NCBI GenBank assembly: GCA_945875335.1
Contig: CAMCKD010000010.1
Span: forward strand, 1-34,038
Direction of reading: 5' to 3'
Length of the DNA: 34,038 bases
Origin: an uncultured Clostridia bacterium
GTDB lineage: Bacteria > Bacillota > Clostridia > Oscillospirales > Oscillospiraceae
The notes below the pieces were generated by a model. That model saw nothing but the letters and a program-made list of their open reading frames with translations. It did not search any database and was not told the origin of the DNA. The stretch's first letter is position 1; every line of letters begins with the position of its first letter. Below are positions 1-34,038 of the stretch, piece by piece. The translations under genes were made by a program, and so were the position numbers.

Positions 1-20
1 CCGCTCAGGCGTCCAACGTT

Positions 21-47
21 GCGGGCGGCTGGTAGCCGCCCCTACGA
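21..47. repeat. Hairpin end of a truncated interspersed repeat
   Basis: The arms GGGCGGCT and AGCCGCCC flank a 3-base loop and are followed by CCTACGA. This is the same end as the repeat copies at 21515-21713 and 33986-34038. The bases to its left (positions 1-20) do not match the conserved interior of those copies, so this is a remnant or a divergent copy. Nothing else recognisable lies between it and the gene ending at 220. Confidence 0.7.
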
Positions 48-219
48 TGGCGTTGGTGAAATAAATACTTCTTTCGCCAACTTAACCCGCTAAGCATGAC
101 ACACAAAGCGAAAAGCAGCCGCAGACGCGACTGCCATCGTAATGATTGTTCCAAAAATCCGAGCTGCGAATCAGTGATCGGAATGCCACTGTTGGGGACT
201 AATTGGCAGTCAAACACCG

Positions 220-918
220 TCAACTGCCTTGAAGGCTCCCCTCCATCAAATCCACCACATCCGCCAGAGAATCCGCTCTGGCGTAGGCGATGGAGAGGAT
301 GTTCTCCCCCGGCTGGTCCAGGTCGGGGACGATGGTGGCCATGCAGCCGGCCCGGTGGGCGGAGAGCAGGCCGGTGTAGCTGTCCTCCAGGGCCAGACAG
401 TGCTCCGGGGGAACGGCAATGGTTTTGGCCCCCAGCAGATAGATGTCCGGGGCGGGCTTGCCATGAGCCACCTCATGGGCGGTGCAGATGTGGGGGAATT
501 TTTCATACAGCCCCAGCCGCCCCAGGTGGTTCTGGATGCGGTCATTGGGAGAGGCGGTAGTGATGGCATAGGGAATCTGCCGGGCGGTCAGATATTCCAG
601 CAGCTCAAAAATGCCGGGCTTGGCCTCGATGCCGTTTTCCTCCACATAGGCGTCCATCAGCTCGATCCGCTTGGCTCGAACCTGGGCATAGGAGATGTCC
701 GGCCCGAAGAGGGAGCTTAAATATTCCTGCCCCATCTGGGCGCTGAGGCTGCGCATGCCCAGCGCCTGCTGATAGGTCATGTGATAGCCGAAAGCCTCAC
801 ACCCCGCTGCCCAGAATCTGGCATAGAGCTTTTCCGAGTCCAGAATCACCCCGTCCATGTCAAACAGCACGCCCCGGATTTCCGCGCCCTGGCTGGGATG
901 CAGAATTTCATAAGCCAT
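220..918 (-). CDS. HAD family hydrolase, beta-phosphoglucomutase-like
   Basis: A protein of 232 residues with the haloacid dehalogenase fold, predicted to be a cytosolic phosphatase or phosphomutase acting on a small sugar phosphate or similar metabolite. Motif I is FDMDGVILD (nucleophile Asp20, acid/base Asp22), followed by a helical cap typical of subclass I (beta-PGM/DhaC-like), motif II ITTASP near residue 130, the motif III lysine in HGKPAPDIY, and motif IV LEDSYTG. The ATG at 918 is chosen because AAGGA lies about 10 bases upstream and a promoter lies just before it; longer in-frame extensions have no ribosome site. It is a single gene, read away from the MotA-like gene. The exact substrate cannot be told from the sequence. 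Confidence 0.9.
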   Translation of the reverse strand: MAYEILHPSQGAEIRGVLFDMDGVILDSEKLYARFWAAGCEAFGYHMTYQQALGMRSLSAQMGQEYLSSLFGPDISYAQVRAKRIELMDAYVEENGIEAKPGIFELLEYLTARQIPYAITTASPNDRIQNHLGRLGLYEKFPHICTAHEVAHGKPAPDIYLLGAKTIAVPPEHCLALEDSYTGLLSAHRAGCMATIVPDLDQPGENILSIAYARADSLADVVDLMEGSLQGS

Positions 919-951
919 AATGCACCATTCCTTATCTCTTATTTTACCCCA

Positions 952-980
952 ATCATACCCCATCGGGCTGTGTTTTTCAA
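952..980 (-). promoter_or_regulatory. Sigma-A promoter of the HAD hydrolase gene
   Basis: On the minus strand TTGAAA (980-975), a 17-base spacer and TATGAT (957-952) form a near-consensus promoter about 35 bases upstream of the start codon at 918. Confidence 0.65.
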
Positions 981-1018
981 GAGCATTCAAAAATTGTGCT
1001 CCCGTCAGCATACCGGGA

Positions 1019-1194
1019 AATTGTTGTTTGTAGAGCGCACCCTTGCCCTCCCCTCTGGGGAGGGTGGCCGAGCGCCAGCGAGGTCGGGAGAGGTGTCGTC
1101 GGTCAAAGCGTACCAGCAACCAACGTTTGGCACCCCCTCAGCCTTCGGCAGCTCCCCCAGCGGGGGAGCTAAGGGTAGTCTGCAAACAACGATT
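1019..1194. repeat. Interspersed repeat with outer inverted ends and two inner hairpins (type B)
   Basis: The outer ends are AATTGTTGTTT (1019-1029) and its near-perfect inverse AAACAACGATT (1184-1194). Inside lie an 8-bp hairpin, CCCTCCCC/GGGGAGGG (1046-1064), and a 9-bp hairpin, AGCTCCCCC/GGGGGAGCT (1150-1170). It encodes nothing convincing and looks like a non-autonomous MITE-like element. The same outer 11-mer bounds the repeat at 21515-21713, whose interior is different. Confidence 0.75.
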
Positions 1195-1252
1195 TGTCAA
1201 CACTCTGAGGCTAATCCGTCTAAAATATTTTCTTAGTTTTTTCTTAGGGCTA

Positions 1253-1281
1253 TTGATGGAAAAGGCTTTCCGTGATAAAAT
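1253..1281 (+). promoter_or_regulatory. Promoter of the MotA/MotB-like pair
   Basis: TTGATG (1253-1258), a 17-base spacer and TAAAAT (1276-1281). Transcription would begin near 1288, downstream of an alternative ATG at 1256, which supports the start at 1340 for the first gene. Confidence 0.65.
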
Positions 1282-1339
1282 AGGGCGGAATATACACAAA
1301 ACCGTCGAGGAAAATCCTGGACGACCAAGGAGGCCCATT

Positions 1340-2224
1340 ATGAAAATTCTCGCAAATATGCATCCCGTCAGTGTCATGGTCATTCTGATCATTTTGGCGC
1401 TGTTCGCTCTTTCCGTGGTGATGCTGTTCGCCGTCTGCACCGCCTACCGCCGCCAGGCCAAGCTGGCCGTCACCGGGGACACCTACCGCAGCCGGGTGAT
1501 GCACGACGCTTTGGAGGATTTCACCACAGCCTACAAAACCTTTGGCCCGGAGACCAACACCCCCGCCATCATCAACAGCGCCATCACCAACAATCTGCAT
1601 TTTTATCTGCTCTGTGAGCGGTTTTTGAACAACTCCGTTTCCCTGTTTGTCACCATGGGCTTGCTGGGCACCTTCCTGGGCCTGAGCCTGTCCGTTTCCT
1701 CCCTGTCCCAGCTGCTGGGGAGCACCGCCGACTGGCAGAACGCGCTGAACAACATGGGCAGCGGTCTGCTCTCCGCCCTGTCCGGCATGGGCGTGGCCTT
1801 CTACACCTCCCTGTTCGGCGTGGGCTGCTCCATCATCCTCACCATCCTGCGCACCATTTTCAACCCGGAGTCCATCCGCCAGGAGCTGGAAAACGAGATG
1901 GAGCTGTGGCTGGACCACCGCACCGCCCCCCGGCTGAACACCGACCGGGTGAAGGACGATTCCGAGCTGGTCAAGCGGATGATCGGCGGCATGAACAACG
2001 CCGCAGGCACCATGGATGCCACCCTGAGAGAATCCACCGAAGCCCTGCTGCGGTCCATGGACGGCTTCAGCGCCACCGTGGACTCCTTCAACAAGGGCGT
2101 GCGGGACTTCTCTGAATTCGACTACAACCTCCGGGGCACCGTGGAGCGCATGGACGTTGCCGTGCGGGAGCTGGCCAGCGCCATCCGCCGGGTGACCCAC
2201 GGCTCCGAAAGGGGCGACAAGTGA
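1340..2224 (+). CDS. MotA/TolQ/ExbB family proton channel protein
   Basis: A membrane protein of 294 residues. The first membrane segment is at residues 8-30. After a cytoplasmic stretch come two closely spaced segments around residues 95-120 and 140-170 (LLGTFLGLS and SGMGVAFYTSLFG), the arrangement of the MotA/ExbB channel domain. The C-terminal 100 residues are soluble and helical. The family forms a ring around two copies of a MotB/ExbD partner and uses ion flow to do mechanical work; here the partner is the next gene, whose start overlaps this stop. The ATG at 1340 has AAGGAGG seven bases upstream. No flagellar, Tol or TonB gene is nearby, so the machine it drives is unknown. The arrangement resembles ZorA of Zorya, but no Zorya effector genes are present. 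Confidence 0.85.
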   Translation: MKILANMHPVSVMVILIILALFALSVVMLFAVCTAYRRQAKLAVTGDTYRSRVMHDALEDFTTAYKTFGPETNTPAIINSAITNNLHFYLLCERFLNNSVSLFVTMGLLGTFLGLSLSVSSLSQLLGSTADWQNALNNMGSGLLSALSGMGVAFYTSLFGVGCSIILTILRTIFNPESIRQELENEMELWLDHRTAPRLNTDRVKDDSELVKRMIGGMNNAAGTMDATLRESTEALLRSMDGFSATVDSFNKGVRDFSEFDYNLRGTVERMDVAVRELASAIRRVTHGSERGDK

Positions 2225-3258
2225 TGAAGAAAATGCGCAGACGCGCCGCCGGAACCGACTCCGGGGGCGAACAGGGCTTCTGGCCCTCCTACACGGACAT
2301 GATGTCGGCAGTGGCGCTGATCCTGTTCTTCCTGATGCTGCTGGCCTACATCCAGAACATCATCACCAACAACGACCTGATGCACAAGGAAGAGGAACTG
2401 AAGGATACCCTGGCTCAGCTCTCTCTGGCCGCCGCCCAGGTGGAGGACAAGGAAAAGGAGCTGCAGGCCGTGTCCGATACCCTGGAAATTGCCCGGCAGG
2501 ATCTGGATGACCAGCAGATCAAGCTGGACGAGCAGCAGGGCAAGCTCAAGGAGCAGGAAGAGGATATCGCCAGCCAGGCCGCCTACATCCTGCAGCAGCA
2601 GGCCGACATCGCCGCCCAGCGGGACACCATCGCCCAGCAGCAGGCCCAGATGGAGCGCCAGCAGATCTACCTGAACGACACCCAGGCGGAACTGAGCCAG
2701 GTGCGGGCCCAGATGCAGGCCGCCGCCTTCCTCCGGCTGGACATTGTGGAAAAAATCCGTTCCAATGTGGAGCAGGTCATGGGCAGCGCCAACACCATCT
2801 CCATCAGCGACACCGGCAGCCTGGTGCTCAGCGAAAGCGTCCTGTTTGACCGCAGCTCCTCCGCCCTGAAGCCCAACAGCAAGCAGGTACTGGATCAGCT
2901 GGCGGTGGGCTTTGCCAGCTTCCTGTCCACCAGCGACAGCCTGGAATATGTGGACACCATCGTCATCGGCGGCCATGCGGACAGCACCGGCAGCGACGAA
3001 CTCAACCGCAAGCTCTCCACCGACCGGGCCAACTCCGTGCTCAGCTACCTGATGAGCACCCAGGGCGGCATTCTGACCCCCTACGCGCAATATTTCTGTG
3101 CCTCCGGCTACGGCTCAACCAGGCCCGTGGCCAGCAACGAAACCCCCGAGGGCCAGGCACAAAACCGCCGCATCGAAATTTCCATCATTTTGAAGGACGA
3201 AAGCGTGCTGGATGCCCTGAACCAGTATCTGGCCATTGAAGTACCCAACGCAGGTTAA
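2224..3258 (+). CDS. MotB-like protein: one membrane helix, long coiled coil, OmpA peptidoglycan-binding domain
   Basis: A protein of 344 residues. The N-terminus is basic, then comes WPSYTDMMSAVALILFF, a single membrane helix with Asp25 at the place of the proton-carrying Asp of MotB. Residues about 50-165 are a Gln/Glu/Asp-rich coiled coil with no proline. Residues about 205-330 are an OmpA/MotB domain: VLFDRSSSALKPNS, then GGHADSTGSDELNRKLSTDR, then QNRRIEI, the residues that bind peptidoglycan in the family. It should be the stator partner of the preceding channel gene and tie it to the cell wall. Stop and start overlap as TGATG; a GTG at 2221 in the same frame is a less likely start. The coiled coil is much longer than in flagellar MotB. 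Confidence 0.88.
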   Translation: MKKMRRRAAGTDSGGEQGFWPSYTDMMSAVALILFFLMLLAYIQNIITNNDLMHKEEELKDTLAQLSLAAAQVEDKEKELQAVSDTLEIARQDLDDQQIKLDEQQGKLKEQEEDIASQAAYILQQQADIAAQRDTIAQQQAQMERQQIYLNDTQAELSQVRAQMQAAAFLRLDIVEKIRSNVEQVMGSANTISISDTGSLVLSESVLFDRSSSALKPNSKQVLDQLAVGFASFLSTSDSLEYVDTIVIGGHADSTGSDELNRKLSTDRANSVLSYLMSTQGGILTPYAQYFCASGYGSTRPVASNETPEGQAQNRRIEISIILKDESVLDALNQYLAIEVPNAG

Positions 3259-3307
3259 CGCAAAAAGCTGCGCGTAACGCATGATGAAGGCAGTAAATCA
3301 CATCTTC

Positions 3308-3343
3308 AAAAACCCCGGAACCGTTGTGGTTCCGGGGTTTTCC
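3308..3343. terminator. Bidirectional intrinsic terminator
   Basis: The perfect 10-bp stem CCCCGGAACC/GGTTCCGGGG (3313-3322 and 3328-3337) has a 5-base loop. It is preceded by an A-run and followed by TTTTCC, so it can end both the MotB-like gene (+) and the convergent surface-protein gene (-). Confidence 0.9.
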
Positions 3344-3351
3344 TTTATGGT

Positions 3352-6300
3352 TTATCTGGAGTAACCGCCGCCTGTTTTCTTGCGGTAGTAGTACACGCCG
3401 TAGGTGACGGGGATGGCGATGGCGATGATCACAGCCAGGAACAGAATCGTGACCCAGATGCCGTTGCCGCCGCTGCTGGCGGAGGCACCCTGCTTGATGG
3501 TGAAGCCGGTGGATGCCCTGCCGTCCTTGGCCACAATGGAGATGGTGTGGCGGCCCAGGGACAGGCGCTTGAGGTAATTGGCGTTCAGTTCCACAATGGT
3601 GGAGCCCTCACTGACAGAGTAGTTGGTGCTGGCCACGGTGGCACCGTCCACCTCTACCCGGTCAAACTTGCTGTAGTCGGAGTTGGAGCGGAACACCATG
3701 CCCTGGGCGGAGGTGTTCAGCCAGGTGGTCTCCGCGCCCTCGGTCATCTGGTATTCCACGGTGTTGTCCAGACGCTCCTTGCACACATCGCAGCGGCCGT
3801 TGTTGTCCTTGTCCACATGGCCCTGAGCGGGAAGCACCACGCTCTGCTGGTCGGTGATGGGGCTGGTGCAGGTCACGTCACTGAACCACTGGCCGCAGTC
3901 GCAGATGTAGTAGGAGATGTTGCCCTCCTGGGTGCAGGTTGCCGCCTTGGCGGGCACCCGGGACAGGTGGCTGGAATGGATGTGGGCATCCTCCTTGGAG
4001 TAGCCGCAGGTGGCGCACTTTCCGGCGGAGTCAAAGCTGTGGGCCACCAGCTCGCCCTTGGCGCCGCAGCGGGAGCACACATTCCAGTGGTAGTTGGCGT
4101 CCTTTCCATAGCTGCCGGAGGCAGTATGTCCAAGAGCGCTGCCATAGGTGAAGGTCTGGGTTCCCTTTGCGCCGCAGGTGCAGCTGTAATAGTAGGTGGC
4201 GGGGCTGGTGCAGGTGGCATTGGATGCCAGGTAAGCGGAGGAGGCGATCATCTGATCATAGGTGTGGGTCTGGGCAATGGTCTCGGTCTTCTGGATGCCG
4301 CAGACGGTGCAGCTGAATACCTTCTGACCGGCGGTGTTATGGGAGGCCCACTGGGTAACCACACCCTCATTCCACACATGCTCACCCAGGCCGCTGACCA
4401 CGGAGCTGTGCTCACAGGTGGCGGGGTGCCAGTGGTAGGTGGTGTTGCCTGCCCAGGTGGCGGCGAAGGTATGCTGATGCTCAGAAGGCGCGATCTCCTC
4501 GGTCTTGGTTCTGCCGCAGACCACACAGGTGTAGGTCTTTACGCCCTTGGAGGTGGCAGTGGGCTGGACGGTGATCTCACCGGGGCCCCAGTTGTGGTCG
4601 TTTACCTCCACCCGCTGGTCGGTGTGCTCACAGGTGGCGCCCCGCCAGTGCTGCAGCTCATTGCTGCTCCATTGGTCGGAGAAGGTGTGGCCCTTGGCCT
4701 CGCCATAGGCAAAGGTCTCGGTGCCCGCTTCGCCGCAGACGCAGCTCTTGTAGTAGAGCGCCGGGCTGGTGCAGGTGGCAGCGCTGGCCAGATACTTCTG
4801 ATCCACTACCGTCTGATTGTACTCGTGGGGCTGGCCCAGGAGCACCTCGGTCTTCTGGACGCCGCAGACCGTGCAGGTGTACCGCTTCTCGCCGTTGACG
4901 TTGTGACCGGCGTTTTGGATGATTTCGCCGTCGTCCCATTTGTGGGGGCCGTAATCGGCAACCTCACCGCTGTGCTGGCAGGTGGCCTGCCGCCAGTGGT
5001 CGGTGTCATTGTAGCTCCACTGGTCGGAATAGGTGTGTGCCGCCGCCTCGCCATAGGTGAAGGTCTCGGTGCCAACCTGGCCGCAGATGCAGCTCTTGTA
5101 ATACACCGCAGGGCCGTCGCAGGTGGCAGGGCTGGCCAGGTACTGGTCGCTGACCACCTCCTGGTCAAATACATGTTCTGCGGAAGCGGGAATGGATTCG
5201 GTCTTGGTGGAGCCGCAGACGGTGCAGGTGTAGGTCACTTCTCCGCCCGCGGTATGGCTGGGCTGCACCGTGATGACGCCGCCGTCCCAGCTGTGGTCGG
5301 TGGGCTCACCCACGGTAAAGGTCTCGAAGCCCACCGCGCCGCAGAGACAGCTATAGAAATAAGCAGCGGGATTGGCACAGGAAGCGGCCTTGGCCAGGAA
5401 CGCATCGCTGACCACCTGCTGGTCGTACACATGGTCGGCGCTGGGGGCAATGGGCTCCTTCCTGGTCTCATGGCAGATGGTGCAGGTGTAGAGCATCTCG
5501 CCGTTTGTGGTGTGGGTGGGGGCAAGGGTCATCACGCCTTCATCCCAAACGTGCTCCGTATGTGCCGTTTCCGTGGGAATGGTTTCGGTGGGGACGGTCT
5601 CCGTAGGAATGGTTTCCGTGGGGACAGGCTCCGTGGGAATGGGCTCGGTAACCGGCTCCGTGGGAGGCTCCGGCTGGCTCACCACAAAGGAATAGACAAT
5701 GGGGCCGCTGTGGTCACTCACCAGCGCATTGGGATACTGGGTGGTGGTGTAGGCAGAGGGGTTCACGCACACAAAGCCCGTCCCGGTGCCGCTCAGCAGC
5801 CAGCCATAGGACGCAGCCAGCTCCAGCTCCCTGGAAATGTCACTGGCAATTTGGGCGCCCATGCCGCTATAGTCCATCAGCGCCGTGATGCGGAACTCCC
5901 CGCCGGTGTAGCCGATGGTGGTTCCGGCCTCCACATAGCTGCCGGAGTCCGCCGCGTCAGCACTGACGCTGCCCATCACGATGTAGTAGGAGAAATTGCC
6001 GTCCACCGGCACCTCCAGCACCACACCGTCACCCCAGTGCTGATCGGGCTGGCTGGTGCGATACAGTACGCCGGAGACCGGGGCATACACCGGCTGCATG
6101 GAACCGGCGTTCACGATCAGCTCATAGCTTCCGTAGGTGCTCTCAGCGTGCTCCCAGTGAGTGCAGCCGTCGTTGGTGCCGCCATACAGGGCGTTTTCAT
6201 TTCCGCCCCGGCAGCCGGCAAAATCCACGATGTCATCGAAGAACTCCTCGCTCAGGGGGAAATACCAGCCGTCCATCTGACGGTTGACGACGCTGTAGCG

Positions 6301-6474
6301 CTGCTCATCGGTGAGCCCGGTGCTCTGGGGGGCTTCCGGCTCCGTCACGGTCTGCTCCGCAACGCTTTCTTCGGTTCCCACTTCCTCGGCGTGGATGTGC
6401 AGCGGCAGAGCACCGATCAGCAGCACCCCGCACAGAAGCAGGGATAATCCTTTCTTGAATACAGACTCTCTCAT
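3352..6474 (-). CDS. Large cell-surface protein: inactive M23-like domain, Cys-rich modules, membrane anchor
   Basis: 1040 residues. A signal peptide (about residues 1-30) is followed by an M23 (lysostaphin)-like stretch around residues 95-200: PVYAPVSGVLY, WGDGVVLEV, SYYIVMGSVS and GTTIGYTGG match the fold, but the usual metal-binding H..D and HxH residues are absent, so it is probably not a peptidase. Next is a Pro-Thr-Glu spacer (PTETIPTETVPTET). Then three module types alternate: five copies with W..G and YTCTVCG..KTE, four with YxSCxCG..GTETF, and four with HWxxATCxH. Near the end is a DxxxVxVDG...STIV...L..GxHT domain of X2/Ig type, then a membrane helix and a short basic tail (YYYRKKTGGGYSR). 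No LPXTG motif. The ATG at 6474 has AAGGAG nine bases upstream; an in-frame TTG at 6483 is too close to it. Function unknown; display on the wall is inferred. Confidence 0.85.
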   Translation of the reverse strand: MRESVFKKGLSLLLCGVLLIGALPLHIHAEEVGTEESVAEQTVTEPEAPQSTGLTDEQRYSVVNRQMDGWYFPLSEEFFDDIVDFAGCRGGNENALYGGTNDGCTHWEHAESTYGSYELIVNAGSMQPVYAPVSGVLYRTSQPDQHWGDGVVLEVPVDGNFSYYIVMGSVSADAADSGSYVEAGTTIGYTGGEFRITALMDYSGMGAQIASDISRELELAASYGWLLSGTGTGFVCVNPSAYTTTQYPNALVSDHSGPIVYSFVVSQPEPPTEPVTEPIPTEPVPTETIPTETVPTETIPTETAHTEHVWDEGVMTLAPTHTTNGEMLYTCTICHETRKEPIAPSADHVYDQQVVSDAFLAKAASCANPAAYFYSCLCGAVGFETFTVGEPTDHSWDGGVITVQPSHTAGGEVTYTCTVCGSTKTESIPASAEHVFDQEVVSDQYLASPATCDGPAVYYKSCICGQVGTETFTYGEAAAHTYSDQWSYNDTDHWRQATCQHSGEVADYGPHKWDDGEIIQNAGHNVNGEKRYTCTVCGVQKTEVLLGQPHEYNQTVVDQKYLASAATCTSPALYYKSCVCGEAGTETFAYGEAKGHTFSDQWSSNELQHWRGATCEHTDQRVEVNDHNWGPGEITVQPTATSKGVKTYTCVVCGRTKTEEIAPSEHQHTFAATWAGNTTYHWHPATCEHSSVVSGLGEHVWNEGVVTQWASHNTAGQKVFSCTVCGIQKTETIAQTHTYDQMIASSAYLASNATCTSPATYYYSCTCGAKGTQTFTYGSALGHTASGSYGKDANYHWNVCSRCGAKGELVAHSFDSAGKCATCGYSKEDAHIHSSHLSRVPAKAATCTQEGNISYYICDCGQWFSDVTCTSPITDQQSVVLPAQGHVDKDNNGRCDVCKERLDNTVEYQMTEGAETTWLNTSAQGMVFRSNSDYSKFDRVEVDGATVASTNYSVSEGSTIVELNANYLKRLSLGRHTISIVAKDGRASTGFTIKQGASASSGGNGIWVTILFLAVIIAIAIPVTYGVYYYRKKTGGGYSR

Positions 6475-6524
6475 CGAGTACAACTCCTTTCACACACCGG
6501 GGCGCTCCCGGCGTTGGTATCTAC

Positions 6525-6552
6525 ATTATACATATTTTTTTGAACTTTGCAA
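6525..6552 (-). promoter_or_regulatory. Promoter of the large surface-protein gene
   Basis: TTGCAA (6552-6547), a 16-base spacer and a perfect TATAAT (6530-6525) on the minus strand, about 50 bases upstream of the ATG at 6474. Confidence 0.7.
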
Positions 6553-6891
6553 TGGGGTCTTTTCCGGCCCATTCCCTTGGGAAAGAAGCTTTTCGCCCAA
6601 TTTCCGTGAAAAATGCTTTCGGGATTTTTCTTTGATAAAAGGCTACATTTTGTAATTTTTCGTTATTTTTACGGCAAAATTGTTTTACTTTTGTCCCATC
6701 CCATTCCTCCAAACCCAGCAGGAGCCCGTCTGACAGGAGCCGTTTTTGTAATCGGGTTAAGAGAATCTTAATCTGAGAATTTTTTGTAAATTTTGGAAAT
6801 ATTTCCCATTTCCAGCCAAAACAGAGGAGGATATGAGAAAAAGCACGCCGCTCTTCCATCATATCCTCCCACCGCCGGGAAAGTTGTAAAT
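6553..6891. other. AT-rich stretch without a convincing gene
   Basis: This stretch is clearly richer in A and T than its surroundings. The minus strand has an open frame of 112 codons starting at 6859 with GGAGG five bases upstream, but it has a Lys/Phe-biased composition, no recognisable domain, and runs through the promoter at 6525-6552. A real gene is possible but not supported. No clear terminator or RNA structure is visible. Confidence 0.4.
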
Positions 6892-7052
6892 AGCACCAGC
6901 CACTGTAGGGGAGGCTCTTAGCCTCCCGCCAGGTAACGAAACTGAGTGTTTGGTTGAATGGTGCCAGGTGGCGAGCTGGTACGGATTCGCCCATCCTGGT
7001 TGGTAACTGAAAGCCTGTACTGCGCGGGAGGCTAAGAGCCTCCCCTACTAGC
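6892..7052. repeat. Hairpin-ended interspersed repeat (type A, GGGAGGCT variant)
   Basis: The left palindrome GGGGAGGCT/AGCCTCCC and the right palindrome GGGAGGCT/AGCCTCCCC are flanked by GTAG and CTAC. The interior contains CTGAGTGTTTGGTTGAATGG, GTACGGATTCGCCC and GCCTGTACTGCGCGGG, shared with the copies at 21515 and 25458. The left flank GCACCAGCCACT is also found at the right end of the 25458 copy. Confidence 0.85.
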
Positions 7053-7077
7053 GTGTTAATCCCAAAACTATACGTTT

Positions 7078-7192
7078 TCGTAGGGCGGGGTCATGACCCC
7101 ACCGACCAGGTTGCGCATTTTGCCCTGGCACGATTCAACGAAAGTGCTTTCATCTCGTTACGTTTCGGCGGGGTCATGACCCCGCCCTACGA
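7078..7192. repeat. Hairpin-ended interspersed repeat, short variant with a different interior
   Basis: The ends TCGTAGGGCGGGGTCATGAC (7078) and its inverse (to 7192) each contain the palindrome GGGGTCATGACCCC. The 60-base interior does not resemble the type A interior, yet the design (GTAGGG plus a self-complementary end at both sides) is the same. It lies only 26 bases from the previous copy. The 100 bases from here to the gene ending at 7297 hold nothing recognisable. Confidence 0.8.
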
Positions 7193-7296
7193 AAGGCAAG
7201 TTTTAGGCTTAACGGCCTACTACAGCGGCATTGTGAAAGCTGGGAGCAATACCACACTGGGGATGCGTCAAACCGATAAGCACAGCATACAATTGG

Positions 7297-8097
7297 TCAT
7301 TCCTTCCCGGGGCGTTCCACCTGGGGGATGAAGCGGTGGGCTACCTTGCCCTTGCCCTTTTCCTTCACATAGAAGAAGCCAATGACGGAGAACACCACCG
7401 CGCCGATGAAATTGACGAACAAGTCCTTCATGGTGTCGATGATGCCGATGTCCAGGTAGCCCCCCAAACCCAGGGCCTCCTGGGTGCCGTCGGAATGCAC
7501 CAGGATGGTATCCGCAATGTCCCGGATGTGCACCACGGTGTTGGTGAGGGTGGGGTCCAGATTGACGGAATGGATGGCATTCACCACGGTGTCCTTCTGC
7601 ATGTCCATGCCCAGGAAATAGTCCCCGCTGAATTCAAAGAACTCCCACAGCACCCCCACGGTCATGGAGAAGCAGAAGGAGACGATGGCCAGATACAGCG
7701 GCGACAGCTGGAAAGAAAATCGGTCGTTCCGATTCATCATGTCCACCAGACAGAACCCGATGGCGGCGCAGAGGAAGCCGTTGATGGTATGCAGCATCGT
7801 ATCCCAGTGGGGCACCCGGACATAGAAGCTGTTCAGCTCTCCCAGGATTTCCGCCGCGAAGATGAACAGCAGAATGATGATCTCCAAAGTGCTGGGCAGC
7901 ACGATTTTGAGCTTTTTGGAAATGATGCTGGGCAGCACCATGAGGCCAAGAGACAGGGCGCACAGGAACACACTCTGATATTCCCGCCGGAACACCGCCC
8001 GCACCAGGGTAAAGATGATCAGCGCCCGCAGCACCAGGTACACGGTGAGGGTGGTTTTGTTCTTATAATACTTGTGTTCTTTCTTTTCCCGCGGCAT
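7297..8097 (-). CDS. YjdF/DUF2238 family integral membrane protein
   Basis: 266 residues with about seven hydrophobic segments. The family signature is seen as VPHWDTMLHTINGFLCAAIG around residue 95, then SFCFSMTVGVLWEFFEFSGD, and the last part has DIGIIDTMKDLFVNFIGAV before a final membrane helix and a basic tail. These conserved His, Asp, Trp and Glu residues in or near membranes are typical of DUF2238 (E. coli YjdF). The biochemical role of the family is not established. The ATG at 8097 is preferred over the ATG two codons earlier because GGAGG is seven bases upstream of it. It has its own promoter, separate from the operon ending at 8177. Confidence 0.85.
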   Translation of the reverse strand: MPREKKEHKYYKNKTTLTVYLVLRALIIFTLVRAVFRREYQSVFLCALSLGLMVLPSIISKKLKIVLPSTLEIIILLFIFAAEILGELNSFYVRVPHWDTMLHTINGFLCAAIGFCLVDMMNRNDRFSFQLSPLYLAIVSFCFSMTVGVLWEFFEFSGDYFLGMDMQKDTVVNAIHSVNLDPTLTNTVVHIRDIADTILVHSDGTQEALGLGGYLDIGIIDTMKDLFVNFIGAVVFSVIGFFYVKEKGKGKVAHRFIPQVERPGKE

Positions 8098-8138
8098 AAG
8101 CATTCCTCCTGACGATATGGTTTCATGGGATAAACGTG

Positions 8139-8166
8139 ATTATACCAGCCTTTTCCCCGGGGTCAA
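8139..8166 (-). promoter_or_regulatory. Promoter of the YjdF-like gene
   Basis: TTGACC (8166-8161), a 16-base spacer and TATAAT (8144-8139) on the minus strand, about 42 bases from the ATG at 8097. Confidence 0.7.
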
Positions 8167-8176
8167 GGCGTCACCT

Positions 8177-8662
8177 CTATTTTTGTGCATTTTCCACCAA
8201 GGGGACGCACACATCCACCCAGCCGATGGAGCCGGACAGCTGCTCCAATTCCTGGGGGGTCAGCTTCACGGCGCTGTTGTCGCTGCCGCAGGCGGGGTAA
8301 ACATGATCGAAGCGTTTCAGGGATTCGTCCAGATAGACCGCCACCCCCGGATTCACGCCGAAGGGACACACGCCGCCCACATCATAGCCAATCAGGCTGT
8401 GCACCTGATCAAAGGTCAGCATTTTGGCTTTGACACCAAAAACCTGCTTGAATTTGCCGCTGTTCACCTTTACGTCCCCGGCGCACACCACTAAGATGGC
8501 CCCCTCCCCATTGGCGAAGGTCAGGGATTTGGCGATTCTGGCCGGTTCCGTGCCCAGAGCCCGGGCCGCCAGCTCCACCGTGGCGCTGGACACCGGGAAG
8601 GTCTGCACCCGGTCGGCATACCCCCGGTCAGACAGGTATTTTTCTGCTTTTTCAAATGCCAT
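8177..8662 (-). CDS. YbaK/EbsC family aminoacyl-tRNA deacylase
   Basis: 161 residues covering a complete YbaK/ProX-type editing domain. Family features are KSLTF (residues 44-48) with the conserved lysine, ILVVCAGDVKVN, GYDVGGVCPFG, and the final YPACGSDNSAVKLTPQEL segment. Members hydrolyse mischarged tRNA in trans, most often Cys-tRNA(Pro); which tRNA is used here cannot be read from sequence. The ATG at 8662 (MAFEKAEKYL) follows an AGAGGA site and lies 11 bases inside the end of the upstream phosphatase gene, so translation is probably coupled. It is the last gene of the 11733-8177 operon. Confidence 0.92.
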   Translation of the reverse strand: MAFEKAEKYLSDRGYADRVQTFPVSSATVELAARALGTEPARIAKSLTFANGEGAILVVCAGDVKVNSGKFKQVFGVKAKMLTFDQVHSLIGYDVGGVCPFGVNPGVAVYLDESLKRFDHVYPACGSDNSAVKLTPQELEQLSGSIGWVDVCVPLVENAQK

Positions 8663-10022
8663 GTTTTTTCCTCTCTCTGGTAATTGCGGCCAGCCGGAAG
8701 GCCTCTTCATCGGTCAGATGCTCCTGCACCAAATCCCGGATGAACCGCTTGTCAAACTTCGCCGCCTCATCCGGCACCCGCAGGCTGGGGTAGCCGGTGC
8801 CTCGCTGCAAATAGTCGTCGGTCACCACGGTGTAGCTTCTCTCCGGCTCCACCGGCTTTCCGTCAACTTCCATGGAGAAGGGCTCCCGGGTCAGGCGCAC
8901 ATTGCTGCTGTAGCCCAGGCAGCCCAGCACCCTGCCCCGGAAGCCGGAGCCCTGGCCGGACTGGCGGATGTGGCTTTCGTCCATGGAAAACCTTGCCGCC
9001 TCCAAAATGCGCTCCCCCGTCAGGGTGTAGATGGTGGGGTTCAGCTTGGAGGGGAAATTTTCAATCAGGCTCTTCCGGGACACCGGCCGCAGCAGCGGCC
9101 CCTCGCTGATGCCGCTGTGCATCATGGCAAAATCGCCGCCAAACTCCCTTTTCAGGCAGTCGCAGATGAAATTGGTCAGCGCGCTCTCCCGGAAGGGGTC
9201 AAAGGCCAGCTCCCGAACCACCGGCAGCTCCCGGGAGAGGATTTCCTCCGCCGCTGCCTGGGCCCGCTCCCAATGCCGGTCAAACTCCGGGCTTCCCTGG
9301 GTCGGAAGCGCAATCTGCTGAGAGTCCACAACGCGAACCCCCGCCTCGTCCAATTCCAAAGTGATCCTGCCCAGGCACTCCCCTTTGCCGGACTGGCTGT
9401 ACCGTTTTTCCGTAATCACCGCATGGGAATGTCCCTCCAGCCACAGGTCAACCTTCGGCAGCCGCTTTTCCAGCTCCCGGTCTACCAAATGGCCGCTGTG
9501 GGACAGGAGGATGGAAAAATCGTATTTTCCCCGGTTTTCCTCCAGAATTTCCCGCACCGCTGGGATGGGGTCGGTGGTGTGGATGTTGCCCATTTCAAAA
9601 AACAGGTTAAACCTGTTGGGCTCCATCCGGGCGCTGTAATAGGGGGCCAGGCCGATGACCAAAAACCGCTTGCCGCAACGATGGAATATCCTATGCGTTT
9701 TCAGGCCCGGTATTTCCGTGCCGTCGTTGTGTTTTGCGTTGGCGCAAAGCAGGGGCAGGTTCACCAGTCTTTGGAGGTCCTCGCTGCCCAGGTCGATTTC
9801 GTTGTTCCCAAGAGCCATGGCCTCCGGGCGGCACAGCTTCATCAGCGCCATGGCCGCTCCGCCCCGGTCAGACTGGACGATCACGCTTTTCAGGTCGGTA
9901 AAATCCCCGCTGTCAAAGTAAAAATCCTGCTCCCCCCGGTGGGCAGCGAGATAGGCATACACCCGGCTCAGAAATCCGAAATCCGCGTGAATGTCATTGG
10001 TATGATAGATTTGCAGCAGCAT
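8652..10022 (-). CDS. 5'-nucleotidase/UshA-like metallophosphoesterase, cytosolic form
   Basis: 456 residues. The N-terminal metallophosphatase domain has HTNDIH (7-12), DSGDF (37-41), GNNEID (72-77), LSHSGH (about 174) and GHSHA (about 195), the metal ligands of the two-metal centre. A C-terminal 5_nucleotid_C domain starts near residue 270, with the characteristic TALTNFICD, NPTIYTLTGERIL and YTVVTDDYLQRGTGYP. There is no signal peptide, unlike UshA, so it should act in the cytosol, as in the YunD group. The probable substrates are nucleotides or related phosphate esters. It begins 13 bases after lrgB and overlaps the ybaK start. Confidence 0.88.
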   Translation of the reverse strand: MLLQIYHTNDIHADFGFLSRVYAYLAAHRGEQDFYFDSGDFTDLKSVIVQSDRGGAAMALMKLCRPEAMALGNNEIDLGSEDLQRLVNLPLLCANAKHNDGTEIPGLKTHRIFHRCGKRFLVIGLAPYYSARMEPNRFNLFFEMGNIHTTDPIPAVREILEENRGKYDFSILLSHSGHLVDRELEKRLPKVDLWLEGHSHAVITEKRYSQSGKGECLGRITLELDEAGVRVVDSQQIALPTQGSPEFDRHWERAQAAAEEILSRELPVVRELAFDPFRESALTNFICDCLKREFGGDFAMMHSGISEGPLLRPVSRKSLIENFPSKLNPTIYTLTGERILEAARFSMDESHIRQSGQGSGFRGRVLGCLGYSSNVRLTREPFSMEVDGKPVEPERSYTVVTDDYLQRGTGYPSLRVPDEAAKFDKRFIRDLVQEHLTDEEAFRLAAITRERKKHGI

Positions 10023-10035
10023 GGCCTTCCCCCTT

Positions 10036-10728
10036 TCAATAAATCATTCCAAACACCGCTGCCGCCGCCACAGTCAGCAGACCGGACACGGCGATGGACA
10101 GGCCGCTCATGGCCCCCTCCACCTGGCCCAGCTCCATGGCCTTGGCGGTGCCGATGGCGTGGGAGGCAGAGCCGATGCCGATGCCCTTGGCAATGGGATT
10201 GGTGATGGCAAACAGGCGGCAGATGGGCTCCGCCAGAATGTTGCCCAGAACCCCCGTGATGACGATGACCACCACCGTGATGGACACATTGCCCCCCAGC
10301 TGCTCCGACACCCCCATGCCGATGGCGGTGGTGACGGATTTGGGCAGGAAGGTGACATACTCCGCGTGGGAGAAATGGAACACCACCGCAAAGAGCAGCA
10401 CCAAGGTCACCGAGGTCAGCACCCCGGCCAGAATCCCCGCCGCGATGGCCAGGGCATTTTTCTTCAAAAGCGCCAGCTGCTCATACAAGGGGATGGCCAG
10501 ACACACCGTGGCCGGGGTCAGCAGCCAGCTGATGTACTTTGCGCCGCTTTGATAGGTGGAATATGGAATTTTCAGCAGAGCCAGCGCCGCCACCACCAGC
10601 GCAATGGCAATGAGCAGGGGATTGAAAATGGCCAGACGCCAGCGCTTCTTGCAGTAAAGCCCCACTTCATAAGCTCCAAGGCTCAGCACCGCCCCAAAAA
10701 AGGCGGACTGGGTGAGAAAATCAAGCAT
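10036..10728 (-). CDS. lrgB: LrgB/CidB family membrane protein
   Basis: 230 residues, mostly hydrophobic, full length for LrgB. Recognisable family stretches are SWLLTPATVCLAIPLYEQ, VTFLPKSVTTAIGMGVSEQLGG and GIGSASHAIGTAKAMELG. With LrgA it forms the membrane pair linked to autolysis control and, in several Bacillota, to pyruvate transport. The start codon lies 8 bases inside the end of lrgA, so the two are translationally coupled. No LytSR-type regulator is adjacent. Confidence 0.93.
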   Translation of the reverse strand: MLDFLTQSAFFGAVLSLGAYEVGLYCKKRWRLAIFNPLLIAIALVVAALALLKIPYSTYQSGAKYISWLLTPATVCLAIPLYEQLALLKKNALAIAAGILAGVLTSVTLVLLFAVVFHFSHAEYVTFLPKSVTTAIGMGVSEQLGGNVSITVVVIVITGVLGNILAEPICRLFAITNPIAKGIGIGSASHAIGTAKAMELGQVEGAMSGLSIAVSGLLTVAAAAVFGMIY

Positions 10729-11080
10729 TTGTTTCCTCCCCCTTCCCGGTGAACAGCTGGGTCACCCTTCCGGCCACCGCCATCACCGCCACCGTGGTCA
10801 CCACCGTCAGCAGCCCATACTGCACCCAGGAGGCCGCAATCAGCCCCCAGGATTCCAGCACCCCCGCCGCTGCGGGAATGAACATCACAGGCATGATCTC
10901 CACCAGGAAATGACCCACATCCTTCACGGCCTCATAGGGGACGATTTTGGTCACCAGCCCCAAAAACAACAGCACAATGCCGTAAATGCTCCCGGGAATC
11001 GGGGCCGGAATCCAGCAGGCCAGCAGCTCCCCCAGGCAGGAGATGGCCAGAATGATGGAAAATTGTTTGAGATATTTCAT
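10721..11080 (-). CDS. lrgA: CidA/LrgA family membrane protein
   Basis: 119 residues with four hydrophobic segments and the family stretch IPAPIPGSIYGIVLLFLGL followed by FLVEIMPVMFIPAAAGVLE. This is the small, holin-like partner of LrgB. It starts 17 bases after the DsbA-like gene and overlaps lrgB by 8 bases. The direct pairing with lrgB is what is usually seen; its linkage to thiol and phosphatase genes is less usual. Confidence 0.93.
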   Translation of the reverse strand: MKYLKQFSIILAISCLGELLACWIPAPIPGSIYGIVLLFLGLVTKIVPYEAVKDVGHFLVEIMPVMFIPAAAGVLESWGLIAASWVQYGLLTVVTTVAVMAVAGRVTQLFTGKGEETNA

Positions 11081-11097
11081 GCTTTTACTCCCTGGCC

Positions 11098-11733
11098 TCA
11101 GCAGCCCTCGGGGCCGCAGAAGTGGCCCTGAATGCAGGAGGCGGCATCGTTCAGCGCTCTGAGCATTTCCGCCTCGGTGTAGTCGCTGAGGCTGATTTTC
11201 TGTCCGTCAAAATAAAGGGTAGGCACTCCCTGGGGCTTCAGCACCTCCCGGGCATAGGTGACGGCCTGCCGCTCTTTCTCGGTGTACCGCCCTTCCTCCA
11301 GAGCGAGCTTAAAATCGGCCCCGTCCAGCCCCACCCGTTCTGCCAGGGAAACCAGAATGTCCAGGGAACCGATGTCCTGCTCCTCTACAAAATAGGCCCG
11401 GTACACCAGATCGTTGTACTCCTCGCCCCTGCCATGGTCACAGGCATAGTACCAGCCCTCGAAGGCCAGCCGGGTGTAGGGCCGGGGAATCACCCTGGGG
11501 GGCAGCTTCATGGGGAGCCCCAGCTGGCGGCAGGGCTCCACCAAAATCTGATAATTGGCCCGGCGGCGCTGGTCGTGGTAGGTGTCCACCCGCTCCTTGG
11601 GCTCCGGGGTCAGCTCATAGGGCTGATCGGTGATGTGCGCCTCAATGCCCGTCTTTTGGAGCGCCCGGCGCAGCGCCTCCTTTGCCACCAAGCAGTAGGG
11701 GCATACATAGTCAGAGATGAATAAAATTTCCAT
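11098..11733 (-). CDS. DsbA family (FrnE-like) thioredoxin-fold protein
   Basis: 211 residues. The redox site CPYC is at residues 11-14 just after the first strand (MEILFISDYVCPYC); a helical insert follows; GVPTLYFDG near residue 177 supplies the cis-proline loop. This is the FrnE/2-hydroxychromene-2-carboxylate isomerase-like branch of DsbA. There is no signal peptide, so a cytosolic role is expected. The last 13 residues contain three cysteines (SCIQGHFCGPEGC), an unusual tail that could bind metal or exchange disulfides. The ATG at 11733 has GAGG eight to nine bases upstream and is the first gene after the operon promoter. The substrate is not known. Confidence 0.87.
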   Translation of the reverse strand: MEILFISDYVCPYCLVAKEALRRALQKTGIEAHITDQPYELTPEPKERVDTYHDQRRRANYQILVEPCRQLGLPMKLPPRVIPRPYTRLAFEGWYYACDHGRGEEYNDLVYRAYFVEEQDIGSLDILVSLAERVGLDGADFKLALEEGRYTEKERQAVTYAREVLKPQGVPTLYFDGQKISLSDYTEAEMLRALNDAASCIQGHFCGPEGC

Positions 11734-11764
11734 ATGCTTACCTCGCGTTCCTTTATCTTCGCAC

Positions 11765-11793
11765 AGTATACTGCTTTTTTTGCCTGAATTCAA
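11765..11793 (-). promoter_or_regulatory. Promoter of the dsbA-like/lrgAB/phosphatase/ybaK operon
   Basis: TTGAAT (11793-11788), a 17-base spacer and TATACT (11770-11765) on the minus strand, giving a leader of about 25 bases before the ATG at 11733. Confidence 0.7.
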
Positions 11794-11810
11794 GCGGAAT
11801 ATACAAGAAG

Positions 11811-11832
11811 CCCCCGCCCAATGCGGCGGGGG
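11811..11832 (-). terminator. Hairpin terminator after the AAC(3)-like gene
   Basis: CCCCCGCC (11811-11818) pairs with GGCGGGGG (11825-11832) 20 bases after the stop at 11853. The trailing T-tract on the minus strand is weak (CTTCTTGTATATT), so termination may be partial. Confidence 0.6.
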
Positions 11833-11852
11833 TCATCATGCTGTGCCATTTC

Positions 11853-12641
11853 TCATTTGCGATGCTGTTCCATCCATTTCACTGCAAAGTCCACAAGGGT
11901 TCTCTGCTTCATCAAGGTGATGGTTCCATTTCCCAAAGACGCCTTGCTCACGGCGCATTCCTTTTCAAAGGCGGCTCCGATTTCGCCAAAATCCTCACCA
12001 TCCACATAGAGGGTGGCGTATTCCTTCCACACCCGCTTTCCGTTTTCCAGGATGGCGCTGTGTTCGATGCTGTCATGCTTTCCGGGGTACTCCGCCCGGA
12101 CATCCGCCAGGTGGAGGGAGGTGTTTTTGTCGTAGCCCACGCCGATGAGCAAAACGTATCCGTTCAGCTCATAGAGCTTGCCGATGGGAGAGCCTTCTCC
12201 GAAAATGTTGGAAAGGTCGTGGCCTTCTGTCAGGTATTGGGCGTATTTCCCCCAGGCCGCCACGGAGCGGGCGGGGTGATCGCTGCGCAGTGTCCCCGGC
12301 CATTTTCGGAACATTTCCGCCACCGCCCCCATGGTGTTGGTGGGAGTGATACGCTTATCGTAGGCGGGCCAATGCTCCCGGATCAGGGGCCACCAGTCCT
12401 CCGGCTCCTGCCAATGCACCCCAGCGGCGGGATCCAGATTTTTCCAGGACTGGGTGGGCATCATGATGGTGCCCTCATCGCCCACGCTTTGAAGCAGCGC
12501 CTCAATGACCACCTGGGGCCCGCCGCAGACAAAGCCGAGACTGCTCAGGGAGGTATGCACCATGATGGTCTGGCCCCGGCCCACCCCCGCTTCCGCCAGG
12601 GCAGCCAGGATATCCTCTTTTAAGACGATCGTTCGCTCCAT
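11853..12641 (-). CDS. AAC(3) family (YokD-like) N-acetyltransferase
   Basis: 262 residues. The family core is visible as IMVHTSLSSLGFVCGGPQVVIEALLQSVGDEGTIMMPTQSW (residues about 28-68), then NTMGAVAEMFRKWPGTLRSDHPARSVAAWG and, later, GSPIGKLYELNGYVLLIGVGYDKNTSLHLA. These are the conserved stretches of the antibiotic N-acetyltransferase family, which use acetyl-CoA; members modify the 3-amino group of aminoglycosides, but many chromosomal ones have no proven resistance role. The ATG at 12641 has GGAGG eight bases upstream; a GTG nine bases earlier touches that site and is unlikely. It follows the small gene ending at 12664 and shares its promoter. Confidence 0.88.
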   Translation of the reverse strand: MERTIVLKEDILAALAEAGVGRGQTIMVHTSLSSLGFVCGGPQVVIEALLQSVGDEGTIMMPTQSWKNLDPAAGVHWQEPEDWWPLIREHWPAYDKRITPTNTMGAVAEMFRKWPGTLRSDHPARSVAAWGKYAQYLTEGHDLSNIFGEGSPIGKLYELNGYVLLIGVGYDKNTSLHLADVRAEYPGKHDSIEHSAILENGKRVWKEYATLYVDGEDFGEIGAAFEKECAVSKASLGNGTITLMKQRTLVDFAVKWMEQHRK

Positions 12642-12663
12642 CTCGGGCACCTCCGAAAGCTGT

Positions 12664-12978
12664 TCAGTCCCACATATGCCGCTCTAAATACTGCTCCAAA
12701 TCATAATCATAGCGGAATCGGACGTTTTGAATGGGTTCCCCCTCCAGGATGGACAGATAGGCCTTCTGGTGGATGGCGTTCTGCTCCTGGTTGCCCATGG
12801 ACAGGTGGTTGGCCACCATCAGGGCAAAGGCGGCGTCGGGATAGCGCAGCTCCACATCGTTCCATTTGTCCGGGGCGGCGTGAAGCAACTCCTTCATGCC
12901 GGGAATCCTGCTGTAGACATCCTGCTCCCGGGCTTCCAAATCCCGCATTCTGAACGAATTGTGTTGGTTACATTGCAT
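12664..12978 (-). CDS. Small hypothetical protein, operon partner of the AAC(3)-like gene
   Basis: 104 residues, soluble and acidic with many aromatic residues, no signal peptide or membrane segment. I do not recognise the family. Visible blocks are RDLEAREQDVYSRIPGMKEL, YPDAAFALMVANHLSMGNQ and RFRYDYDLEQYLERHMWD. The ATG at 12978 has AAGGAG nine bases upstream and lies 28 bases from a predicted transcription start. The gene stops 22 bases before the AAC(3)-like gene, so the two are probably one transcript. No function is proposed. Confidence 0.75.
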   Translation of the reverse strand: MQCNQHNSFRMRDLEAREQDVYSRIPGMKELLHAAPDKWNDVELRYPDAAFALMVANHLSMGNQEQNAIHQKAYLSILEGEPIQNVRFRYDYDLEQYLERHMWD

Positions 12979-13012
12979 GATGTGATTCTCCTTCAAGCAA
13001 AACTCGACGTGA

Positions 13013-13041
13013 ATCATACCATGAAAAAAACCGAAAAACAA
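13013..13041 (-). promoter_or_regulatory. Promoter of the small hypothetical/AAC(3) operon
   Basis: TTGTTT (13041-13036), a 17-base spacer and TATGAT (13018-13013) on the minus strand, about 35 bases upstream of the ATG at 12978. Confidence 0.55.
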
Positions 13042-13104
13042 GTCTTGACATGACCCACATCTTTTGGAATGATACCAGAGAATCCGTCCAATAAATCGTA
13101 CACT

Positions 13105-13290
13105 TAAGATGAGATATAAGATATGAGATATTCAACGATTAACATCAAAAAGAAGTATTTAGTGAAAGATATAAGATATGAGATACAAGATATAAGATAT
13201 TCCACAAACGAACCATATTCAGTAAAACAGATAATTTATTGGTATAAATAGTGTGATATCTTATATCTCATATCTTATATCTCATATCTC
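13105..13290. repeat. Heptamer-repeat arrays arranged as a long inverted repeat
   Basis: A 7-base unit, RAGATAT (AAGATAT or GAGATAT), is repeated in three clusters: 13108-13132 and 13167-13200 in one orientation and 13255-13290 in the opposite orientation. The second and third clusters pair over 34 bases with about 30 matches around a 54-base spacer, so the DNA or an RNA copy could fold into a long stem. It sits between convergent-free gene ends (both neighbours are on the minus strand), just after thymidylate kinase. Nothing coding is seen in the 13042-13318 gap. Confidence 0.8.
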
Positions 13291-13318
13291 CCGCCAGGTA
13301 TTCTTTTCGCAGATTCCA

Positions 13319-13975
13319 TCACTCGCAGGCCAGGGTCAAAACCTCCGCCTGGATGGCTTCAATGGAGCGCATCCGGCCAGCCTCACAGCAGGCAATTTCC
13401 CGCCAGCCAAGCTTTTTGCTGCAATATTCCGCCGCCTCCCGGCTGCGGTTGAGATAGGGAAGGTTTCCTTCGTGGATGTCCTTTTTGCTCTCGTCGCCCT
13501 GATAGCGGTCGGTCATCAGCTTCTGGCTGACGGCGGGGTCTACGTTCAGGTAGATGACCAGATCCGGGGCGGGAATGCCCAGCAGGGTATACTCAAAGTG
13601 GAAGAGCCACTCCAAAAAGGCGTCCCACTGCTCCTTCGGCAGCTTGCTGCACTGGTGGACAGCGTTGGAGGTGGTGTACCGATCCGCCACCAGAATGCCC
13701 CCCTGAGCATAGAAGCTTCCCCAATCCTGCTTAAAGGAGGCGAACCTGTCCACCGCGAAGAAGGTGGAGGCAGCGTAGGCATTCACATCCCCGGGGTTCT
13801 GGCCGAACTGCCCCCCCAGATACATTTTGACCAGGGCGGAGGAATCGGACGCATAGTTGGGGAAGGAAATCTTCCGCACCTGTTTCCCCTGGGCTTCCAG
13901 ATTCTTCACCAGCTCCCCAGCCTGGGTGCCCTTGCCGCTGCCGTCCAGGCCCTCAATAACAATCAATTTTCCCAT
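13319..13975 (-). CDS. tmk: Thymidylate kinase-like nucleoside monophosphate kinase
   Basis: 218 residues. The P-loop is GLDGSGKGTQ (residues 9-18), the DR motif is VADRYTTSNA (about 96), and the LID-like region is the Arg/Lys/Asp-rich TDRYQGDESKKDIHEGN. The family phosphorylates dTMP to dTDP in the cytosol for DNA synthesis. The ATG at 13975 (MGKLIVIEG) is preceded by AAGGA and a promoter, while a longer in-frame extension contains no domain. The protein is somewhat divergent from classical Tmk in its middle, so another deoxynucleotide could be used. Confidence 0.88.
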   Translation of the reverse strand: MGKLIVIEGLDGSGKGTQAGELVKNLEAQGKQVRKISFPNYASDSSALVKMYLGGQFGQNPGDVNAYAASTFFAVDRFASFKQDWGSFYAQGGILVADRYTTSNAVHQCSKLPKEQWDAFLEWLFHFEYTLLGIPAPDLVIYLNVDPAVSQKLMTDRYQGDESKKDIHEGNLPYLNRSREAAEYCSKKLGWREIACCEAGRMRSIEAIQAEVLTLACE

Positions 13976-14005
13976 TGCTACCGCTTCCTTCTGAATGTTT
14001 TCTTT

Positions 14006-14034
14006 ATTATACCACAACAATTCCCGGATGGCAA
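14006..14034 (-). promoter_or_regulatory. Promoter of the thymidylate kinase gene
   Basis: TTGCCA (14034-14029), a 17-base spacer and TATAAT (14011-14006) on the minus strand, with TGG just before the -10 box (extended -10). Confidence 0.75.
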
Positions 14035-14141
14035 ACAGAATCCCCATTCTCGTTATTTGGGCATTGCTTTTCATCTTCCCTTCTGTTTTCTCTGAATTTT
14101 CGGACATTTTTAACAAAAATCGCTGAATTTACCCGGGGCAC

Positions 14142-14170
14142 TTGACAGGCTTATATAAGCGTGCTAGTAT
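14142..14170 (+). promoter_or_regulatory. Promoter of the lysine-transport operon
   Basis: TTGACA (14142-14147), a 17-base spacer and TAGTAT (14165-14170) with an extended -10 TGC. Transcription should start near 14177, just before the riboswitch. Confidence 0.85.
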
Positions 14171-14181
14171 ACGAATAAAAT

Positions 14182-14360
14182 TGAATCGCTTAGATAGAGG
14201 CGCGGTACTCATCAGTACCCTCCGGCAAGGTCGTGCAGCCGCCGGGCGGGAAAGGGATCACCGCCGAAGTTGGAACCGATTGCCCGGTTGGTTCCTGCTG
14301 GGCCGTCAGAGAACATCTGCCGGACTGTCACAAGAACTTTGTGAAGCGCTATCATTGGCT
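14182..14360 (+). promoter_or_regulatory. Lysine riboswitch (L box)
   Basis: The conserved lysine-aptamer blocks occur in order: AGATAGAGGCGC (14192-14203), the AGTA turn, GGGATCACCGCCGAAG around 14262-14277, a hairpin GGAACCGAT/GGTTCC with TGCTGGGCCGTC, then CTGTCACA, a hairpin AGAACTTTGTG, and the closing GCGCTATCATTGG (14346-14358), where CTATC pairs with GATAG of the 5' side to form P1. An 11-bp terminator follows at 14394. Lysine binding is expected to favour termination, so the downstream transporter is made when lysine is scarce. The 5' segment TGAATCGCTT (14182-14191) can pair with the 3' arm of the terminator (14409-14418), a possible antiterminator. Confidence 0.95.
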
Positions 14361-14393
14361 GTTCGGTACTGAGATGATTGTGCCGTATTTTCC

Positions 14394-14424
14394 ATGAACC
14401 GCTTACCAAAGCGGTTCATTTTTT
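14394..14424 (+). terminator. Riboswitch-controlled intrinsic terminator
   Basis: ATGAACCGCTT and AAGCGGTTCAT form a perfect 11-bp stem with loop ACCA, followed by six T. It lies between the lysine aptamer and the first transporter gene. Confidence 0.93.
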
Positions 14425-14466
14425 ATGATTACCGGGTTTTCCCGGAAGAAAGAAAGGTTGATTGTT

Positions 14467-15324
14467 ATGAAGAAGCTACTCTCCCTGGTCATGGCTCTGG
14501 CAGTCATGATGAGCCTGGCGGTTCCCGCCTCCCGGGCCGACGTTCCCTCCGGCGTGGAGGATGGGGTGCTGACCATCGCCATGGAATGCGCCTACGCCCC
14601 CTACAACTGGACCCAGAGCGACGACTCCAACGGCGCCGTGCCCATTTCCAATGTGCCCGGTTCCTACGCCAACGGCTACGATGTGATGATCGGCAAGATG
14701 ATCGCCAAGGCCAACGGCTGGGAGCTGGAGGTCATCCAGTCCGACTGGGACTCCCTGGTGCCCGGTGTCCAGACCGGCACCTTTGACGCCGTCATCGCCG
14801 GTCAGTCCATGACCGCGGAGCGTTCCGAGCAGGTGGACTTCGCTGGCCCCTACTTCTACGCCTCCATCGTCTGCGTCACCAAGGCGGACAGCAAGTTTGC
14901 CGACGCCACCTCCATCGCCGACCTGTCCGGCGGCAGCTGCACCGCTCAGATCGCCACCATCTGGTATGACCAGTGTCTGCCCCAGATCGAGGGCGCCAAT
15001 GTCCAGCCCGCCGCCGAAACCGCTCCCGCCATGCTGATGGCGCTGGAGACCGGCATGGTGGACTTCATCTGCACCGACATGCCCACCGCCCAGGGCGCCG
15101 TGGCGGCCTACCCCGACATGAAGATTCTGGACTTCTCCGGCACCGACGGCGACTTCCAGTTCTCCGAGGAGGTTCGGGCCGAGAACGTGAACATCGGCGT
15201 TTCCATGATGAAGGGCAACACCGTGCTGAAGGAAGCCGTTGACGCCGTGCTCTCCACCATGACCGTTGACGATTTCAACGCCCTCATGGCAAAGGCCATT
15301 GAAATCCAGCCCCTGAGCGAGTAA
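14467..15324 (+). CDS. Lysine ABC transporter, substrate-binding protein
   Basis: 285 residues: a signal peptide of about 24 residues ending in SRA, then a type II periplasmic-binding fold (SBP_bac_3). Family landmarks are LTIAMECAYAPYNW, GYDVMIGKMIAKANGWELE, and GTFDAVIAGQSMTAERSEQVDFAGPYF. It captures the amino acid outside the cell and passes it to the permease at 15399. Lysine as substrate is inferred from the upstream riboswitch. No cysteine lipobox is present, so how it stays at the surface of a Gram-positive cell is unclear. The ATG at 14467 follows GAAAGG about nine bases upstream; an earlier in-frame ATG at 14425 lies in the terminator tail. Confidence 0.92.
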   Translation: MKKLLSLVMALAVMMSLAVPASRADVPSGVEDGVLTIAMECAYAPYNWTQSDDSNGAVPISNVPGSYANGYDVMIGKMIAKANGWELEVIQSDWDSLVPGVQTGTFDAVIAGQSMTAERSEQVDFAGPYFYASIVCVTKADSKFADATSIADLSGGSCTAQIATIWYDQCLPQIEGANVQPAAETAPAMLMALETGMVDFICTDMPTAQGAVAAYPDMKILDFSGTDGDFQFSEEVRAENVNIGVSMMKGNTVLKEAVDAVLSTMTVDDFNALMAKAIEIQPLSE

Positions 15325-15340
15325 TTTCCCCCAATTTACC

Positions 15341-15373
15341 CAAGGCGAGAGGAAGGACAATCCTCTCGCCTTG
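15341..15373 (+). other. Intercistronic RNA hairpin
   Basis: CAAGGCGAGAGGA (15341-15353) and TCCTCTCGCCTTG (15361-15373) form a perfect 13-bp stem with a 7-base loop and no T-tract. Its place right after the binding-protein gene suggests an mRNA 3'-end stabiliser that raises binding-protein level over permease and ATPase. Confidence 0.8.
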
Positions 15374-15398
15374 CAGTATTGAAAAGGAGTAGTACCCA

Positions 15399-16262
15399 AT
15401 GGATAAGTTTTCCAAGCTCTTTGCCGATATCCTCAAGCTCTGGGGCAAATACGGCGGCTCCTACCTCACCGGCATGCGCAACACCCTGGTGCTGGCCCTG
15501 GTGGGCACGGTGATTGGCTGCATCATCGGCTTTGTCTGCGGCGTGCTGAACACCATCCCCTACACCGAGCGGGACCCCCTGCCCAAGCGGATCATATTGA
15601 AGCTGGTGCGCGTCATCGTCCGGGTGTATGTGGAGGTATTCCGGGGCACCCCCATGGTGCTCCAGGCGGTGTTCATCTACTACGGCCTGCCCTATTTTAC
15701 GGATAACGCGGTGAAATTCACCAACATCTGGCTGGCGGCCATGATCGTGGTTTCCATCAACACCGGCGCTTACATGGCCGAGTCCGTCCGGGGCGGCATT
15801 ATCTCCATTGACCCGGGCCAGACCGAGGGCGCCAAGGCCATCGGCATGACCCATGTGCAGACCATGCTGAATGTGATCCTGCCCCAGGCCCTGCGGAACA
15901 TCATGCCCCAGATCGGCAACAATTTCATCATCAACGTGAAGGATACCTCTGTCATGTTCATCATCGGCTTCCCGGATTTCTTCGCCGCCCATCGGGCCGC
16001 GGTGGGAGCCAGCTACCTCTACTTCCCCTCCGCCTCGGTGGAGATGGTGGGCTACCTCACCATGACCCTGATTGCCTCCTTCCTGCTGCGGTGGGTGGAA
16101 AAACGGCTGGACGGCAGCAGCGACTATGAGCTGGTGCAGACCGACCAGCTGACCATGACCGCCGGAACCTACAATCATCCGAACAAGGGCACGCCCTTTG
16201 ACGAGCACAGCCTGGAGTATAAAGAAGAGCGCCGTAAACGCTGCGGGAAAGGAGGGCGCTGA
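15399..16262 (+). CDS. Lysine ABC transporter, permease
   Basis: 287 residues, HisMQ-type polar amino-acid permease with about five membrane helices. After the first helix (about 27-50) comes a charged loop, then [17 protein letters not shown], typical of this family, and the EAA loop [29 protein letters not shown]-type segment at about 148-175 that contacts the ATPase. The C-terminal 45 residues are hydrophilic and longer than usual for the family. The start has AAAAGGAG ten bases upstream, after the hairpin at 15341. It probably works as a homodimer since only one permease gene is present. Confidence 0.93.
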
Positions 16263-16263
16263 G

Positions 16264-17004
16264 ATGGCAGACATGATTTTGCAGGTGAACCACCTGTCCA
16301 AGTCCTTCGGCAGTCACGAGGTGCTGCGGGACATTGACTTCACCGTGAAAAAGGGCGACGTGACCTCCATCATCGGTGCCTCCGGCTCCGGCAAGAGCAC
16401 CCTCCTGCGCTGCATCAACCTGCTGGAAATTCCCACCTCCGGCCAAATCCTCTACCACGGGCAGAATGTGGCCGCCCGGGGCGTAAAGGCGCCGGAATAC
16501 CGCTCCCATGTGGGCATGGTGTTCCAGTCCTTCAACCTGTTCAACAACATGACGGTGCTGGAAAACTGCATTGTGGGCCAGGTAAAGGTGCTGAAGCGCA
16601 GCCGGGAGGAAGCCAGGCAGCACGCCCTGCAATACCTGGAAAAGGTGGGCATGACACCCTACATCAACGCCCGGCCCCGGCAGATTTCCGGCGGCCAGAA
16701 GCAGCGGGTGGCCATCGCCCGGGCCCTGGCCATGGACCCGGAGGTGCTGCTGTTTGACGAGCCCACCTCCGCCCTGGACCCGGAGATGGTGGGCGAGGTG
16801 CTCTCCGTCATGCGTTCCCTGGCCCAGGAGGGCATGACCATGCTGGTGGTCACCCACGAAATGGCCTTTGCAAGAGACGTGAGCAACCATGTGGTGTATA
16901 TGAACCAGGGCGTCATCTGCGAGGAAGGAGCCCCCGCTGACCTCTTCGGCAACCCCCAAAAGCAGGAGACCCGGGATTTCCTCTCCCGGTTCCGCAGCAC
17001 CTGA
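16264..17004 (+). CDS. Lysine ABC transporter, ATP-binding protein
   Basis: 246 residues, GlnQ/HisP type. Walker A is GASGSGKST (about 38-46), the Q-loop is MVFQSFNLF, the signature is ISGGQKQR (Ile instead of the usual Leu), Walker B is [15 protein letters not shown], and the switch His is VVTHEM. It powers the permease at 15399. AAAGGAGG lies eight bases upstream of the ATG at 16264, one base after the permease stop. A minor in-frame extension upstream has no ribosome site. Confidence 0.95.
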
Positions 17005-17013
17005 GAATTTTTG

Positions 17014-17047
17014 GAATGGACTCCCCATCGGTTGGCGGAGTCCGTTC
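17014..17047 (+). terminator. Candidate terminator of the lysine-transport operon
   Basis: GAATGGACTCC and GGAGTCCGTTC form an 11-bp stem (one G.U pair) with a 12-base loop ten bases after the ATPase stop; the tail TGATCTT is only weakly T-rich. Confidence 0.5.
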
Positions 17048-17070
17048 TGATCTTGGCGGTGATTTGCAAA

Positions 17071-17099
17071 TTGACAAAATATGACCGCTATGTTATAAT
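17071..17099 (+). promoter_or_regulatory. Consensus promoter of carAB
   Basis: TTGACA (17071-17076), a 17-base spacer and TATAAT (17094-17099), both perfect, with an extended -10 TGT. Transcription should start near 17106. Confidence 0.92.
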
Positions 17100-17110
17100 A
17101 AGAAATTGAG

Positions 17111-17172
17111 CAAGGGCGCTCATGTGTACAGGGGAAGTCTTTCCCTTTGCAGATGAGCGTCCTTGTTTTTTT
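17111..17172 (+). terminator. Leader terminator (attenuator) of carAB
   Basis: CAAGGGCGCTCAT (17111-17123) pairs with ATGAGCGTCCTTG (17153-17165) over 13 bp with one G.U pair, enclosing a second hairpin AGGGGAA/TTTCCCT (17130-17146), and is followed by seven T. It ends the transcript about 65 bases from the start, 70 bases before carA. Transcription must pass it for carAB to be made. No PyrR-binding loop, T-box or known riboswitch core was recognised in the leader. Confidence 0.88.
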
Positions 17173-17242
17173 GCAATCCAAACGCCCCAGAGCGCGGGAT
17201 TTGAAATTTTGGGGCAATCTAATTGGGAAACGAGGCGTTACA

Positions 17243-18352
17243 ATGAGACAGTTTGACCGAAAAATCGTTCTGGAAGATGGCAGCGAATACTATGGCTACG
17301 GCTTCGGCGGCCGGGAGGATCGGGTGTGCGAAATCGTGTTCAACACCTCCATGGCCGGATATCAGGAAATCGTGTCCGACCTGTCCTACACCGACCAGAT
17401 GGTGGTCATGACCTATCCCCTCATCGGCAACTACGGCATCTGCGAAGAGGACTATGAGTGCAAAATCCCCAGCATCGGCGGTCTGGTGGTCTACGACTAT
17501 AACGACAACCCCTCCAACTTCCGCTGCGTCAAGGCCCTGTCCGAGCTTTTGGAGGAGGACAACATCCCCGCCATTTCCGGGGTGGACACCAGGAAATTAG
17601 CCCGGAGCATCCGGGATTTGGGCAGCCGGAGGGTGCTGATCACCTCCCCGGAAACCACCGTGGAGGAAGCGCTCTCCACCATCGCCGCCACCCCCGTACC
17701 CCATGACGCGGTGCGCCGGGTCAGCTGCCGCAAGCGCTGGTATTCCCGCACCGCCGACGCCAAATACCATGTGGTAGCCATCGACTGCGGCATCAAGCTG
17801 AACATCATCCGCAGCCTGAACCGTTGGGGCTGCAACGTGACCATCGTCCCCTTCGACACCAGCGCGGAGGAAATTCTCTTTATGAAGCCTGACGGGGTGT
17901 TCCTGTCCAACGGCCCCGGGGACCCGGAGGACGTGCCGGAGGTCACCGCCACCGTGGGGCAGCTCCTTGGCAAGGTTCCCATCTTCGGCATCTGCCTGGG
18001 CCACCAGATCATCTCCCTGGCCTATGGCGGCAAGACCTACAAGCTGAAATTCGGCCACCGGGGCGGCAACCATCCTGTGAAGAATCTGAAAACCGGGAAA
18101 ATCGAAATGACCTCCCAGAACCACAGCTATGCCGTGATTCCTGAGAGTCTGGCAGGAAGCAGACTGGAGATCACCCACAGGAATCTGCTGGACAACACCG
18201 TGGAGGGGGCGGAATGCAAAGCCGACCGGGTATTCAGCGTTCAATACCACCCGGAGAGCGCCCCCGGCCCCCAGGACAGCCAATATCTATTTGAACATTT
18301 CGTGGAATATATGAAGGAGGCGAAAGGTCATGCCCAAAAGAACAGATATTAA
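17243..18352 (+). CDS. carA: Carbamoyl-phosphate synthase, small (glutaminase) subunit
   Basis: 369 residues, full length. The N-terminal CPSase small-chain domain ([20 protein letters not shown]) is followed by a class I glutamine amidotransferase domain with the nucleophile Cys251 in GICLGHQ and the His336/Glu338 pair in QYHPES. It releases ammonia from glutamine for CarB, feeding pyrimidine and arginine synthesis. The ATG at 17243 has GAGG nine bases upstream; a longer in-frame extension runs into the leader terminator. It overlaps carB by 23 bases. Confidence 0.97.
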
Positions 18353-21300
18353 AAAGGTTCTGGTCATCGGTTCCGGCCCCATCGTCATCGGACAGGCGGC
18401 GGAATTCGACTACGCGGGCACCCAGGCCTGCCTGGCGCTGAAGGAGGAGGGCTACGAGGTCATTCTGGCCAACTCCAACCCCGCCACCATCATGACCGAT
18501 ACCTCCGTGGCGGACAAGGTGTATATGGAGCCCCTGACCCTGGAATACCTGGCGAGGATCTGCCGGTATGAGCGTCCCGATGCCATCGTCCCCGGCATCG
18601 GCGGCCAGACGGGCTTGAACCTTGCCATGCAGCTGGCCAAAAAGGGTGTGCTGGAGGAATGCGAAATTGAGCTCCTGGGCACCGACGCCGACAGCATTGA
18701 GCGGGCGGAGGATCGGGAGCTTTTCAAGGAGCTGTGCCAGTCCATCGGCGAGCCGGTGGTGCCCAGCCAGATCACCTATTCCATCGAGGAAGCAGTGGCG
18801 GCAGCGGAAGAAATCGGCTATCCCGTGATTCTGCGTCCCGCCTTCACCCTGGGTGGCACCGGCGGCGGCTTCGCCTACGACGAGCAGGAGCTGCGGGAAT
18901 TGATGAAAAACGCCTTGGCCCTCTCCCCCGTCCATCAGGTACTGGTGGAAAAGAGCATCAAGGGCTATAAAGAAATCGAATACGAGGTCATTCGGGATGC
19001 TAACGACACCGCCATCACCGTCTGCAACATGGAAAACCTGGACCCCGTGGGCATTCACACCGGCGACTCCATTGTGGTGGCTCCCAGCCAGACCCTGACC
19101 AACAAGGAATACCACATGCTCCGGGACGCGGCCCTGCGGATCATCCGGGCGCTGAACGTCAAGGGCGGCTGCAACGTCCAGTTTGCTCTGGACCCCCACT
19201 CCTTCCGCTATTATGTCATTGAGGTCAACCCCCGGGTGTCCCGTTCCTCCGCCCTGGCTTCCAAGGCCTCGGGCTATCCCATCGCCCGGGTCTCCGCCAA
19301 AATCGCCGTGGGCATGAATCTGGACGAAATCCAGCTGGCCAACACCCCCGCCTGCTTCGAGCCCAGTCTTGACTATGTGGTGACCAAAATGCCCCGGTTC
19401 CCCTTTGACAAATTTCCTGCCGCTCAGAACCAGCTCTCCACCCAGATGAAGGCCACCGGCGAGGTGATGAGCGTGGGCCGGTGCTTTGAGGAGAGCCTGC
19501 TGAAAGCCATTCGCTCCCTGGAGGACAGCAAGAATCACCTGCACATGGCAAAATTCGATTCCGAGCACATGACGGTGGAAGAGCTGCTGGACTACATTAA
19601 AGAGGGCACCGACGACCGAATCTACGCCATCTCCCAGCTGATGTGGCTGGGGGTGGATGCCTCCCTGATCTGCGACATCACCCAAATTGACATGTTCTTC
19701 CTGGACAAAATCAAGAAAATCGTGGATTTTGAAAAGGAGCTGGAAGCAAACCGGGGGAATCTGGACTATCTAAAGGAGGCCAAACGGCTGGGCTTCTCCG
19801 ATGCTTATGTTGCCGAGCTGTGGAAAACCGAGGAATTTGCGGTGTACCAGCTGCGCTCCATGGCGGGTCTTTTCCCGGTGTATAAAATGATCGACACCTG
19901 CGCCAGCGAGTTTGAGAGCTATGTGCCCTATTTCTACTCCACCTACGCAGAGGAAAACGAGAGCATCGTCACAAATAAAAAGAAAATCATCGTCCTGGGC
20001 TCCGGCCCCATCCGCATTGGTCAGGGCGTGGAATTTGACTATTCCACCGTCCACGCCGTCCACACCATTCGTGCCCTGGGCTATGAGGCCATCGTCATCA
20101 ACAACAACCCGGAAACCGTGTCCACAGATTATTCCACCGCCGACAAGCTGTACTTCGAGCCCTTGACCGTGGAGGATGTGATGAACATCATCCATCTGGA
20201 GCAGCCCGAGGGGGTCATTGCCACCCTGGGAGGCCAGACGGCCGTGAATCTGGCGCAAGGGCTCCACGACCGGGGAGTGAAGATCATCGGCACGGACTGC
20301 GAGGCCATTGAAAAGGCGGAAAATCGGGATGCCTTCGACGCGGTGATCAAGTCCCTGCACATCCCCAACCCCAAGGGGGAGGCGGTGACAAATATTGAGC
20401 AGGGCGTGGCTGTTGCGGAGGCCATTGGCTATCCCGTGCTGGTTCGCCCCAGCTTTGTGCTGGGCGGACGGGCCATGGAGATCGTGGCGGACGAAAAAAT
20501 GCTCCGCCGCTACCTGAAAAACGCCGTGGAGATCGACGAAAAGAAGCCGGTGCTCATCGACAAATATGTGGTGGGCCGGGAGGTGGAGGTGGACGCCATC
20601 TGCGACGGGGAGCAGGTATTCCTGCCGGGCATCATGGAGCTGGTGGAGCGCACCGGCGTCCACTCCGGCGATTCCATCTCGGTCTATCCCCCCTTCTCTC
20701 TGTCCGGCCAGGTGAAGCAGACCATTGTGGACTATACCGCCAAATTGGGCTTGGGTATCGGCATCCGAGGGCTTTACAACATCCAGTTCATTGTGGATGC
20801 CCAGGACAAGGTGTATGTCATTGAGGTCAACCCCCGGGCCTCCCGCTCGGTGCCCTTCCTGTCCAAATCCACGGGGCTGAACCTGGTGGCCATCGCAACG
20901 AAGGTGATGCTGGGCCACAGCCTGAAGGAGCAGGGCATCGATGCCGCCTTCTATCCCGAGGCTGATCGGTGGTACGTCAAAGCCCCGGCCTTCTCCTTCG
21001 CCAAGCTGACGGGCATGGATGCCTACCTGTCCCCGGAGATGAAGTCCACCGGCGAAGCCATCGGCTATGACCGCAGCCTGAAACGGGCGCTGTACAAGGC
21101 ATTGCAGGCCTCCGGCATCAAGATGAAGGACTACGGCACCGTCATCATCACCCTGGCCGACGAGGACAAGGAGGAAGGCCTGCCCCTGGCAAAGCGGTTC
21201 TACCAGCTGGGCTTCAACATCGAAGCCACCGAGGGCACTGCCGCCTTCTTAAAGAGCCACGGCATCCGCACCCGGGTGAGAAGAAAGCTCAGCGACGGCA

Positions 21301-21515
21301 GCAACGAGCTGCTGAACTCCATCCGGGCGGGCTATGTCAGCTATATCCTCAACACCAAAACCATCAGCAGCGACACCCACCAGGAAGACGGCGTTGCCAT
21401 CCGCCGCTGCGCCGTGCAGAACGGCGTGAATATGTTCACCTCCCTGGACACCGCCCGAATCCTCCTGGACGCCCTGGAGGAAGTAATCCCAGAGATTTCC
21501 ACCATCAAGCGGTAA
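18330..21515 (+). CDS. carB: Carbamoyl-phosphate synthase, large subunit
   Basis: 1061 residues, normal length. Two homologous ATP-grasp halves are seen: the first begins [26 protein letters not shown] and carries [12 protein letters not shown] and [16 protein letters not shown]; the second begins [26 protein letters not shown] near residue 551 and carries [14 protein letters not shown] and [15 protein letters not shown]. The last 130 residues are the MGS-like allosteric domain, where UMP or ornithine binds in relatives. It makes carbamoyl phosphate from bicarbonate, two ATP and ammonia delivered by CarA. AAGGAGG lies nine bases upstream of the ATG. The stop codon at 21513-21515 touches the outer end of a repeat. 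Confidence 0.98.
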
Positions 21516-21713
21516 ATTGTTGTTTATGCGACGAACCATTCGTAGGGGCGGCTATTAGCCGCCCGCCAGGTTAGATGCCTGAGTGTTTGGTTGAATGGTA
21601 CAAATGTGGGAAACTGGTACGAATTCGCCCGACATTTCTTGTGGTTTTCAGCTTGTACTGCGCGGGCGGCTGGTAGCCGCCCCTACGAATGGCATGTTCG
21701 AGAAACAACAATT
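21515..21713. repeat. Hairpin-ended interspersed repeat (type A, GGGCGGCT variant), most complete copy
   Basis: The outer inverted ends are AATTGTTGTTT (21515-21525) and AAACAACAATT (21703-21713). The inner ends CCATTCGTAGGGGCGGCT and its inverse each carry a hairpin with arms GGGGCGGCT/AGCCGCCC. The interior shares CTGAGTGTTTGGTTGAATGG, GTACGAATTCGCCC and AGCTTGTACTGCGCGGG with the copies at 6892 and 25458. It starts on the last base of the carB stop codon. No protein is encoded. Confidence 0.9.
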
Positions 21714-21746
21714 TTTAAGTACAACTACCACTGCTGTCAAATGGTG

Positions 21747-21785
21747 AAAAAACTGCCTCACTTTTTTACGGTGAGGCAGTTTTTA
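21747..21785. terminator. Bidirectional intrinsic terminator between carB and yjfF-like gene
   Basis: ACTGCCTCAC (21752-21761) and GTGAGGCAGT (21771-21780) form a perfect 10-bp stem, with an A-run on the left and TTTTATG on the right, so it works for both convergent operons. Confidence 0.9.
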
Positions 21786-21799
21786 TGTAAATATTCCTG

Positions 21800-22819
21800 T
21801 TAGTCCTTCTTACGGAACCGGGCGAAGATGGCCTGGAGGACGATGAAGAAGCACAGCAGAATGGCGGTGACCACATTGGGCCAGGCGGAGCTGAGCTTGC
21901 CGTTGGTCTTGACCAGGCTGGAAATGGTGCCATTGATCAGCACGCCGAAGAAGGAGCCGATCACGTTGCCCACGCCGCCGGTGAGCAGGGTGCCGCCGAT
22001 AACGGCGGAGGAAATGGCATCCATCTCCAGACCCAGTGCCTGACGGGTGGTGCCGCACATGGTGTTCAGCACATAGCAGATGGCACCGATGGAGGTGAGG
22101 AAGGAGCACATCACATGGGCCTTGAACCGGGTCTTTTTCACGTCCAGGCCCATCAGCGCCGCGCTCTGCTGGTTGCCGCCCACGGCATACAGGCTCCGGC
22201 CAAACTTGGTGTAGCGCAGGATCAGGAAGGTAGCCACCAGCACCAGCAGGGCGATGATCACATAGATGGACACATTGGGAATCATCAGCTTGCCCTTCTT
22301 ATTGGTATAGGCACCGATTGCAAAAGGCATGTTGAATTTCATGGTGGACAGCTTGGTCATCAGCTCGCTCTTGGTGATGGACACCTGCTGGGTGGAAATC
22401 ACAGCAGTCATGCCTCGGGCGAAGAACATGCCCGCCATAGTGACAATGAAGGGCTGGATTTCCAGATAGCCGATGAAATAGCCCTGCACCATGCCGAAGA
22501 CCAGACCGATCACCAGCATCAGCGGCAGCAGCGCCACAGCAGGAAGCCCCCACTGCTCCACGCCCACCGCCAGGAACATGCACTCCATGGCAATCAGGGC
22601 GCCCACGGAGATATCGATGCCGCCGGTGATCATCACAGCTGTCATGCCGCAGACCACACAGATTAGACCCGCGTTGTTTTTCAGAATATCCAGAAACACC
22701 TGCAGCTTGGTAAAGCCCTTGTCTGCATAGGCAATGCAGCCGGAGACATACATCACCACAAACAGCGCGATGGTCAGCATCAGCAAAATGGAGTTGCTGT
22801 TCATCCTCTTCTTTTTCAT
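21800..22819 (-). CDS. yjfF: Sugar ABC transporter permease, YjfF type
   Basis: 339 residues, BPD_transp_2 (RbsC-like) permease with eight to ten helices. Diagnostic stretches are CGMTAVMITGGIDISVGAL, IQPFIVTMAGMFFARGM, YAVGGNQQSAALMGLDV and EMDAISSAVIGGTLLTGGVGNVIGS, which resemble E. coli YjfF closely from memory. With the YtfT-like permease it should form a heterodimeric channel. The ATG at 22819 has GGAGG ten bases upstream and overlaps the ytfT stop by four bases. The operon ends at the bidirectional terminator. Confidence 0.88.
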   Translation of the reverse strand: MKKKRMNSNSILLMLTIALFVVMYVSGCIAYADKGFTKLQVFLDILKNNAGLICVVCGMTAVMITGGIDISVGALIAMECMFLAVGVEQWGLPAVALLPLMLVIGLVFGMVQGYFIGYLEIQPFIVTMAGMFFARGMTAVISTQQVSITKSELMTKLSTMKFNMPFAIGAYTNKKGKLMIPNVSIYVIIALLVLVATFLILRYTKFGRSLYAVGGNQQSAALMGLDVKKTRFKAHVMCSFLTSIGAICYVLNTMCGTTRQALGLEMDAISSAVIGGTLLTGGVGNVIGSFFGVLINGTISSLVKTNGKLSSAWPNVVTAILLCFFIVLQAIFARFRKKD

Positions 22820-23892
22820 GATGCATGCACCTCCTTGCCGGATTCTAATTGCTTGGCAGCCTTCCGCTTTTTCATGTAGGCCTTCACCACCGGGGACTGG
22901 ATGGTGACAATGGCAATGACGATGACAGCCTTGAACACAGGAGCCTGGGCAGAGGAAACGCCCAAAGCATACAAGGTGGTGGTGATGGCCTGGATGGTAT
23001 AGGCGCCGATGATGGAGCCGGACAGCCGGAACTTGCCGCCGCCCAGGCTGTTGCCGCCCAGAGCCACCGCCAGGATAGCGTCCATTTCCAGGTTGAGGCC
23101 AATGTTGTTGGTGTCGGCGGAGTAGATGCGGCTGGTGGCCGTAATGCCTGCGATGCCGGCAAACAGGCCGCAGACCACATAGCACAGGAAGATGATGGCG
23201 GCGGATTTATAGCCGGAGATCCGGGCGGCATCCTTGTTGATGCCCACAGCCTGGACATAGGTGCCCAGAGCGGTGAATTTCAAAGCCAGCGCCGTCACCA
23301 GCACACAGCCCGCGGTAATCAGCAAGGGAGTGGGGAAAATCCAGGTGTAGCCGCCGAACATCTTGAAGCTCTCCACGTTGACGTAGACGATGGCGCTGTT
23401 GCAAAGCAGCAATCCAATGGCCCGTCCGGCGGAGAAGAGGATCAAGGTCGCCACCATGGGCTGGATTTTCAGGAAGGCCACCAGGAAGCCGTTGAAGGCG
23501 CCGCAAAGCCCGGCAGTGAGGATACCGGCCAGCACACCCACCCACAGGGGCACGGCGTAGCTGTTGACGTTCACGTTGCCGAAGCCCGCCAGCAGCACAC
23601 AGCACACGCCGCCGGCCAGGGACATGACGGAGCCAACGGAAATATCGGTACCGGCGGATGCAGAGACCACCAGGGTCATGCCGATGGCCAGGATGGCGGC
23701 CTCGCTGCCCCGGTTGAGAATATCAATCAGCCGGCCATAGAGGATGCCCTGGCTATTGATGGAGATGGTGAAGAAATTATAGAAGGGGTTCCCATGGGCC
23801 ACGTCATAAATCATGTTGATCAGCATGACCAGCACCATGGAAAACAGTGGCAGAAACAGCTGCTTCTGGGTGATCTTTTTCAGTGTTGTCAT
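22816..23892 (-). CDS. ytfT: Sugar ABC transporter permease, YtfT type
   Basis: 358 residues, RbsC-like permease. Recognisable stretches are GRLIDILNRGSEAAILAIGMTLVVSASAG-type, LKIQPMVATLILFSAGRAIG, YVQAVGINKDAARISGYKS and LEMDAILAVALGGNSLGGG; these align with YtfT. The usual GGIDLSVG reads AGTDISVG. The ATG at 23892 (MTTLKK) has GGAGGG eight bases upstream and lies four bases after the ATPase stop. It is the second permease of the putative galactofuranose-type importer. Confidence 0.88.
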   Translation of the reverse strand: MTTLKKITQKQLFLPLFSMVLVMLINMIYDVAHGNPFYNFFTISINSQGILYGRLIDILNRGSEAAILAIGMTLVVSASAGTDISVGSVMSLAGGVCCVLLAGFGNVNVNSYAVPLWVGVLAGILTAGLCGAFNGFLVAFLKIQPMVATLILFSAGRAIGLLLCNSAIVYVNVESFKMFGGYTWIFPTPLLITAGCVLVTALALKFTALGTYVQAVGINKDAARISGYKSAAIIFLCYVVCGLFAGIAGITATSRIYSADTNNIGLNLEMDAILAVALGGNSLGGGKFRLSGSIIGAYTIQAITTTLYALGVSSAQAPVFKAVIVIAIVTIQSPVVKAYMKKRKAAKQLESGKEVHAS

Positions 23893-23896
23893 CTGT

Positions 23897-25402
23897 TTAT
23901 CCCTCCGCAATGGTCTTCATGACCAGTTCCTGGGTCATTTCGCCGCTGAGCTCGCCCACCTTGGCTCCGTCCCGGAGGACGGCCAGGCGGTTGCAGGTGC
24001 GGAGCATCTCTTCAATTTCTGAGGAAATGAACACAATTCCCTTCCCCTCCTGGGCCAGCTTGATCACCAGCTTCTGGATTTCCGTCTTGGTGCCCACGTC
24101 GATGCCCCGGGTGGGCTCGTCCAGAATCAGGAAATCCGGGTCGGTTGCCAGCCAGCGGGCGATGATGACCTTCTGCTGGTTGCCGCCGGATAGCTGCTTG
24201 ACGGGCGTCTCCCGGCTGGCGGTTTTGATTTGCAGCAGTTCAATGAAGTGGTCGGCAATTTCTTCCTGCTCCTTCATGGGAATCAGCTTGGTCATGCCCC
24301 GGCGAGCCTGCATGGCCAGGATGATGTTCTCCCGGACGCTGAGGTCACCGATGATGCCCTCTGCCTTTCGGTCGTCAGGCAGCATGCCCATACCCAGATT
24401 CATGGCATCGATGGGATGCTTGATATGTACTTCCTTGCCCTTAACCCGGAGCGTGCCGGTCTGAGCTTTGTCCGCACCGTAGATGGCACGGGCCAGCTCA
24501 CTGCGGCCGGAGCCCAGCAAACCGGTCAGGCCGATGACCTCGCCCCGGGCAAGCGTCAGGTCAAAGGGCTTGATCTTGCCCGCGTGGCTCAGTCCCTGAG
24601 CATCGATCAGGCTTTCGGTTCCGCCGTGGAGGCCGCCCTCTGGCTTGATGGAAGCCAGGTCATCGAAATCCTTGCCCATCATGGCGGCGATCAGCTTCAC
24701 CCGGGGCAGCTCGGCGATGGGGTATTCGCCCACCAGCTGGCCGTTGCGGAGCACGGTGATCCGATCACAAACCGCATACACCTGCTCCAAAAAGTGGGTG
24801 ACGAAGATGATGCCGACTCCCCGATCCCGAAGCTGGCGCATCAGGTTGAAGAGCTTTTCCACCTCGGAATCATCCAGAGAAGAGGTGGGCTCGTCCAGAA
24901 TCAGCACCTTGCACTCCATATCCACCGCCCGGGCGATGGCGATCATCTGCTGCAGTGCCAGAGAGTATTCATCCAAATTCCGGGTGACATCCACCGGAAG
25001 ATTCATTTCGTTCATCAGTTTCTGCGCCCGTTTCACCATTTCCTTGCGGTTGACGGTGTGCAGCTTGGTCATCGGCTCACGGCCGATGAAAAGGTTCTCT
25101 GCCACGCTCAGGTTGGGGCAGAGGTTGACCTCCTGGTACACCGTGGAAATGCCGTGCTTCTGTGCATCCAGGGTATTGCGGTTTCTGACGGCCTCACTGA
25201 TGCCGTCGATATGAATTTCGCCGGCCTCAAAATTGTTGACGCCGGTCAGGCATTTGATCAACGTGGATTTTCCCGCGCCGTTTTCGCCCATCAATGCGTG
25301 GATTTCTCCTTTGCGCAGTGTGAAATCCACATGATCCAGCGCTTTGACACCGGGGAAGGTCATTGTGATGCCTCGCATCGTCAGAACAACCTGATTCTCC
25401 AT
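23897..25402 (-). CDS. ytfR: Sugar ABC transporter ATPase with two nucleotide-binding domains, YtfR type
   Basis: 501 residues. Domain 1 has Walker A GENGAGKST, FPGVKALDHVDFTLRKGEIHAL before it, a degenerate signature YSLALQQM, and Walker B VLILDEPTSSLDD. Domain 2 has a degenerate Walker A GLLGSGRSE, signature LSGGNQQK and FLILDEPTRGID. Degenerate sites in one half are normal for RbsA/MglA/YtfR. Similarity to E. coli YtfR (GISTVYQEVNL, NLFIGREP, FVTHFLEQVY) is high by eye. It powers the permeases encoded just downstream. The gap to the binding-protein gene upstream holds a repeat. Confidence 0.93.
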   Translation of the reverse strand: MENQVVLTMRGITMTFPGVKALDHVDFTLRKGEIHALMGENGAGKSTLIKCLTGVNNFEAGEIHIDGISEAVRNRNTLDAQKHGISTVYQEVNLCPNLSVAENLFIGREPMTKLHTVNRKEMVKRAQKLMNEMNLPVDVTRNLDEYSLALQQMIAIARAVDMECKVLILDEPTSSLDDSEVEKLFNLMRQLRDRGVGIIFVTHFLEQVYAVCDRITVLRNGQLVGEYPIAELPRVKLIAAMMGKDFDDLASIKPEGGLHGGTESLIDAQGLSHAGKIKPFDLTLARGEVIGLTGLLGSGRSELARAIYGADKAQTGTLRVKGKEVHIKHPIDAMNLGMGMLPDDRKAEGIIGDLSVRENIILAMQARRGMTKLIPMKEQEEIADHFIELLQIKTASRETPVKQLSGGNQQKVIIARWLATDPDFLILDEPTRGIDVGTKTEIQKLVIKLAQEGKGIVFISSEIEEMLRTCNRLAVLRDGAKVGELSGEMTQELVMKTIAEG

Positions 25403-25457
25403 CCACTTTCCACGTCCTTTCTGATGTGTGGGATATTTTCCATAGGTTACTATGATA

Positions 25458-25655
25458 AATTGTTGCTTGAATTATTGAGCGCCACTGTAGGGGAGGATAT
25501 CATCCTCCCGCCAGGTTGGTTAACTGAGTGTTTGGTTGAATGGTATACAGTCCAACCTTGTACGAATTCGCCCAACCTAGCCAATCATTCAAAGCTTGTA
25601 CCGCGCGGGAGGATAATATCCTCCCCTACAGTGGCTGGTGCGAAAAACAACAATT
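25458..25655. repeat. Hairpin-ended interspersed repeat (type A, GGGAGGAT variant) inside the ytf operon
   Basis: Ends with CCACTGTAGGGGAGGAT and its inverse, each carrying a hairpin with arms GGGGAGGAT/ATCCTCCC. The interior shares CTGAGTGTTTGGTTGAATGG, GTACGAATTCGCCC and AGCTTGTACCGCGCGGG with the other type A copies. Outer ends AATTGTTG and AACAACAATT are as in the 21515 copy. It fills the 318-base gap between ytfQ (ends 25721) and ytfR (starts 25402). Confidence 0.88.
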
Positions 25656-25720
25656 CAGAAATACCAGAAGGAGAAGGAGCCGAACGGCCCCTTCCCCTTT
25701 CAGTGAATTACATCTAAATC

Positions 25721-26701
25721 TTAGTAGGCGCGGCCGTCCAGGAGTTCCTGAGTCATGGTCTGAGCCAGAGCGGAAGTGATGCCAGGAGCCACGAAAGCTT
25801 CATCGGGAACGATGGTCACATCGGGGATCTCTTCGCCAGCCTGAATCTTGGCGATGATGTCCAGAACGCCAGCAGCCTGCAGGGGGTTGCACTCCACGTT
25901 GCAGTTGATCTTGCCAGCCAGGGTACGGGTCAGGCCTTCCTTGGTAGCGTCGAAGGAGATGATGATGACGTCGCCGCCCACACCGTAGGTAACACCAGCA
26001 GCGTCCATGGCATCCATAGCGCCGTAAGCTTCGTTATCGTTCTGGCAGACAACCACGTTGAACTGGCCAGCGTAGGACTTCAGGTAGGACTCCATAACTT
26101 CCTGGCCACCAGCCTGGGTGAAGTCACCGCTCTGGCTGTCCAGAATCTTCCACTCGGGATGCTCTTCGGCAATCTTGTTGAAGCCGGTGGTACGGCCCAG
26201 GGTAGCGGAAGCGCCCACGGAGCCTTCGATCACCAGAATGTTGGCTTCCTTGCCATCCAGGTACTCAGCCAGCCACAGGCCAGCGGTCTCGCCTTCCAGA
26301 GCAGTGTCGGTGCCCAGGAAAGTGGTGTACAGGGAGGGATCGGCGGAGACGGTACGGTCAGCGATGATCACGGGGATACCGGCATCCTGAGCTTCCTGCA
26401 GGACGACTTCCCAGCCGGCTTCCTGCACGGGGCAGATGACGATGTAGTCAACTTCCTGCTGGATGAAGCTGCGGACAGCTTCCATCTGAGCAGCGTGGTC
26501 ATTGTCGGCATCGACGAAGATCAGGTCGTAGCCGTTCTCGGTGGTGAAGGTGGTCTGGTAGTCGTTGGTGTTGGCAGCGCGCCAGTCGGACTCATGGCCG
26601 ACCTGAGCAAAACCGATAACAACATTGTCGGCAGCCATGGCGGGGACGCAGAGGGCAACTGCCATCAGCAGTGCCAGCATGCAAGCGAGCAGTTTCTTCA
26701 T
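25721..26701 (-). CDS. ytfQ: Sugar ABC transporter substrate-binding protein, YtfQ type
   Basis: 326 residues. A signal peptide of 23 residues ends AMA/A and has no lipobox. The mature protein has the type I periplasmic-binding (Peripla_BP_4) fold: VIGFAQVGHESDWRAANTND, AVRSFIQQEVDYIVICPVQEAGWE, IEGSVGASATLGRTTGF and LDSQSGDFTQAGGQEVMES all match E. coli YtfQ by eye, which binds galactofuranose. A hexofuranose is therefore the best guess for the substrate, but other sugars bind relatives. The ATG at 26701 follows AGAGGT. It is the first gene of the operon, set apart from ytfR by a repeat. Confidence 0.92.
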   Translation of the reverse strand: MKKLLACMLALLMAVALCVPAMAADNVVIGFAQVGHESDWRAANTNDYQTTFTTENGYDLIFVDADNDHAAQMEAVRSFIQQEVDYIVICPVQEAGWEVVLQEAQDAGIPVIIADRTVSADPSLYTTFLGTDTALEGETAGLWLAEYLDGKEANILVIEGSVGASATLGRTTGFNKIAEEHPEWKILDSQSGDFTQAGGQEVMESYLKSYAGQFNVVVCQNDNEAYGAMDAMDAAGVTYGVGGDVIIISFDATKEGLTRTLAGKINCNVECNPLQAAGVLDIIAKIQAGEEIPDVTIVPDEAFVAPGITSALAQTMTQELLDGRAY

Positions 26702-26758
26702 GTGGAATACCTCTTTCCATAAATTTTGATTTGCCCACGAGGTGCGGGCTTCTGCTAA

Positions 26759-26788
26759 TATAAAAGCACAAAACAGGCCGTTCGTCAA
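26759..26788 (-). promoter_or_regulatory. Candidate promoter of ytfQ operon
   Basis: TTGACG (26788-26783), an 18-base spacer and TTTATA (26764-26759) on the minus strand, with the start of transcription about 50 bases before the ytfQ ATG. Confidence 0.5.
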
Positions 26789-26828
26789 CGGATTGGAAGG
26801 AGGCAAATGCAAAACTGTGATTCTGAAT

Positions 26829-26872
26829 AAATACAAATTTTGAAAAAGCGAACAAAAAGAAATACAAATTTT
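26829..26872. promoter_or_regulatory. Candidate operator pair for the AraR-like regulator
   Basis: The 13-mer AAATACAAATTTT occurs identically at 26829-26841 and 26860-26872, 31 bases apart (three helical turns, same face). Its reverse contains ATTTGTA, the half-site of the B. subtilis AraR box. It lies between the divergent ytfQ and AraR-like genes. Confidence 0.6.
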
Positions 26873-26887
26873 CTGTCAGAGCGCGAA

Positions 26888-26917
26888 TTGACAAGAAAGC
26901 TTTTGATATTTTATGAT
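26888..26917 (+). promoter_or_regulatory. Candidate promoter of the AraR-like gene
   Basis: TTGACA (26888-26893), an 18-base spacer and TATGAT (26912-26917). The leader would be about 205 bases, AT-rich, with no recognised structure. Confidence 0.5.
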
Positions 26918-27129
26918 ATGGATACTGATATTTTCCGATTCATCTATTTCTCTCCCATTTTTCAGTCAAATCAATCTGCTGTGACCATCTGAAAAAGGTT
27001 TGTTTTTTTGGGATTATTGATTTTTGAGCGAAAAATTTTCATATTCTTTTAGGAATCATCCACAATAAAATCTCGTTTTTAGATTCTGAATTTGAAATAT
27101 TTTAACAAAGCAAGAAAGGAGCGCAGACC

Positions 27130-28161
27130 ATGGCGGCGAAATATCTGATCATCGCCCGGGAGCTGGAGCATCAGCTTCGCCTGGGGCTGGAGGAGGGGCA
27201 GAGGCTCCCAACGGAGGCGGTTCTGTGTCGGCAGTATGGGGTCAGCCGTCAGACCGTCCGCTCCGCCCTGGGCGTCTTGGAGGAAAAGGGACTGATCCTC
27301 CGCCGCCAGGGCAGCGGCTCCTATCCCACCCAGGCCAAATCCAGCCGCCAGATCGCCGTAGTGCTGGCGGACAAGGAGGAATATCTGGCCCCCGCCGCTC
27401 TGCGGGACATGCGCAAGGCCGCCGCCGAGGCGGGGTTCACCGTCTCCTGTCTGGAAACCAAGGGCAGCCGAAACCGCGAAGGAGAGCTGCTGGAACAGCT
27501 TTGGCACCAGCGCCCCGCGGGAATCATCCTGGAGCCCATCACCGATGTGCTGGGGTGCTTTCAGGGGCAGCTGCTGGCAAAAATACAGGCTGCCGGGATT
27601 CCCCTGGTCTATCTGAATGGCCGCTATGACCTGAACGCCCCGGCGGTTTTGCCGGATGATGCCATGGGTGCCGGTCTGCTGCTGGCCCATCTGTCCCTCA
27701 CCGGCCACCGGCGGGTGGCGGCGATCCTGAAAAGTGACGACTCCCGGGGGCCGGAACGGTTTCGCTGCCTGCTGGGGAGGGCGGAGGAAACAGGCATTCG
27801 GTTCCACCCGGACAACTGCCTCTGGTATTCCGAGCAGGAGCGCCAGCGGCTGCTGGAGGGGGACGACTGGCTGCTGCGCCGGTTTCAGGAGAGCTACCGC
27901 CGGGACTGCTCCGCTGTGGTCTGCTTCCAGGATGAGATCGCCTACCGTTTGCAGCGTTACCTGCGAAGCCTCCACATGCCCATGAGCCTGGTCAGCTTTG
28001 AGGGCAGCTATCTGGCCCAGAGCGCCTCTCTCACCACCCTGGGCTTCGACTCTGCCACCCCGGGCACCGCCGCGGTGGAGTCCATTCTGTCCCAGCTGGC
28101 CGGAAAACCCCCCGCCGACACGCTGCTTTCCTGCCGGCTCTATGCCAGAAAAAGCGGGTAA
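27130..28161 (+). CDS. AraR-type regulator: GntR DNA-binding domain fused to a LacI/sugar-binding domain
   Basis: 343 residues. Residues 1-67 are a GntR winged helix (LEEGQRLPTEAVLCRQYGVSRQTVRSALGVLEEKG), and residues about 75-335 a LacI-type periplasmic-binding fold (GIILEPI, GIPLVYLNGRY, DDAMGAGLLLAHL, GHRRVAAI). This fusion is the hallmark of AraR and relatives, repressors released by a sugar. Its divergent position to the ytf operon, and the twin ATTTGTA boxes between, suggest it controls that operon and itself. AAAGGAG lies nine bases upstream of the ATG. The inducer is unknown; it may be the sugar taken up by the transporter. Confidence 0.88.
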   Translation: MAAKYLIIARELEHQLRLGLEEGQRLPTEAVLCRQYGVSRQTVRSALGVLEEKGLILRRQGSGSYPTQAKSSRQIAVVLADKEEYLAPAALRDMRKAAAEAGFTVSCLETKGSRNREGELLEQLWHQRPAGIILEPITDVLGCFQGQLLAKIQAAGIPLVYLNGRYDLNAPAVLPDDAMGAGLLLAHLSLTGHRRVAAILKSDDSRGPERFRCLLGRAEETGIRFHPDNCLWYSEQERQRLLEGDDWLLRRFQESYRRDCSAVVCFQDEIAYRLQRYLRSLHMPMSLVSFEGSYLAQSASLTTLGFDSATPGTAAVESILSQLAGKPPADTLLSCRLYARKSG

Positions 28162-28172
28162 TCTCCGTTTCG

Positions 28173-28937
28173 TTACAGCTTTTCCAGCACATCCTCCGGC
28201 CGGGCGCACTGGGTTCCATAACGCTGCCGCAGGGGCTGGGCGGCGGAGGACATCAGGTAGGGATGTCCCACCGCGTCCAGCATGGGGATGTCGTTGTAAT
28301 TGTCCCCGAAGGCCATGGTGTCCTTTGGGTCGATGTTCAGCGCCGTGCACAGAGCCCGGATGCCCGTGGCCTTGTCCGCCAGGGTGAAATCCAGCCAGCA
28401 TTCCCCCGCCACGGCTACCTGGAAGGTATCCTTCCATTTGGGGGCCAGCAGGGGCTCAATCACGGTGGCCCCGGGACGGTAGTAGGCAGAGATTTTCACG
28501 AAATCCTCCGGCATGTCCTCCGGGGAAGGGAGCACGGTGGTGTTGTTGCCCACAAAATAGCGGATATGATCGATGTAATCCTGGGTTTTGGGGCACAGAT
28601 AGCTCATATTGGTGCCGGAAATCAGCACCTCGCAGTCCGGGATGGCCAGGATATCCCGGCACAGCTCCAAAGAAAGGGCCCGGTCAATCACGGTTTTGGA
28701 CAGCAATTCTGCCCCGGGGCCATAGACCACCGCCCCGTTCTCGCAGAGGAAGTACATCCCCTCCGCCACCGGGGCAAAAAGATTTTTCAGACTGCTGTAC
28801 TGCCGTCCGCTGGCAGCGCAGAGGGCAATTCCCTGATTTCTCAGCCGCCGGGCCTGGGTGAAAAAGCGTTCAGAAATGGCGGCTTCCCCGTTTTGCAGCA
28901 GGGTTCCGTCAATGTCGCTGGCAATGAGTTTGATCAT
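28173..28937 (-). CDS. Cof-type HAD family phosphatase
   Basis: 254 residues. Motif I is IASDIDGTLLQ (nucleophile Asp8), motif II CAASGRQYSSL, a C2-type cap occupies about residues 85-185, a lysine is at LADKATGIRAL, and motif IV is MAFGDNYNDIPMLDAVG. This is the Cof/YidA group of cytosolic sugar-phosphate or flavin-phosphate phosphatases. It ends 11 bases from the end of the convergent AraR-like gene, and its start has GAGGT five bases upstream. Substrate unknown. Confidence 0.92.
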   Translation of the reverse strand: MIKLIASDIDGTLLQNGEAAISERFFTQARRLRNQGIALCAASGRQYSSLKNLFAPVAEGMYFLCENGAVVYGPGAELLSKTVIDRALSLELCRDILAIPDCEVLISGTNMSYLCPKTQDYIDHIRYFVGNNTTVLPSPEDMPEDFVKISAYYRPGATVIEPLLAPKWKDTFQVAVAGECWLDFTLADKATGIRALCTALNIDPKDTMAFGDNYNDIPMLDAVGHPYLMSSAAQPLRQRYGTQCARPEDVLEKL

Positions 28938-29000
28938 GTGTTACCTCTTTGTGTGTATTCGGTTAACTCGGTAATCGGTGTATATCGCTGATTTGCAACG

Positions 29001-29018
29001 CACCATTCGTAGGGCGGC
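29001..29018. repeat. Remnant of the hairpin-ended repeat
   Basis: CACCATTCGTAGGGCGGC matches the outer end of type A copies (CCATTCGTAGGGGCGGC) but the second arm and interior are gone. It lies in the 125-base gap between the Cof-type gene and the response regulator. Confidence 0.6.
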
Positions 29019-29062
29019 AAAAGAATCAGATTGCTGATCATGGCCGACAAGCACATACCGTT

Positions 29063-29806
29063 TTATCGGCATGTGAGCTGGTATTCCGAGGGGGAAATGC
29101 CGGTGTATTTTTTGAAGGTAGCGGAAAAATAGGCAATATCCCGGTAGCCCACCTGCTCGGCCACCTCATAGACCTTCACCCGGCAGTCCTTGAGTAGCTC
29201 CATGGCCTTGTGGATGCGGTAGCGGGTGATGTAGCCCAGCAGGGTGTAGTCCGTCTCCTTTTTGAAGGTATGGCTGAGATACCCTTCGCTGATGTTCAGG
29301 CTCTGAGCCACGGTGCCCACGGAGATATCCGGCTCGTTGTAATGCTTGCTGATGTAGGCCATGGCTTCCAGAACATATTTGCTCTTGTCTCCCTTCCGGG
29401 GGGTGCCCAGGGTCACGGGATCCTGGGTTTCGCTGTCCATTCTGGCGCGGAGCCGGTTGACGGCATTTTCCAGGTCCCCATCATGGAAGGGCTTGAGCAG
29501 ATAGTCCACCGCTCCCAGCCGCAGGGCGCTTTGGGCGTAGCTGAAATTGTCGTAGGCGGTGAGGATGATCACATAGGCATTGCACCCTTCCGCCCGGAGG
29601 GTGCGGAGCATTTCGATGCCGTCCATCTGGGGCATTTTCAGATCGGTGATGATCAGGCTGGGCTCCAAGCGCCGGGCGGCCTCCAAGCCCTCCAGCCCGT
29701 TGGCGGCCTCCCCCACCACCACGCAGTCCAGGGCGGCCCAGTCCACCGTCAGCACAATGCCCTTGCGGATCATCTCTTCATCCTCCACGATCAGCACCTT
29801 CAGCAT
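29063..29806 (-). CDS. Response regulator with AraC-type DNA-binding domain (YesN-like)
   Basis: 247 residues. The receiver domain (1-115) has acidic Glu8/Asp9/Glu10, the phosphorylated Asp55 in ITDLKMPQMDG, Thr83 and Lys105. The AraC-type domain (about 150-247) has two helix-turn-helix units, ISVGTVAQSLNISEGYLSHTFKKE and YEVAEQVGYRDIAYFSATFKKYTGISPSEYQ. Its start is 7 bases inside the end of the kinase gene with GGAGG seven bases upstream, so the two are coupled. It should act as a transcription activator of genes not seen next to it. Confidence 0.95.
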   Translation of the reverse strand: MLKVLIVEDEEMIRKGIVLTVDWAALDCVVVGEAANGLEGLEAARRLEPSLIITDLKMPQMDGIEMLRTLRAEGCNAYVIILTAYDNFSYAQSALRLGAVDYLLKPFHDGDLENAVNRLRARMDSETQDPVTLGTPRKGDKSKYVLEAMAYISKHYNEPDISVGTVAQSLNISEGYLSHTFKKETDYTLLGYITRYRIHKAMELLKDCRVKVYEVAEQVGYRDIAYFSATFKKYTGISPSEYQLTCR

Positions 29807-31497
29807 TCCGTTTCCTCCTCATATCGGATGGGCAAGGCGGCGGTGACGGAAGCCCCCAGGCCTCCATCCCCCGGTTCCAGGAACAACCCGTATTCCTCGC
29901 CAAAATTCCTTCGTAAAATCATATCTACATTATATAATCCCAGATGGCCTTTTGCAAGGTCTTTGTCCCGGCGGTAGGGGTGGCCCAGCATTTCCTGGGG
30001 GAATCCCCTGCCGTTGTCCGTCACGGTAATGCGCAGAAGCGTTCCATCCTGGGCGGCCCGCACCCGGATAACGCTGCCGGGAACACCATTAAGCCCATGG
30101 AGAATGGCGTTTTCCACAATGGGCTGCAAAATCATTTTGGGCACCAGGCAGTCATAAAGCTCCTCCGGGATTTCTTCCAGAAAGGCAAAATCGTCGCTGA
30201 GCCGGATTTTCTGAATTTCGATGTAGCGTTCCAGGATTTCCAGCTCCCGGTACAGCGGCACGAATTCCTCGGCGCTGATGCAGAACCGCAGAATATCCGC
30301 CAGATTGGTGGACATCACCGCCACCTGGGGCACCTTGTTGATTTTGCTGATCCACTTCATGGTGTCCAGGGTGTTGCAGAGGAAATGAGGGTTCAGCTGA
30401 GCCTGGAGCATGCGAATCTGGGCCTCGTTCAGCTCCTGCTGGTTGCGGATCAGCTCCTCCCGGTTGGATTTCAGCGCCAGCACCATCTGGTTGAACCGCA
30501 CCGCCAGGCGCCCGAATTCGTCGCTGCGCTCCACCGGCAGCTGGGTCTCCAAATCCGCCTGCTGCACCTTGTCAAAGGCGCCCATGAGCCGGCGCAGGGG
30601 GGACGTGATCTGGCGGCTGATGGGGAAGCTGACCAGCACGGAAATCAGCACACACACCAGCATGCAAATCAAGCTGGCGGTATACAGCAGCCCCACCGTC
30701 CGGGCGGTGAAGAGCCTGGGCTGACGCAGCACCAGATACAGCCCCGTGGGCTCATGGCAGCAGACGGTGTAGACATAATCCCCGTCGCTAAGCCAATGTC
30801 CCCCAAAAAGCTGCTGCCGCAGGGCAGGGGCCAGGGTCTGGGTCAGGTAGGACTGGGAGCTGTAAATAGGCCGGAAAAACCGGCTGAGAATCAGGATGTC
30901 CCCCTGGGCGTATTTTCCGTCCAGCATGCCATGAAAGCCCGCCAGGTAAAGGCGCATCACCAAAAAGCCTGTGCAGCCGTCCTCCGCCCGGAGCTGCACC
31001 GCACCCATGAGCAAGGGAGCGCCGGTATCCGTAGGATCCTCGCTGGCATAGTACACCGGCTGACCCGGGGTCTGGCTGGCTCCATAGAGGACCCCCCAGT
31101 CCGTGGGCAGGCTGGCGGACACGGTGCCCCGGGTGGAGTAGCGGCAGATGCCGGTGCTGTCGTAGAGGTCGAACACCGCCAGATTGCGGAAGCTGTCCGT
31201 GGCATCAAACAAAAGGCTGTTCATTTGCAGGCGGCTGCCGATTCCCGCCCCAAGGCCGTGGATGGCGGTGTCCGTATCCTGGAGCCGGGCGGCGGAGGCG
31301 GTGAGGGCATCGCTGATGAAATCCATGCTCCCCAGCAGCGCGGCGGTCTGCTCCGCCCCGTCCTCCCGGGTTTTGCTGTCCAATCGGAGCTTCGTGATCT
31401 GTACCATCAGCATGGTGCAGATCAGCATCGGAATCAAGGAGCACAGCAGCATGGCGGCAAAAAGCCGGTTGCGAAAGGAATTTTTAAAGAAGCCCAT
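29800..31497 (-). CDS. Sensor histidine kinase, YesM-like (LytS/His_kinase family)
   Basis: 565 residues. TM1 is near residues 15-35 and TM2 near 275-300, enclosing an extracellular sensing region of about 235 residues. A HAMP stretch (SRQITSPLRRLMGAFDKVQQ) follows, then the His_kinase box QAQLNPHFLCNTLD with the phosphorylated His (Cys in place of the common Tyr), and a HATPase with PIVENAILHGL and DNGRGF. The ATG at 31497 (MGFFKNSF) has GGAGG six bases upstream and comes one base after the binding-protein stop. It probably senses the ligand captured by that lipoprotein. Confidence 0.95.
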   Translation of the reverse strand: MGFFKNSFRNRLFAAMLLCSLIPMLICTMLMVQITKLRLDSKTREDGAEQTAALLGSMDFISDALTASAARLQDTDTAIHGLGAGIGSRLQMNSLLFDATDSFRNLAVFDLYDSTGICRYSTRGTVSASLPTDWGVLYGASQTPGQPVYYASEDPTDTGAPLLMGAVQLRAEDGCTGFLVMRLYLAGFHGMLDGKYAQGDILILSRFFRPIYSSQSYLTQTLAPALRQQLFGGHWLSDGDYVYTVCCHEPTGLYLVLRQPRLFTARTVGLLYTASLICMLVCVLISVLVSFPISRQITSPLRRLMGAFDKVQQADLETQLPVERSDEFGRLAVRFNQMVLALKSNREELIRNQQELNEAQIRMLQAQLNPHFLCNTLDTMKWISKINKVPQVAVMSTNLADILRFCISAEEFVPLYRELEILERYIEIQKIRLSDDFAFLEEIPEELYDCLVPKMILQPIVENAILHGLNGVPGSVIRVRAAQDGTLLRITVTDNGRGFPQEMLGHPYRRDKDLAKGHLGLYNVDMILRRNFGEEYGLFLEPGDGGLGASVTAALPIRYEEETEC

Positions 31498-31498
31498 G

Positions 31499-32497
31499 TC
31501 AATCCTCCAAAGCCTCGTCCCATTGGCGCAGAATGGTTTCCCGGTGCTCTGCCGCCCAGCGGGGGTCATAGTCCACCAGGTTCAGCGTTTCCATGGCAGG
31601 CAGGGAGTTGGCCGCGGCCACATCACTGCGGACGGAGCGGCGGTAGAACCGGCTGCCCAGCAGCTGCTGCACCTCCCGGCTCAGGGTAAAGTCCAAAAAT
31701 TTCTCCGCGTTTTCCCGGTGGGGTGCCCCCGCAATCAGAGCGGTGCCGTCGGGGACGCAGCTGGTGCCCTCCCTGGGGTAGACCAGAGCCAGGTTGTCCC
31801 CCGCCGCGATCCGCTGCAAGGCGGTTTCCTCCAGAGTCACGCCCACCAGCGCTTCGCCATCGGCCACTGCCGTCAGCACCTCCCCGGAGGAGGAAAGCTG
31901 GCAGCCATCCAGATTCCCCGCCAGAGCCTGCATCACTTCCTCCCCGCAGCACAGCTCCACCGTGGTCACAGCGGTAAAGGAGGAGCCGGATTTGGTGGGG
32001 TCGGCAAAGGCGATTTTGCCCCGGAATTCCGGCCGGGTCAGATCCTCCCAGCCCTGAAGCTGGCTGGCATCCACCAGCTTGGTGTTGTAGATGAGCACCA
32101 GGGGCAGGGCGGAAAAGGGCGTCCAGCAGTCCTCCGGCTGGCGCAGACTTTCGGTAATCTGGCTCCAATGGGCGCAGCGGGTGGGCTGGAACAGGCGGCG
32201 GTAGCTTTCCAGGCTCTCCACCCCGCCGCCGAACATCACATCCGCCCTGGGTGCGTCCTTTTCCGCCTCAATCTGCTCCAAAAGCTCATAGCTGCCCCCG
32301 GTGACCAGCTCCACCCAGATGCCCGTCCGTTCCTCAAATTCCCGGATGATGGGCCGGTAGACCTCCTCCTTGTGGGAGGTGTAAACCACGAGCCGCTGCT
32401 CCGGCTGGGGCATGGTTCCCCCTTCGACAGAGGCAGCCCCGCAGCCGGGCAGCACCACCAGGGCCAGCAGCAAAGACAGCAATTTTATTTTTCTCAT
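31499..32497 (-). CDS. Lipoprotein, family 1 extracellular solute-binding protein (AfuA/FbpA/PgtC-like)
   Basis: 332 residues. The signal peptide ends in LPGC, so Cys19 is lipidated. The mature part begins RLVVYTSHKEEVYRPIIREFEERTGI, a type II binding fold typical of iron, thiamine and phosphoglycerate-type proteins, with LPLVLIYNTKLV and GKIAFADPTKSGSSFTAV. No permease or ATPase is present; the next genes are a sensor kinase and a regulator, so it likely delivers ligand to the kinase rather than to a transporter. GGAGG is four bases upstream of the ATG at 32497. The rplT terminator ends only about nine bases earlier, leaving no room for a separate promoter. Confidence 0.9.
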   Translation of the reverse strand: MRKIKLLSLLLALVVLPGCGAASVEGGTMPQPEQRLVVYTSHKEEVYRPIIREFEERTGIWVELVTGGSYELLEQIEAEKDAPRADVMFGGGVESLESYRRLFQPTRCAHWSQITESLRQPEDCWTPFSALPLVLIYNTKLVDASQLQGWEDLTRPEFRGKIAFADPTKSGSSFTAVTTVELCCGEEVMQALAGNLDGCQLSSSGEVLTAVADGEALVGVTLEETALQRIAAGDNLALVYPREGTSCVPDGTALIAGAPHRENAEKFLDFTLSREVQQLLGSRFYRRSVRSDVAAANSLPAMETLNLVDYDPRWAAEHRETILRQWDEALED

Positions 32498-32506
32498 AAG
32501 GCCTCC

Positions 32507-32542
32507 AAAAGAAAATCCCTGCCGGGAGAGCCGACAGGGATT
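32507..32542 (-). terminator. Terminator of the infC-rpmI-rplT operon
   Basis: On the minus strand AATCCCTGTCGG and CCGGCAGGGATT form a 12-bp stem (one U.G pair) with loop CTCTC and tail TTTTCTTTT. The tail runs into the ribosome site of the binding-protein gene. Confidence 0.88.
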
Positions 32543-32553
32543 CATAAAGCTTC

Positions 32554-32910
32554 TTAGTTCAGAGCGGCCTTGGCCTTCTCCACCACGGCGGCGAAGGCAG
32601 CGGGGTCGTGGATGGCCATTTCGGACAGGCTCTTCCGGTTCATGGTGATGCCAGCCTTGTGGACACCGTTCATGAAGGTGGAATAGTTGATGCCGAAGGG
32701 AGCCACAGCAGCGCTCAGGCGGGCGATCCACATGGTGCGGAAGGTGCGCTTCTTCATCTTGCGGCCAGCGAAAGCGTAGTTGCCGGACTTCATCACGGCC
32801 TGCTTGGCCATCTTAAAGTGCTTGGACTTGGAACCCCAGTAGCCCTTGGCCAGCTTCAGGGTAGCATTTCTTCTCTTGCGCGTCATCATTGCGCCTTTAA
32901 CTCTTGCCAT
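32554..32910 (-). CDS. rplT: Ribosomal protein L20
   Basis: 118 residues, normal length. The N-terminus (MARVKGAMMTRKRRNATLKLAKGYWGSKSKHFK) is the basic tail that threads into 23S rRNA, and the globular part has RTMWIARLSAAVAPFGINYS. L20 is required early in assembly of the large subunit and, in Bacillota, represses its own operon by binding the leader upstream of infC. It starts 18 bases after rpmI. Confidence 0.98.
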   Translation of the reverse strand: MARVKGAMMTRKRRNATLKLAKGYWGSKSKHFKMAKQAVMKSGNYAFAGRKMKKRTFRTMWIARLSAAVAPFGINYSTFMNGVHKAGITMNRKSLSEMAIHDPAAFAAVVEKAKAALN

Positions 32911-32928
32911 TTTTCTTTCCTCCTATCC

Positions 32929-33126
32929 TTATTTGTACGGGATCATCTTCTTGATGGCATCCACATTGGTCTGATCGGCGTATGCGGCTGCGCGCAGATG
33001 ACGGGTACGCTTGGTGGTCTTCTTGGTGAGGATATGGCTCTTGAAAGCGTGTGCTCTCTTCACCTTACCGGTTTTGGTCAGGTTGAATCTCTTCTTTGCA
33101 CCGCTATGGGTTTTCAGCTTGGGCAT
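32929..33126 (-). CDS. rpmI: Ribosomal protein L35
   Basis: 65 residues, very basic. [20 protein letters not shown] and the ending [10 protein letters not shown] are the standard ends of L35. It is the middle gene of the infC-rpmI-rplT operon. GGAG lies about seven bases upstream of the ATG at 33126; a longer in-frame reading through the infC end has no ribosome site. Confidence 0.98.
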
Positions 33127-33160
33127 GGGTCGTTCTCCTTCCGTATCTTTCAATTTGGTT

Positions 33161-33679
33161 TTATTTGCTATTTTTGGGGGCCAGGAACATCGCCATGAAG
33201 CGGCCTTCCAGCTTGGGATTTTTCTCCATCGAGGCAATCTCGGCGCAGGCAGCGGCAAAGTCCATCAGCAGCTTCTCGCCCAGGTTGGTGTGAGCCATTT
33301 CACGTCCACGGAAGCGGACGCTGACCTTCACCCGGTTGCCATCCTGGAGGAATTTCTGAGCAGCCTTGACCTTGGTGTTCAGGTCGTTGGTGTCGATGCT
33401 GGGGCTCATGCGAATTTCCTTGACTTCCACCACGCGCTGGTTCTTCTTGGCTTCCTTCTCCCGCTTCTTCTGGTCGAAGCAGAATTTGGAATAGTCCATG
33501 ATCTTGCAGACGGGGGGGACAGCGTTGGGGGAGATCTTCACCAGATCCATGCCCTGCTCCTCTGCCATGGCGTTGGCCTGGGCGGAGGACACGATACCCA
33601 GCTGGGCACCGTCGGCACCGATGAGCCGAATCTCTTTATCCCGGATTTCCTCATTGAGCTGATGATCTAACTTTGCGAT
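33161..33679 (-). CDS. infC: Translation initiation factor IF-3, AUC start codon
   Basis: 172 residues. The N-domain starts at [22 protein letters not shown], a linker rich in Lys/Arg ([14 protein letters not shown]) follows, and the C-domain has [16 protein letters not shown] and [22 protein letters not shown]. It keeps the 30S subunit free and checks the start codon. No ATG, usable GTG or TTG lies near the ribosome site: GGAGG at 33692-33688 is eight bases before ATC at 33679, and the only in-frame GTG overlaps it. An AUC start is therefore proposed; IF-3 genes are known to use rare starts (AUU in E. coli) for self-regulation. First gene of the operon. Confidence 0.95.
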
Positions 33680-33692
33680 GGTAAGCACCTCC
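33677..33692 (-). promoter_or_regulatory. Ribosome binding site and AUC start of infC
   Basis: GGAGG (33692-33688), eight bases, then ATC (33679-33677). The in-frame GTG is made from the last bases of the ribosome site itself; in-frame TTG lies upstream of it; the next in-frame CTG is 24 bases further. This spacing decides the start. Confidence 0.85.
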
Positions 33693-33703
33693 AAATAAAC
33701 AAC

Positions 33704-33822
33704 AAAAAAACGGATGCCAGAGCATCCGCGCACACTCCCCCGAAACGTTGGGAAGAAAAGGAGCGTATCTACCGTTTCGCTTTCTGCTTGCGGTGAGGCG
33801 GATGTTCAGCCTTCTTGATTAC
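33704..33822 (-). promoter_or_regulatory. Leader and attenuator of infC operon (L20-leader-like)
   Basis: A transcript starting near 33822 forms the terminator hairpin CGGATGC/GCATCCG (33728-33711) followed by seven T, just before infC. Upstream, CATCCGC (33804-33798) can pair with GCGGATG (33729-33723), which contains the 5' arm of that hairpin, so terminator and antiterminator exclude each other. A further pair CGAAACG/CGTTTCG lies between. The position and logic fit the L20 leader of Bacillota; L20 binding would favour the terminator. Confidence 0.85.
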
Positions 33823-33828
33823 CCCGGT

Positions 33829-33857
33829 ATTCTAACACAGGAAACTCCCGGTGTCAA
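33829..33857 (-). promoter_or_regulatory. Promoter of the infC operon
   Basis: TTGACA (33857-33852), a 17-base spacer and TAGAAT (33834-33829) on the minus strand, with an extended -10 TGT. Confidence 0.88.
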
Positions 33858-33985
33858 GGGTTATTTTCCTCCAAAATCAAATTGTTTCAGCCATATTGAT
33901 TATCCGATTGGTCAGTGATACAATATATTTGTTGTATCATAAAAGTGCTTATCGGTTTTGCTCAGCTAAGTGGTTCTTTTTTGCA

Positions 33986-34038
33986 CCAGCCATTCGTAGG
34001 GGCGGCTACCAGCCGCCCGCGCAGTACAAGCTGAAAAT
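33986..34038. repeat. Hairpin-ended interspersed repeat, cut by the window edge
   Basis: GCACCAGCCATTCGTAGGGG, then the hairpin GGGGCGGCT/AGCCGCCC with loop ACC, then GCGCAGTACAAGCTGAAAA. This is the inverse of the right end of the copy at 21515-21713, so the copy is in the opposite orientation. The 128 bases between it and the infC promoter hold only an isolated 8-bp hairpin (TGATACAA/TTGTATCA) of unknown role. Confidence 0.85.

Follow-up and report, generated by a model that had tools for sequence, protein, structure and literature searches.

Inverted GTAG hairpins resembling REPINs form stem subfamilies in a Clostridia genome and often lie within a putative MITE-like carrier

The GTAG tetranucleotide takes part in the choice of cleavage site by TnpA-REP/RAYT proteins (PMC8266576, PMC2817692), and the coevolution of RAYTs with REPs is known from Stenotrophomonas (PMC2817692). 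The taxa listed in PMC3733652 as carrying GTAG repeats are Proteobacteria, Cyanobacteria, Chloroflexi and PVC. The same article describes many GTAG-15 dimers within long palindromes of Anabaena variabilis, where REP-free palindromes of this kind were not found, and its section 7 notes REP dimers inside longer palindromes without an explanation. Our searches of the open-access literature for REP and RAYT in Firmicutes, or for a RAYT transposase in Clostridiales, returned no match, a search on REP-associated tyrosine transposases in Clostridia gave a single article, and the search for REPs in Faecalibacterium returned only matches that, as listed, we judged to be unrelated. A further class of elements with a bearing on the locus described here is that of the MITEs of DDE transposons, which possess terminal inverted repeats and a target duplication of fixed length and carry no gene.

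We analyzed a window of 34,038 bases, which is the whole of contig C10 of a Clostridia genome (the window edges are the contig ends), and found in it a repeat that we call REPIN A. The unit measures about 145 bases and consists of GTAG, an 8-bp stem and a 3-nt loop at one end and the inverted counterpart closed by CTAC at the other. Three complete copies (6905-7048, 21542-21686 and 25487-25629) and two copies cut by the window edges (about 1-47 and 33996-34038) were detected, and within the window they are located between long ORFs, i.e., they are extragenic (Table 1). The original prediction had counted four copies of one layout; the order of GTAG hairpin, interior, and hairpin with CTAC holds, but the count has to be changed to three complete and two edge-cut copies, and the starts it had assigned (21515, 6892 and 25458) are situated in the outer arms and not at GTAG. 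It had also described the palindromes as alike at both ends of a copy. This applies to the stems, whereas the 3-nt loops are unlike in two of the three complete window copies (ATT/ACC at 21542 and ATC/ATT at 25487, compared with CTT/CTT at 6905).

Table 1. Coordinates of REPIN A, its shell and associated repeats in the window
Feature	Position	Strand
REPIN A copy 2, left GTAG hairpin, stem GGGCGGCT, loop ATT	21542..21564	+
REPIN A copy 2, interior (spacer) with CTGAGTGTTTGGTTGAATGG and GTACGAATTCGCCC	21565..21663	+
REPIN A copy 2, right GTAG hairpin, stem GGGCGGCT, loop ACC	21664..21686	-
Left shell arm AAATTGTTGTTT..CCATTC of copy 2, overlapping the stop codon TAA at 21513-21515	21514..21541	+
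Right shell arm GAATGG..AAACAACAATTT of copy 2	21687..21714	-
REPIN A copy 1, both stems GGGAGGCT	6905..7048	+
REPIN B, inverted hairpins GTAGGGCGGGGTCATGACCCC[A/G]CC, short spacer to REPIN A copy 1	7080..7190	+
Outermost carrier repeat (TGTGCTTATCGGTTTGACGCA), the probable end of the composite formed by REPIN A copy 1 with REPIN B	7264..7284	-
REPIN A copy 3, both stems GGGAGGAT, within shell 25457-25656	25487..25629	+
End hairpin of REPIN A copy truncated by the contig start, stem GGGCGGCT	23..45	-
End hairpin of REPIN A copy truncated by the contig end, stem GGGCGGCT	33996..34018	+
Outermost carrier repeat (AGTGCTTATCGGTTTTGCTCAGC) next to the right-edge copy	33944..33966	+
AAATTGTTGTTT shell with a third, unrelated palindromic cargo (cargo C)	1018..1195	.

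The ORF at 18330-21515, a putative carB by its sequence features, ends in the TAA at 21513-21515, with which the shell arm (GGTAAATTG) overlaps at its start; the element either abuts this ORF or supplies its stop codon. Elsewhere in the window, Rfam at gathering thresholds returned a lysine riboswitch at 14187-14359 (RF00168, 101.9 bits) and nothing else. The long ORF on the minus strand at 3352-6483 contains internal DNA repeats spaced 348-561 bases apart, and repeats of 15 bases follow one another near 5555-5649.

Across the 2.55-Mb assembly, the 20-nt interior motif was matched 152 times (79 + 73) with up to three mismatches, while its reversed-pattern control yielded 0 matches. A hairpin pattern, which itself requires GTAG, gave 347 matches (control 0) and is present in 32 of 121 genus genomes, the genome under study counted among them. 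The interior motif with up to two mismatches was absent from 59 other genomes searched, 36 of which are congeners, and its exact form had no match in genome_contigs or viral_contigs.

To compare the two ends of each copy, we used 86 unique two-ended copies, part of at least 152, from 599,148 bases of the same genome in partly overlapping stretches; an end with more than one defect was passed over by the hairpin finder, and more degraded ends are thus uncounted. The 8-base stems were the same at both ends in 78 of the 86 copies, whereas shuffling the right ends gave a mean of 43.2 and a maximum of 58 (10,000 permutations). The stem has two toggling positions, 4 and 7, at which C:G alternates with A:T, and the identical-stem copies comprise 53 with GGGAGGCT (A,C), 20 with GGGCGGCT (C,C) and 5 with GGGAGGAT (A,A). 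Among the eight unmatched copies, seven differ at the toggling positions (four A,C/A,A, two C,C/A,C and one A,C/C,C); the eighth shows only one unpaired change. The two arms of a hairpin paired perfectly in 166 of 172 cases, under the finder limit of one defect per end. Interiors measured 90-99 bases in 81 copies and 120-129 bases in 5. The proposed matching of changes across both arms and both ends was thereby confirmed in these 86 copies, most of which have matched ends.

A congener (G032) has 377 pattern hairpins, and the 100 of them tallied form 45 close inverted pairs (25 C/C, 19 A/A and 1 mixed) and 10 singles. Among the 16 G032 copies that we read from end to end, 15 were matched, and the interiors differ between stem types; the one mixed copy adjoins the RAYT gene. 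We conclude that the matching of stem ends is real and far above chance, yet not absolute.

The original prediction attributed this matching to a copying or conversion step between the ends. In such a scenario, the ends of each copy would pair in one long hairpin and be homogenized there, either by gene conversion or by template switching. The strand does fold into one long hairpin (DNA folding z of -7.0 for the REPIN and -10.2 for the REPIN with shell), and the identical stems in 78 of 86 copies are compatible with conversion. Loops also agreed between ends in 36 of 86 copies vs. 15.8 after shuffling (maximum 28) when the stem type was ignored, and a few left-block haplotypes were seen with more than one matched end type. 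When the left end was predicted by nearest neighbor, with scores that are descriptive, the far (right) end reached 0.873, the right block 0.856 and the adjacent left block 0.802 (baseline 0.53). Additionally, the five bases beside GTAG were marginally more alike within a copy (0.37 edits vs. 0.49 shuffled, 64 of 1000 shuffles as low), a likeness that weakly favors copying.

Other parts of the same hairpin speak against conversion. When shuffled within stem type, loops agreed in 35 of the 78 identical-stem copies vs. 30.6 (203 of 2000 shuffles as high), and the outer arms showed a mean of 7.66 edits within a copy vs. 7.34 shuffled (n = 38), a value that 791 of 1000 shuffles equaled or undercut. 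In none of 40 copies were the two shell arms identical. Since the two loops and the two outer arms of a copy resemble each other no more than shuffled ones do, we reject end-to-end copying as the main cause, and conversion as the explanation of the family appears quite unlikely to us. Instead, the end type of REPIN A is associated with the interior block on the right, and in at least three mixed-end copies the ends accord with the subfamily blocks: L038, L048 and L163 combine a left block of one type with a right block of another and look like crossovers between subfamilies. A fourth toggle-mixed copy, L018, is probably also a crossover of this kind, and three of the seven (L030, L045 and L165) have no clear block pattern. 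Linkage accounts for most of the end matching, perhaps not for all of it, as the prediction scores of 0.873 vs. 0.802 and the likeness beside GTAG weakly hint at coupling beyond linkage. We conclude that the stems match via subfamily descent under a pairing constraint and not by copying one end onto the other.

A REPIN-like element moved by a Y1 (HUH) transposase had further been proposed. The inverted GTAG hairpins and the RAYTs of congeners agree with this proposal, but the own assembly yielded no RAYT/Y1 transposase in searches with Pfam PF01797 and a congener-RAYT alignment at E up to 10. This assembly is 92.2% complete and several of its contigs end in or near REPIN A repeats, so the absence of a RAYT from the genome is not proven. 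Using the congener-RAYT alignment, RAYT genes were found in 34 of 61 genus genomes searched, and the genome under study is among those without. The motif MPNH.H (HUH motif) is invariant in 11 aligned congener RAYT proteins. The alignment matched E. coli TnpA-REP (PDB 4er8) with an E-value of 2.6e-11, and four RAYTs matched the NCBIfam family REP_Tyr_transpos (NF047646) with E-values of 5e-21 to 1.5e-17 and 64-75 bits, below the family cut-off of 80. Named public relatives of these proteins are, by their titles, mostly from Clostridia/Oscillospiraceae MAGs.

We inspected 112 distinct RAYT loci out of 130 (50 in genus/order genomes and 80 on named public contigs). GT[A/G]G hairpins were located on both sides of the gene at 25 loci, upstream only at 16 and downstream only at 9; by the criteria used, 62 of the 112 loci had none. 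At the 25 two-sided loci, the stretches compared agreed fully in 12 cases, while the agreement was 0.9 in 9 others and 0.8 in the remaining 4, where the best match among the three nearest hairpins per side was taken, which favors agreement, and up to one stem mismatch was allowed. Distances between RAYT proteins correlated with distances between stems (Mantel r = 0.45, n = 50 loci; none of 5000 permutations exceeded 0.28): RAYTs and stems co-diversify. The G032 RAYT is flanked by GTAGGGGCGGCT..AGCCGCCC hairpins with the loop ATC; GTAGGGGCGGCTATCAGCCGCCC hairpins are found upstream, and the stems GGGCGGCT and GGGCGGAT downstream.

The interior of REPIN A is also linked to a RAYT gene. The inner side of its right end forms the module GCAGTACAG-N(18-28)-GGCGAATTCGTA. 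Of 136 genus genomes, only 2 contain its exact form: the genome under study has 23 occurrences, and G010 has one. The G010 copy is placed in a RAYT leader, between a GTAG hairpin (stem GGGCGGGT) and the RAYT gene start. This link is made by the two-part module and its exact genus-wide search and covers 23 own copies only; by alignment score alone, REPIN interiors and RAYT leaders showed no significant similarity (best 12, null maximum 12). Judged by its sequence, REPIN A thus qualifies as REPIN-like, whereas membership among RAYT-mobilized REPINs is not proven, as no cognate RAYT was detected in the own assembly at E up to 10.

REPIN A copies are often enclosed by a shell of inverted AAATTGTTGTTT arms. 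The arm was present on both sides of 40 of the 86 copies and on one side only of 24, i.e., on at least one side of 64. Another 18 copies had only a stub or a neighboring REPIN B on a side, and 4 had no arm, stub or REPIN B within 80 bases, one of which (L015) is inside a larger shell. Clearly carrier-free copies therefore seem to be few, although this number is uncertain. The hairpin of REPIN B (stem GGCGGGGT) flanks RAYT genes of congeners (L101, L110, L111 and L112), and the spacer that joins REPIN B (7080-7190 in the window) to REPIN A copy 1 recurs at other loci. Cargo C (..CACCCCCTCAG..GGGGGAGC..) was seen in AAATTGTTGTTT shells at 1018-1195 of the window, L028:2626-2817 and L068:141-330. 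In 412 kb of own sequence, a non-random sample of contig stretches and the window that comes largely from contigs with known copies, we found 31 inverted AAATTGTTGTTT pairs, which enclose REPIN A (13), cargo C (13), REPIN B (4) or A and C together (1), and none of these 31 shells was empty. The same 412 kb contained 41 more arm-like matches (up to two mismatches) that are unpaired, many of them plainly chance.

Beyond the arms, an outermost carrier repeat was identified (TGTGC[A/T]TATCGG[C/T]TT.ACTCAGC). The main REPIN A copy of the window has no such repeats, and none was found on its left side (arm 21514..21541). We assembled 21 composites with the outermost repeat at both ends (16 from the own genome, 4 from G032 and 1 from G084), which hold REPIN A (8), cargo C (5), REPIN B (3) or relatives with their own GTAG hairpins (5). 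Their 8-bp flanks agreed at 5.29 of 8 positions on average vs. 3.10 after shuffling (maximum 4.24 in 5000 shuffles), and the duplication peaked at a length of 8 (0.66 vs. 0.36-0.50 for lengths 4-7 and 9-11). It is exact in 4 composites, reaches at least 6 of 8 bases in 12 and stays below 6 of 8 in 9; among the REPIN A composites, 6 of 8 have at least 6 of 8 bases duplicated. With its inverted outermost repeats and 8-bp duplications, the carrier resembles a DDE-type MITE. In the part of the genome covered, 22 TIR pairs 600-3500 bp apart had no matching 8-bp duplication (best 5 of 8) and yielded no autonomous carrier; the portion of the own genome searched contained no carrier transposase, and the exact carrier-TIR pattern had no match in viral_contigs. 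Arrays of GATATAAGATATGAG-like units in both orientations are present at 13109-13289 of the window, and units of this kind also border the composites at L044, L066, L299 and L350; they are perhaps an AT-rich insertion target.

In the own genome, the stem type was predicted by the left carrier arm at 0.83 (shuffled maximum 0.70) and by the right one at 0.71 (baseline 0.46), using bases beyond the five next to GTAG. This tracking of stem type by the carrier arms fits a joint spread of carrier and REPIN. One could also regard the whole structure as a single MITE with very long inverted repeats, in which the GTAG hairpins are the inner part of the TIR and no RAYT is involved. The 8-bp target duplications at the outermost repeats, the inverted repeat that continues from the shell arm through the hairpins, the own assembly without a RAYT and the small number of copies clearly outside a shell are all in line with a single MITE. 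However, the same stems flank RAYT genes of congeners, the interior module recurs in a RAYT leader, three different cargoes occupy the shell, and RAYTs co-diversify with stems. We consider the single MITE unlikely.

The comparison of empty and filled sites that had been suggested could be made with a sister species (G084). The composite at C9:4200-4461 of the own genome, with a duplicated TTTTAGAA, has no counterpart in G084; between the aligned stretches there are 15 bases in G084 vs. 288 in the own genome: the site is filled in one species and empty in the other. At two more sites on that contig, read by eye, G084 carries other GTAG-type hairpin pairs. Over 17064-21515, G084 is about 88% identical to the window, and at the carB site of the window it has a composite that ends in this outermost repeat and shows an exact 8-bp duplication. 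The REPIN inside is another one, with the stem GGAACGGA, which also flanks a RAYT in G002. The outermost repeat is thus common to the species while the cargo differs, and elements bounded by it in two sister species hold the REPINs of those species. On G084 contig C37 (L365), the stems GGAATGCA and GGAACGGA are interleaved at about 60139-60626 and from 68540, with a different shell arm (AAATTGGAATTT). The window has about 115 extra bases compared with G084 at 28938-29062, including a REP-like remnant (GTAGGGCGGC).

These sites also bear on a role at the RNA level, in which the element would act as a terminator or an mRNA-stabilizing 3' element and its copies would be spread by recombination only. 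The position of the window copies between long ORFs, one of them directly on a stop codon, and the very stable folding (with DNA parameters) would suit such a role. The empty site and the 8-bp target duplications demonstrate insertion, though, and in the sister species the equivalent site behind this gene is occupied by a different REPIN, which makes a purely RNA-level element very improbable.

We therefore favor, with good confidence, a non-autonomous REPIN of the GTAG-REP/RAYT type that exists in stem subfamilies and has about half of its examined copies within a MITE-like carrier. The hairpin pairs, their subfamilies, the association with RAYTs in congeners, the carrier with 8-bp duplications and the several kinds of cargo found in one type of shell are direct observations. 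A RAYT (HUH, single-tyrosine) would recognize both GTAG hairpins on single-stranded DNA. Because a stem must pair with itself and both ends must suit the same enzyme, stems would exist as a few alternative types and be inherited as subfamilies; some mixed-end copies, judging from their block patterns, may have arisen by recombination between subfamilies, and end-to-end copying would be unnecessary. The palindromic center of the carrier is probably the place where REPINs insert or replace one another; a RAYT may mediate this loading, and a putative DDE-type transposase of the carrier would then spread the loaded REPIN together with the carrier.

We tentatively extend this to a partnership of two enzymes, a possibility we would not yet bet on: a genus-wide MITE would serve as landing pad and vehicle, the RAYT of each species would load or swap the REPIN at the GTAG boundary, and the carrier transposase would spread the unit. 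If true, a scarce or lost RAYT need not keep REPINs from reaching more than 100 copies. REPINs are usually put down to RAYT action, and the palindrome surrounding them here acts like a transposon that has a target duplication of its own. Such a transposon-like palindrome offers a concrete, testable route by which REPINs might outrun or outlive their RAYT. The genus additionally provides many RAYT-hairpin pairs for the study of how stems and enzymes co-diversify.

Compared with the MITEs of DDE transposons, the carrier is alike in its terminal inverted repeats, the fixed-length target duplication and the lack of a gene; it is unlike them in that its center holds a REPIN or other palindromic cargo and that no parent transposase was found in the part of the genome searched. 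The RAYTs of the congeners share with the TnpA-REP/RAYT proteins described in PMC8266576 and PMC2817692 the HUH, putatively single-tyrosine type and, at 25 of the 112 loci, REP-like hairpins on both sides. In contrast to the systems presented there, they were detected here in congeners and not in the own assembly. With many of the GTAG REP families and REPtrons covered in PMC3733652 (Di Nocera 2013), REPIN A has in common the GTAG head, the short stem and the 2-3 nt loop, as well as inverted dimers, subfamilies with alternative complementary stem residues, and both homodimers and heterodimers. REPIN A belongs to a Clostridia genome, whereas neither 'Firmicutes' nor 'Clostridi' appears in the text of PMC3733652; its section 7 does not describe the surrounding palindromes as transposons with target duplications, which sets the carrier apart. 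Like the REPINs characterized in PMC3116915 (Bertels and Rainey 2011), REPIN A consists of two inverted REPs and a spacer, is extragenic and present in high copy number, forms hairpins and is linked to RAYTs. It departs from the REPINs of that account by two sequence-conserved spacer motifs, by the own assembly in which no RAYT was detected, and by its frequent nesting within a carrier that shows 8-bp target duplications. In kind, the REPIN/RAYT reading is correct, and the interesting part is the nesting of a REPIN in a transposon.
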